Source: Camillea tinctor | Lineage: Eukaryota; Ascomycota; Sordariomycetes; Xylariales; Xylariaceae | Assembly: GCA_022578605.1 (NCBI GenBank) | Contig: MU394124.1 | Span: 62,001 to 126,000, forward strand | Direction of reading: 5' to 3' | DNA length: 64,000 nt | Part shown: positions 1 to 64,000 of the stretch, piece after piece | How positions within the stretch are numbered: the first letter of the stretch is position 1 | How the letters are laid out: every line of letters begins with the position of its first letter | Translations under genes and position numbers: made by a program | The notes under the pieces: model-generated | Told to the model about the DNA's origin: nothing | What the model saw: the letters and a program-made list of their open reading frames with translations, nothing else | Database searches by the model: none

Positions 1-664
1 ATGACGCTATCATGTCTAATAACTACACCTTCAGCTTACAGGGCCCTGCAACGAGAGATTGATGAGTCTCTAGATGTTGACGAAGTGAACTCCCCTATCA
101 CCAACGCTTATTCTAAGAGGATGCCCTATTTACAAGCTGTGATTAAGGAGGGCTTGAGAATACACCCCCAGTTCTTGGGTTAGGTAGTAAGCAAGTGCCT
201 AAAGGAGGGGACGTAATAAACGGCCCTGTCGTGCCCGAGGGAACCCAAGTAGGCATGAACTTCTTCGGACTTATGCGCTCCAAGGAGATCTGGGGACCCG
301 ATGCAGATATTTTCAGGCCTGACAGGTGGCTTGAAGCAGACTACAATACCCTCAAGAAAATGAATTCTAATATGGTAGACCTTGACTTTGGTTTCGGGAA
401 ATACCAGTGTTTAGGAAAGCCCCTTGCGATGATGGAGCTGAACAAGATATTCATCGACGTACGTATCGCTTTCAACATAACTAAACTATGAGTAATGCTG
501 ACTTGTCCCTCCAGCTACTGCGAAGGTATGACTTTATGGCTGTGAATCCTCAGGCGCCTATTAGAGCACGAAGCGCTATTTTCTGGTCCCCGAGCGACTT
601 TTGGCTGCGTATCACTAAAAGATCTCCTACCTCGAACCCTGAAGACAGACAGCAAGATACCTAG
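1..664 (+). pseudogene. Cytochrome P450, C-terminal part, with a frameshift (gene starts upstream of the window)
   Basis: Heme-thiolate monooxygenase, C-terminal third only. Residues in order: end of the I-helix region (TTPSAYRALQREID), the K-helix ExxR motif (EGLRIHP), the PERF-like segment (DIFRPDRW), and the heme-binding loop FGFGKYQCLGK with the Cys that ligates iron. An intron at 459-514 joins in frame to the last exon (515-664), which ends in the conserved SDFWLRITKR segment. The ending resembles pisatin-demethylase-type P450s. The reading frame breaks in a C run near 165-169: one more C would restore HPPVLGLG and continue into the downstream frame. So this is either a recent pseudogene or a homopolymer sequencing error. 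The rest of the gene lies outside the window. Confidence 0.8.
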
Positions 665-775
665 TTAGAGACATAAGTATTCAAAATTAAGCTTAGTCCA
701 ATATTGCCATTTAATTAGCATGGTGTGGTTCCCTTCAGCTTCTTCTTACACATTCGATTAAATAACGTGGTTATA

Positions 776-904
776 TGTCAGGGGTTAGGAAGAAACAAAG
801 AAGTTCCTGTATGTACCTAGGTAACAGTGACATCCGTAGCTGTAGTCAGTTCCTCACACAACAACGTATTGATTACCTAAGCACTTGCTTGGTCCCTCGT
901 GACA
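776..904 (-). repeat. Dispersed repeat family 1, copy A (129 bp, LTR/MITE-like)
   Basis: Full-length copy on the minus strand, bounded by TGTCA and TGACA, which are perfect 5-bp inverted ends. Related copies lie at 3071-3153, 3318-3451 and 54203-54326. The flanks show at most a 3-bp ATA duplication, so the insertion mechanism is not settled. Confidence 0.75.
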
Positions 905-1136
905 ATAGGTAGGCATATATTAACTTAGTGTATTGCGTTCACATTTCCGGGTGAAGGCTGCTCGTCTATTGTGACTGAATCGCCCACCTAGGTAGGTAAG
1001 ACGTATTCAATAGATATCTCGATAACATCGAGTAGGCCTACGCATACTTTCTTGAGCATGATTCTATACGTAAACATAGATATTAGTGTTCAAAAGTTGA
1101 AACCATCCTTGATTGTAGCGAAATATGACGCTTAGT

Positions 1137-2271
1137 TTAAGCAACCCCTTCAGTGTCTGCAATCCTGAAAACATATTTAATAGCATTTGCCTTTCCTGCC
1201 TTCAGATTTTCCAGTGCCCCTTGAATACCGTCTAGACCACCAGGCACAACTTCTTGAGGCTGTGCCTTGAGCCATCCCTCCTGCAAACCTCGACCAAAGT
1301 ATCTGAAGAAGACGTAACCGAAATCCTTGGAATCATTGTGCACCGAGCCAACGCTTGTAGTACTTTGAGTTATATATGAAGGGATCTGGGAATAATCATT
1401 GCCTGGTAAGACAAGAGTAATTTTAGCGCCCTTTGCTAGGACCTTACTCAAGTTGACAAAACTGTTCTTTTCAGAAACAGCGTCAAATGCATAGGGAAAT
1501 GTAGCACCGCCAGCGGCTCTCTTCAGTTCCGCGACCACAACATCATCCCCCTTGCGATAGTCGATAATTGTGTCACCCTTGCTCCTATCAATCAGCTTTT
1601 CTACATGGGAAACGGAATTCCCGGCTACACAGATCAATGGATGAATATTGCTCTGTTGTGCCAACTGGATTGCATAGGAACCAACTGCAGACGCCGCACC
1701 ATATATGATTAGTGGTGTTGGTTCCGTGGCCGGTTTCCAAGGTTCCGGAAGACCGAGGCGAAGATAAAGCCCGACAGCAGATGTCATAGCAGCTAGGGGG
1801 ATAGCAGCGGCTTCTAAAGACAGGTTAACTGCTCAATACTTGAATAAAGAAGTATTGATCCATTCAGTAAGTACTCACCCTCAAATGATGTTTTCTTAGG
1901 GATGTGGAATGTAGTGTGCTGCCAAGCAACAGCATACTCTCCGTATGAGCCATGCGGGCTCATCATCTCGTGAAATGCTGCGACACGATCGCCAGGCTTA
2001 AACTCGGTGACGTTATCGCCCACCTCATGTACAATGCCGGCAATGTCGTCGCCTTGGTTCACTACAAGATTTGGCCGCCATTGGGGAACCTTCCAGTCCT
2101 TAGGGTTTGAGCCACTCACGACGACCTTGATAACAAGCTGGTCGGCAGTCGGCTTAGGGATAGGTGAATCAATGATTTGGACCTTTGGCCCTATTGAAAT
2201 GAGCGCAGTCCGTGAATCTAAGTAGGCTAGCTTCGAAAGAACTTACCTGCAGCAACAATGGCTTCCTTCAT
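1137..2271 (-). CDS. ToxD-like zinc-type alcohol dehydrogenase / enoyl-reductase-like oxidoreductase
   Basis: NAD(P)H-dependent medium-chain reductase of the quinone-oxidoreductase/ToxD group, the group that also holds trans-enoyl reductases of polyketide clusters. Three exons on the minus strand (2271-2247, 2190-1879, 1813-1137) separated by introns of 56 and 65 bp give 337 residues, the usual family length. Visible motifs are an N-terminal GroES-like fold with the family signature SGSNPKDWK, then GDDIAGIV and FKPGDRVAAF, and the Rossmann nucleotide-binding loop GAASAVGS (about residues 151-158). No catalytic zinc ligands are evident, as expected for this subgroup. It lies 0.5 kb from the P450 and converges with it, which hints at a secondary-metabolism or detoxification neighbourhood, but no synthase gene is in view. 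The substrate is unknown. Confidence 0.85.
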
Positions 2272-3070
2272 TATGATGCTCTAAACTAGGTCTGATGAAT
2301 ATCCAGGTTAGACGACTTGGGTAGGAGTAACCAAGGAAATTAAGACACCAAACCTCGGCCAGTAGCTTTATATGTCTGTGGGAAAGCCGATAGATGCGGC
2401 AAAATGGGAACATGTACCACCATGGGTAAGTGGAGAGGGCGGGGTTCTTCAAGTACAGCTATGAAATCATGTATTTGACACATAGCCGGTAGAAATAAGG
2501 GGATGGTATCAACATTAGTTTCTATTGCACCATGTCTAGTGGCCGTACGTTCCGAATTTGATATGCTATCGCTACAGTAGGTTTCATACAGTATACTCCA
2601 TTAAATCACCAAACAAATTGAATAGGTAGGTATAGATACCATGTGGGAACCCCGACATCAACATTAGTGACTTATAGACCTCGTGTCTAACTAAGTCAGG
2701 ACTACAGAGGAATGTAAAGCCTTGACGTCTTCGGCATCTCGGAATCTATATACATATTCAGTAGCATCCAGGAATTCATATACCTATCTCGGTAGTTAGC
2801 TTATAAATCAAACAACCATCCATTATCCCCAGGCCCACCTGCCGGCTTGGGGAATTATTACTCAGCAACCAAGTATACCTACACCTATACCTACCTAGGT
2901 ATGCTTAATGCTTCAAGGTTTTTCATCCTTTTTAGTTTAGTAAGAAATGTAAACCTAGGCATGAATTAGAGGCTACTATACATAAGAAATTATCTGCTAA
3001 GAATTGTAGATATTAAATGTAAGGCAAGACGAACTTTAAAGGGAATAAAGAGGCTAGTTTTAAAAAACGA

Positions 3071-3153
3071 GTAATGGTGACATACGTAGGTAGTTTTGGA
3101 TTCTTCGTACGACAACATAGTGATTACCTAAGCACTTGCTTGGTTCCTCGTAG
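3071..3153 (-). repeat. Dispersed repeat family 1, copy B (truncated, diverged)
   Basis: Minus-strand fragment matching the first two thirds of the element. The best preserved stretch is around 3121-3150, matching 870-899 of copy A. The outer end has decayed (TACGAGG instead of CACGAGG) and the far terminus is missing. Confidence 0.65.
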
Positions 3154-3317
3154 TGGATCTTATTGAATAAAAAGTCACTTTATCAACGAGGCAGCATATC
3201 CCTACCATACCTTTAGCTCTATATTTTTGTAAACCATGATTTTGCTGCCATTTGTTAAAAACTAGTACCGTGACTGCACAAGAACGTACCTAACGCCACG
3301 CTCCTCATAATGGAAAC

Positions 3318-3451
3318 TGTCACGAGGGACCAAGCAGGTGCTTAGGTAATCAATACATTGTTGTGCGAGGAACTGACTACAACTATGGATGTCACTGCTA
3401 CCTATATAGTATATACAAGTATCTCTCTTTGTTCCTTCCTAACCCCTGACG
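3318..3451 (+). repeat. Dispersed repeat family 1, copy C (134 bp)
   Basis: Plus-strand copy starting TGTCACGAGG and ending CCCCTGACG, one base off the expected TGACA end. It is inverted relative to copy B, with 164 bp between them. Confidence 0.75.
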
Positions 3452-4381
3452 GAGACTGTCTAGATTCGTGTCTATTCCGTGATGGCGCTACGGCAAATTT
3501 ATGTCTAGAAATAGCCGTTCGGTAAACACACATTTATATATGTGCTAGAATTGGGAATATAAGAAGTGAATTTCCACGTATCTGGTAGGGTTGTAGGGAC
3601 CGAGGACCCAATTGAGCTAGAAAGCAAGACTTGGGAAAATACCTAAGTATAGCCAAGGGATGTTAGTATGGTAGACAGATGGGGAATCGGAAAGGGGAGC
3701 TGTCGTCAGCGAGACTCTCACTGTGCTTGTGTAAGCAATAACTGGTTGTCAGATATCACCAGCCTTGTTTTTTAAGTTCACGAATAGGAAACGTGCTTGG
3801 TGTTTGGAATCAACTTGTGGGGGTTATATGTATATAATTAAGCTGCTCAGCCGCAGAACCCATCGGGGACTTAGCATGGACAAATGGCCCGATATCTTGT
3901 AACATAAGAAACTAGGTAACGATGAGGAATCATTCAATCTGCACAGGGAAATTTAGGTTAGCTATTCATTATCATTGTACTATCTCCATTAGGTTAATTG
4001 GGAGGACCTGTCAACGCGGGCTGTGGGCCTCCTGAGTGGATGTCCTGGGCGTAGATGCTTCTCAACTTCAATCTCATTTGTTCACCAGTTATGGAATCTC
4101 ATGATGGATATATAGCAGCCGATGGAATCTTCAATTACTAGAGTCTCAGGGTTGATATTATCTAATTATTAACGATATAACATCTATATAAGTCGTCAAG
4201 AGCTTCGGTAAATATATGGGAGCATCAGATACATCATTGACATCCTGGCAATATTACACGATTTTGAATCAATAACTATACCACACATCAAATTCTCATA
4301 GACAAAGGAATAGCAAAAGGTTTGCCCAACAAACAACGACGCACATAGTTTACATTTCCCCCAATCCTACCGACGAGCACA

Positions 4382-5677
4382 ATGAAGGCGTCATACATTT
4401 TGGGATTCGCCACTTTGGCAGCAGGAGCGGCAGTCCCAACTCGTTTTTTCAATTCGACTTTTCATGATGCCTTATATTTTCTCGAAAATAACCCTGCTGG
4501 CGCCAATATTGTTGCAATCCCGATATCGAGCCGGGATGGGACCCTTAGCGACCCAATCCGGACCCCAACCGGAGGGAATGGTCTCATCGGCTTAAATAGC
4601 CAGGGACAAGCTGTAGTTGGTGCGTAATATCTCATGAGGTTAGCTTTGCGCCCCTCTATCTATACACTTAAGAATTTTAGTAGGTAAGAAAATATTGACT
4701 GACTGACCCACCTCCACGCAGACACTCTCTTCAGCCAAGACGCCGTCGTCGTCTCGGGAAATCATCTCCTGACTGTGAGCCCGGGGTCGAACACAGTCTC
4801 TCTCTTCACAATTCCGGAATCAGACCCAACCCATCCAATGCTTGTCGGGGACGCAGTCTCCAGCGGTGGTGATTTCCCTAACACCGTGGCCTACAGCGCA
4901 AGGCATAGGCTTGCCTGCGTCGCCAACAGCGGAACCCGTAGCGCGGTGCAATGCTACACTGTGACGTCCACAGGCCTACGTCCCGTTGGTACCAGTATGC
5001 CACTACCGCTCAGAAACCAGACGGTGCCCCCGCTAGGTCCACCCAATACTGTGTCCGACATCGCGTTCAACCCCGAGGGAACCGCGCTGTTTGTCAGTAT
5101 CAAGGGCGCCACCGGCGTAGCCGGAGACCCCGGGTACTTTTATGCATACGAAGTAGTAGGCGGTCGCGGAGCTGATCACGGGGCTGCCATCAATCCCGAG
5201 GCTCGCGTATCACGGCCGGCGGAGCTCGACATCAACTTTTCGCTCACGTTCCTAGGCAATCGGGACCGGGCGTTTGTAAGCGATCCGGGGTTTGGGGGCG
5301 CGTTTGTGGAGGTCGGGCGGGATATGAAAGCGAGGGTGTCTCTATCTATCAACGTAACGGGTCAGGCGGCCAGCTGTTGGAGCCAGTACTCGGAGCGGTT
5401 CGGCGCAGTATACGTGTTCGACGGTGGGGTGGCCGATGTCACGGTGCTAGATGCCGAGACCATGAGTGTGCGGCCGAAGCTCATAGGCCCGGCGACGGCG
5501 GGCGGCAAGTTCGACTCGGTCGTTGCGAATGAGTACTTGTACACACTCGATGCTGCGGCGAGCATCACTGCCTACTCGTTGGCAGAGTCTCGTGTTGTGC
5601 AGACTTTGGATCTGTCTAAGTTTGGTAACAGGCAGTTCTTCCAGGGCCTAGCGTTCTACGGTAACGTCAGACGCTGA
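4382..5677 (+). CDS. Secreted beta-propeller protein, 3-carboxymuconate-cyclase/lactonase-like
   Basis: Two exons (4382-4619 and 4722-5677) separated by a 102-bp intron encode 397 residues. The N terminus (MKASYILGFATLAAGAAVP) is a typical signal peptide, so secretion is likely. The body follows the pattern of fungal proteins annotated as 3-carboxymuconate cyclase or YbhE-type lactonase: FLENNPAGANIV, TGGNGLIGLN, LFSQDAV, PGSNTVSLFTI, SGGDFPNTVAYS, and GPPNTVSDIAFNPEGT. The repeated V-x-Y/F-x-(I/V) strands fit a seven-bladed propeller. The enzymatic activity of the secreted fungal members is not established, so the name describes the fold only. The gene stands alone between AT-rich spacers. 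Confidence 0.8.
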
Positions 5678-6338
5678 TGGCAGCTGGAGTTGCGAAAGTT
5701 GACAAAGCTTTACAGCTACAGCTTTATTATTTACTACCGCTATCCTGGGGGCTTTCTTTCTGCATATTGTTTATCTAGATGCAAATGATTTGATGCTCTC
5801 TTGTGAAAAACTATACTTCTCTTTGGTCTTCGCGAAATTTAAGGACAAACCAATGACCTTGTTAAAGCCGTTTAGAATAGCCGAGAGTAAACTGTACGTT
5901 TAAAGCCCCCTTAGCGTCCAGCGTCATTTCTAATACGTTTAGAGCATGAGAATGATGGCATGAATGCATGAGGATTACCAGAGTGGTGAGAATCGTAATG
6001 AAATTATGTTTCCTAACGAAATCCCCTGAGTCCGCCCCCGTCCCCCTTTTGGTCCTCCCTTTTGCCCTCCTTCTGCTTAAGACACCAGACCATCCATTCA
6101 TAACTATTTCCTACCGCCGCCGAAACAAAAAGGGTTTCTCTACCTGCAACAGGCCGAATTGAATTAGGTAACTGGCCTAGGTTAGTCATATACAAGTAAT
6201 ATACATCTACCGGCGGCACCATGCAATCCCTATCTATGAAACTAGGATATCTTTAAATCGGATTTGTCAAGGGATGAGAATGTCAGAAGTATGGAGCGTC
6301 ACCGGCAAGAACAAGGGCAGTTGCCGTGCTGTCCCGTC
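5678..6338. other. Intergenic region between convergent genes
   Basis: About 660 bp between the stop codons of the beta-propeller gene and the ZZ/EF-hand gene. No coding region or repeat is supported. Confidence 0.5.
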
Positions 6339-9308
6339 CTAGGGAATGCAGAAATCAATCCAACTACCCAGGTAGTCAAGGCGATTGCGACTACTGTCCT
6401 GAAATTCGTGCTCACGATAAATCTCCTCAAACTCTTCATAACTGAGCCTGCCCCACCCGCCCCGTTCCCTCGCCTCCTGTTCCGCGAGATCTAACCGCTT
6501 CCATGTGATCAACGTCGAGTGCGGAACATGATTTGCTGAGTGGGGACCAACGATCTTCGAGTCTGTGTCTCGAGGGGCTTCTTGGCCTGTTGTGCTTGAA
6601 ACTGGGACAACATTGAGTATTCCCGTAGCTGTAGCTGTACCTTGTACCTCTGGATTATCATTCGTTCCTAAGGTCGGTGATGATGCATTGGGTCGGAATT
6701 GCGGCATAGTCGGGTCGCGGTGCCCGTTTGTCTCTACAGGAATAACATCACTCACTGGCGGTACCGGTCTAGCGACAGGCTCGAGATTTGGCATCTGGTT
6801 ATCGTCGCCGGAGGGACTGATCGTATAGCCACTAACGGACAACAGCTCCTCTAGGCTTTGATGTTGAATGGGCCGTGCTCCCTGCGAGGTCTGATTCTGT
6901 GGTTCATGCGGGGATTCTCTGGTCGACTTGTCGTCTTCATCGTCGAGTTCTACAGTTTGTAGGAGTTCGCGGTACTTTTGCCGCTGCTCTTTGGTCTCAG
7001 CGGCACGTACAGCAAGATCTTCCTTCTTTTTAAAGATATCATCTAGCAGCTCATTAAAGGCTTGTTGGGTGACCTGATACAGAATCTCCTTGCCAGCATC
7101 ACGCTCGGCATCAGGGATTTCCATGCCACCCCATCTCTCAGGCACACTTCGAGAGGAGGTTGATGGGTTGGACCTGGTCTCGAAATCGTCTGTATCTTCG
7201 GCGAACCGAACCTTGGAGGAAGATCTAGACCTCGGAGATAGTAGCGGCTGAGCTGATTTGGAGGATTCGGCCACACTATCTAAATTTACGAGAACATCCT
7301 GACCTTCGCTCCAGCCTGAGGGTGGCAGAGCTCCTTCCTCCTCGTCTAAGTAGAATTGACGTCGTTTCCACCTCTCATGAAGTTGCTTTCTCGCTAAGAT
7401 CCTTCTTCGCTTATCCAGGCCAAGACGGTGAGAGGCCGTGCCGATGTTCTGGTGTTGTGCCCTGAGCTGGCTTTCCGAGGGTAACGTGTTCGTAAATCGT
7501 TGAGCATCTGGTATTGTTTGATGCATGGAAGTATCACCAGCGTCATTCGTCGACGGATCTGTGTTCTCGTCCTCTCTAGTACCATTCACACCCTGTCCAT
7601 CTCGTGTGCTCTGACTATCGCCATCAATATCAACATCGCCAGCACCAGCACCAGCACCAGCACCATCACCATCATCATCGTCGTCGTCATCATCATCGTC
7701 TTCTTCTTCTTCTTCTTCTTCTTCTTCTTCTGAGGACTCGGTCTCAGCGTCGTCAGCTACGAAAAGGCTGTGCTCTTCATGGTTGATTGAATCAAGTATA
7801 TCTTCTAGCTGCGTGTAATTTCCAGATAGTAAAGAGGCAAGGTCAACCGTGTTTCGGGGTGGATTGATAACGCTTGACAAATAGCGGGTGTCCCCATTAG
7901 GAGAAAATGGGGTCCGAGAAGAAGAGCCGAAAGATTCGGTGAAAAAACTTTGGTTACCATTACGCGTAAACAATCCGCTCAAGATCTCCTCGCGGCTGGC
8001 CGTATCCGGTTTATCCTCGCTCACAACACCTTTTGTGTCACTAATGTCGACTTCGCCGTTTGAGCGAAATACCTTACCCTCCATAGGTCTATCATGATCA
8101 GCTTGGGGGACCCTACCCTCTCTGCCAAAGAGACTACTGAGCGGCTGCCTGCTATTGATGAGCTGTTGGGCCTCAGTAGTAGTCATCATATGATCGTCCA
8201 AGCCCTCGAGGATATCTCTATGCATCTGCTTATACAGGACGTAGTATGCGCGAAACATGCGCAAGAAGTCCCGCCTGTTGACATACCCGTCGCCGTCTAT
8301 ATCGTAGCCATCAAACGTCCTCCTGAGCTTGTCCTTTCTCTTCCGATATGAAACACCGTGCAGGAATTCCTCGAAACCGATGAGATCATCATGGTTTGTG
8401 TCGTAAAATGCGAACATGCGGTCGTGGATGAGATTAGGCGCAGCATGGCGATAGCCACCGGACGGTACAAGGCAGCGTTCAAAAGTCTTCCGATCCATAG
8501 CTAGACAAAGGCCATTCGGGTCGTCCCTCCATTCGGTATTGGCCATAAAAGTCCACTGTTCCCAAAACGCATCCAGTTCCACCCGTTCGAAGCCCGTCTC
8601 TTGCGACCACTTGGTAAGCAGGTATCTTGGTAGGTTGCGTATCGAGCTATCGGGATCGCCAGGGTACCAGGCAGGCTGGACGTGGCGAGGACCAAAGGGA
8701 GGAGCGGGGACTTTGACCTTATAGAACACATGGGTCTTGTTATGCAAACCTTGGGATTCGCACATCTCGCACAAGTCAAAGTCAGCGCAGTTGGCACAGC
8801 GGTAGCGGATGCCACGAATAGGCACCATGCCGCAGCCATTACACTGGCAGCCCCGGTGGACATAGGCATTCCGTCTCGCGTTATCCTCGGACACTCTAAA
8901 CAGCAGGGTAACAATGTTCTCTCCGGTGCGCTCTCGGTTTCCGTGGGCAGGATTATGGTACCATTCTTCGGGATTATGGTCGTCGATTTGAACATGAGAC
9001 TCTCTGGAAACTAGGTCATTGGTATCGATATTTTCATCACCATGGGAGTCGGATTCAGACGAGTCATCGTGGCGATGGGAGGATCGACGAGGCCGCCGCA
9101 GGGCATTCCGGCGAGACAGCCCGGGGCCGGGTGGAGTAAAATTGACGTCTTGATGCCACGGAGCATGGTGACGGTAGTAGTAGTAATAGGCGACAGAAGC
9201 AGCAGCGACAGCAGAAGCGAGGGCGATGACAACTCTCGGGCGAGTCAAAGAAGACGAGGCTGCTGTCACGACTATGGACGTGGAGGGGGCAGTGGACGTA
9301 GACGCCAT
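6339..9308 (-). CDS. Membrane-anchored ZZ-type zinc finger / EF-hand protein
   Basis: Single exon, 989 residues, on the minus strand. Residues 24-45 form a hydrophobic, Ala-rich segment followed by five Tyr, a likely N-terminal membrane anchor. Residues 150-200 hold a ZZ zinc finger with paired Cys (CQCNGCG, CANC, CEMC) and a downstream His pair. Two calcium-binding EF-hands follow: DTNHDDLIGFEEF at about 303-315 and DIDGDGYVNRRDF at about 336-348. Residues near 520-570 are an uninterrupted Glu/Asp tract encoded by a trinucleotide repeat at 7676-7733. The last residues, LDYLGSWIDF, match the conserved C-terminal LGFLGSWI motif of fungal homologues, so the gene looks complete. It probably acts as a calcium-responsive scaffold, but no function is established. 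Confidence 0.85.
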   Translation of the reverse strand: MASTSTAPSTSIVVTAASSSLTRPRVVIALASAVAAASVAYYYYYRHHAPWHQDVNFTPPGPGLSRRNALRRPRRSSHRHDDSSESDSHGDENIDTNDLVSRESHVQIDDHNPEEWYHNPAHGNRERTGENIVTLLFRVSEDNARRNAYVHRGCQCNGCGMVPIRGIRYRCANCADFDLCEMCESQGLHNKTHVFYKVKVPAPPFGPRHVQPAWYPGDPDSSIRNLPRYLLTKWSQETGFERVELDAFWEQWTFMANTEWRDDPNGLCLAMDRKTFERCLVPSGGYRHAAPNLIHDRMFAFYDTNHDDLIGFEEFLHGVSYRKRKDKLRRTFDGYDIDGDGYVNRRDFLRMFRAYYVLYKQMHRDILEGLDDHMMTTTEAQQLINSRQPLSSLFGREGRVPQADHDRPMEGKVFRSNGEVDISDTKGVVSEDKPDTASREEILSGLFTRNGNQSFFTESFGSSSRTPFSPNGDTRYLSSVINPPRNTVDLASLLSGNYTQLEDILDSINHEEHSLFVADDAETESSEEEEEEEEEEDDDDDDDDDDGDGAGAGAGAGDVDIDGDSQSTRDGQGVNGTREDENTDPSTNDAGDTSMHQTIPDAQRFTNTLPSESQLRAQHQNIGTASHRLGLDKRRRILARKQLHERWKRRQFYLDEEEGALPPSGWSEGQDVLVNLDSVAESSKSAQPLLSPRSRSSSKVRFAEDTDDFETRSNPSTSSRSVPERWGGMEIPDAERDAGKEILYQVTQQAFNELLDDIFKKKEDLAVRAAETKEQRQKYRELLQTVELDDEDDKSTRESPHEPQNQTSQGARPIQHQSLEELLSVSGYTISPSGDDNQMPNLEPVARPVPPVSDVIPVETNGHRDPTMPQFRPNASSPTLGTNDNPEVQGTATATGILNVVPVSSTTGQEAPRDTDSKIVGPHSANHVPHSTLITWKRLDLAEQEARERGGWGRLSYEEFEEIYREHEFQDSSRNRLDYLGSWIDFCIP
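7676..7733 (-). repeat. Trinucleotide repeat encoding a poly-acidic tract
   Basis: Tandem ATC/GTC and TTC triplets (plus strand), read on the minus strand as Asp and Glu codons. It lies within the coding region of the ZZ/EF-hand gene and keeps frame because the unit is three bases. Confidence 0.85.
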
Positions 9309-10319
9309 GTCGACGGATAGCTCAAATGCAGCTCATTGCGGGCCGGGGGAGCTGTAAAGGATAGGTTGTGTCCATGTGTCGTTTCTGATTCTGCAAGGTC
9401 ATGTGTCACATGTATGCGCCGTACTCCAATTGTGTTGTGCATATGGGGAATTGAGAATTGAGAGGGCTGTTTGGTTGTGGTAGTTGTTGCTATACAGGTC
9501 AAGAAATTAGCAGATTAAGTTGAAGTGTGTGGTAACCTACCTAGGCAAGGTAGGTACACTACACGGATCCATGTGCTTAGGTTTACGTAAGTAAGTGGGA
9601 ATTGGAAGTTAAAAGGCTACATGTACGGAGTACATAGGGCTGCATACTAGGTAATGAGTGGTATGGCTCGGCAAAGATATACCTAATAATACAATAATTA
9701 GTGTACTGTAAAGTTGTCAATGTCCCGGTAGGTACATACTATGCATATGTTGCATGTGCAGGTTCTACCAGGCTAGCCTGCTACCTAAGGAAGTAGATTT
9801 CATGCACTAACAAAGAATATCTTGATAGTGGACACTACCTACACAGCCACAACTCGACCAAGCCAAAAAAAGAAATAAAAGTAAAAAGGGTACCTGAAAG
9901 TTACAGGCTAAGCTTTCAAGCTGTCTCGGAAAACGGCATGGCAGTGCAAAGTTCAGTGTTCAGTTTTGAGCAGTCTGATTCGAGCCTAAAAGACCTTCTC
10001 AGCCCACCCGTCCACGTCACCAGCCGCGTTATCCTTCGTTCTTCTTATTAAAGAGCCCCCCAACAGAACAATCATTTTTATTTTATATTTTTAAATTGTA
10101 TTTTCTTTGTTTTGAAATAGAAATTTCTCTTTTCCGTGCAGTTAGCACACGAGAAACTAAATTAGCCCTATCTACCTACTCTCGTTATTATTGAATTGTT
10201 ACTAAATCATTTTTGTCCTCCGACAATCGTTCAGATCAACCCAAACCCGAACTCGAGCCGGAGAAGGGTGGCAAAGTGGGTTAAACTGATAAATCGGATA
10301 ATCACCAATAGTCCGCCCC
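9309..10319. other. Shared 5' intergenic region between divergent genes
   Basis: About 1 kb between the start codons of the ZZ/EF-hand gene (minus) and the M50B-like gene (plus). It contains CCTAGG and GTACGGAGTAC motifs (9535-9635) and a T/A-rich stretch around 10070-10130. No coding region is supported. Confidence 0.5.
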
Positions 10320-11315
10320 ATGGCTCCCGTGTACGAGAAAACCGGAGTCTTCACCGGACAATTGGTCCGGTCCGCCAGAGCTGCTGTGGTGGCAGCCGGC
10401 CCGGAGGTCGCCAGATTCGCTACCCGAGATATCCTCTCGCGCCGGGACCTGACTGTCTCCAGTGACTCCCAGAAGGTTACCCTCGGTGTTATCGCTGCTT
10501 ACGTCGTCGTCATTGCTATTCTATGGAATGTGCCTTACGTTCGCTGGTCCCTTTGGCCTTTCAAGGTAAGGATTACCTGACCGCTCAACGTGATATGATG
10601 ATGGGTTGCCTGACCGACTATTGCACAGATGCTCGTCATCGCATTCCACGAATTCGGTCATGCCATCACCGCTGTACTCACTGGTGGTCACGTCAAGTCT
10701 ATTTCGCTTGATCCTCGCGAGGGTGGTGTCACTCATATGGTTGGCGGCAAAAGTGCAATTACTCTGCCTGCCGGCTACCTAGGGTCTTCCTTCATTGGCG
10801 CCTTACTCATCTTCTGCGGCTTTAACATTGTCGCCAGCAAGATTGCTAGCTTAGTGCTTGCCGTGTGCTTCCTCCTCACCTTGTGGTGGGGCAAGCGAGA
10901 TTGGCTCACCATTCTGACTATCCTCCTAGCCATTGGATTGCTAGTCGCGTGTTGGTTCATTGTCCATGCGGAAGCACTACGTTTTGTGGTTCTCTTCATC
11001 GGTGTCATGAGCTCGCTCTACTCAGTTTGGGATATTGTACGTTTTGGCCTTGGTTTGCCCCCTCCCCCGCGTATCTCTCCAAAGCTAACCCACTATTCAC
11101 TTTAGTGTGACGATCTTATTCTACGCAAAGTGAACAGCTCAGACGCCAGTGTTTTCGCCCAGCGATATGGAGGCTCTTCTCAGTGCTGGGGTGTAATCTG
11201 GTCCATCATCTCCGTCCTCTTCATGGCAGCCGGTATTATCGCTGGTATCGCTGCTTTTCCACAATCGTTTGCGCAGCAGGAATCGGACTCGAAGAATTTC
11301 CTTCCTACGCGATAG
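10320..11315 (+). CDS. Peptidase M50B-like membrane protein
   Basis: Three exons (10320-10565, 10629-11036, 11106-11315) with introns of 63 and 69 bp give 287 residues. The zinc-metalloprotease motif HEFGH is at residues 89-93, at the end of a hydrophobic segment. Several further hydrophobic helices follow (around GYLGSSFIGALLIFC, the LVLAVCFLLTLWW region and WSIISVLFMAAGIIAG), consistent with a polytopic membrane protein of the M50B-like family. M50 enzymes are site-2-type intramembrane proteases. Whether this fungal branch is an active protease is not established. The start at 10320 follows a long 5' region and gives a soluble N terminus of about 55 residues. Confidence 0.88.
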
Positions 11316-13079
11316 GATCGTCACTGAAGCTTGACCCTTTAGTTGGTATTCTTGCGATACGTGAATGTTATGATTATTATGAAGTCCCCACTAGACTAAT
11401 GATGAAAGGGGGGTTGGGACTTGTTGGCGTACTGGAGGCAGGCTTGGTGGTAGATACCCAATTTCTTAGTCAACGCGATAATCGATCTTTCTACTACCCT
11501 TTCCTATCAAAACCATTTTCCCATGGATCTCATGCAGCTTTGATGCTGCTCCGTACCATTCCGATAGTTTCCGAGCGCTTATCCCTCCCTACTTCCTTGG
11601 TTGGTGACTAGGGGGTGACGCGGCTGAGAGCTTGGCGAAATCAGATCTATCGTGTGCTCTATTTCTATACTCAAGATTGGCAATGATTTAACAAATAAAG
11701 GGCCGATACATAGCTTTCGCCGAGCCAAGGGTGGGCGGACGGTCCCGCTACGGAGCCGTTATGATGGGGACCGGTACACAAATGCCATGTCTCGGCGGCT
11801 TGGCGCTTTCATAGTAAGTCAACCCAAGGCTGTATCGAGTACTGTAGTTGTAGAATATGGCAACTGAATGTGCATGCGTTCCTTTGTTCCTTTGTTTCCG
11901 TCTTTGAATAGGCATGGATATATAATCCTCGGCAGCTTCTCGTTTTATGTCCCTATGGCAGTGTCCGGCTTGTCAACGTCGACTTGACTAGTCAGAAGTC
12001 AAAGAACAAGCTTGCAAAACCCAGATCTAACAAATATAAATAATTGCATACCGAGATGTGTATGAAAGTGAGTTCCTGGGGAAAACCCTTACTAACCCTG
12101 TTGTCAACCTGGGGCTAATAATGGATTCCTTTGTCTCCAGCTCCCACGAAAGCCCAGCTCCACTTCGGTAGCAAGTCACGACGCTCAGGGGAACGTGAAA
12201 CCTATATTTATCAAGGATAGCCGATCTAAAAAAGAGGATAAAAAGCGAGGATTACGCCAGAAAATCCGGAGCCCGTCAGTCAAAAATACAGCATCCTTTA
12301 CACACGGAGATGCGGCACTCCTTGCTGGTTTTATAGCATAAGGGGCGAACAACGAATGCGCACCATCATTCCGTCAGGTGGGCCTGTTTGGCCAATTCTT
12401 CGCATAAACACATATGTCTCGGGAGGAGTGTTCATGTAGAATGAGATACGAACTTATATCAGCTTCATGTAGCCTTAGCAGCCTAGCCTCTAGGTACCTA
12501 CTTACTCCGTACCGGCCTGGCTGCCTAGGTATGTTAAGTATGATCTTTTAAGGAAACACCCCATATATTGCATATTATTATATATCTCAACGATCCACAA
12601 CTCTCCACACTAGTGGTTTATCGATATATCTAGGTTATATCATTTCAATTAATCGCTTTGCTCATAATGTGCATTTGGCCGAGGCATTCAGTCTCTTGCA
12701 AGAATGCGTAGGATGCGAGTATACTCATGTTCAGAAGTGTGGTCTTACAAATAACTAGAATTCTATCCCAAGAGAAACAGAACTTTTAGAAACTATATTA
12801 AATTACCTATTCCTTCCCATTTTTCTATAGTCACATTGTGGCGTATCAGTGTACGATCACAGTTGACGTGTTCTCTTCGACCCTGAGCTTCACCTTCACC
12901 ACGGCCCCTACCCTGTTTACATCTTTTTGGAAAGCATTCCGTTCCCAACTTATAGCATTATCTTGCCACTTATTCAAGGAAAATTATGTAAGTGCGCCAC
13001 CAATTTCTCGTAAAGCCCTAAGGTTACGCAGATCTTTCTTTACCAGTCCGCCACACCATTTCCATATCTACTAACAAAT
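11316..13079. other. Intergenic region with a likely 5' UTR exon near its end
   Basis: No coding region is supported for 1.7 kb. Near the end, a strong donor (GTAAGT at 12988) and an acceptor (AG at 13086-13087) outline a 100-bp 5' intron of the next gene. The segment 12480-12540 carries CTAGGTACCTAC-type palindromes. Confidence 0.5.
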
Positions 13080-14774
13080 ATGCATAGGTCGACAGCGGTG
13101 ACATCACCGTCATCATTCCCCACTGTCAAGGAAGTCGTCAAGAGTGAGGCATTCCCCACGACAATATGGCAGCTTGAACCGCATCAGAGCGGCCGTCTCC
13201 CCGTCGCTATCGGGCGAGGCGGGCCCCTTGATATCAGTTGGGAAGTTCATGGCGATGGTCCCGTAAAGCTCATCGTGAGTCTTGTTACTTGTCCTATTAT
13301 TAGTATAATAACTATCATCCTATCCGAGTACCTGCTCATCACCTTTACTATTCCTCTCCCGCCCCTGCTTCCTAGTTTATCTGCGGTCTCGGCTTCCTCA
13401 AGACGTCCTATCAGCGGCAAACGCTCTACTTTGGACATGTGCACTCATCGCGATACTCGGTCCTGCTCTTAGACAACCGCGGCATGGGAGGTTCCTCAAA
13501 GCCGTTGATGAGATATAGCACCTCGGCCAGTGAGTAATTTTTAGAGTCGTTTATTCCCCCCTTTAGCCCAGCCTGGGAGTCAAAGTTTCCAATAATAGCT
13601 AAGCGTATGAGTTCGTGAGAGCTTTGACTCCCGAGACACGATCTCAAGAGTAAAAGAATTACCCAATATGGCAATTATTAACTCCAATTTGTACAGTGGC
13701 CGCTGATCTCCTCGAGGTGGTGGCACACCTAGGATGGGCGTCGACGCCACGCTCCCTGCATCTCTGTGGCATTAGCATGGGGGGTATGATCGCACAGGAA
13801 GTGGCATGGGCCGCACCAGAACTGATCGCGAGCTTGAGCCTCGTGTGTACGGCGGCCACTATCGAGGACCGCGCGTGTGAGTGATTTTGGGAGTCCCTTA
13901 TTCCCCCTTCCGGCGTGTCTCAGGAGTCAAATTTACCCATCAGGGTTAGGCGTAAGAGGTTTTACCCCTAGGACGCAATGGCAAGAGTAAAAAAAATCTT
14001 ACCAATATGGCAACTACTGAGTCCCACCGCTTTAGTGCACCCCGAGATCACACTGTTAGGTCAGCTGGCCAAGCGTGCCGCGATGTTGCGTCCCAAAGGT
14101 CCCGACGACGCCATCCGTTACGCTGCGTCGGCTATCTTCCCCGCGGGGTTTTTAGCCCGGCCCGACAACGCGAAACTGCCAGACGCAGCGACGATGCCGA
14201 GGTGCCGCATTCCCGAAGGCGGGTATCGCATGTTCGAGAGCAATTTCGCGCGGTTTGCTGCCCAAGAGATAACGAAGCAGCGGGACCCGTCAGGGGCATT
14301 CACCAGGGCTGGGTTTTTGATGCAACTCGTTGCCGCTGGGTGGCACCACAAGAGCACAGAACAGCTAAAGCAACTAGGGGATCAGGTCGGGCGCGAGAGA
14401 ATCCTAGTTAGTGAGTAATTTTGGGAGTCGTTTGTTCTTCCCTTTGGCCTGTCTCGGCCCAGCCCGGGCGCCAAAATTGCCTATCGTGGCTAAGCTTATG
14501 AGTTCGTAAGAATTTTACGCCCGGGACACGGTTTGAAGAATAAAATGGTCACTTAGCTTGGCAATTACTGACTCCCAATGTTGTAGTGCACGGGACAGAC
14601 GACAACATGATCTCTCCGGCACATGGGAGAAAGCTGATTGACTGTCTCCAGCCCGGAAAAGGCTTGATTATAGGTGGCATGGGGCACGCTCCCATTATCG
14701 AGCGAACGGAATGGTTTAATGAATCCATCGAGGAGATGTGTGCATTAGGGGAGAGGTTAAGTGGGCGGCAATAA
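13080..14774 (+). CDS. Alpha/beta hydrolase interrupted by three introner-like introns
   Basis: Five exons (13080-13274, 13376-13529, 13697-13876, 14036-14410, 14587-14774) join in frame to 364 codons (363 residues). The hydrolase features are LLLDNRGMGGSSKP before the nucleophile elbow, GISMGG (Ser143), the acid region HGTDD (Asp306/307) and GMGHAP (His335), so the catalytic triad is intact. The substrate cannot be told. Introns 2, 3 and 4 are related to each other in sequence (see separate entries), all sit in phase 1, and all are much longer than most introns here. A 5' intron (12988-13087) would replace the first codons by an ATG formed across the splice junction, in the same frame. The start at 13080 is therefore provisional. 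Confidence 0.85.
13530..13696 (+). mobile_element. Introner-like element 1 (intron 2 of the hydrolase, 167 bp)
   Basis: Begins GTGAGTAATTTTTAGAGTCG and ends in ACAG. An internal perfect 11-bp inverted repeat (13575-13585 with 13622-13632, GGGAGTCAAAG) forms a hairpin around the shared core GCTAAGCGTATGAGTTCG. AGTG is repeated at both exon borders, overlapping donor and acceptor. Its sequence is homologous to the elements at 13877, 14411 and 42502. Confidence 0.85.
13877..14035 (+). mobile_element. Introner-like element 2 (intron 3 of the hydrolase, 159 bp)
   Basis: Begins GTGAGTGATTTTGGGAGTCC and ends with an ACTGAGTCCCA segment and TTTAG. The ends are near-perfect inverted repeats (TGGGAGTC against GAGTCCCA, 7 of 8). 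The middle part shares GGAGTCAAA, AGAGTAAAA and CCAATATGGCAA with element 1. It is the most diverged copy of the core hairpin. Confidence 0.82.
14411..14586 (+). mobile_element. Introner-like element 3 (intron 4 of the hydrolase, 176 bp)
   Basis: Begins GTGAGTAATTTTGGGAGTCG and ends with GACTCCCAATGTTGTAG. The terminal inverted repeats TTGGGAGTC (14421-14429) and GACTCCCAA (14570-14578) are perfect over 9 bp. The internal hairpin pairs CCCGGGCG (14463-14470) with CGCCCGGG (14518-14525) and AAAATT with AATTTT. The arms differ from element 1 but remain paired, as expected for a conserved structure. The flanks share AGTG (5') and TAGTG (3'). Confidence 0.88.
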
Positions 14775-15184
14775 GCAGGTAAACTGCGTAAATGTTACGC
14801 ATACTTGATTAATAGACACGAGAACAGATTTTCCATGGCGTTAGAACTACGTATAACTTTAAGACATAATAACATAGTCATAAGAGTGCTGTGTTGATCT
14901 TGCTCTCGCCCCTTTTGCTTGTCTCCCTTACGAGTACGGGTACGCCAGTCCGCCAAATCCTAGGTATCTAATTTTGTGAGAAAGAAAAGCCCCACTATCA
15001 CCAACCGTAGAGGAAAAAAAAGAAAGGGAAGGGAAAAAAGAACCGCATGATACAACATTAAGATATAACTCTCCCCTGGTATGCCTAGAAAACTCCATAG
15101 CTTCTCGAGAAACAAGGGAACCTGCTCCTATCCCAGAAGACACTCGCGTAAATGGCCGAGAGCGTTCTCTGCCCTTGTCCCCTT

Positions 15185-17375
15185 CTAGCTTACAGTGGCG
15201 ATGAAGCTCTGATACTGCTCGTCTTCACTAGCGGGTTTAGCTACAGCTTTTGGGGGAGCTGACGAGGATGCTTTGGTTGTCCATAACACGCCTGGCTGTT
15301 GTTGTTGCTGGTTTGTTAGGTCTGTTTTAGGCATGTCGGCCCGATCGTCTCCTTGGTCTTCCTTGTCTCCTCTCGGAAGACGCATGGCTAATAGTACATA
15401 TTCGGCTCGTGTCATGTTATCCATAATATCATCCATATATCGCCGTACTTCATCCTGGGGTGCCACGACTCTGGCCAGATTTTCCAGGTGCTTGCCTGAG
15501 TGTGAGTATAGCCGAATGGTGACGGGCTGGTAGTAGTCTAGCTCGGGGTCTCCACCGTACTCTAATTTGCTCCCTCTGCGAACAATCAGGAAAGACGCAA
15601 TAGCTTGGGACCCTCCGCCAGAATATTCTAGGATGCTATACTTTGGAAACAGATACCTGTCCCCAGTGCCGCCAGAAAACTCAAGAACAAGAGCCGATAT
15701 ATCGGGTTTCGCTGAAGGTGGTGGTCCTTTTGAGCGCAACGCCTGTTGCGGATTCGAGGCTGAAGCATTCTGGGCCTGTGAGGATCCCGTCAATGACGGC
15801 TTCCTCGAATGGGTCCCGTTAGGAGCGTGGTTTGGTGTCTCCACCGTGTTACTAGCAGCCGGCACCGGCTGGGGAGTCCCTGCGGTGGATGATTGGGATT
15901 TCGATTTTTCCCTAGCGACAGCATCTTTTAATTGATCGAGGATATGCTTTAGGTCAGGAGCATCCGCAAACCTAGTCTTTCCTTCAGCAACTCTACGAAT
16001 AATATCCCTTGTGTTAGGGTCATCCAGCGCTTTCTTCAAAAGCAGGATCACCAAGGGGTCACTCCCCGGTGGAGCCCGCAGGTCACCCGGTCTTTGCTGT
16101 GGATTCGAAGCCAGCACAATGTCCAATATTGTCCGGACCTCATCAGCAAAGTACTTCACCGTCCGGCCGTCTACAAGAAGCCGATCAGCCGATGGACCTT
16201 GTTGCCCCCCTTTCTTCTTATACTCAATTGTGATCTGATCAATGATCCTCTGAAAATGTGCTAGTTCGGGCGGAGAAGCCTCTCCAATTGCTACCCGCTT
16301 CATTAAATCTCGAAGGTGGGGATCCTCGGACGCTTTCTCAGCCAACGTCACGATTATAGGGTCTGCACCAGGGGCGGCTGGGGCTGCTGGCTTGGCGACT
16401 GGTTTGGCACTAGACGGAGGGGCTGGCCCTGGAACAGAAGAAGTGGTCGTCGGGCTTGGGGCATGTAGCGGGCGGTTCGCAGGTAAGGCTGGCTGAGAAG
16501 GACCATTCGGCTGGGGAGGAGTGGCCGTCGGGCCAGGGGAACGTTGGGGGGCAGCAAGCACCGACTCTAGACCTCGTGGGGATGTTAGGGACTGGGACTT
16601 GATCGGGGCAGCAGACGACGAAGGCCGTTGCGGATCTGGTTGCTGGAGCGGAGGTTGAGGCAAGGTTGGGAGTGCCTGGGTTGGTGGCTGCGCAGGTGCC
16701 TGTGACGATGACGGTTGCGACAGGGCTGGATTGTGCGAAGGTAAAGCCGCAGGGGCCGGCGGGGTAGATGGTGTACTCGGTTTGGGTGGAGGAGGCATAA
16801 CCCCATTCGGAGGTCCATACTGTACAATAGGTCGGAAATTGGAATTGGTAGTAGACGCAGGCTTAGGGTCTTTGACGGCATACATGGTCGCTTCGAGAAC
16901 GTGGGGCTCAACAGTGATAGTGACCTGTCCGATCTTGGTCATGCTATCCTTAGGAGGGTTATTCGGTTCCTCCTTCACGACACCCTTCCGCTTCGTAGGC
17001 TTCGTCCAGTATTTCTCGAATATGCCTTCGTGAATCCATTTCTGGCGCGATCTCGACAGCGACTCAGCCAGGACACCACTATAATGGTCAGCCACGATGG
17101 TACAACAGCCCGGGAAAAGCAGAACAGACATACCTTTCCTGTATAGACTGGTAGTCCTTAGTAGGGAGATCTTCGGGCTGCGGGTTCTCAACGGTAGGCA
17201 AGGGATTGCCAGCCTGGATGGATTTAGGTAGTGGCTGAGGTTCCTCGACAACCGGCTCCGAGGGAGGGGCGGAGGTGGGAGCTGGAGATGGCTCTGGGGG
17301 CGTTGCAATGCGTTTCTTTGATACATTTTCATATCTTGCAGCGGCCCTCGCCGGTAATTTTCGCTTTCGCTCCAT
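15185..17375 (-). CDS. swc3: SWR1 chromatin-remodelling complex subunit 3 (Swc3)
   Basis: Subunit of the SWR1 complex, which exchanges H2A for H2A.Z in nucleosomes. Two exons (17375-17134 and 17078-15185) with a 55-bp intron give 711 residues. The N terminus MERKRKLPARAAAR, then LPTVENPQPEDLPTKDYQS, ESGVLAESLSRSRQKW and GIFEKYWTKP form the diagnostic Swc3 block. NNPPKDSM and VEPHVLEATMYAV follow. Residues of about 180-400 are a Pro/Ala/Ser-rich, probably disordered linker. The C-terminal half carries two related helical segments (ILLLKKALDDPNTRDIIRRV and an earlier counterpart) and a conserved block with YLFPKYSILEY. Splicing restores QESGVL across the junction, which fixes the intron. Confidence 0.85.
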
Positions 17376-18208
17376 TATACACGTAATAACGACATAGGTG
17401 TGTAAGGCTGACGATCAACAGGTCTTTCGATTCAGAATAATCTACCGCGATAAATGCGGTGCAATTATATCACCGAGGGAGTAGACGCGTCGCTAATCAG
17501 ATAGACAATCGATTTATGATGAGACAAAGACGGAATCCCGTAGGCGTGTTGGTAATAAGGCAGAGCGACGTGGGATACATGGAGATACGGATGGGTTTGG
17601 TGGGAAAGTATTCAAGGTTGCAGACAGACTTGAATATTTAAAGGTTAAAAGGTGCAGACCTCAGTCTAGCATTGGGGATTTCTGATTTCTGATAGGTAGC
17701 GGGTAAGTATAGTTAGGCTAGTACCTAAAATGTCGCTAGCCTCGCTAGCTAAGGTACCTCGCAGACCCACTCTTGGCCAATCAAGTTAATCCCTTTGGGG
17801 TTAGAAAGAAGGTCCAATCAAACATCCTCATTGACCATGTTTGCTTGGAAGTACGTCAAGGGGGGGAAAAAGGAAAGAAAGAAAAGAGTCTACGTCCGAA
17901 CCCTCTTAACAGAATACCTATCTGTCTATGCGCCTTATTCTTAAAAAGCCTTGTACCTTCTAGGTTATATGCATGTACATATATATCCCCATCTCACCTC
18001 TTTATGTTATCATCCTTAGGTATCTATCTATCAATCTTTAATCCATCAATCAACGATTTTTACCACCTACCTCATTAAACATTCACCTTGATTTACCTCC
18101 CTACCGGGGGTACAAAATATACGCCAATAAAAAGACAAGATATCTACCTAGGTGTAAACCCCCCCCCCAAAATAAAAAAATAAAAAAAAACCAATTCTTC
18201 ATCGATCG
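17376..18208. other. Divergent intergenic region
   Basis: About 830 bp between the divergent starts of swc3 and the ABHD-type hydrolase. It has homopolymer-rich DNA (C and A runs at 18160-18190) and a CCTAGGTG motif near 18150. No gene is seen. Confidence 0.5.
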
Positions 18209-19725
18209 ATGGCACCACGAACAACCCAATGGGCAATACCCCTAGCCGTTAGCTTAGGCGCCCCGGTTGGACTCTATCTAGCTTTCATTTTGCTTGGAGC
18301 CGTTCCCTTCTTCCAGAGGCAGTATGTCCATCTAAAAGAGCATTTGCGTGTTATATATCCTAGGAAGCAGACGGCTCACTAATCTTCCATGAAGTTTCTT
18401 ATACGCCCACCGCTTCAACACACTCTTCTGGCATGATATTGACAGGCCAGAGTATTGGGGTTTCGCCAGTCAGTCTTAGCGCCCATTAGTTTACATCAAT
18501 AGCTATTGTACATTGGCTCAAGTCACTAACTAGCCGACTATTTACCTAAATAAAGGGAATCAAGTGACTCCCTTCTCGCTCAAAACCGTCGATGGGGAAA
18601 CCCTCTATGCCTGGCATATTTTGCCACTTAGGACCTACCTCAAGCACGAGGGAATTCTCCAATCTGACCCCACTGCTCTTTCTAACGACATCACTAAGAC
18701 GAAGTCTTTTGATATCCTAAGAGATGATCCCAGTGCCCGCCTCGTGATATCATGTAAGCCTGACCAACTAGGTATCCATGAATTCCCTGCCTAAAGCTAA
18801 CTTCTCAAGTCCACGGAGTAAGAGCGCCAGGGTATGTAGCTAACGACTATTAGACATGGCAAGCTGACCTTTCCTGTAGAATGCCGGCCACATTGCGCAA
18901 GCGGTGCGTCCGGACAGCTTCCATACGATAACCGACACCTCAAACTATCACGTACTTACCATCGACTACCGTGGCTTTGGTAGATCTACCGGATCACCAT
19001 CTGAAGAAGGTCTTATCCAAGATGGAACTACGGTAGTAGACTGGGCAATGCATGTAGCCGGAATTCACCCTAGTCGTATCGTTGTCATGGGTCAGAGCCT
19101 CGGAACTGCTGTCACGACCGGAGTCGTAGAGCATTTTTCGATGCAAGGCGTTGAATTTGCTGGTGTCATTCTTGTCGCCGGATTTTCGAACCTCCCTACT
19201 TTACTGAGCACATATGCTGGGGCCGGCTTCATACCTGTGCTTTCTCCGTTTCGTTCGATTCCGCCAGTGTTGCGCTTCTTCCAAGGGTTCATAGTCGATA
19301 AGTGGAGATCAGCCGACAGGCTCGCCGAAATAGTGCGCCTGGCACAAACGAGACTGCGACTCACCTTGATCCACGCCAAAAACGATCCAGAGATCCCTTG
19401 TCATGAAAGTGATATACTATTCAAATCGGCTGCCAAGGCCACCATCGACGAAGAGTTGGACGATGAGCAATTTACGACTTGGAAAGAGCAAAGAACCCAA
19501 ACTCGTGATGACGGTACATTTATTTCGCTGGTAGAGACAGGGTCGAACATAGTCATCCGTCAAGAACTTGTACCATATGGAGGTGAGCGCCCCTCAGCTA
19601 CAGATTACAGAAACCGGTGGTGTTTGCTAACAAAAGTTGAAGGGCATAATGATGTCTTGCTGTCCTCTCCCGTTGCTCTTGCTGTCATGAGGTCGTTTGA
19701 GCTGGACTCCAGCGAGTCTTCCTAG
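18209..19725 (+). CDS. Membrane-anchored alpha/beta hydrolase (ABHD12/BEM46-like)
   Basis: Five exons: 18209-18321, 18395-18468, 18556-18753, an 8-nt micro-exon 18810-18817, and 18880-19725. They join to 412 residues. One N-terminal transmembrane helix (residues about 9-35) is followed by YAHRFNTLFWHDIDRPEYWGFA and TPFSLKTVDGETLYAWHI, a pattern found in fungal ABHD-type lipase-like proteins. The micro-exon is needed to read SFHGNAGHIAQ, the oxyanion-hole motif. DYRGFGRSTGSP follows, then the nucleophile GQSLGT (Ser204), Asp300 in KNDPE and His387 in EGHND. It is probably a lipase or acylglycerol hydrolase of the endomembrane system; the substrate is inferred from the family only. Confidence 0.88.
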
Positions 19726-20417
19726 CTTGATCAATACTCCTACACTACAATACTTGGGCATTGGAACCTGTTAGAATCACGTAAGGCATAGTGTGTATCT
19801 TATGTAGCCTAGGCATATGTAGAATACCGACCATATAGCTACAGTAGGCCCCTAAAATGTTGCAAGGTTGTATATTTGTAGGGCTCAACAATCTACATAA
19901 CCTCATAATAATCTGGGTTAGGTAGGTATTCAAGGTACCTTAGTTTTGTACCCTGCCTGGTTTATCTTAAAAGTACAGCCATATGCTAATACAGCAACCG
20001 TGATTGAATTGATCCTTCAGTCCTTACTTGTTCTTAGATATGTACGTAACACCTGATTTTGTGCACAGCTACCCCTTTTAAAGAGGTCAAATTACCCAAT
20101 ATGCCACTAAAGGATACCTCGTAGCTAACGAATATGTACCCCACCAAACCAGACGTAACCTAGCCCAGACCAGGCCAGACCAGACCATACCAAATCTGCC
20201 CCGCGCCGCCCAAAAAGCTACGTCGATCTCCCACGACGCAACAGCTGCATAATCCCTATTTCTCTCTTACTCCTAGTTTTTCTCCGACTCGCACTTCTCT
20301 CCGTCTCTAGCTAGCTCTCCTACTTAGAGACTTACACCTTATTTGCCCTGGTAAGCGCTTCATTTAAGCTCTCTGCTCTGCCTTGGCTGGTTTGGGGTGC
20401 CGACCACGGATGCGAAC
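19726..20417. other. Intergenic region and NMT 5' region
   Basis: No gene is seen. A stretch at about 20089-20105 shares AATTACCCAATATG with introner-like element 1 (13658-13671). The T/C-rich segment 20260-20330 is typical of fungal 5' leaders. Confidence 0.45.
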
Positions 20418-22054
20418 ATGGCCGACGAATCGAAACCCGTGAAGGGAAAGGGCAAGGAAAAGGAAAAGGAAAAGGAAAAGGCTGCCAAGAAACTACAGAA
20501 GGCTGTTGAGGGTCTCTCTGATGAGCAAGTCACCCAGCTCCTCGACCTCAACCCTGCTCTCGCCACTGAACTGGCCAGCAGCAGTGATGGAGGTGCTGAT
20601 TCTGCTGTCGATGCTTTAAAGCGCCTAAACCTTCTTGATATCATGACTGGCTTGGCTGCAAGCGGCAAGAATGTCAAGGACATGGGCGCATACAAGTTCT
20701 GGGCCACTCAGCCTGTGCCCAAGTTCGGAGAAGAAGGTGATCCCAACAAGCCAATCGAGGAAGGCCCTATAAAGCTCCAGACCGTCGATGAGATAGCCAA
20801 GGAGCCTGCCCCACTGCTTGATGGTTTCGAGTGGTCTACCCTGGACCTGACGGACGATGGTGAGTTAAAGGAGGTGTGGGAGCTACTGAACGGTCATTAC
20901 GTTGAGGATGATGAGGCCATGTTTCGCTTCAACTATTCGACTAGCATCCTAAAGTGGTCAGTATATCCTTTGACAAACGTACCTTACGCGAGCTGACAGA
21001 ATACCACCCAGGGCCATGATGCCGCCTGGCTGGAAGAAGGAATGGCACCGCGGTGTTCGCGCTTCTCAGTCCAGAAAGCTTGTTGCCTTCATCGCTGCCA
21101 TCCCCGTCGAGTTGCGCATTCGCGACAAAATACTTCACGCCTCTGAAGTGAACTTCCTCTGTATACATAAGAAGCTTCGTTCTAAACGCCTAGCCCCAGT
21201 CCTTATCAAAGAGATCACTAGGTTATGTAACCTAGAGGGTGTTTTCCAGGCCATATACACCGGTGGTATTGTCCTTCCCAAGCCTATCAGCACATGCCGA
21301 TATTATCACCGCGCGATCAACTGGCAGAAACTGTACGATGTCGGTTTCAGTCCTTTGCCCGCCAACAGCAAGCCTCAGTTCCAGATACGGAAGTATGCAC
21401 TGCCCGATAGACCCTCGCTTAGGGGTCTTAGAGAGATGCAGAAAAAGGATGTTGCTTCAGTACAGGACCTTTTAACACGATATCTGGCCAAATATGACAT
21501 GGCTGCCGAGTTCGACAAACATGAGGTTGAGCACTGGCTATTACACAACAAGAAGAATGCACTAGAGGAGCAGGTTGTCTGGACTTATGTTGTTGAGGTA
21601 CCTTTCTCCCCCAAAGTATACATCGGAGGTTTTATACTAACCTATACAACAGGATGAGCATAAAAAGATCACAGATTTTTTCTCTTTCTATTGTCTCGAG
21701 TCATCAGTCATCAATCATCCCAAGCACTCAAACGTGAGAGCAGCCTACCTCTTTTACTATGCGACTGAGATAGGTCTTACAACACCTGTGGACAAGGACG
21801 CGCTCAAGTCTCGTATCAATGCTTTGGTCGCGGATTCTTTGGTGTTTTGCAAACAGTACAAATTCGACGTATGCAATGCGCTTTCGCTCATGGACAATGG
21901 TCTCTTCTTAGAGGAGCAGAAGTTTGGCCCTGGTGACGGCCAGCTACATTATTATCTATTCAACTACCGGGCTAACCCGATAGCTGGAGGGGTGGACAAG
22001 AGGAACCAGCTGGATATAGAAGCTCTCAGCGGTATCGGGTTCGTAATGCTTTGA
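20418..22054 (+). CDS. nmt1: Glycylpeptide N-tetradecanoyltransferase (N-myristoyltransferase)
   Basis: Transfers myristate from myristoyl-CoA to N-terminal Gly of proteins such as ARF GTPases; cytosolic and ribosome-associated. Three exons (20418-20956, 21012-21597, 21653-22054), both introns 55 bp, give 508 residues. The family blocks are all present in order: a Lys-rich N terminus, [42 protein letters not shown], the myristoyl-CoA site region [30 protein letters not shown], the YRH region, [12 protein letters not shown], and the C terminus GIGFVML, which supplies the catalytic carboxylate. The start at 20418 has a good context (AACATGG); an upstream ATG at 20410 is out of frame. Confidence 0.97.
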
Positions 22055-23021
22055 ATGAAACACGCTGGGTACGGATGCTTACACACTCACAGGAAAACAC
22101 AGATTTGATAGCATGGCACGGTACGATGCATATCGTAAAACTAGCCTAGCAAATGACTCACGAATTCGGTTAGACCAGTGGCGCTTTGAAGGGCCACTTT
22201 GGCTCTTATTTGTTTGCTCGTCGGCTTCTATGCTACTTAGATCAATAACACAAGAGCTTGATATATAGCCCCAGCTGAAAGCTCGCACTTGTGACATCCA
22301 CCACCTCCTATACCTCGTACCATTGACCCACTTGGAAACGCATGAGATTACCAGCTTGACCAGGCTCTAATTACCTAGTATCGATACCTTTTAAGTTCAA
22401 TTTATAAACAAGGCACAGTAGTTGGCTCGGCTATGTGCATCCCGAATGCCTCCTAGGCACACCCCAGAACTTGCTTCCATGTGACCCAGCCCTGTACCTA
22501 GCCAATGGGGTGGTGAGTGGCTCTCCCGATATGTAGGTCAATTAACTGGGCTCAACAACATCCTTATTCCACCATCTATGCGCCCAATTGATGAACACTC
22601 GTGCCTCATTGTTATATTCTTTTACGTTTCTGTGCGTCTTAGGCACGAAAATATTTGTCAAATATTTTAAATGTCTCGTGTCACTCGCCCACGTGTCAAA
22701 TTGGGTAAACGTATGTTAACCGTCAGTTTCGCTGATGTATTCATGCTCTCCAAATCCACTCTTCCGGGGACATGTGTACCTATGTCATTTCTTGCGTATC
22801 ATGGTGTTTAAGACTTCTTCTGTAGTCTTCCTATTCTCGTTGCTTGGTTCAGAAAAACAACCACATTCTACATATGAGAATGATCCCTATGACAATTCCA
22901 AGGCTCCGGTGAGTAGGGACATGGCTTAACACAACCCCGTCCTGCTACTCTACGGCTTGTCGACAATTACCCTTTTTGCCGGTCGAAAAAAGCCGAGGGC
23001 TCTTGGCAAGCGAGAGCGGAT
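22055..23021. other. Intergenic region, possible upstream exon near its end
   Basis: No confident gene. 22801-22908 could be a coding exon (MVFKTSSVVFLFSLL...) ending in a GTGAGT donor that might join the small Cys-rich frame at 23022, but the acceptor is ambiguous. Confidence 0.35.
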
Positions 23022-23213
23022 ATGTGCGACTATTTGTTGCTGAAATGGTACTGTGATGAGTGTGGAGCTTGGTATACCAGCGATGAAGTCAAGGTTGAGG
23101 ACTGCGACGCTTTCGAGTCTACTGGCGAGTGCAGCCAAAAGGACATTGTGAGCGAGGAGGAATCTGAAGCTGGCGGTCTTTGCGATGACTGTACCAAGGA
23201 ACACGACGACTAG
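23022..23213 (+). CDS. Small Cys-rich acidic protein, hypothetical
   Basis: A 63-residue frame, MCDYLLLKWYCDECGAWY..., with Cys pairs CDEC, a DC, a GEC and a final CDDC, ending in an acidic tail. The spacing suggests metal binding or disulfides, and short proteins starting M-C-x-Y with later CxxC pairs are common as hypotheticals in Sordariomycetes. An upstream exon at 22801-22908 could add 36 residues if an acceptor at about 22997 is used. The base composition is less AT-rich than the surroundings, which favours a real gene. The function is unknown. Confidence 0.4.
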   Translation: MCDYLLLKWYCDECGAWYTSDEVKVEDCDAFESTGECSQKDIVSEEESEAGGLCDDCTKEHDD

Positions 23214-26200
23214 GCCGATCTGAGAAAAAGCAATCCTAGGGAGTCTCTAGGCTTCGAGATGAGGGAAAGGAGAAGGACGCCAGAATGCTTGTTCGGGCCT
23301 TTGTCGTGGTATCTTAAGGGAAGCATGCTGAGAAATGGCATACAGAATCGACCTGATGATTACAGGTCAGCACAAGCTCCCATCAGTGTTATACTATGGT
23401 ACGTCTATACATATTTATGCGTGTGGTAAGAAACCGCCCTAGAAGACTCTTTGAGCTGGGTTACATAGGATACAGTGCAGTGGACTGTCCAAAAAAAAGT
23501 TTCTTTTGTTTTTTATACGACCCTGGTATATAAAAGTCTCGCGATCATATATTTGTTGTGATGACTAGGAACTGTTGATACCTAGGATCAGTTGCTGAAT
23601 ACTGACCTATGTTTCCCACAGCAGCAGCAACATTTAAAAGATATATAGACATATGACAACAATATAATATGATTATTTTCATCAGTAATAATTTTGCGTT
23701 TTATTTTGTCAAGTTCCGATTTCGTCTAATGGCGTTGGCTTTTTGAAATTTGATATTTGATGTGAGAGTTTGGTGAAGGTTTATTGAGCATGGTGGGGAT
23801 CGAATACATTGTAGAGAATCCGATACTATAGGCTACCCTTCTGGCGTGATGGAATGGGTAGCTTAGGGTTATGATATCTATTGTACCTAGCATAATTCAT
23901 TTGTCACGAGACCAGAACGTATAGTCGTCGATGATATTCGTCTTACTCTTCGTACTTTATGACTCCCCTCTTATTGGTTTAAATACTTAGTATCATGCCT
24001 ACCTAGGTAATTAGATAAATATATGACCGAAAGATACAAACATAACACGCGTCAGCACCTACAGAGTGATAGATCTTAGTTCCTATACAATGAGCCATTC
24101 TAAGTATGAAGGAAAAGCATTGGTTGAACAAAATACAACAATCCACCGATGTAACAATAAGTATTATTATTTAGATATACTCTTCTATGTTAAACGCTGT
24201 GCATAGTATAGGTTAAATAGATCAGGGAATGGTAAGGTTAAGATCTTAGAATCACCAATGCTACATGTGATAAGTAAATATTGCATACAAGGCACTCAGT
24301 GCGATAAATACTAGGAGGCAGTCATGCTTGAAATTAAAAAAAAAATTAAAAATAAAAATAAAAAAAAATACTAACTACCTAGGTAGGTAAGCTAGGTTAG
24401 AACATTTATTCGTTACATAAGAGTTTTTATAGCGTAGAACCATACCAGATATGTCTATTGGTTTCATTTTTTGTGCGTTTCGTTTTATATGGATGATGCA
24501 TCTAGGTACATACAATGGTACGGTCAACATGTATTATGTGTAGTATTGTAGCAACGTAGTTCTAGATGTCAAACAAATACTACCTACCTATTTGTATGTA
24601 TGGTCTTATTGATATGTACCTAATGGTAGAGGTATGCATGACTTAGTAATCAATTGTTGAAAAACCAACTTCTACCATGGCACTTACGAATATCTAGTAT
24701 TTTATCTATTCACGAGTCAACCAGATACCGTGAAACATACATAATTTAACATCAAATACATGCAGGGAGGAGCTTATTTATGTCTCTGCCGATACTGCGG
24801 GTTTCTTTATTTAGTAGAACTGCTCTTATAGCCCTGAAGTTCTGAACATAGCATAATAGCTGACATAGTACATGCATTTCTTGCTACAACTTAAACTAAT
24901 TATCCACCAAATTCATATTAGTGTTTGCTATGATATCTTGATAATATATTTGTTTTATCACGCAGTTACCTTGGGGTGAACTACAACGGCAGCCACACAG
25001 GAAATGAACATTCATTTTATATTAACTGCCACATTATCCTCCAAGGATTAGGGTGTTGGGATTTAGGGATTATCAATTTCTCCTCCAGGGACTCTTAAAC
25101 CTGTCATACATGAGTACCTAGTTTACTATGCTTGTAAGTATGACAGTAAGAAAAATAAATGGACGAGATTGCCGTGTTGCTGGCTAGGTTAGGTATTGGT
25201 TCCATATATAGCTCTCCGGGTCACTATTATTTTATGAGTAGCCTAATATTATTCATGCAATTCGATAATTGAGGTTAACAATATCCATCATGTCATCTCC
25301 ATGTTTATATGTACCTATGTACCTAGGTTGGTAGATGAAATAGTAAAAAACCGGAAGAAAAATTATTCCTCGATTGGTGCTTGGATGTGTAGGAGAGATA
25401 TGGAGGATCCATTTTTGGAGGATCATTTTGAACGACTTCGCCAAATCAACTACCAGCCCCTGAATCCCGACGGTACGGTCTACTACGCCGACAACCGGAA
25501 CACCATCGGTACCACTGCGTTGGATACACCTAGACGGAGCGACTAATGTATGGGATTATCTAGGTACCTCATTGGCAGTTTATACAGGTAATTCTGAGGT
25601 AGGAAGATATGGGGCGTACCTTGACAGGGTCCACCACTGATGAGGTTAGCTGTTAACCAGCGTGGTGTGGATTGTATCTTGAAAACGATGAATATATGCG
25701 TGTAAGTATACTTTGGCGGCTTGAATAAGGCTGGCGTCCACATGTAATCCTGTAAGTGTATGCAGCCGTAAGCATACAAAGGTAAAAATGTGACGATCAT
25801 GACTTCAAGAGCCGACAGCCGAAAGTCTGTGTCTCTAATCGTCGGCGAGCGTAGGAAGTCGGGATGATACAATTAGAGGGCTAATGACATAATCCCGGAG
25901 GAGGAGGAGCTGAAAACCAATTAGAACTGATCTACAGCACGCAATTGGACTCTATGTCCTGAAATAGATTAGTGAGGGGTTATCTCATCGCGGGGCAAAC
26001 ATCCTATTTTCTTTCTGTTCTTCGTTGTTCTATACTAGACGACCAGCTACCTAACCTTAATGTCTCTGCCACCAAGTACCACTACCTAGTACCTAGCAGC
26101 TAAAGTACACGGCATATTAGGTTACCATGTAGGTATGGAAGATCGCACAGCATCGCAGCTTAGAATTGCGTATAGCAAACCTACCTACCTAGGTAACCAT

Positions 26201-26637
26201 CTCAATCACACCTGTCTTATCTAGGGTTGATAGGCGACCTAAAAGAAAGGGGATTTGTGTGCGTATATGTGTCACCGATCGAAGGTTAACATTAAACTTG
26301 GCGTGATGGAGGATGGGGAATGGTGGATAAGGAGACCTAGAGGAGGGGTCGAACTAGGAGTGAATATCTATTGATAATAATCATCACGCACAAAGATCGC
26401 GCCATACCTCGTTCCTTGTCTACCTACCAACGGGGTGCCGATAGGAACCTTGGAAGCTAAGGAGGTAAAGCGATAAATAAACACCTTACCCCCTCTCTCT
26501 CCCTCTTCGACTCTCATTCGATTCTCACCTCGCACCATCATCATCAATACCATCACCATCTCCCCCCCAGTTACACTTACACAACTCGACCACATAAACA
26601 AGTCATATAAGCAGTCCACAGCAACTACTCCCTCATA
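23214..26637. other. Gene-poor AT-rich region
   Basis: About 3.4 kb with strong AT bias, A-rich runs (24330-24370) and CCTAGGTA palindromes (24000, 24380, 25318, 26185). The only coding-like patch is 25400-25546, a 48-codon frame of more balanced composition. It may be a relic and is not called. Confidence 0.5.
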
Positions 26638-27484
26638 ATGGCTGACACCCGACCTGCTCCGTAAGTGTTACCCTGCCGAATTTTAATGATCTCATGGGTA
26701 CGAAGAACGACAACTGATCCGCGCATGCGCATCATAGTCTTCGCCTAGGCAGCATTGCCCCCAACTTCCAGGCCGAGACTACCAACGGTCCCATCGACTT
26801 CCATGAGTTCATCGGTGACAAGTGGGTTGTCCTCTTCTCCCACCCTGAGGACTTCACCCCCGTTTGCACCACCGAACTGGGCGCTTTCGCCAAGCTTGAG
26901 CCCGAATTCGCCAAGCGCGGTGTCAAGCTGATCGGTCTCTCTGCCAACACCGTCGGCAGCCATGAGGGCTGGATCAAGGACATCGATGAGGTCACAGGCG
27001 GCAAAGTCGCTTTCCCCATAATTGCCGACAAGGAGCGCAAGGTCGCCTACCTGTACGACATGTAAGTAACCTATACATGCTTCTGTTACCTTCCTTATTC
27101 TTAGTCGATCGCCTGGTCCGACCTAACTAACACGTTTGTTGTAGGCTCGACTACCAAGATACTACTAATGTTGATGAGAAGGGCATTGCCTTCACCATCC
27201 GATCCGTCTTCGTCATCGACCCTAAGAAGACCATTCGGACCATCCTGTCGTACCCTGCCTCGACCGGCCGTAATTCGGCCGAGGTTCTACGTATCGTTGA
27301 CTCTCTCCAGACGGGTGACAAGCACAAGGTCACCACTCCAATTAACTGGGTCCCTGGCGACGATGTCATCGTCCACCCCAGCGTTAAGAATGACCAGGCC
27401 AAGGAACTATTCCCCGATTTCCGAATTGTTAAGCCCTACCTCCGATTTACTCCTCTGCCTAAGGACAAGGCTACTGTTGCATAA
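26638..27484 (+). CDS. 1-Cys peroxiredoxin (Prx6 type)
   Basis: Thiol peroxidase reducing hydrogen peroxide and lipid peroxides. Three exons (26638-26660, 26738-27061, 27145-27484) give 228 residues. The peroxidatic Cys51 lies in HPEDFTPVCTTEL. There is no other Cys in the protein, so it is a true 1-Cys enzyme that needs an external reductant. The Prx6-type C-terminal arm is present (TPINWVPGDDVIVHPSVKN, then LPDFR-like and YLRFTPLPK). No mitochondrial presequence is seen (MADTRPAPLRLGSIAPNF), so a cytosolic location is likely. The short first exon of 23 nt and the strong donors GTAAGT are well supported. Confidence 0.95.
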
Positions 27485-27588
27485 ATAGAGAGACGATATT
27501 ATAGTCGTGCTAGAGAAGCTGCGCTAAGATCAATAAGGGAAAAAGGATAGCGGGCGTATACCACCGAAATTCGGAGGGGGGAATGGCG

Positions 27589-27615
27589 CGAAACGAAACG
27601 AAACGAAACGAAACG
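27589..27615 (+). repeat. AAACG microsatellite
   Basis: Five tandem AAACG units preceded by CG, about 100 bp downstream of the peroxiredoxin stop codon. Confidence 0.95.
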
Positions 27616-30422
27616 TATCGGGTTGAATATGTCCAAGGATATATGGGTGGGAATAATCGCTGATAGCTATATCGCCTACCTAGGTAGTTATTAGTATGTA
27701 CGATCTAGTTAAAGATGAACAAACCTCATGAGGTGAATAGCAGTAGGTTGACGACATGAAATGGTTATTAGTACATTGCCGTGTGTGCGTTTTACTTTCC
27801 TATAAACGTTTATATGGCATCCAGTCGCTATTTTGGATGGATAAGAGCCCTTCCCGGTTATATTAGGTTTTGTCTGCATTTGTCTCTGTATTCTGCGCAG
27901 CCAAAAAGAAGTGGTACCAACGTAACCTATACCCAATGGGTCTGGGTTATTCACACACCAATCTACATTAGGCGAGGGGTTGATAGTACCTACATAATGT
28001 AGCAGTGTAGGTACGACATACTACTACATATAGGTACCTACACTAGTCAATCCATACATAGGCTGCCTGCGGACAACAATGCAGAGAGAGATAGGTATTT
28101 GCATAGCAGCCTTATGCACATCAACTAGGTAGGTAGACAGCGGCATCTACCTACCCAGCTACCTTACCCCTGAGATGCCTTTGGTACCTACCTAATGTAC
28201 AACCTATTAGGGGTAAGTTTTTTCAATTGGCTAAGTACCTCCAAAAAGCACGGCTCGCAAAGGGGCCTGGTTTAAATGGAGTATGGCTTGTGCAAGTGCT
28301 CTGAAAACCAGATGTATCTTTTCTAGCCCTTGCAAAACTACGCCTATTTCAGTATGGCGAGGTGGCTGATGCCCGCCACAGATACCTGACAGGGGGGAAA
28401 AAAAATACGCCCTATACGATGTAACCTAGGTGCACGTGGAGACTGGGTATTTGCCTCGGGTTGGACCGCCTTACCAGGTATACTTGGCACTTTAGATGTA
28501 GCATAGGAGATCGAACATTCTTTAGAAAGTATGGAATTTTTCTTTTCGCCAATTTCCGCAATCCTGGTGGATTCTGTACCCAAATCATCTCTCGGCTTTT
28601 GCGTGAATTTGGGTCAGGGCCTGCATCTGAGACGGCATAAGATGACCACATGGTAGCGCACTAAAGCGTTAACCCCCTGCAGAAAACAACGTGGTTTATC
28701 CCGGATTAGAGGATATTGGCAATGTGGTTTTTTCGATGATGGCGTTAGGAGCACCAATACAACCAGAAATGTTGTTTATCAGGAGGCAGGAAACTACAGA
28801 CTTTATATATAGTAGGTATGAATAGGACTTGAACATAGGCACTGAGTATACCTACCTACTAGGTAGTGTAGGTACTACATGTAAATCAGACGAAATAATA
28901 CATAGACGTAAGTACATAGGTATATTGTGGTACGCTACTGTTTAGTAAGTTATATATATGCTTAGTATGGACCTAACCTGGTATTATGTACGGTTCGTCC
29001 CATCTTAATTACATAGATCAGCTCAACCGCAGGCAAAGCACTTTACCTACTGCGGATAACGTAGTGTACATGTACCTAGGTGCTCCGTACCTAGTGTTGT
29101 ACAGTACGGAGGGAGCCTAAGGGGATTTAGGCAGGCACGTTCTTTTACACATGCAATATGGGTCGTCATAATCGCCATGCCAACTTTCTACTACGTCCAT
29201 ACATACATAGGTGGAAAATGCATAAAGGAACAGCAGTCAAAATCCTAGGTTAGGACTTTACGATTGAGTAAGGTAGGGAACCAACCTAACCTAGGTTAAT
29301 GAATTAGATGCGCTGATTATTTTCCTAATTGCATGCAGCATAGATAATTAACATGATTGATAGTTACATACTTGCGTGTATTATCCCTATTTGTATATGC
29401 ATACATGCATATAAACATAAATATGCTTATATGTACGGAGTATATATACTGGAAACTTCTTGGAAGGTAATCAAAGAAACAAATCGGGTGAGCTAGCCCT
29501 TAAAGGGCTAAGTGCTGTAGTGTAAAGGGGTAGAATGCAGCATGGCCCGAGCGGGAGGAAGGGGGGGGAGGGGGTGGTTAAGAAATAAAACAAGGCGAAC
29601 TCCTGAGGGACCCCCAAAAATTGGGGCCTCTTCTTCGAAATCCCCTATCGGCGCTTCACCTCCTCCCCACATCTCAGGAGTTAAACTCCATTCCTATTCC
29701 TTGCTCCCATTCCTCACCTCTGAGTTGGCACACCCTCGTCCCGCCCTTTTCCCTCTACACTAGATACACTACCGGAATCATCTAGGTTACCTGGTTCCTC
29801 AGTCCTTGATCAGTCACGGGCGGAGAGAATAAAGACAAGTCTATGTGAATCGGGCACGTCCAAAAACCACAAAAAGGGGATCCATACCTCCCACATCGAA
29901 AGACACGAGGGAAGACAGGCGACGTGTTTCCGCTGCTTCAGACCGCAGCGCCAAAAATTAAAATTGTCTACTGCGACCTAGATGACCAAGGGTCTTCTGC
30001 TACATAGGCGAAGGTACGTTATATCTCTTGAACAGAAAGAAAAAAATAAACTACCATAATCGAGCATGTCTATTCGTATGAACACACCCCCCTCTCCCCC
30101 CCCCTGGTCTATCCTTCTGGAATCTTTGAGCCGCCTAGTTCTGCGCACCCATCGTGTGTGTTCTCTCGTGTCTTTTGTTTCATGGGGGCGAGGCGAACAT
30201 CCGAGTCCCCTAGTAGAGTCACACTCGGGCCCTGCTCCCCGCCCACGGTACACACGGCCTATGGCCTTACCAGTCACAGCCTACTTTCTCCCGACCATCT
30301 GGCACTACATCTGATCTGATCCGTCTCTCCGTCCGCACATCCGTTCCTCTCACTCTCCTGTCCACTCGAGTCTAGCCTTTCTATCCTCGCCCATTAGATA
30401 GAGAAAAGAAGACAAGAAAGCG

Positions 30423-30480
30423 CGTGTGTTTGTGTTTGTGTGTGTGCGTGTGTGCGTGTGTGCGTGCGTGCGTGTGTGTA
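30423..30480 (+). repeat. GTGT/GTGC microsatellite in the 5' region of the kelch gene
   Basis: Imperfect dinucleotide repeat of GT with GC and GCGT interruptions, ending about 40 bp before the ATG at 30521, so it is probably transcribed in the 5' UTR. Confidence 0.9.
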
Positions 30481-30520
30481 CGAGTGTGCAAGTGCGCATG
30501 CGAGGAAGAGGGCGACAAAT

Positions 30521-33500
30521 ATGTCGGCACCTGAGCTAACCTCGGGTCAAGCAGCCCGTCGAGATAGTTGGCAGGCCGCCGACGACTTTCAGGTCTCACG
30601 ACTCGAAGACGATCGACCCGTCCCTCCCTCGAAATTCTCTACCGACATCTTTTCTGACGTCTACCGAGGAATCAAGAAGGCGATCCCATCCCGCGAAGAC
30701 TCTTTCAGACTACACGGCACCAGGACACCGTCGAGACTGGCCCTCAAAGCCTTCACTACCAATTCGAGTCCGCCAGCACTCAATACGGCGCCACTTCCCC
30801 CGAGCCAGCAGTCACCGCCGCAACATGGTCGGAACTTGAGCTTACAACATAGCCTTGAGAAACCGCTCCCAGCCCCACCGCCGCCCACACTCTCCCCTTC
30901 GAGCCCTCTAACTCCCTTGGCACCAACCCCTGAAGTACCAAGCAGTCTCGGCGCGGTCATCGCGAGTATACCTGAATTAGAAGTAGTCGTGGAAAACCAG
31001 CCAACCACGATGGATTCTGCCCCGTTGAACTCTTCCGCCCAAATGTACGGGGCCGGCCACGATATGAGCAGCAGCCAGACTAGTGTATCGAGCTCATCTA
31101 GGACGACCGATGGAGATGGCCAAAGAGATAATTTGACTCCACGTAGCAACGGGCCGCTCTCGGCAGGTCCTTCTCCGCCCGTTGTCTCGGCAGCCAGGAC
31201 ACAAGCTGCCGGCACCGCCGTTGGCACTCCCTCGACTTCGGGTTCATCCGCTCACCTATCGGGTTTGATGTGTAATGTTCATCGGACAACTGGTCGTGAA
31301 CCTCATCCATTAGTGGGAGCAACAACGACGATATTGGGGGACAAACTGTATGTATTTGGCGGACGAATTATATCACGCAGTCGCCCTGCTCCTCTCACCT
31401 CCGACTTGTACGAATTGGACCTCATCAGACGACATTGGTCCAAGGTTGAGACGACCGGCGACATCCCCCCTCCACGCTACTTTCACTCGATGTGTGCCTT
31501 GGGAGACACGAAAATGGTCTGTTATGGGGGTATGTCACCGACTAGCAGTGGCCAGCCAGCCTCGGCTTCTCCGGATCAACAGCCTGAAGTGACGGTCATG
31601 TCTGATATATACATATATGACGTCTTGACGAAGAAGTGGACTTACATCCCTTCCACGGATGCACCCCAAGGGCGATATGCTCACTGTGCTTGCATCCTAC
31701 CCTCCTCCGCGATATTCTCGTCCCACAAAGCCCCCCTGTCCGCTCTTCAGCACAACCCGTCTAGTGGCAATGCCAATGAGGGTAGAATTGGCATCAACAT
31801 TGACGGCACAGGAGGAGCTGAGATGATTGTGGTCGGTGGGCAGGACGGGGCGAATCACTACATTGAGCAGATTAGTGTTTTCAATCTTCGCAGCTTGAAA
31901 TGGACCTCGACACAGTCCCTAGGGAAATCATGTGGCGCATATCGTAGCGTGGTGGCACCTCTACCGCCGTCCGTAACCTCTAAGCTTGGAAAATCTAGTG
32001 TTGCCGCTGCCCGCCAAGAGAGCGGTATCAGCCAAGAAGCGAAAGAACCTGGTTCATCGATGCTCATCTATTCGAACTACAACTTTTTAGATGTTAAACT
32101 AGAGCTCCAGATACGTGGGTCGGATGGCTCATTAGCAGAGAGGCCGATGTCTGGGTCTTATTCACCCCCTGGGCTACGATTTCCTAATGGTGGTGTTATA
32201 GACACACACTTCGTTGTTAGCGGAACGTACCTCACAAGCTCTAAGCAGGAATACGCTCTGTGGGCATTAGATTTAAGAAATTTGACGTGGGCACGCATCG
32301 ACGCTGGCGGCAGTGTTTTCAGCCAGGGTAGCTGGAACCGCGGTGTTCTTTGGAATAGAAGGAACACATTTGTGATCTTGGGCAATCGTAAACGCAGCCT
32401 CGTGGACGACTATAATCACCGTCGGATTAATTTTTCGAATGTGTGTATGGTTGAATTAGAGGCTTTCGGCTTCTACGACAATCCTCGCAAGGCGGCTCCT
32501 ATGTCGGGATTTGTGTCAGCTAGTAGCCCTTTTATGGCACCTGGCCTCAGCATAGCAAAGAAAGCTGGCTGGACAGCGGGAGGCAGATTCCATTCCCGGG
32601 CCGCCGAGGAATTGGGAGAGAAGGCCTTGGCGCTACGAGAGTTAGCAGACATGGACATTTTATGCATCGGGGGAGAACGGATACCAATCAATTCGAGAAT
32701 CGTTGGGCGAAGATGGGGACCTTATTTCGTCCAGCTATTGCGCGAAGGTGCCGCTACACAAGATGGTAGCGATTCTGCAACTTTAAGGACGGGGATGTCG
32801 AGCCAAGCTGGTACACGTATGTCCACAATCACCATTACCCAGTCAAACAGGAATACTGGCGATAGCAGCCTATCAACAGCAACCACGGTTGGTAACCCTT
32901 CGTCGTTCGGGTCCATGAAAGCACCTGGTTCAACAAGCACATTAGTTTCGGGCAGCGGCGGTCCAGGGGATACTAATGCTATCAACGCAACACCCACACC
33001 CGCATCTTTGCCACCGAACTCACGACCAAGATGCTTGTATCTCCCACATACTTGTCTCACGATCCAAGCCCTCTTACACTTTTTGTACACATCATCTCTA
33101 CCCCCATCATCCTCACCCTTATGTACGCCACAAATCCTTTGCTCGCTCCTGCAAATTGCACGGCCATACAAAATCGACGGACTGCTCGAAGCCGTGGTTG
33201 AGCGATTGCATGCGCTTCTCGACTCGCGAAACGCAGCTGCCGTTTTTAATGCAACGGCTATGGCCGCAGGCGGCGGACGGGGAATCGATGGTACTATGAA
33301 CCCTAACTTCATCACAGCAGACTCACCGCTTTCAGCTGGAGCAGGAGGCGAACGGTCTATGTCGATATCTCATCCAGGCGTGGACGAGGCAACAGGTACG
33401 ATGAATGGCCTCCGGATTAACACCAGCGTGCCAGGACACAGGCCGGGGAGTGAAGAATTAAGCGCTACCACGAGTGTTTCCGGTAGTGAGTGGAGCAGCG

Positions 33501-33703
33501 AGCTCGGCGATAGCGAACGAGGAACTACCAAGGAGGTTTGGAGCGGAGAACTGAGCAGCGTCATCGGGCTACAAAAGCGCGGGCTAAGAGGGCTGATGGA
33601 AGGTAGACGAATGCGAGCCACGGTAGACCGTGAGCGGGACGGGGCACGGACCGAGAGAGAACGATACGGATCACGAGTTGGGCTTGGAATTGCTGGATCT
33701 TAG
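30521..33703 (+). CDS. Kelch-repeat/BTB regulator, Mds3/Pmd1/Ral2-like
   Basis: Single exon, 1060 residues. A Ser/Pro-rich N terminus (about 1-240) leads to the conserved block CNVHRTTGREPHPLVGATTT and kelch repeats: LYVFGGRI, LYELDLIRRHW, PPPRYFHSMCALGD, MVCYGGM, IYIYDVLTKKWTYI, RYAHCACI, MIVVGGQDG. The C-terminal half holds the conserved ELADMDILCIGGERIPINSRI and a split BTB-like region (LPHTCLTIQALLHFLYT and LCSLLQIARPYKIDGLLEAVVERLH). This architecture matches fungal proteins annotated as negative regulators of sporulation (Mds3/Pmd1) or Ral2, which act in TOR, pH or Ras signalling; the assignment is by family resemblance. ATG at 30521 is preferred because the frame upstream is only translated microsatellite. 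Confidence 0.82.
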   Translation: MSAPELTSGQAARRDSWQAADDFQVSRLEDDRPVPPSKFSTDIFSDVYRGIKKAIPSREDSFRLHGTRTPSRLALKAFTTNSSPPALNTAPLPPSQQSPPQHGRNLSLQHSLEKPLPAPPPPTLSPSSPLTPLAPTPEVPSSLGAVIASIPELEVVVENQPTTMDSAPLNSSAQMYGAGHDMSSSQTSVSSSSRTTDGDGQRDNLTPRSNGPLSAGPSPPVVSAARTQAAGTAVGTPSTSGSSAHLSGLMCNVHRTTGREPHPLVGATTTILGDKLYVFGGRIISRSRPAPLTSDLYELDLIRRHWSKVETTGDIPPPRYFHSMCALGDTKMVCYGGMSPTSSGQPASASPDQQPEVTVMSDIYIYDVLTKKWTYIPSTDAPQGRYAHCACILPSSAIFSSHKAPLSALQHNPSSGNANEGRIGINIDGTGGAEMIVVGGQDGANHYIEQISVFNLRSLKWTSTQSLGKSCGAYRSVVAPLPPSVTSKLGKSSVAAARQESGISQEAKEPGSSMLIYSNYNFLDVKLELQIRGSDGSLAERPMSGSYSPPGLRFPNGGVIDTHFVVSGTYLTSSKQEYALWALDLRNLTWARIDAGGSVFSQGSWNRGVLWNRRNTFVILGNRKRSLVDDYNHRRINFSNVCMVELEAFGFYDNPRKAAPMSGFVSASSPFMAPGLSIAKKAGWTAGGRFHSRAAEELGEKALALRELADMDILCIGGERIPINSRIVGRRWGPYFVQLLREGAATQDGSDSATLRTGMSSQAGTRMSTITITQSNRNTGDSSLSTATTVGNPSSFGSMKAPGSTSTLVSGSGGPGDTNAINATPTPASLPPNSRPRCLYLPHTCLTIQALLHFLYTSSLPPSSSPLCTPQILCSLLQIARPYKIDGLLEAVVERLHALLDSRNAAAVFNATAMAAGGGRGIDGTMNPNFITADSPLSAGAGGERSMSISHPGVDEATGTMNGLRINTSVPGHRPGSEELSATTSVSGSEWSSELGDSERGTTKEVWSGELSSVIGLQKRGLRGLMEGRRMRATVDRERDGARTERERYGSRVGLGIAGS

Positions 33704-34774
33704 GAAGATGAAGACCAACATCTCCGTAGCCTCACCAAAAACGACCTCAGGCAATCACTACCAGGATGGCTTACAAAAGTCTCATTTTGACACATTGGGT
33801 TTGTGGCGTTTGTCGATACTGATAAAGTATGATTTGGTTTCTCAATAGGGAGGGTTGATAGTGATCTTGAGGCTATCAACAGGTGAATTGGATCAAGGGT
33901 GGTTTTCTTGTGATACCATCGTTTAGTTATTCTGAGAATTCGGGGTGGGAAATTCATATGGAATAGATTATTGTATTTCAATTATAGCCTAGACCGTATC
34001 TCTTGAACCTATTAGGTACGTACCTACTAAGGTAAACTACCTACTATGTATGGACAATGGAAATAGAGTTTATGACGTTGTTTACCACAACATGGGGCAT
34101 ACCTGTCGATACATGTCTGTGGCGTCTTCCTACCTACCTCGAGGTGAAAGGTTGCGGTTAGGAATGCACGTAATGGTACGGAATAGAGAGGTATCTACCT
34201 AAGTACCTACATAGTAGGTTACTGTATTAGGTTATGTATATCAATGTAGTGTACATATACATAGTACATAGGTAGCATGTGAGCATAGGTGTTTGAATTA
34301 AGCACAATAAATATAGTATCTAGCATGGTACGTATCTTGCTGCCTGAGTACCTGAATAAGGCTCATAGTAGGGAGTATAATGCACACTGTAAGCACTGTA
34401 CCGTATGCACACTAACCTACATAATCTATAACCCATGATCATTAAGTTGATCTCCACCACCATCTTATCATCGGCTCTAATAAGCATTACCACTTCTCAC
34501 CTTAAGCCCAACCCACACTGTCAACACACCTCCCACCTCTTATTTTCTCTACACCACGCACACACACACGCACACACACACGCACACACACACACATATA
34601 TATATATATACACATATACACCATATATACACATAGCCCCGTCTATATCGATAGATTCGTGGACTGCTTACTTTTCAACTCCATGTTACAAGGTCGTTAT
34701 TTTTTGCATTGGGCTTCTAGTTACGGCTCGGCTATCATCCGATCTGAGAAACCTTACACGATGCCTTGATCGAA
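33704..34774. other. Intergenic region with CA/TA microsatellite
   Basis: No gene is supported. 34010-34400 is rich in TAGGTA/TACCTA motifs. A CA then TA dinucleotide tract lies at about 34555-34632, in the probable 5' region of the next gene. Confidence 0.5.
34555..34632 (+). repeat. CA/TA microsatellite
   Basis: CACACACG units followed by a run of TA repeats and CACATATA. Confidence 0.95.
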
Positions 34775-36151
34775 ATGCTTCCGAGGCCTAGCTTGAGCTT
34801 CATGCTCCCCAGTTTCCACGATGCTACGACCCTCGACTGTCGCATTTACCATCCGGCTTCTCTGAACGATCCGGCATCCTCAGTCAGCACGTTCCCATGG
34901 CTGAGACATGCTGCTGTTGTCGCCCATCCTTACGCACCTCTTGGGGGATGCTTCGATGATCCCGTGGTAGATGTAGTCGCTAACACATTACTACACATTG
35001 GTTTCGTGGTCGCTACTTTTAATTTCAGGTTAATCGCTCTAGTTCCTATCATCGCTTTTGTCGACCTGGATATATTCCTTTATGTTTATATCATAAACAT
35101 TTTAGTATTGCATTTCTGTGTTTGTGGGCTAATATGCAAGCTTCTTTCAAAATAATAGAGGCGCGCCACCCTCCGGAGGCCGTACGTCTTGGACCTCAAA
35201 GCCCGAACGCGCCGATTATATGTCTGTCGTGGGTTTTCTAGCCCACTATGTACATTATCTAGACCCTCTTCCGAGGCCGTTAGCACAATTCCACAAGACG
35301 GAACCGTTGATGCTACTCGCCGGCTATTCATATGGCGCTAGTAAGCTACTCTTGTCCTTAATATCAACCGAGATACAAATCCTGATAACATATCCACGGC
35401 AGTGATTACGACAAAACTCCCGTCCCTCGACAACATCCTGTCCCACTTCGTTTCGCCCCCAGTGTCCTCAGCCGCAGCAGATATTCGCCTCCGAGCACAA
35501 CACCTTGCCGAACAACAAAACGCAATGTTTGCGACACCAGCCTCGCCTAGGAAATCACTGGGAATGCGAGTCGGAGGCGATCAGGGAGGCTCACCACCGA
35601 AGAGTCGTGATCGGTCAAGTGTTCGTCTCGCCGATCGGGAAGAGAGAATCCGCAGAGGTGTAAAAGAGCTTCTAGAACGAACGAAACTGACACGCAAGAA
35701 ACATGACCACAGCCATATGAAGACGGAACATGTTGAAGAGTGTTTAGAAAAACTAGAGTGCTTTACCGTATTCCGGGACGCTTATTTAGTTGTATCACCA
35801 CCTATCGGCGTGGTGACGAATCTGGCAACCATGTCTTTCCCTAGTCCCTTCTCGAACTGGTCTAAGAGGCTGAACCATAGCAATCCGCCATCTAAGGGTG
35901 TTCACGGCGAGACAGATGAGCGACTAATAACGAGGCCAACGTTGGTGATATACGGTAGTCAAGATGGATTCGTTAGCTCGCGGAAAATGCGAGATTGGGC
36001 CGGTCGGCTTAGTGGAGCAGAAGGATCCCGGTTCCGGCATGTTGAAGTGTCAGGGGCCGGGCATTTTTGGTTGGAAGAGGGTGCCATGGACAAACTGAAG
36101 GATGCTGTGGGCACGTTTTCGAGGGGACTTCTCAGTGACGGGGGCTACTGA
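34775..36151 (+). CDS. Alpha/beta hydrolase with a basic insertion
   Basis: Three exons (34775-35028, 35159-35340, 35403-36151), introns of 130 and 62 bp, 394 residues. Early strands give AAVVAHPYAPLGG and ATFNFRGAPPSGGR, the typical oxyanion and turn region. The nucleophile elbow is GYSYGA (Ser142). Between it and the acid there is a long, basic, probably disordered insertion (about residues 165-240, SPRKSLGMR... and RKKHDHSH). The acid and base fit VIYGSQDGF and GAGHFW. The family resembles small hydrolases of the E. coli YfhR/dienelactone type, but no substrate is implied. Intron 1 is longer than average yet splices in frame (FNF|RGAPPS). Confidence 0.85.
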
Positions 36152-37362
36152 CTGCACCTTACTCCGTGTCTGTCACTAGGTTAGGTAGCATGTTGGTATT
36201 ACAATGCCTTTATGATTGCTACTAGTAGTGATGGACTTAGTCGTCAACCTTATGCTTCAAGCTATCTACGCCATCGAGCCTTACAGACATGTGAAAGGTC
36301 ATTGTCACGAGTCAAGCATCTTACTTGTAGGGTACTATAGGGTTTGGGGCTGCAGGGATGTGGAGTAGAAGTTGGGGATATTCTGGGGAATTCCCTGGAA
36401 GATGACCTAGCCAGCTGACCCCCAAGTCAGACCCAGCGAGACCCCCGATGTTCCCCACCTCATCTCAATTGTCTGGCTCAGGCTTTGTTCACATGTGCTA
36501 GATTTTGCTCCTGCCCCTTTGAGGATGATGCTGTGACGTCCTTTCTGTCCCTTTCTACTGCCCTTAGGTGAGGCTAGTGTACATACAATACAACTAACCT
36601 TGGGTAACCCACTACCAGGTAACCCCCGGTACACCGCCGAGACAGGACGCACCCAATACCTAACCTGGAATTTCCCTATTGAACTTTCTTTCCTCTCACA
36701 CCCTTCCCTCCACCTCCATCACCTACACTGCTAACCCAACCTGCCTACCAAACTAAACTACCTACATACCTACTACTTACTTACATACCTACCTAAACCT
36801 CAATGTAAGACATATGACAACCTACTACAACTATATATTATCACATACGTATATTTCTCACCCATCCTTCACACACCTAAACCACCAAGGGTCAAGCATA
36901 ATTACTAGATCTAGAACCCACTATACTACGGTTTCAATGAATTGATTTGACTTGTTACACCTTGTCTAATTCTATTTCAATACCACACCCTTTCTCTCTC
37001 TCTCTTTTTCTTTCCTTTTCCTTCCATTGACTTTCATAGTAACCCGCCATCTCCTTGTGCATAACCTAATCCACGTACCGAACATATCCATTTGTCTCAG
37101 CTAAGACGGACATCACCTGGGTAGAACTGCGCTTAGGCCATACCGTTTACTCTTTTACTCTGTTACCTATAATTCTCATCATTAATTCTCTTCCTTCCTC
37201 CATCTTTTCTGCCTTTCTGATCATATCCGGTTTGATACCTGTCATGAATTCTCACCAACTCCCTCTCTAGGAGCACGCTTTGCCACGGGCTACCGAGGCC
37301 ATGCAATCTTTGGTACGTTCTCTTATTGACGAGACGGCTAGCCTCCATGGGCATATATCATC
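36152..37362. other. Intergenic region
   Basis: About 1.2 kb. The second half is C/T-rich and probably the 5' leader of the patatin gene. An ATG at about 37302 starts a short frame not in phase with the main protein and could act as an upstream ORF. No other gene is seen. Confidence 0.5.
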
Positions 37363-39723
37363 ATGACTATTTTACATGTTCTTCCCTCTATTCCCTTGCT
37401 TCGACCCTCAACTACTACAAAGGCGGCACATCACAAGAGCAAGCATGCCAATTTGGCCTCAACCCTATCGCCATCAGCATATGTATCACAGGTCGTCAAC
37501 AATATCCTCCACCTTAGAGATGGTCCCACTCTTAACGAGCACGAGGAGAAGAGACGCCAAGAGGAGCGGAGGCAGACATTGACCGCCCGCTTACAAAACG
37601 CCGAGACCTTCAGCCAGTGGGATGTGGCAGCTCATGAACTCGACATCCTTGAGGGTAATGAAGAGTGGAAGGAAGATATCTATGATGGCGATTATAATCC
37701 TGAGCTTTTGAAGACGCGTCTGAGAGACCTTGATGATGCTCGTTCTGGTCACAATATGCGAGCTATGATGCATCTCATCAGAACCTCTCTCTCTCGTGAC
37801 CTTGGTGGTATGGGAAACATCGACCTCTACCGCCATTCCTACTGCGGTACTAAAAGACTGATTGAACGCTACGTGGATTCCGCTCTGCAAACTATCAAGG
37901 CCCTAGTCGAGGGAAGCGCCCATCGCTTTCCTGACGACCCAAGCCCCAAGGATCTATTAGACGCTATGTTATATGCCCGTCAAAGTTTTGGCCGGAGCGC
38001 TCTCCTGTTGAGTGGAGGTGGCACTTTCGGCATGACCCATATAGGCGTCTTAAAAGCCATGTTTGAGGCAAAACTACTCCCGCGTATTATCTCAGGCGCG
38101 TCAGCTGGGTCTATAGTCTGCTCGGTCATATGTACGCGTACCGATGATGAGATTCCAGGTGTTTTGGCAGCGTTTCCCTATGGCGACTTGGCAGTCTTCG
38201 AGGAGGAAGGCAACGAAGATGGGCTTCTTGATCATCTGCGTCGGTTGCTCACCGAGGGAAATTGGTCTGATATCAAGCATTTGACCCGCGTTATGCGAGG
38301 CTTGCTTGGCGATATCACATTCCAGGAAGCTTATAATCGTACGAGAAGGATATGCAACATATGTGTGTCAACCGCGTCCATATATGAATTACCTCGGCTG
38401 CTTAATTATGTCACGGCACCCAACGTAATGATTTGGTCTGCTGTTGCTGCGTCTTGTTCCGTTCCCCTCGTTTTCAGTGCCGCGCCACTCCTGGTAAAAA
38501 ACCCAATGACGGGTGAGCATAGTCCTTGGAACCCGACGCCGCAGATGTGGATTGATGGGTCCGTCGATAATGACCTCCCCATGTCTAGACTCTCCGAGAT
38601 GTTCAACGTGAATCATTTCATTGTCTCTCAGGTCAATCCGCACGTGGTCCCATTCCTTGCTAAGGACGATGGACCGGGCCTGTCTCCCAGTGGGCGCCAG
38701 CCGAGAGTTAAAAAGGAAGACCCCAACTGGTTGCAAACGATAACTACCCTGGCGACGAGCGAGGCGCTGCACAGGATGCAGATTATGGCTGAGGTTGGTA
38801 TATTCCCCAACTTGGCCAGTAAACTGCGGTCTATCCTTAGCCAGACATACTCTGGCGACATCAACATACTCCCGGCCATCGGTATCCTAGATCTTCCAAA
38901 AATACTGGCAAACCCAACGGTCGAATTCATGATACGTTCATGTCTCTTAGGTGAACGCGCGACATGGCCCAAGTTGTCTAGAATACGGGACCGCTGTGCC
39001 ATTGAGCTAGCTCTCGACCGCGCTGTTCACTCCCTCAGAGCCCGTGTGGTCTTTAGCAAAAGCCAGGCGGATCTGCGAAGGATGGCCACGGATACCCTAA
39101 CGAACGCCCACAGGGGAATCTATAAGCCCCTTGTGCCAGACCTAGCACAGGCTGAAAACATACCCACGAAGGAGAAATTCAAACATCGCCAAAGGAGATC
39201 GAGTGTAAGCCATTTTTTGAACCCGAGACTTAACGGTCTGGCCCACGAGCCGCCGTACAACGTCACAGGCGATGGTACGGACGAGGAGGATCGTCTCGAA
39301 ATGACGACCCGGCAATTCCACGGGAAACCGAAGATGAAACTCAAGAAATTTGCGAAGGCGCATTTGTTACACAGCGGTCCTAAGACGAGTCCAGCATTGT
39401 CGTCAACTTCAGATACCGATTCTTTCGACTTCTCCCGTCCACTGACATCTCCCGTATTTAAAACTGAATGCTCATCAAAAAAGACACTACCGGCGAGCAC
39501 GCTCTCGGCTACATACCTACCAGAAACCGATGGTTCGGCCACCATGCTCGCTGAGACGGCTTCCATGACTTCACCTTGCCACGCCCCTAACAATGAGGCA
39601 GGTTTTGAGACAAGCGATCTCCACTCTTCGGATGCTGATATCGAAAGCCATGCCGATGACGATGCGACCACTTCAGCCTTAAGAGAACTGCCGTGTTCTT
39701 CATCTCGATCTCCCAAAGACTAG
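37363..39723 (+). CDS. Patatin-like phospholipase / triacylglycerol lipase
   Basis: Lipid acyl hydrolase of the patatin family (yeast Tgl3/4/5 type), probably acting on lipid droplets. 786 residues in one exon. A helical N-terminal domain (AETFSQWDVAAHELDILEGNEEW, LGGMGNIDLYRHSYCGTK) precedes the patatin domain: glycine-rich loop LSGGGTFGMTHIGVL (217-230), nucleophile GASAGS (Ser247) and catalytic Asp398 in DGSVDND. Both dyad residues are intact. The conserved LPRLLNYVTAPNV and VAASCSVPLVF segments are present. The last 200 residues are Ser/Thr-rich and poorly conserved in type. The first 25 residues are uncertain: homologues often start in a short upstream exon, and I could not find one. Confidence 0.92.
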   Translation: MTILHVLPSIPLLRPSTTTKAAHHKSKHANLASTLSPSAYVSQVVNNILHLRDGPTLNEHEEKRRQEERRQTLTARLQNAETFSQWDVAAHELDILEGNEEWKEDIYDGDYNPELLKTRLRDLDDARSGHNMRAMMHLIRTSLSRDLGGMGNIDLYRHSYCGTKRLIERYVDSALQTIKALVEGSAHRFPDDPSPKDLLDAMLYARQSFGRSALLLSGGGTFGMTHIGVLKAMFEAKLLPRIISGASAGSIVCSVICTRTDDEIPGVLAAFPYGDLAVFEEEGNEDGLLDHLRRLLTEGNWSDIKHLTRVMRGLLGDITFQEAYNRTRRICNICVSTASIYELPRLLNYVTAPNVMIWSAVAASCSVPLVFSAAPLLVKNPMTGEHSPWNPTPQMWIDGSVDNDLPMSRLSEMFNVNHFIVSQVNPHVVPFLAKDDGPGLSPSGRQPRVKKEDPNWLQTITTLATSEALHRMQIMAEVGIFPNLASKLRSILSQTYSGDINILPAIGILDLPKILANPTVEFMIRSCLLGERATWPKLSRIRDRCAIELALDRAVHSLRARVVFSKSQADLRRMATDTLTNAHRGIYKPLVPDLAQAENIPTKEKFKHRQRRSSVSHFLNPRLNGLAHEPPYNVTGDGTDEEDRLEMTTRQFHGKPKMKLKKFAKAHLLHSGPKTSPALSSTSDTDSFDFSRPLTSPVFKTECSSKKTLPASTLSATYLPETDGSATMLAETASMTSPCHAPNNEAGFETSDLHSSDADIESHADDDATTSALRELPCSSSRSPKD

Positions 39724-40408
39724 ACTTTCTCCGCCAAATAAAAATATGTTCTCGCTAGGATAAAAAGGAAAGGGGTAAGAAACCTAGGTTAGCTAGACTA
39801 GACGTTGGGGGGTAGGTCTTTGATCATAACGGCTGGGAATATAACTGATCACTTAGACTATGGATAAACCGGCATGGCAAAGGAACCATGGAGGCGTAGA
39901 ACTCATACAGGATGACCCTGAATAATCACGAGGATGATGGTCAGCGAAGAGGAGAAAGGGGTCGAAGATCCAATTTTCGGTAACGGAACTAAAAATGGGT
40001 TTAAAAATCAATATCGCGTTGCATAAAAATGGTGGCCGACTTGCTTGCATAAGGTAACATCGCTCACCTAGAGATGCGCCTGAGATGGGATGATTGATTG
40101 GAATCAAGCATTAAAGGGTGTCAGACCTAATTTTGGGTATTAATATAGTAACACTAATGAAACTAAATCTTGGATATTTGATAGTTTTTGTTCATATGTG
40201 CAAGCTATATTTAGTACTTCAGAATACCAATAGCAATAATAAGCTGTCATTGTTGTGTGGAAGCTGGATGCGAACATTGTCGTCACCTGGCTGCCTAGTC
40301 ATATGAGCGGGTACTAATCCATAAGTTAGACTGTCTCCTTACAGGTTTAGCTATGATAGGATTATATAAAGTGCAACCTACTTCCACTACACACTACGTT
40401 AGAACGTT

Positions 40409-40560
40409 ACTCATCGTTGTCATCCAGCCGACAAGGCTTCCTTCTAGGTCTTTCTCGGTAATAGATAAAATTCCCATGTTGAACTGAGGATAGAGGAGAC
40501 CTCCTACCCTCAGGTGCACGTGGCTCTGAGGGACTAAGGACTATAGTCCCCAGTCGACGA
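40409..40560 (-). repeat. Dispersed repeat family 2, copy 1
   Basis: On the minus strand, GGGGACTATAG..TAGTCCCTCAGAGCC, then GGTAGGAGGT and TCAGTTCAACA match 49551-49660 in the same order and spacing. The boundaries are not sharp. Confidence 0.6.
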
Positions 40561-40663
40561 CACCCAACGATCATACTGTTTATTTGTATATAAGACATAT
40601 AAATGAAAACAAAGCAAGGGAGTATATTGATATTTTTACCTGTCGCCGACTACTTGGATTAAC

Positions 40664-40696
40664 AAAAGAAAAGAAAAGAAAAGAAAAGAAAAGAAG
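40664..40696 (+). repeat. AAAAG microsatellite
   Basis: Six AAAAG units in tandem about 175 bp beyond the 3' end of the transcription factor gene. Confidence 0.95.
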
Positions 40697-40871
40697 ACTG
40701 AATCGCTAACTTGTAAAGCAACGCAATCTATATATACATGGAGCTACAGTTCCTAGTTCCCCCAGTCCCCACAACAATCTGAACTGCGTGTTTTTTATGA
40801 GATAAGCTTACAATTACGTTTCTTTTTGATTCAATTTCTTTTTTATTCTTCAATTGTGATGACTAATTTGT

Positions 40872-43577
40872 TCAATAGTCTTCATTGAGACCTCCAGAGA
40901 GACCGTACATTAGATCCTCGCTTCCGGATTGAAATCCCATCCAAGGGTTAAAAATAAGTCCAGCATCCTCTCGCCCAGCATCCATAGAAGACCCAATAGA
41001 GAGGATTGTTGACGAAGGTGCTGTGGTCTGCTCTCCGCCGTTATGAGATGTGATCGCTTGTATTGGGTGTATAGGATGATGCTGATTAGGGCTCTCAGTC
41101 GTGACAACTGCGACTCCTGAAGGCCCAGCAATCTCGTGGCTATCGTCAGCGAAGTCCGACTGTAGAAGCAGGCTCTGTACAGAAAGACGCTGGCGCGAAT
41201 TCGCATATTGTGACACCTTCGACGATGACCTAGACGGTCGGTCAGGCTCCGAGGGGGTCTCTGAAGACTGTGTCTGGCTTTGCAGAGCGAGACGCACTGA
41301 GTAGCTTGCTATTAGACATTCCAAATCCGTCTTCTATATATGCAGTGAATTAGTGGTTCGTTAGCTTGGAAACTAGCATAGTCCTCCGTCGGTTTAGTGT
41401 CACTACTACTTACCAACGGTCGCGTTGAGGCTGAATACGGGAAGAATTGAGTGATAATATGAAGCGACAACCTCGCCTTATTAATGGCTACGTCGAGTGT
41501 CGAAATAGCTCCCGGCAAGCGGGCGCCGAACATCACCAAGCGAGCACTTTCGAAGGCACACACTGCTGCATCGCGCTCCAAAAGACAGCTAGAATCACCG
41601 TGGTTCGTAAAGTCAGATAGGATTCGAATAATGTCCTCGGCGTGTTCTAAGCATTTTAACTGCATAGCAACGCGATCTCGAGGATCAATTCCCGCGAGAA
41701 CCCGACTGGGTGCTGCCTCTCCGTATCCATTTAATACCATTCGATATAGGTCGCAATGACACTGATGCCATGACATATCTAGGTCACATAGCATGGATTA
41801 ATGGTTAGTCGCGATGTTTGGAAGCAAATGAAAGTGTTGGGGTTTCACAAATCACATACGTAGCATGACGAACTGGGCTTGCCATTTGCACAAAGTGAGA
41901 TTCGTCACTGAATACCGATCAAGTGGGCCAAGGGTTGTATTGAGCAGCATCAACTCCCTTTCGAATTGTCTGATGCGCTGTCCTATCATCAAGGAAGACT
42001 CCTCTCCCAGTCCGACACGTCGGTTCAGCCTGCGTCACATAAGCGTTACTTTCCATTCATCAAGTATAGACGACGACAGGCGGGGAGATTGACTCACCTC
42101 ATAATCGCCCGCCTTGCCGAGGTCAATCTTATGAAGACACCACGTAGGCCAATCAACATGGCATTGTCAGACGGGCTGGGATGCAGCGTCCCAGTCTGGC
42201 TGTATTGCCCGGCCTCGAAAATGGCCTCACTACAAGGCAGCTGGAGATGAATGGTTTCCTCAGGGCACAGCTCGAACTCGCGCAGGCCGACGCAGAAGAA
42301 GTCGTCGAGCAGGTAGAGCGACCAGAATAGACGACGGCGCGCTTCCTGCGCGACATGTGCCAACTCCGAGCGCTCATAATTCAGACGAAGTGCCACCGCT
42401 GTGCGTGCCGCCAGAGCCGCCAGCATAAACGCCGCCGGGAATTCGCCGCTATCAATCCGGTAACGTACTACGAGCAACAGCGCTTGCAGGTGAAAGATAG
42501 ACTATAGAATCGAAAGTCAGTAATTTCTATATTAGACACCATTTCTATTCTTCAGACCGTGTCTAGGGAGTCGAAGCTCGTATGCTTAGCCAGGGAGGGC
42601 AAGCTCTAATGACTCCTGAGACGGGCGATGAATGACTTCCAAAACTACTCACCGGCCGCCCGATCTGCTGGAGCACTGTTTGTTCCGCCTCCTGCACCCA
42701 CAAATCGTGACAGAACGATGCGCGCTGTAGTTGCAACGCCGTCACGGCGCAGATTGCTAGCCTAAGGGGCTCGTTTATTGTCCGGTCTAGACATCGCTGG
42801 ATGACCGTCGGCTTGTGGAGGAAGGCGAAGGAAGGCAACGGATATAAGTATTGGAAATAGTCCTCCACTAGACTGACTGCCATCTCGAAGCCGAGAGGGG
42901 GCACGACTTTGGCCGATTCTGTCACTACCATGCGGCCTTGGGCTGGAGGCGATACGTCATGGCTCGTCTTGCCAGCTTCTACCACCGGGAGTGGCGGTGG
43001 TTCTATACGCGCGTCATTCGCTTTGTTCGACACTTTTTCATCCACGCCCGCAACTACGGTAGCTAGCCTTTTCGCCTTAGGATAGATGCAGTTTCGGTTC
43101 TTCCGCACGCAGTTAGAGCAGCTCGGCAGTTCACCTTGGCAACGCGTTTTCCTAGAGTGACAAGGTATGCAAGCTTGCATGCGACGTCGCCGCTCTGGTA
43201 GCTTCACGGTGTACTGACCGGGCGCTTTGCCGGGAGAGTGTTGAAAGGAACACTCGAAGCCAAGCCGGTCGCAGTTTTGACAGAGGCCTTCCCGCCCATC
43301 ACACCGTACCTAAACGAGGTAGTCAGCTAGAGTTCGCTGCTAGTGAGAAAGAGAGAGGTGAAGAATTGGGTATATGTGATAATGCACATATATGTATACT
43401 AGCCTTACGGATCCGACATTGGGAACAGGTAGTGCGTTTAGCAGGTAGTAGGGTTGGGGCAGTTATCGGGCCCAGCTTCTTATTGTCTTTATTATCACTC
43501 TGCTGTGAGCTCTGTTCGGGGGATTGGCTATCACGAGGGGCTTCCAAAGGACGTAAGGGTCGTAGGGTATCATTCAT
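40872..43577 (-). CDS. Fungal transcription factor with two tandem Zn2Cys6 clusters
   Basis: Six exons on the minus strand (43577-43404, 43309-42653, 42501-42098, 42029-41860, 41778-41414, 41333-40872) give 743 residues. Two complete zinc clusters, both C-x2-C-x6-C-x6-C-x2-C-x6-C, occur at residues 51-78 (CSQCRIRKVRCDG...) and 105-132 (CIPCHSRKTRCQG...), each followed by basic residues. The middle region is the fungal-specific TF domain (SIFHLQALLLVVRYR, ALRLNYERSEL, EARRRLFWSLYLLDDF). Intron 1 splits the first cluster and must use a GC-AG pair to give RKVRCD. Intron 2 is an introner-like element. The gene is transcribed away from the transporter 1.6 kb upstream, so it may regulate it. Confidence 0.88.
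42502..42652 (-). mobile_element. Introner-like element 4 (intron 2 of the Zn2Cys6 gene, 151 bp)
   Basis: Read on the minus strand: starts GTGAGTAGTTTTGGAAGTCA, contains GTCTCAGGAGTC, the core GGCTAAGCATACGAG, GACACGGTCTGAAGAATA and AAATTACTGACTTTC, and ends TATAG. Most of these blocks match element 3 in order. GGAGTC and GACTCC form an internal hairpin (42567-42572 with 42611-42616). It is inserted in phase 0 (GRP|SIF), unlike the three phase-1 copies, and shows no clear flanking duplication. Confidence 0.82.
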
Positions 43578-45165
43578 TGGTGATGAATAGAAGAGAACAA
43601 GGAGCCAATAACGACAGCAGGTCTCTCGTACTCTTTACCCAAGGAACCTTGAAAATTGGAAGGGGGATTAACGGATCCGAGGGACGCAAATCTCTATGCA
43701 AGACACGCAGTGATTAGTTTGGTACATGTCGTGCAAACAGGTTGTCGGGATCAGTGATGCTCAAGTTGCAGGTGGAACATAGCCAATTATTGTTGTGACA
43801 GACCGATAGCATGCCGACAACCGTAACCCATTACCAGGATGCCACCACCAGAATCAGCAGGAGGAAAAGGGGGGAGGGGGGTGTTCATAACTTACATTTC
43901 CTTTATTTACTTACCCCAGGATTTGATGTGGGGAGAAGATTTGTGGAGTGGCAGGGTTTAAAGGGTATAGTGCAAGCTTATAATCCAGGAGTACGATGTC
44001 TTTTCATGCCACTATATTCTGATTTATATCTAACAGACACCTTTTTAGTTGGTAACTTTGGGGAGAAGAAGAACAGTAACATCTCATGGTTTTTGACGTG
44101 AAAATCTTGAACCAACTTCAATCATACAACCAAGGTGAGATTAGGAGCGTCGTCCTCTGGAACAATCGAGCACGTCAGTAAAAGCAACCCTTAATCCGCC
44201 ACACCATTGGCTCGGGCACACAGGGGGTAGAGCTCGCCATCGTTAGCACGAATGACACAAATGACATAAATAAGAAACTCCCAGCCGTCACTAATCTGCA
44301 TTAACGAGGCTCAGTTAAAGCCTTAAGTTAAGTAAATATCCAAGAATGAAACAGAGTGGCTATTGTGAGGATGATGGGAATCTTGTTACAGGAATTGCCG
44401 TAAATCTAAATCAGAAACTATACTAGTGACATACAGTTAGAAGATGAGCTTCGAGATGTCTGCAGTTGGCCAATCTGAACATTAATCTGCGCGGTAGGAG
44501 GCCCGGTAATATATCACTTGGACATACGACGCAGGTGCCTTGTCCACAAGACCGCTAGCAACACGGTAGTAACACTTAACAATTTCAACACTACAACTAG
44601 TATAGAACTTCGTAGAGTCAAGCTCATCCTAGATGGGCTTAAAAGTACTCGATGCCCACGCTCGCGGCTTGATGCAAAGGAACTCAATCTCTTCATATGC
44701 CCTAATCCATGTTTAGTCATGGTCACTATCACCCTATAATTGTTGTGCTGCTGTTGGCTGAATCAACCAAATCCAGGTCCTAGTCAACCTGCATGCCAAG
44801 TGCTTTCACATTACATATACCCCTACACTTCCGTTAAAAAATGAGGTGTCAATTGTAATGTGCTTGCTTATACCTCCGTATTACTCTTATAGATTGAAAA
44901 TGCATGCATGGCGTTCGTCCTTGTGGGTGGTGCAGAGCCCAGTCATCCTTCAGTGCTTAGTCGATGTATATAACCTATTAAAGAGGCTCGCCAATGTAGT
45001 CAAAGTATTCAATGAGCGTCTCTTCTTCTACTGCAATTGTTCTTAGAATACTTCTAAGCTCTAATAAATATTCACTATTACTACTGCATTTCGCAACGTC
45101 TTACTAAGCTTGCTATAGATTTACACAACAAAAAGATATACAGAAGAAGAAATAGGTTGTTGAAA
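43578..45165. other. Divergent intergenic region between regulator and transporter
   Basis: About 1.6 kb, AT-rich in the second half. No gene is supported. It should hold the promoters of both genes; I see no unambiguous CGG-N-CCG palindrome to assign to the Zn2Cys6 factor. Confidence 0.45.
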
Positions 45166-47303
45166 ATGGGGAAGAAGTTGGGATCTATTAGGGCCTGGTA
45201 TCTTGTTGCGCTCTGCTGTGTTGGAAGTTTCTTATTTGCGTAAGTTGCCATTATTTATCTATTCTAGTTGCCCCAAGTCATATACTCCCCGAATGTCTAG
45301 TCAACTGTAGATAGAAGATATTGCTTATTACAATAGCAAGCTTATAGCGACACCGCACCGGACAACAGTGTCTCCATGATTGTCTATCTACTGTGAACTA
45401 ATATCTATTAGGTACGACACAGGCGTTGTCGGCGGCGTATTAAGCTTGACATCCTTCCAGAGGGACTTTGGAATCACCACAACCAACCGAGCCACTGTTG
45501 CTTCCAATGCGACGAGCCTCTTGCAAGCCGGAGGTAAGCAGCTCCATCCGAATAAAATCTAACTACAAGATGCTTCGAACGATACCACCAGCTTACCCTA
45601 TCTAGCCTTCTTCGCTTGCTTTTTCGTCTGGCCGTTCACCGCCCGGTTCGGACGTCGATCATCGATCGCTCTAGCATCGGTCATCTTCAACATCGGCGCA
45701 GTTATTCAGATGATAAATACTCACTCTCTAGCAGCTTTCTATGTCGCACGCGTGATCAGTGGCATCGGAGTTGGCATGGCCACGGTTATAATTCCCATGT
45801 ATTCGGCGGAAATGGCGCCAAAGCAAATTCGTGGACAACTAGGAAGCGTAAGCAATCTACCGCATTTATTCCTTCTGTTTTATGATTACATGTTATGATC
45901 ATGTTCAGCTCATCGTTCTATGTACCTCAAATATGCTTAATCTCGAGTTAGGAGTGACCTAATGGCCGTAATAACATATGCTCACTGGCTCTCTTTGCCT
46001 CCAGATGTTCCAATTCTTCTTCACTTTAGGGGTGATGACTTCGTACTGGATCGATTATGCCGTCTCAAAACACCTAGGCCCGACGACCCAACAATGGCAG
46101 ATACCTATTGGCCTGCGTATGTAACTCACCCCATTATCCCACTGTTACGTTGGAGTAAAACATTGTCGTCTGTTATTTGCACTTCGACAGTTCTGAACAT
46201 CAAGAACACAGCTTGAAGGCATTGACTCTAATCATGCTTCGTGAAGCAGATTAAATATTTGCTAACTAATAAAAAAGAGTTGGTTCCAGGTGGTCTTCTC
46301 GGAATTGGGATGATGTTGACCAAGGAGAGCACACGGTGGCTTGCAAAGACCGGAAGGGTTGAAATGGCAATGGAATCACTCGTCTGGGTTCGAGGAGAGA
46401 GCAGTTTAGAAGTAGAACAGGAGTATGCTATTTTTCTCTCTCCTGTTTCTACCTCCCCTTCCTCCCTCCCCAACACACACACTGCACCCCTTTCAAAATT
46501 CCTACTCTTTGAGCGGATTCCTACTGAAGATTCATAAAACGCTAAATTAGAGACAACTTTAGGTTCGCAGAGATAATTGCAGGTATCCAGGAAGAAGAGC
46601 GTGCAACGGAAGGACTTACGTGGAAAGAATGTTTACTCCCCGCGAATAGGTTTCGGTTCATAATAGTCATTGCACTCCAGATCGGTAGGTTAATACATAA
46701 TTCGACGATATTAAAACAGCCGCTTACATTTTTTTTAGGCGTCCAGCTGACCGGCAATACAAGCCTAGCTTACTGTGCGTATTCTGCTACCCGCTTGCGC
46801 TCTACATCTACGGGATTCTAATAAGAATTTTGCAGATGCTCCTCAGGTATTCACAGCGGTCGGGGCAGGCGACCAAAGTCTGTTGATTAGCGGGTTCTTT
46901 GGAGTTGTTAAGGTTGTCTCCTGCCTGTTCTTCCTCCTGTTCCTCGTCGAAAGGATTGGTCGCCGTGGCTCACTGCTCGGTGGAGCGTTTCTTATGGGGG
47001 CCTACATGCTTATCATTGCCTGTTTAACGGCCACCCATCCGCCGAGGATTGGGCAGTCATTGACCAGCACTGGAGCTGCTTCGATCGCAATGATTTACCT
47101 CGAAGCAAGTGAGTAAACTAGCCTAAACTAGTGACTTATAATCGATAGGGGGAAATATTTAACACACCCTTAGTGAGCTATAACATATCATGGGGACCAG
47201 TACCTTGGGTAAGTTATTACAGCCCTTTAACTTAATAACCAAGCCAGTTCTAATCTGCATATAGCTCTACAGTGAGTGTAGTTGGGCTTTATTCTTTTTT
47301 TAT

Positions 47304-47384
<81 letters not shown>

Positions 47385-47528
47385 GNNNNNNNNNNACCTG
47401 GGGTATTTTTTAACTGCCCTTTAAATTAATAACCAAGCCATTTATAATCTGCATTTTCCTATAAATTTTTTTTTTTTTGGCTTTTTTTTTTTTTTTTGCC
47501 CCCCCCCCCCCCCCCTCTTTTTTTTTTT

Positions 47529-47561
<33 letters not shown>

Positions 47562-48300
47562 TTCTTGATTTTAAAACTCAGTCCTTAATCTTCCCACTTG
47601 AGTGTTTTATTCGTTAATAGTTGTTTCTTTATTATAACCTCAACCTCGTGTTTCCCATATTTAATAAAAAGCCCGATCTTCAAACGTCAATTACTGACTT
47701 TAGCTTATCAGTGAGCGAGATTTTCCCATCTAGGATCCGGGAAGCAGGAGTTGCTGGTAAGCTGATAGAAATTCATACTTTATCATCATAATAGTTGTCC
47801 TAACGGTTTTCAAGTCGGTACCGCTACCCAGTGGTTAGTCAATTCGAAGTCAATTCCAATATTCCAGGTCTTAGTCCATCAAGATAAATTACTGACGACT
47901 AACACCAACAACTTCAATAGGTTGTTTAACTTTGTTTTCTCGCAGATTACGCCACATGCTATTAACAACATTGGCTGGAGGACTTTTTTGATGTTTTGCA
48001 TTTTTAATTGGGCACTCGTCATTTTTGCTTGGTTATTTATTAAAGAGGTAGGTAGAAGCAAACGAGCGCATCAAAGTACCATACTCACAAGGAGCTTTAG
48101 ACCAAGGGCAAGTCTTTAGAGGAGATGGAAGCCTGTAAGTTGCTATCATATAATTCTTTATTTATGGATATTTGCTCACACGCGGTAAAGTATTTGGTTC
48201 AAGCCAAACTGCCATAGACGTAGAGAAAGTCCATCAGCAAATGGTTTCCGACGTAAAACCAACGATCAACAACACTCGTGTATCCAACGAAAAGGAGTAA
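45166..48300 (+). CDS. MFS transporter of the quinate-permease/sugar-porter family, 15 exons
   Basis: Proton-coupled major facilitator, plasma membrane. Exons: 45166-45239, 45412-45533, 45606-45847, 46005-46116, 46278-46422, 46563-46684, 46739-46774, 46836-47108, 47174-47208, 47265-47271 (7-nt micro-exon), 47712-47756, 47815-47833, 47921-48047, 48101-48134, 48191-48300; total 500 residues in frame. Signatures: FAYDTGVVGGVL (TM1), FTARFGRR, ISGIGVGMATVIIPMYSAEMAPKQIRGQ, KESTRWL, GVQLTGNTSLAYYAPQVF, RIGRRGSLL, SYNISWGPVPW, SEIFPSRIREAGVA and ATQWLFNFVFSQITPHAI. These point to quinate permease (QutD/Qa-y) relatives rather than hexose carriers, but the substrate is not certain. The intron after the micro-exon contains an assembly defect; the coding sequence is unaffected. 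Confidence 0.85.
47304..47395. other. Poly-G run and 10-N assembly gap
   Basis: Eighty consecutive G, then TG, then ten N. Such a run is not expected in this AT-rich intron and looks like a sequencing artefact at a contig end. Confidence 0.95.
47396..47514 (+). other. Error-rich duplicate of the preceding sequence (misassembly)
   Basis: From 47396 on, the sequence repeats 47202-47303 in order (ACCTTGGGTA, CCCTTTAA..TTAATAACCAAGCCA, TAATCTGCAT, TTGGGCTTT) with many substitutions towards T, then decays into poly-T and poly-C. It is probably the same locus read twice. Confidence 0.85.
47517..47572 (+). repeat. TTTC microsatellite
   Basis: Poly-T followed by tandem TTTC units and TTC units inside the transporter intron. 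It may have caused the assembly break. Confidence 0.85.
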
Positions 48301-50322
48301 GTTATACGATGTGCAATGGCAGAAGGAAGTGCACTACATGGTTTAGTAAGCACATGGGTATATTGTATGAGACCATTCAGGACCGCAAAGATTGTGTGGT
48401 ATTATCCATTTTCGGCTACATCAGAGAGCCCATCTTTTTTAAGCCACCGTAGTTAATACATACTCTTTAAAAGATCTCGAATCCCAGCCATCTGGATATT
48501 TCATTTATTAAAGCTCTCTTCGAACATTTTTCAGCGTAGGATACTTGATATAACACCTTTACCTCCCTAATCCGCTCCAGACTTTATTCAAAGATTCCGG
48601 TTTTAAAATTCCCGAAAGCTGACCTAGTGGCATTCTTTACCACCTGACGATCTCTTTGTCCAGATAGATGTAGTGATCTTTTCAAAGACGCATGAAAGAC
48701 AATGAAACATGTGTAATAATAGGTATATATTTCCTATATATTACCAATCATGTCTCAATATTAACTTAGTTTAATCCAAATTGGTTCCTGGTTTTGGTTG
48801 AGTTGGTTTATGTCATTATCACCTCCGGATACATACCTACATACTGCATAAATTTCATCTTTCTGTCATCAAATGAACGGCTCCGTGTTAACGGCCAAAT
48901 CTCCTATCACCACAGAGGAAAAGTCGCAAAAACTAGCATGTATGCAACCGGGCCCAGTATAGCTGTATGGCTACCAATTTTACTGATCACAACATTCGTC
49001 ATCGGTTACGGAGTTTGGAGACATAAACGGAACATCCAGAGCTCATATCATTGCGATGTCTAAGTTTTCTTTTGGGAGTAGAATAGGTATCTAAGGTTAA
49101 CTCCAAGTCCCTTAACATTGCAAGCTACAAGCTAATACTAGATCTGTTGTTCAAAAGGAACTAATAATACACATACCTACTATCATGCTTCTCCTAATTT
49201 ATATTTTCCATCAATGTCACTTAGGTATAGTCTATCGTTGTAGGAAATGACGGAAATCAATATGGCACAGCCTGGGAGAGGCTATAAAGGGAGGACCAGA
49301 TGTACTTATAGAATCAAGAAAATTGTGGGAGCCCAAAAAATATTATAACCTTTGGCTATAAGCTCTAATATCTCAGGCAAAAAGAACATCATTCGCTTAG
49401 ATACCATAAGCCTGTTGATCCGATATGGCGACCGACTTATACACTACAAATTTTGTCTCCATGATATAGAAATTATCTATATGGTAATTGATATGTAACT
49501 AGCCTAACCTAAGCGTATATAGGTATCTAGGTAGGTAGGTTGAAATAGTGTTGTGGGGACTAAAGCCCCTAGTCCCTCATAGCCCCATACAGCTGTTGGT
49601 AGGGGGGTTCCATCTATCTCCAGTTCAACAGGTAACAAGGGATTTTACTAAAATTTCAACTGTTTTTGTTATATTCTATCTCCTCCCTATCTAAACTGGA
49701 GTAATTCCTTTATTGGTTGGAGTTCAGATATCCTTATTAGGAATGTAATAGTATACTCTAACTGTATCACTAAGCTTGAAGGATCGAAGATAAGCGAGCG
49801 GGAGCAAATGACGAAACACGGGATTTTGAGTATTTGGATGTTACCTCTTACAGCCATCAAATTATTTATCCCTAATTTTAAGCAAAAGAGTTAATGCACT
49901 ACTTCTCTTTTGTATGGCATGTATCATCGATGATGTGTGAACAATGTAGGATCATTCAGTAAAAGGTCAGGTGACAATAAAGATTAGGGAGGGGGAGGAT
50001 TGAGGGTTTTAAATACTACATCATTATCAATAGATTAGGATTTCTTTTTCTTTCTTTTTTTTTCGAACTTAAACCTATTATTTTTTCCGCGAGCGGAACA
50101 CGCCATGTTAGGATGTACTGAGTGGACCTTTTGAAGTATAGTATCTACAACAGCCAGAGATATGTTCACAGGTTAGATAGTCTCCCCCCAAGAATCATAC
50201 AAAAGCGGACAATTGAAGATATTCTATAAGAGCGGGAAAATGAGTGGACATGTGTAAGCTTACTCTCTGAATTCCTTCCAATGTACCTACTTTTGGCCGT
50301 CATAATAATCCGAGCAAGTAAC
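48301..50322. other. AT-rich intergenic region with repeat family 2
   Basis: About 2 kb with no supported gene. A frame at 48794-49063 has one hydrophobic helix but no recognisable family. Repeat family 2 copy 2 lies at 49551-49660. Confidence 0.5.
49551..49660 (+). repeat. Dispersed repeat family 2, copy 2
   Basis: GGGGACTAAAG..TAGTCCCTCATAGCC, GGTAGGGGGGT, CCATCTATC and CCAGTTCAACA match the minus strand of 40409-40560 in order and spacing. Confidence 0.6.
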
Positions 50323-52486
50323 ATGATGGACGATGTCCTCATATCAAACTGTCAGTTAACCATAGCCCCTGAAAATGTTTTTTTTCTTCACTTATAGCTC
50401 TTGTCACTACAGTACCTCCAAAGTACCTGAGGTCTGCTTTAAGAGCACTTCTATCTCAAGGTTCAACAACACAGAAGCCATTTGTCCAACATGTTCGTCA
50501 TGAGCTTTCTAAGACCACACAGAGATTTCCTACTCCTGAACAACTCTTCTCGGGCACCGATAACTTGACACCTACTTACAAGGAATTCATATCCTTAACG
50601 CGGTGCATTTTCTCGTGCAAACTTGTGGAAGAATCTATACTTTAGTAAGTCTCCACTAGTCCATGGTGCTTGCCACCATTAAGCTTCCCTCCATATGCAC
50701 CTTTAACGATCAACCAGCCTCGCACATATCCTATCATCTATTATAGTAGCGAAAACACGTTGGTCCCCCGGATCTGAACTAGAAGCATCTATGGAAACTC
50801 TGGGAGGAGACATAGTTCAAGCAATGCAGGCCTTAAAGGAGTCACAACCTACTCCATCCGCTATTCTCGAACAACAACTTGGAGAGCTTATCAGATCCCT
50901 AAAGGATTGCCGAGATTTTTGTGAAAATAGCTCTCCAGAACCATTAACATATCCATTTACTCGTGCTGAAAGACAAGTTGCAGACACGATTTTCATTCTC
51001 TACTCGACGCCCCAGCTAGGCCATGAAACGGATCAGTTGACAACAAGAACCACCTCTATATCTACAATATCCGCAGGCTTTACTGTAAAGAGCTTCCTGC
51101 TCGGTGGTTTCCAGATGCCAAGACTCTTCAATGGCCTTTGGCAATCATCTTCGCCTGCCTGGGGGTCTGCCACAGCAGAAAAGCAGGAGTCAGCTTTGGC
51201 TCACTTGACGAAACATGGCTTCACAGCAACAGACATGGCAGATCATTATGTAAGGTACCTGTCACTGATTGAATATATGTTTACTTAGATGGGGCCTCAT
51301 AGGGAGACGCCGAGCTTGTATATGGTCATTTTCGCAACACTATACCACAACAGCTTCGGAAACATGTGTATGCCGCCACGAAATGGTGTATTTTCAGGCC
51401 AGTTGAACGGGAAATAGACGGTGATTGGGTTCTAGAAGCGGTAAGAGAGCGATATAGAAGAGTGGGCGGAAGAATTGAACTCCTGCAATTCCATTGGTAT
51501 AATGTGAGTGTCTCTCGGTCCCTAAGACTCCATGCCGTATCCTAAAATAGTCTAGTATGCAGCAAAGGAATACCTCAAAGTCCTCGAAGAACTTTTTTCC
51601 ATAACAAAAAAATACCCTGAAATTCTCGGTACAGTAGGGCTATGTAATTTTGATGCAGAGCACGTTCAAGAAGCTTGCGAATATCTACTAGCTAGAACTG
51701 GCACAGTTGGGGTCGTCTCAAACCAAGTACAGGTACAAAATGAAGTTATTTGCGAATATATTCCCAAGCTAACCGTCTGGGTTAGTTCTCTTTGGTGGAC
51801 TCTCGACCACTGAGAAAGATGTGTTCCGTGTGTGCTAAATACGGGCTACGTCTTTTGACATATGGCTCCCTTGTAAGTAAGGTTCGTATAAGTTTGAATT
51901 TTCGCTATGTTAATAATCTATGAAGAGCGGTGGATTCCTATCTACAAATTGGATTGATCAGCCCGAGCCAGACCTATATTCCGATCCAACACAACTTACC
52001 CCTTCACAACGTAAGGTACGGATAATTGCTATCCCTACTTGTGTTTTTCTTTGCGAGACTTGATGAACTGATTGACTATTAGTACTTGGGTGTTATTAAT
52101 GACTGGGGCAGCTGGATGGAGTTCCAAAGTCTTCTCCGACAGCTCTTGTTCGTTGCGAACAAGCACAATGTAACGGTTACAAATGTGGCGATCCGTTGGG
52201 TTTTGCAGCAACCTCGCGTGGGCGCAGGTCAGTATTGATATTAAGGAAAATTATATCCCTTGTTTAATCTAACCTAATAACTCGCGGGTATAAAATAGTT
52301 ATCGTTGGAACACGTCTCGGCATATCATCACATGCTGAAGATAATCTTCGCGTATTCGGCTTTAATATTGATCCGGATGATCTACAGGCCATTGAAGGAA
52401 TTGCTCTAGGCAATGGAGGCGATAAAACATCAGCACTATTCGAGAAACTGGGTGATTGCGGCAACGAATACAGGGGAATGCATTGA
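50323..52486 (+). CDS. Aldo-keto reductase with an N-terminal helical domain of unknown function
   Basis: Nine exons (50323-50350, 50398-50644, 50718-51249, 51303-51503, 51556-51732, 51786-51872, 51926-52015, 52083-52227, 52299-52486) join to 564 residues. Residues about 212-564 are an NADPH-dependent aldo-keto reductase: FLLGGFQMPRLFNGLW, the tetrad Asp264/Tyr269 (ATDMADHYGDAE), Lys296 (AATKW) and His333 (QFHWYN), and the cofactor segment VIVGTRLG. Residues 1-210 are a separate, mostly helical region (VPPKYLRSALRALL, FPTPEQLFSG, RWSPGSELE, GGDIVQAMQALKE, RAERQVADTIF) that I do not recognise. If the gene is split, the reductase would start near Met117 (50791). The acceptor at 50716-50717 is decisive: it keeps the long frame open. 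Confidence 0.82.
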
Positions 52487-53204
52487 GATATGAGGGTAAA
52501 TTGAGCAATCGAATGTATGAACGTATCGTTATGTTACTGAGTGATAGAAGAATTCCCAACCATATTTGATACTGATGATGAGCTCCATGGCTAGGCTGCC
52601 CTAAAGGTACAGGCATAATCAACAAATGACATATATACAATATACACAAGAAGCTTGTTTATCAAGGTGACAAGAGCCAACGTAATGACTACCAAAATAG
52701 ACGAATATGACATGGAGGTAGTTCTTAATTGAGGTTATCTATATGCCTAGGTCGAATAGTATTTTGGTTTAGTCTATTTGTAATTAATCCTGAATATATA
52801 GCCTAGAACCGTACTCTTGTCAACTTGATGTCACGATCCCATTCTTGGACAGCGTTCTGCTGATTCCGAGCCCCGCTTTAGGTTCGACTTCAGCCGCTTT
52901 TCCCCAAACCAGCGGAACCACGAAGAAGTGGTCTGCTAAAATGCATGTGTCCAATCGTAACATGCTTATTAGCAACGTCATGGGTTCCTTCTCCCAGGTT
53001 CCGGTTCAGCACCCAGCGATGGGTAATCTCCATGCAGCCTTGCGGGAAAATGACTGGCGGCAGAAGATGAAGAAGATGAATGGCATGGGGATGTCTTACT
53101 GCAGGGTAGACTCTAGGAATATAAAAGAGCATCTGTTTCAGCGGGGTTCTCTGGTCCTGTCCACCACTCCACACCTGGATGTTCTAGGATTCGACACATG
53201 AAAA
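52487..53204. other. Intergenic region
   Basis: No supported gene. A 118-codon frame at 52845-53201 has no recognisable motif and abuts the start of the next gene. Confidence 0.4.
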
Positions 53205-54102
53205 ATGGGTTTCTTTCAGATCTTTCGTGTGGCTTTGGCTCTGTCTATCGCGGGCAAAGCAACTCCTAGAGCAGCTCCTAGAGCACCTTCTCTATTCTGT
53301 GACCCTGATACTGATGTCTGTTACTCTGGAAGTACAGTAGGCATCGCGGAAATCGCCTATAGAGTTGCACTTCCTCTCGTGGACACAGCGCCGTTTGATA
53401 TGCTCATTCAGATTGTTGCTCCGAAATCAGCTGGCTGGGCCGGGATTGCTTGGGGCGGCCATATGATTAACAACACAGTCACATTAGGTTGGGCAAATGG
53501 AAACAGTTCGGTTGTGTCATCCCGTTGGGCAAGGTAAAGTATTCGATAATTCACTTACGTATATGAAGGCTAATAAGTTATCAGTGCCCACACCGTTCCT
53601 GATGTGTATGATAGTGCTGAATACACACTCTGTAAGTATCTAGTATACAGAGTCGTTTATGTTCTTTCCTTCTACATTATCAGGAAACCAGCCTTCAAAA
53701 CCTACCTTGTTCGAGGCACATATAATTTTATGCACAAAAAAAGCTAATTGAGGCCATACAGTAAAAGGATCTACTGCAAACGATACACACTGGACAATGA
53801 ATGCACTTTGCAAAGGTTGCAGTATTTGGACACATGATGGTGGTGCTACGACCACCCTCGACCCAGGAGCCACAGAAGCGAACTTTGCGGTGGGTAGCTA
53901 GTTTTTATCATGATAAGCTGTTATATATTGTACTTTCTAACTTAGTTATTCGCAGTGGGCTTCATCGCCATCGCCTCCCCTTGACCCCAGTGATAACTAC
54001 ACTGTTTTTGGGATACACACCGAGCATGGGACATTTACTATCGACTTAGCGGCTGCAAGGACTGACAAGTTTGACTCTTACGTTCAAACTTTGTCAAACT
54101 AA
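53205..54102 (+). CDS. Secreted CDH-type heme b cytochrome domain protein (AA8-like)
   Basis: Four exons (53205-53533, 53585-53631, 53762-53889, 53956-54102) give 216 residues. The N terminus (MGFFQIFRVALALSIAGKA) is a signal peptide. The rest is one cytochrome domain of the cellobiose dehydrogenase type: CDPDTDVCYSG, GWAGIAWGGHM with the axial Met87, YTLLKGSTANDTHWT, CKGCSIW, and FGIHTEHG with the likely axial His189. In this family the heme passes electrons to lytic polysaccharide monooxygenases or other acceptors. No flavin dehydrogenase or cellulose-binding module follows, so it is a stand-alone cytochrome. Intron 2 (130 bp) is longer than the others. It sits close downstream of the aldo-keto reductase on the same strand. 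Confidence 0.88.
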
Positions 54103-54202
54103 GATAACTCTCTGAATATATAGTAAAATTAATATATACATGGGCACATATATGATTTATACTAATTCTCCCGTGGTTTGTGCAATACATTTCTATCATA
54201 AA

Positions 54203-54326
54203 TGTCACGAGGGGCCAAGCAAGTGCTTAGGCAATCAATACGTTGTGCGAGGAACTGACTACAACTATGGATGTCACTGTCACCTATATACAAGTATCTT
54301 TCTTTGTTCCTTCATAACCCCTAACA
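54203..54326 (+). repeat. Dispersed repeat family 1, copy D (124 bp)
   Basis: TGTCACGAGGGGCCAAGC at the start and TCATAACCCCTAACA at the end match copies A and C, 50 kb away. It begins about 100 bp after the cytochrome stop codon. Confidence 0.75.
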
Positions 54327-55646
54327 ATTTATTACTACATAATCTACTCTTGACGGTATTATTTTTATCAACTGCTTCCTTCTCGTCATGTTCTGCAGCA
54401 TGAGTGCACATATTATCAGTTTCATGCATTCATAAACGACCAATGTGCAATACTCACGCAGTTGCTGGTCCGGATCTGCTTTCCCAGTCCTTACGGGGTC
54501 TTTGGTGACAGACTTATCGCTAACAACAAACACAGACTCAGTAATAAGTAGCCTTTCGCAACGTATGAATCGTCATTAACCTGTTGGAATATGGGGTTAC
54601 CACCCCACTGTACGGTACCATACTACTACTACACACATATATATATATCGGGCTTACGCCCTCCTTTAGACTCTCTCCTGGACTAATCTACTTCATCCCT
54701 TCTCTCACCTATCGTCTCACTCCAATATAACCTGTCTGGTTGGCTCTTCCCAAATATTCTCCAGTGTACTGCGTCGATCGGTCTCGAATCAGGAGGATTT
54801 AAACATTTTTGATGATGAATTAGAATTGGATCGAAAAAAAGAGAAAATGCTTTGCTAATCCGGAGTTGTTCACATTTGTTTGCATGGGCCTGTTCTTCAT
54901 GGGGCTTGGGAGACTGAGTTTCTTTATACTCATATCTTTGCCCATGACTACACGAGATATTACAAGCAGATACGTCCATACAAGCTAACCTGCCGGCATC
55001 AAGGACACTCCTGGACGAAAGTCTACGTTGTCCTGCGATAAATTTGGCGCACGTATGGCGTTCGATGTCCGTGTGCCCAGTAGTTATCTAGGTTACCTCC
55101 CTACATAGACATGATAAATTCAAAAGAGATACCTAGGTACGCAATGATCCGCCGACCACGAATGTGAGAAATGAATGCAATCGTTGACTTTGTGGCTGCA
55201 GGGAATGAAGAGCCCTTTGATAAAAAAAAATCTCAAAATATACTAATTCAGTGACGGCATTTAGGTAGGTATATCAACATGTATTGACATTGTAAAATTG
55301 GCGGAGAGACAAGTATCTGGTAGCGTTCAACACGTGGTATATGATTTATAAATGTGATATAGCACTAGACTAGTGTCTTGGATATTGTATAGCCATCCTG
55401 TATCGCACATGTCTAAGCTCACACAGTGCTTAGCTCCCCTCTCTATCATAGGGATACATGATTATAGTCTTATTTCGTAAGCTACAAAGCTTTACGTATG
55501 TAAATCACTCTTTAACATTGTTTTGCACCACCACAAGGTCCCAGTAGATTAATAGACACCTGAAGAGGCAATGATAATGTATGATAAGTTTAGGCAGTAA
55601 TATACGGAGCCCTTCGCCCCCATTACTCTAAAATCATCTAGAAAAT
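54327..55646. other. Intergenic region
   Basis: About 1.3 kb, AT-rich, with a short TA repeat near 54640 and a TACCTAGGTACG motif near 55132. No gene is seen. Confidence 0.5.
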
Positions 55647-56555
55647 CTACATGAAAAGGGTTTGGCCCCCATCTATAAGGAGGTCCGCACCATTGAAGTA
55701 ACTTCCAGCCCGGCTGACAAGCATCACAATCGCCCCTGTCAACTCATCTGGCTGGCCCATCCTCCCTAATGGGTTTCGACTAGCCCATACCTTCCTTGGC
55801 TCTTCTAACCCGTCACCTTCGTTAAGAATTGTGTCCATATAGCCTGGAGAAATACTATTCACCCTGATGCCATGGCCTCCCCATTCCGCAGCTAGAGATT
55901 TTACCATAGCTATGACACCTGCCTTGGACACATTGTATGGCACCTGGGGCTGAGGAAAATTCACCCGGTGGCCTGAGATACTAGCAATGAATACCATACT
56001 CCCTCCGGTCTTTCTTTCGATCATCGTTCGGGCAATTGACTTTGCGACAAGAAACCCCCCGACGGTGTTGACGTTGATCAACCGGTTCCATTCCTTCGCA
56101 GACCAGTCTAAGGCGTGTCCACAGCCAACGATCCCAGCGAAATTCAACAAGGTCGTGATAGGACCAACAGACTGAACACTCTCATCAACAGCTGCATTGA
56201 CGGCGTTTTCATCTGTCACATCGACCTTCAAGAAACGTATAACTGCATTGGGGAAATCAGACTTGAGCGTCTTAGTTCTGGCTTCTGCTTCTGCTGGATT
56301 CATATCAAAAACCACCAGTCCCTCAAGACCATGTTCCAGCAATGCTCTACAGGCAGCAAAACCAAGGTCCCCGGCACCTCCCGTGACAACGGCATTCCCT
56401 CGGACTCGAAAACGCTCCTGGGCGCGGACCACAGGTGGAGCATCGCGGGGTAGTGGTGGAGGTGGTGCAGTTAAAGAATCTGGGGAACCATCCCCGAGGG
56501 ATATCCGAGGTAAAACTCGAGAGGTAAGGTCTGATCTTTCAGTCGTCATGTTCAT
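55647..56555 (-). CDS. Short-chain dehydrogenase/reductase (polyol/sorbose reductase-like)
   Basis: NAD(P)-dependent oxidoreductase, single exon, 302 residues. The cofactor loop TGGAGDLG is at 58-65, NFAG at 138-141, and the catalytic triad is Ser194, Tyr207 and Lys211 (YNVSK). SPGYMDT and the C-terminal DGGQTLFM are typical of classical SDRs. The 50-residue N-terminal extension is Pro-rich (PPPPLPRDAPP) and precedes the fold. It resembles fungal D-arabinitol dehydrogenases and L-xylulose or sorbose reductases, so a sugar-alcohol substrate is plausible but not shown. ATG at 56555 and at 56549 are both possible starts. Confidence 0.88.
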   Translation of the reverse strand: MNMTTERSDLTSRVLPRISLGDGSPDSLTAPPPPLPRDAPPVVRAQERFRVRGNAVVTGGAGDLGFAACRALLEHGLEGLVVFDMNPAEAEARTKTLKSDFPNAVIRFLKVDVTDENAVNAAVDESVQSVGPITTLLNFAGIVGCGHALDWSAKEWNRLINVNTVGGFLVAKSIARTMIERKTGGSMVFIASISGHRVNFPQPQVPYNVSKAGVIAMVKSLAAEWGGHGIRVNSISPGYMDTILNEGDGLEEPRKVWASRNPLGRMGQPDELTGAIVMLVSRAGSYFNGADLLIDGGQTLFM

Positions 56556-57328
56556 CGAACTTGCTCCTTGGCTCAGACTCTCTCCGGTGATGATGTGATC
56601 TTACACACTATTTTTGATGGTGAAATTATATCAAGTCGAGAAGTGTCAGCTACTTTAAGCAATAGCAATGTTGAGGACTGTGGGGACACTTTGTCCACGC
56701 AACATCGTTATGCGGGTTGATACTCCACACACAGCTTGATCACCCCTCATAGGCTATTGCAATATGGGCCAACATGGCAATGGTAAATCTCTTCTGTATT
56801 TGTGAAGCGGCTGCGGCGTATTGTAAATATTATTCTGGCCACAATATTGTGCAACAAGGACCGTCAAACCCATATCTTGAAAGGTTTTGTCCTTGTCCGA
56901 GAGCAAACAAAGGTTTGGTTGCCATTTGACTTTTGTAGCCAGAAATAATTTTACTCTTCCATTAGCTAGGCCTAGTCTTTGGCCTTGTTCGGAATATACA
57001 GTATCGGCATGGCACTAAGCTCCAAACAAATCTCGGTTGCCCGAAGCCCACTCTCGAGCTGATTACATCTTGTGCCATTTTTCTCGTATCAAGACTCCTG
57101 CAACATTCAAGTCCGAGTACAAGACACATTACGCCGCTCCAGGCTACTGATGCCGTGCAAGATCACACGAGTGAATACATAGAATTATTGAGAAGGGAAA
57201 GGGAAAATGGGTATTTTGATGATTAAAGGGATTAAAATCATCAGATATCATCTAGTCAAACTATCGCAGTACTCGGTGACTGGGTCAAGAACCAAACCCC
57301 AAATAATCTTCAAACCAGTCCTTCCGCA
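56556..57328. other. Intergenic region
   Basis: About 770 bp upstream of the SDR gene and downstream of the Cys-rich gene, both on the minus strand. No gene is seen. Confidence 0.45.
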
Positions 57329-58260
57329 TCAGTCCTGTTTTAAGACGAGGCCAGCCGGTTTCCCACAGAGAGTATCGGCGTCGCCGACACCGGGATCCGT
57401 ACTTCCCTCGAAGATAGCCTCTGCATCACCGCAGCTCCCCTGGTTCCACCCGTTGAAGTATAGGTTACTCCAACGCTCCTTCTCGCCGTTCGGTCCGGTG
57501 GCAGTGTTGTTGGTGCCGACGAGCATGCCCGTCAGTTTCCCATTGGGGCACACACTAGCGGCGCCGTCGGTGCTAACGCCATTATCCTCGTCGATGGGCC
57601 CGGTATAATAGATGGCCTCGCAGTCACCGCGTCCCCAGGGATCAAAGCCCCCGGGAAGCCGCTCGCTGGGAGGGCCCGACCACACAGGCTTGAACTGCCA
57701 GGCGAAGCAGTTGTAGATGCCGGCGCATTCGGAGCAGCAGTCAAGCTTGTTGGCAACAGCACTGATGGTGACAGTGGCGACGGCCAGACCGCTGCGGGTG
57801 GCAAGCGTCGGGGCATTGACGAACGACGAAGGATTGCAGAAGGCGGGCACAGTCTGCGTTGGGTAGTTGCCTGCGATGGTAGTGCAGGCTTCAGCACTGC
57901 TCGCTGGGGTGATGGCAACGGCATCCTTGGCTTGCACGGTTGCTGCATCCGGAGGAACCGCATGCGACGTAGGCACGCTAATAGGACTCGGCGGCGATGG
58001 GTAACTCAGTGGTGTCACGGTGGCATCCCGGGTTGTGAGTGGTGAGAGGCTTAGGGGATGTGCGTAACCTGTGATGGTAGACACGGGTGCCTGTGAGATA
58101 ATGTGAGCAAATCCTTTCTAGTGAGCTGCATACAAGATCTATGAACTAATACTAGGTATTACCATACCTGGGTTGCTTGTTGGTCTTGGAGAGGTACTCC
58201 GGGCAGAGCCGCCCCGAGCCCAGCCAGGCCAAAGATGATGGAAACGAGCGAGATACCCAT
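57329..58260 (-). CDS. Secreted Cys-rich protein of unknown function
   Basis: Two exons on the minus strand (58260-58168 and 58090-57329) with a 77-bp intron give 284 residues. The N terminus MGISLVSIIFGLAGLGAALP is a clear signal peptide. A Pro/Ala/Thr-rich spacer (about 30-90) precedes a compact domain with paired Cys (LDCCSECAGIYNCFAWQF), PWGRGDCEAIYYTG, VCPNGKLTGM and a C-terminal GSCGDAEAIF with LCGKPAGLV. The CC-x2-C arrangement followed by CFAW resembles apple/PAN-like disulfide domains, but the match is weak. No catalytic motif is seen. It is likely an extracellular or wall protein. Confidence 0.75.
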
Positions 58261-60748
58261 ATTCGTCAAAGAGGAGAAGAGTTGATATCGGTTAGAAACC
58301 CAGGAATCTAAGGTTCTAATATGCAATATTCAGTCGATGGCCACCGAACATTCATTTAAGGCCCGAGACCTGGTTTATGTATCTTCAATGGCGCCGGCCG
58401 TAGTGAATACACGGCCGGCACTGGTCAGTGAATAAGTGACTGACGGAGTGAATAGCTGGGTGAATGACCGAGTGAATGAATGGAAGACGTGATCCCGACA
58501 ACACCCGGGGGGACACGATGCCTAGAAGTACGTCATTGAGGGTGGGAAGTGTAAAGGCCACGAAACAGAGAGGACAGTAAAGTGAAAATTTGGATAAAGT
58601 CGCAAGTAGTTTGTAGGAAAGATATAAATAAACCCGGCACTTTGGGTGGCTAAGGTAGTGTAATTGTACATTTGATATGCAAAGGGACCAATATGCAAAG
58701 GACTGGTACAAACTATTATCTCCCCCGCGCGATGCATGCAAATCCGATTGATGCCCCATAATTTACGCCAAGGAGCTTCCATTTCTAGAAGCGCAAACGA
58801 GTCAAGGGGGTACTTGATTGGATGGAGTATATTGGCAGGATGTCCCTGTGGGGAGCCAACCAAAAATGCCGGCGCCGGCGTTTGGGGTCGTATGTACTTA
58901 ATTAAGTTATGTACCTGCCTCTGCCTACGAGCTGGGCGGGACTTGGATGTATCGCAACATTACTTCAATTAAGCTTAATCCGATAGATACCTACCTAGGT
59001 ACATATAAGTTCATAACTAACCTAGAGAGGTACACAAATGTTCGATTCACCTTGTGACCCGGTCTGCCCGGCTTACATCTACGGTCAAATAGTGTAGGTT
59101 AGAGAAATGAATCTGTGAATGAAGTATGCATTATACATACAAGCGCATACAGGTTTATTTTAAATAATGGTTTGGGTTCATCGTGAAGCAAATATGGTTT
59201 GTATAACCAAGCTTGTTTGTTGCGAGGTATTAAAAGGTCCGATACATCGTTAGCGGTTTGACGTAAAGGGGGTAAGGGTGTAGGGACGATCAACACAAAT
59301 CCGCCCAAACGGGAAGATGTAAAGAGTTTCAGATGCTTCGTAAAAATGAATCGCATGAACAAACCTACGGGGGTGCATGAGGAGATATTCCATGTTTAGG
59401 TGACATAGCAACGTCGGCTAAGCCTATCGTTAATCAATGCTTAATTAATCATAAACAAGATCGCAGTTGTGGAAGCGTTGGCGAGTCTCCCAGAACCTTG
59501 GATCCGTCGACCATGATGTAAACTATACATCCATTTAATATACGCGTTCCCCATACGGGATCCTCCAACCCTAACGAAGTAGGAATCTAACCTAGCGATC
59601 TTTGCCCCGTAAGGACGTCTATAGGCTCACATCCGAAGACGAATTCTTCTGCGAGAACTTCTCACAGACTTCTGCTCATTTGGTGTATTGTGCTTTAGAA
59701 ATCGAGCGAACTCACAGAAAATAGCCTCGAGATCCTCTCATTAGGTAATCAATGAGGAGGATCTATGATTGGGAAATTCTAACCTCTGAGCTCTATTGTA
59801 CTATGTGCACAAGTTAGGTATCTATGGTAGACAACAGTATTTTTTTTTTTTTTTAAAAACCAGACTCTTGAATAGATTATGTATTGTATGTTATTTCAAT
59901 CAAGGGATAATCTTGCAATTACGTTCAAGCTGTTGTTCCCTTAACTATTATGAATGCAATCTCTAAGGACGACTACTAAATACCTTCTTCTTCTATAGTA
60001 TGGATTATAAGCACATAAATGGTCCCTTGATGGTGCCTAGTCTAAGTGACGCCTGACTTTTACACTACAACTACCTAACCTAGATATACCTAACGTTCAC
60101 ACCTATAGATTATTAAGGGGAGAATAGACCAATTAGAAGTTTAGCATTTTACTACTACCCCTGGTGGTGCTTGACTGCTTGACTGCATGTCTCTTTTAAT
60201 TGAGCACATGCCACCCTCCGCGTGAACCTTAAGAATCACCGTCCCTGCAAAAGACCTTATCGATAAGAACACAACCCACAACCCGCATCTTTAGCTGCCC
60301 GGCCATCAGGTAGGTGGGTAGGGATGTGTGGTGTACAATGCAATACCTAACTCAGCAGCTGATATCATCCATCCATCCATCTTATCATCCCATCTTCCTA
60401 TCTTTTCCCACCCATCATTCCTGATTTAATACTTCGGGTCTCTTCACCTACACTCCCAGATTCCTGGCTACAAGTCCACAAATCCACAAGTTCACAAGTA
60501 ACACTCATGTAGTCCCGCAGAGACAATTGCCCATCCGTCTTTGACTCAAATGGTACCACGCCGGAGTCCTTCTCTGCTTGTTATATCGGGTCTATAAATC
60601 CCACCTATCTTCTTCAAGCTTCTGCTTCTTGCTCCCCTCTTTTTATTTTTATTTTTATTCTTATTTTTATTTTTATACCTGTAGTACCATGCGATCCAGC
60701 ACTTGATACCCAGCTGACGAGTTTTATCTGAGCATCTTTGACCGGAAC
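58261..60748. other. Long intergenic region
   Basis: About 2.5 kb without a supported gene. It contains a CCTAGGTAC motif near 58995, a poly-T run near 59842, and a TTTTTA repeat at 60640-60676 shortly before the next gene. Confidence 0.5.
60640..60676 (+). repeat. TTTTTA microsatellite
   Basis: Six imperfect TTTTTA units about 70 bp before the ATG at 60749. Confidence 0.9.
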
Positions 60749-62902
60749 ATGAGCTTTGGGACTTCTTTCTTTTCAAAGATAGGGCTCGGTGAAGGTGCCA
60801 TGTCCTCTTTCATGCCCCGTTCCCCTCCGACGGGGGTTGACGAGCACGACCTCTCCGAACTCTCTCCACGGCCAGACCATGCTCTGCTTTCCCCCGAGTC
60901 TACTCCCGATTCAGCCCCCGATTATGCCTACCAAGCTGGTCCCCATGGAACACCCGGCCTTGCCGTGGGGAACACTACCATAGCAGCCCGCGCCTCCATA
61001 AAGGGTGAAGGAAAAGGAAAAGCTACCGCCATTGCCTACCCCAACTCTTCTAAGCCCACATATCTTCCATACGTCGTTGGTGATGGCATCTACGATCATA
61101 CAAATGGGGAAAAGACAACCAAGCGTAGCCAGAAAGAATACAGAGGCCCTGATATTTGGCGCCCGACATTACCCTCTGAACCTCACGATTCTCGCCATCC
61201 TCGTACTTTGAATTCTGCGCACCACATGTCCTTCTTCGGAAGCATGTTTATGGTTCGTCGCAACTCGTCCGACCGCGCATCCAATTCCCACGTCGACCAA
61301 ACCTTCCGGCAAATACAGAGGCGTGAGCGCCAAATGCATCAAGAGCTTCAAAAGCTCTTGGATGCGCAGAGTGCTGCACTGGAACGGGAAATGCGCGACT
61401 TGTCGAAAGACAATAAGCAGGCTAGCACACCTCGTTCATCTTCAGTATCGGTCAAGTCGAGCCCGCCAGGAGGATATGTCGTGCCTGTGCGTCAGCCCAA
61501 AAAGAGGCCTCTGTCAAAACGCGAAGCCCGTGTCGGGATTACACGTTGTATGAGCATGTTGTTAGATTTGAAGAATGAAGAAGATGCCTACATTGCCACG
61601 GCATTAGCCGAACGTAAAGCTGCTCTATCACGACTGGGTAACTTGTCGACACAGAAACGATCGATTACTGCTGAGATGGAGGCTATCGAAGCCGACCGTG
61701 ACCAACCGATCAAGAGCGACATCAAAATGATGGAGCAACAACATCGCACTGTAGTCGAAGACATTGAAAAATGCGAGCGGAGGCTGCGCGAATTGAAAAA
61801 GGAAAAAGCCATATTAGAGAATAAAATACAGGAGACAAAAAGTATTAGAGACTCTACCCTCAGCGGCTACCAGGGCGCGCTGAGGGAATGCGATAGAGGA
61901 ATCTATGATATTATGAAATGGCCCGGTGTCGAAGTCCTAGAAGTAGACGATCTCGTGGCCCAGGATGAAGATCTCAAAGCCCTTGTTGATAAACACATCT
62001 CTGGCTACCAGTTTCTTTCCCTACGACCGGAGAGACGAACGATGGATATGGCCAAGGATTGGTGGGAGGGCGAGGTACATATACTCGAAAGACGCAAAGC
62101 AGCTGTGGACAAGGAGCGCATCGCCCTTGAAGAGGGCAGCCAATTATGGCGTGACACACTCCGTCTACTTAGTGCCCAGGACGCACAGCTGAGCTTCTCT
62201 ATGGGCGTCATCGCAAAGTATTCGTACCAGCAGCTCACCCCTGAGTTTAGCGAACCGGGGGAGATCTTGCAGAAACAATATAAACTTTGTAAGACAACAA
62301 TCAAAGAACTTGAGGACCTATATGGCTATACAGAAGCCCAGGGTTGGAACCTCTTAGTGGCTGCCATCGGTGCAGAACTGGAATTTTTTGCTGGGCTTAA
62401 GAGTCACCTTGGTGAGACTCTCGAGATTGCTGGGTACGCCGATGGGGTGGTCACACCGCCTCGGTCTAGCTCACCTACCAAAACAGCTAACGGGAACAAC
62501 CTGGTCGATTTACATGAACACAACACAGAAACTGTCGAAGAGAAACACGAGGAACGGGAGGAGTTAAGCGGAAGCGTTGTTCGTCGTTGGGGTGGTGCCG
62601 AAGAGCCAAACCATGCACCAGAAGAATTGTTGGTCGATCATAAGGCAGAGAGCGACAACGAGGTGCCCCCTGGCTTATTAAGCGAACCAGCCGATAGACG
62701 CCATGATAGTGATGATGAACATCCAAACGAAGTCCCACCCGAGTTCCTATCTCTGCATAGTCCTCATCAAAAGAAGAGTAAAGCGAAAGAAGTAGTTAAC
62801 CCGAGGAAGGAAGAAGAAGGGCACCATCACAGATTGAGTAGGGAAAACAGCGTCAACGAAGTCCCACCTGATTTGCTGGCGGAAAGTCGACATGATGATT
62901 AG
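60749..62902 (+). CDS. Coiled-coil protein, possibly Atg28-like
   Basis: Single exon, 717 residues. Residues 1-160 are Ser/Pro-rich and probably disordered. RNSSDRASNSHVDQTFRQIQ starts a helical part with strong heptad-like coiled coil at about 185-215 and 280-370 (MLLDLKNEEDAYIATALAER, ECERR-type Glu/Lys/Arg runs). The middle domain (DWWEGEVHILERRK, SFSMGVIAKYSYQQLTPE, LYGYTEAQGWNLLVAAIGAELEFF) looks conserved. The acidic tail carries NEVPPGLL, NEVPPEFL and NEVPPDLL, three copies of one short motif, the last close to the C terminus. The domain order recalls fungal proteins annotated as autophagy-related protein 28, but that is a weak recollection. The repeated motif may be a docking site. 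Confidence 0.7.
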   Translation: MSFGTSFFSKIGLGEGAMSSFMPRSPPTGVDEHDLSELSPRPDHALLSPESTPDSAPDYAYQAGPHGTPGLAVGNTTIAARASIKGEGKGKATAIAYPNSSKPTYLPYVVGDGIYDHTNGEKTTKRSQKEYRGPDIWRPTLPSEPHDSRHPRTLNSAHHMSFFGSMFMVRRNSSDRASNSHVDQTFRQIQRRERQMHQELQKLLDAQSAALEREMRDLSKDNKQASTPRSSSVSVKSSPPGGYVVPVRQPKKRPLSKREARVGITRCMSMLLDLKNEEDAYIATALAERKAALSRLGNLSTQKRSITAEMEAIEADRDQPIKSDIKMMEQQHRTVVEDIEKCERRLRELKKEKAILENKIQETKSIRDSTLSGYQGALRECDRGIYDIMKWPGVEVLEVDDLVAQDEDLKALVDKHISGYQFLSLRPERRTMDMAKDWWEGEVHILERRKAAVDKERIALEEGSQLWRDTLRLLSAQDAQLSFSMGVIAKYSYQQLTPEFSEPGEILQKQYKLCKTTIKELEDLYGYTEAQGWNLLVAAIGAELEFFAGLKSHLGETLEIAGYADGVVTPPRSSSPTKTANGNNLVDLHEHNTETVEEKHEEREELSGSVVRRWGGAEEPNHAPEELLVDHKAESDNEVPPGLLSEPADRRHDSDDEHPNEVPPEFLSLHSPHQKKSKAKEVVNPRKEEEGHHHRLSRENSVNEVPPDLLAESRHDD

Positions 62903-64000
62903 GATGTTGTCAATTGTTATGCATATCTTGGTAGATTGGGTAGTGGTTGGTCATTAGATAAAGAAATAGGTTATCCACTACCTCGGAGCACCTTGGCATA
63001 TCTTTAAACAATGTTTAACGGCCGAATTATAATGTCGTGTATACCCTATACAGGACCAGGCTTTTTTCTCTTCGGTTGGATTCCCCCCCTGGGTCTTCCC
63101 CCTTTTCCCTTTTTTACCATCGTTAGGTTTTCCATGGAAACAAAAAAAAGAAAAAAAAAAGAGCTAAAGCTACAATCCGAGCAGCTTCAAAGGCTTAAAA
63201 ATACGACAATATAAGTATACGTAAATATTTGGTATCTTCTGCCTTATCGTCATCCCCTTTTGTGGTAACACCAGACAGTCCTGAATAGCTGTAATCCTTT
63301 GGATTACCAAGTTCAGGTTACTTTCAACTACTGATATACCAGAATAGATTATCTACCCCTTGCCCCGATTAGTTCCTGTCTGTTATATAAGTGTTTGAGT
63401 GGGAAACTGTGTAGATGACCTTGTTATACAGGGAGGGCATAGGGCCGGTATACTACACAGATGACCATGACCCCCAAGGCAAAGTACTTGGGTAGTAGAC
63501 TCCGGAACCCACAAATAAGTTACCGACCCCTCCCACATCTACCTCTCTTACTTCTTATCCTTCAAGGCCCGTATATGCTACACGGATGACAACCCCGTTC
63601 GGGGACACAGCTGATGCTTAGACATTGGCGGAACAGTTTTGAAGCATTTCTAATACTCTCATGCTCTTATGAAAAAGCCTATTATAAATGCTACTTATCT
63701 CACCATATGTTCCCATGATCTGTATAGGTCGTACAGAATGCCATTTCCACGATGAGGTTGGATTATTATCGGGTTCTCCATCACCCTCTCCCAATGTTCA
63801 ACCTTGACCCCCGCTTTCGGTATGCGCAGCCTGCCCAAGAGCAGGGGAAGAATATGATACTTTTCAAATAGCGAGCCGCGAGGCTCTGATAAGATAGACG
63901 AGCCGAGACGGAACGACAGACTGCTCCGGATTATAAATCACGACCCACCCCCCTTGATCCTTCAACGACCACTAACGCGGAGAGGTACATAATGTAAATT
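62903..64000. other. 3' flank, no gene seen
   Basis: The terminal 1.1 kb holds only short A-rich and T-rich stretches (63140-63165) and no supported coding region. Confidence 0.5.

Follow-up and report, generated by a model that had tools for sequence, protein, structure and literature searches.

An alpha/beta hydrolase gene in the stretch of DNA that we analyzed (the window; 64,000 nucleotides, G000:C74:62001-126000) contains three introns that look alike. This raises the question of whether they are copies of a single element and, if so, how that element came to be inserted. How fungi gain introns is an open question; in the accessible passages of the published work, ascomycete intron families are read as RNA-based and those of Xylariales as randomly inserted. 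We find that the three introns very probably belong to an introner family: judged from sequence, a canonical U2-type intron of about 177 nucleotides (nt) whose copies have entered the coding exons of numerous unrelated genes.

Three related introns in one hydrolase gene

The host gene (12986..14774, + strand) encodes, in our spliced model, a protein of 361 amino acids from inferred exons at 12986-12987, 13088-13274, 13376-13529, 13697-13876, 14036-14410, and 14587-14774, and a search with the hydrolase protein recovered its exons in the genome. The spliced protein is 90% identical, over 99% of its length, to a Biscogniauxia sp. FL1348 protein and 82% identical to a B. marginata protein, which places the DNA in a Biscogniauxia-like fungus of the order Xylariales. 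The model agrees with an earlier note on this DNA, made from the sequence alone, in placing the three introns in this gene, in their lengths, and in assigning phase 1 to each. The first (13530..13696, + strand, 167 nt) splits a Met codon as A|TG, the second (13877..14035, + strand, 159 nt) splits a Leu codon as T|TG, and the third (14411..14586, + strand, 176 nt) again splits a Met codon as A|TG, such that TG lies directly 3' of all three. The note had numbered them introns 2, 3, and 4, which becomes 3, 4, and 5 if the start codon is split: in the inferred model, a first intron at 12988-13087 appears to interrupt the ATG start codon after AT.

All three introns share blocks in the same order and match a profile of the element with E values of 1.4e-45, 6.9e-31, and 1.4e-48, respectively; the profile was built from 30 copies, these three among them. 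The blocks quoted in the earlier note fit two of the copies well, and the copy at 13877 has divergent versions of them, with GTTAGGCGTAAGAGG as its core. That note had also spoken of four copies, and we likewise find a fourth in the window at 42502..42652 (- strand, 151 nt, phase 0), a copy outside the profile that nonetheless matches it with an E value of 8.1e-18. It lies in a fungal transcription factor gene, where a Fungal_trans domain match bridges the joined exons around it. This copy is followed by TC, not TG, after its acceptor.

An Rfam scan of positions 13400-14700 gave a single match up to an E value of 1 (E 0.32), which was under its gathering score. When the hydrolase protein was compared with the genome, its own exons aside, only two weak matches were found (E values of 1e-4 and 5e-4; 34-40% identity), so the gene has no close paralogue there that could serve as an empty site.

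Copies across the genome

The earlier note had proposed a genome search for further copies, and took a finding of none as evidence against an introner. We searched 44.7 Mb in 154 contigs, and further copies are plentiful. A 22-nt block from the 3' part of the element has 100 matches with up to three mismatches, and the 5' block, the core block, and a 27-nt 3' block have 29, 43, and 34, respectively; each reversed pattern has 0. Three DNA queries had 49, 65, and 100 first-look candidates, of which 40 were scored for each, and their counts are therefore lower bounds. Patterns together with profile matches in fetched loci mark out 128 separate candidate sites; 85 have been read in sequence, and the other 43 are known from a motif match alone. 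The elements were thus aptly called introner-like in the earlier note, as they form a repeated intron family spread over many unrelated genes.

The profile had 93 hits in the fetched loci, of which we analyzed 79 near-full-length copies, each followed from its donor to its acceptor. This set favors intact 5' ends, as a start within the first three profile positions was required. The other 14 hits start at an internal profile position and were left out: 8 arise because the palindrome described below matches itself on the reverse strand, and 6 are real copies that are internally deleted or cut (four with a GTGAG donor upstream, one with another donor-like site, and one truncated where its locus ends). 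One cropped copy, a 55-nt intron at G000:C64:207412-207466 (- strand, locus L050), is internally deleted and consists of the element ends only (GTGAGTAATTTTGGGAGTCGTGT...TTGCAG|TG).

The consensus (GTGAGTAAT...TACTGACTCCCATTATTACAG) is 177 nt long, and similarity extends across this whole length and ends at the splice sites, save for the TG that follows. Copies are on average 82% identical to the consensus and 72% identical to each other, which indicates that the burst of insertion is not fresh; the suggestion in the earlier note that the gain was recent is thus only partly right.

The hydrolase is not the only gene with several copies. At G000:C65:41591-42294 (loci L036/L062), three copies lie within about 0.7 kb, the first two only 17 nt apart, a multiple target like the hydrolase. 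Pairs of neighbors less than 2 kb apart number 6 among the 100 pattern hits, compared with 0.9 expected (maximum of 5 in 2000 trials) if 22 Mb of genic sequence is assumed. Copies within the same gene are no more similar to each other than random pairs are, and so they look like separate insertions. We infer that some genes, including the hydrolase, received several independent insertions.

Splice signals and genic context

The copies carry their own predicted donor, branch-site motif, and acceptor, and these signals are conserved far above the rest of the element. In the best-matching copy of the window (14411-14586), the 5' splice site GTGAGT is at 14411..14416 (+ strand) and the branch site, assigned by motif, is TACTGAC at 14566..14572 (+ strand). 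Across the 79 copies, donor positions are 84-100% conserved, with positions 1, 2, 4, 5, and 6 at 99-100%; GT is kept in 78 copies and GTRAG in 77, and the T and A of the branch motif are present in 100%. Acceptor conservation is 97%, which is not an independent test, because the next AG was sought where the profile match stopped early. The sole copy without GT (G000:C74:52268-52443, - strand, locus L016) has a broken donor, ATGAGT. Given that unselected bases would be lost at a rate of about 18% each, the near-complete retention of the donor GT suggests that few copies lie outside transcribed genes.

Most copies sit in coding context. Read in sense, the joined flanks have an open frame of 30 codons or more to each side of the junction for 64 of 77 copies, compared with 35 of 77 in antisense and 22% of shuffles. 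Codon usage favors the sense strand for 65 of 79 copies with 60-nt flanks and for 69 of 79 with 120-nt flanks. A few copies may lie outside coding exons, since neither flank size favors sense in 8 of 79 and no long open frame crosses the junction in 13 of 77. Twenty junction proteins were hand-picked from 63, and a Pfam match bridges the junction in 14 of them; among the other six, two have a Pfam match that does not span it (KR, ending at the junction, and pirin) and four have no match. Most copies therefore appear to have the marks of an introner, being genic, in sense, and equipped with splice signals predicted to work, and likeness over the whole length in unrelated genes was found across the 79 copies.

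A preferred target and an excess of phase 1

Insertion sites are far from random. The base after the acceptor is T in 71 of 79 copies, and TG follows in 60 of 79 against a TG background of 6.0%; the base before the donor is A in 44 of 79 and G in 17 of 79. The combination YA|TG is found at 31 of 79 junctions, compared with a YATG background of 0.73%. The sequences thus show a preferred target of (Y)A|TG, entered mostly in sense orientation in coding exons. Ordinary intron candidates from the same loci, taken from a scan for splice signals and open frames with introner spans excluded, have TG after the acceptor in only 11 of 68 cases, and 14 of the 68 have A as the last base ahead of the donor. 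The 11 with TG nevertheless exceed the 6% background, and some may be decayed introners.

Phase is also biased. Of 56 introners with a clear phase, 39 are in phase 1, 11 in phase 0, and 6 in phase 2, and ordinary intron candidates are in phases 0, 1, and 2 at 20, 23, and 25 (n = 68). Junctions with TG are in phases 1, 0, and 2 at a ratio of 35:7:4, compared with 415:174:394 for flanking coding TG sites (P = 1.7e-6), and junctions with YATG at 24:0:3, compared with 59:17:39 for flanking coding sites (P = 2.3e-4); these P values treat the copies as independent. Phases were called from open frames, and codon usage confirms 62 of 63 of these calls. As TG and YATG junctions outstrip the phases of their flanking sites, the excess of phase 1 is not explained by the A|TG motif. 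The earlier note had read phase 1 in all three hydrolase introns as a sign of a mechanistic constraint, and the genome-wide phase and TG counts bear this out.

Insertion without duplication

Conserved proteins allow the probable site before insertion to be reconstructed. In the hydrolase, the Met split by the intron at 13530-13696 is Met in 12 of 12 aligned fungal proteins (our own included), and where the intron at 14411-14586 splits a Met, the aligned relatives have Met, Leu, Ile, or Val; the alignment with 11 fungal relatives is gapless at both junctions. The junction at 13877-14035 is uninformative, because two Biscogniauxia proteins match ours there and the other nine relatives lack five residues nearby. 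In an SRAP/HMCES-like protein, the junction Met is matched by Met in both HMCES chains shown and by Phe in 2f20. The junction Met of an arylsulfatase and that of an oligo-1,6-glucosidase are each matched by Met in the three Protein Data Bank (PDB) chains shown for that protein; all three alignments are gapless at the junction. A short-chain dehydrogenase has no conserved Met in the PDB alignments shown, and a one-residue gap lies near its junction.

Met is encoded by ATG alone, so the simplest empty site for the four Met genes is A|TG. At these conserved Met codons, sequence comparison shows that insertion was seamless, with no target-site duplication and no codon gained or lost, as judged from protein alignments of the four genes that give a clear answer. 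A search for direct repeats over a range of offsets found GTG at both intron ends in 48 of 78 copies and AGTG in 33 of 78. We rejected these as target-site duplications, as the Met codon pre-exists; with the Met ATG conserved, the repeats arise from the splice sites and the target together. Other repeats in the search were shifted or shorter forms of GTG and AGTG, or matches between splice-site letters, and were likewise rejected.

A near-palindromic consensus

The consensus is a near-palindrome in which near-terminal inverted repeats unite both ends of the sequence. Aligned to its own reverse complement, it scores 41, whereas 200 shuffles average 12 and reach 27 at most; this maximum is surpassed by 18 of 79 copies, and the best copy scores as high as the consensus. 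The predicted RNA fold of the consensus has an energy of −59.2 kcal/mol (z = −5.1) and pairs GUAAU (nucleotides 5-9) with AUUAC just 5' of the terminal AG. In the copy at 14411-14586, the 5' arm (GTAAT..GGGAGTC) corresponds to 14415..14429 (+ strand) and the 3' arm (GACTCCC.., consensus GACTCCCATTATTAC) to 14570..14584 (+ strand), with the pairing itself seen on the consensus.

This structure fades with divergence. The farther a copy lies from the consensus, the weaker are its symmetry and its fold (Spearman 0.47 and −0.65, respectively), and copy folds average −45.6 kcal/mol (best −65.4), compared with −45.9 under simulated neutral decay. No sign of covariation was found among the 79 copies, with 83.3% paired cells compared with 83.0% for independent columns; double changes that still pair number 71 of 120, a figure that stands without comparison to a transition-biased null. 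The common fold that RNAalifold computed for 30 copies was poor, at −2.3 kcal/mol. Given near-neutral decay and no covariation, the fold is most likely a trait of the mobile ancestor rather than one maintained for splicing. The symmetry score of real copies averages 21.6, compared with 17.8 for simulated ones, an excess for which the neutral-decay reading does not account.

How the introns may have inserted

RNA-mediated integration is the mechanism that we prefer, and we regard it as somewhat probable. The mobile form would be the excised intron RNA, with the near-terminal stem keeping its two ends together. This RNA could integrate into an expressed gene at A|TG, either through reverse splicing and reverse transcription or through ligation into a break, and the integrated copy would become fixed as DNA. 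We favor excised intron RNA because the inserted unit is the spliced unit, is in sense and genic, and has a stem that joins its ends. Ligation of intron RNA into a break has been proposed for Hypoxylaceae introns in passages of PMC12403724. The strong preference for A|TG is unexpected under reverse splicing and under random-break repair alike. Tentatively, integration might be both seamless and site-preferring, perhaps combining intron RNA with some cleavage at A|TG, and might enter in-frame Met codons beyond what the ATG motif leads one to expect. If this is true, then the A|TG scar could outlive the intron sequence and mark decayed introners among ordinary introns, and we offer it for tracing old introners.

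A different mobile form is conceivable, namely a DNA transposon, non-autonomous and with inverted repeats, whose insertion at A|TG causes no target-site duplication and which carries its splice sites by chance, with non-genic copies rare through target choice or loss. The near-palindromic consensus with its near-terminal inverted repeats would suit such an element, as would the strongly sequence-specific target, and according to passages of PMC9860276, introners of Acanthoeca have inverted repeats without duplication. However, similarity stops at the splice sites, GT is kept in 78 of 79 copies, few copies look unconstrained or intergenic, and target-site duplication is absent at the four conserved Met codons. 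We consider a DNA transposon possible but doubtful.

Other readings concern what exactly was inserted, or whether anything was. The TG after the acceptor could be part of the element rather than of the target, with exon bases replaced or added; it is a far stronger signal than the A before the donor, and the short-chain dehydrogenase, with its unconserved junction Met and nearby one-residue gap, would fit. Homologues of four genes nevertheless have the junction Met with no indels there, which makes this reading improbable. Slightly more improbable is that the element overwrote or homogenized older introns by gene conversion and that no new introns were gained. A comparison of orthologues at the protein level is compatible with older introns at the same positions, but the A|TG context and phase 1 bias are unlike those of ordinary intron candidates from the same loci, and two copies in one gene resemble each other no more than a random pair does. 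That short fungal introns merely resemble each other around their splicing signals, by chance or convergence, has already been refuted and has a negligible probability: those signals are common to all introns, but the similarity spans the whole 177 nt, and 100 matches compare with none for the reversed control.

Comparison with known systems

The family can be set against known introners and related elements. In the introner survey of PMC9860276, passages describe sequence likeness reaching to near both splice boundaries and enrichment in genes, as in the family here. They report neither inverted repeats nor target-site duplications for ascomycete families; the present family also lacks duplication but stands apart in its near-terminal inverted repeats and its target motif. 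With regard to introners derived from MITE-like DNA transposons, inverted repeats are present (near-terminal, on the consensus) and a target-site duplication is absent. The family thus combines three measurable signatures: inverted repeats, a target that is not duplicated, and sharp specificity for A|TG. It is probably a natural record of the birth of new introns, and its mechanism is testable across a few Biscogniauxia strains.

Helitrons have 5' TC and 3' CTRR ends and, with no duplication, insert between A and T. Our family agrees with them in the A|T position but not in its consensus ends, GT..YAG.

The introner-like elements of Dothideomycetes (Fulvia fulva and Dothistroma), as far as described in parts of PMC4457414, likewise occupy many genes, some with two gained copies. 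They have stable secondary structures according to passages of PMC9024468, like the family here. They belong to another fungal class, and the comparison made here is one of published descriptions; the main text of PMC4457414 contains neither the term "insertion site" nor "target site".

The earlier note knew of no description of this sequence family, and we found no paper naming a Biscogniauxia introner in a word-based search of the open-access literature, which is blind to sequence families as such. A search for "introner" with "Xylariales" in the same literature gave stwintron papers only, the supplementary species lists of PMC9860276 being outside its scope. Biscogniauxia and Graphostroma are absent from the main text of PMC12403724 and PMC9024468.

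The sister introns of Hypoxylaceae, from the same order (Xylariales), share many features with our family, as far as the available parts of these papers describe them. They are repeated and seamless, lie in coding exons, have no target-site duplication, and show symmetry: their inverted repeats are near-terminal, and the 5' arm starts from donor nucleotide 5. Their symmetry is clearest in the least diverged copies, two in one gene have been reported, and they lean to phase one (about 45% for Hypoxylaceae stwintrons in passages of PMC9024468). The differences are equally specific. Our family consists of canonical introns, not [D1,2] twin introns, with G before the donor in 17 of 79 copies only; its consensus lacks GUAUAAAAAC and TTTCTAGAAA, in a comparison based on the published motifs and not on full sequences; and its 3' arm overlaps the branch site. 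The A|TG bias here also contrasts with the random sites without exonic bias described in passages of PMC8469720, PMC12403724, and PMC9024468. On the base preceding the donor, the absent GUAUAAAAAC and TTTCTAGAAA, and the TG bias, we rejected identity with a sister stwintron or a cropped sister intron, at least as these are described in the parts available. The family is thus akin to the sister introns of Hypoxylaceae in its seamless insertion and its symmetry, and differs from them in its sequence, in not being formed of stwintrons, and in its preference for ATG.
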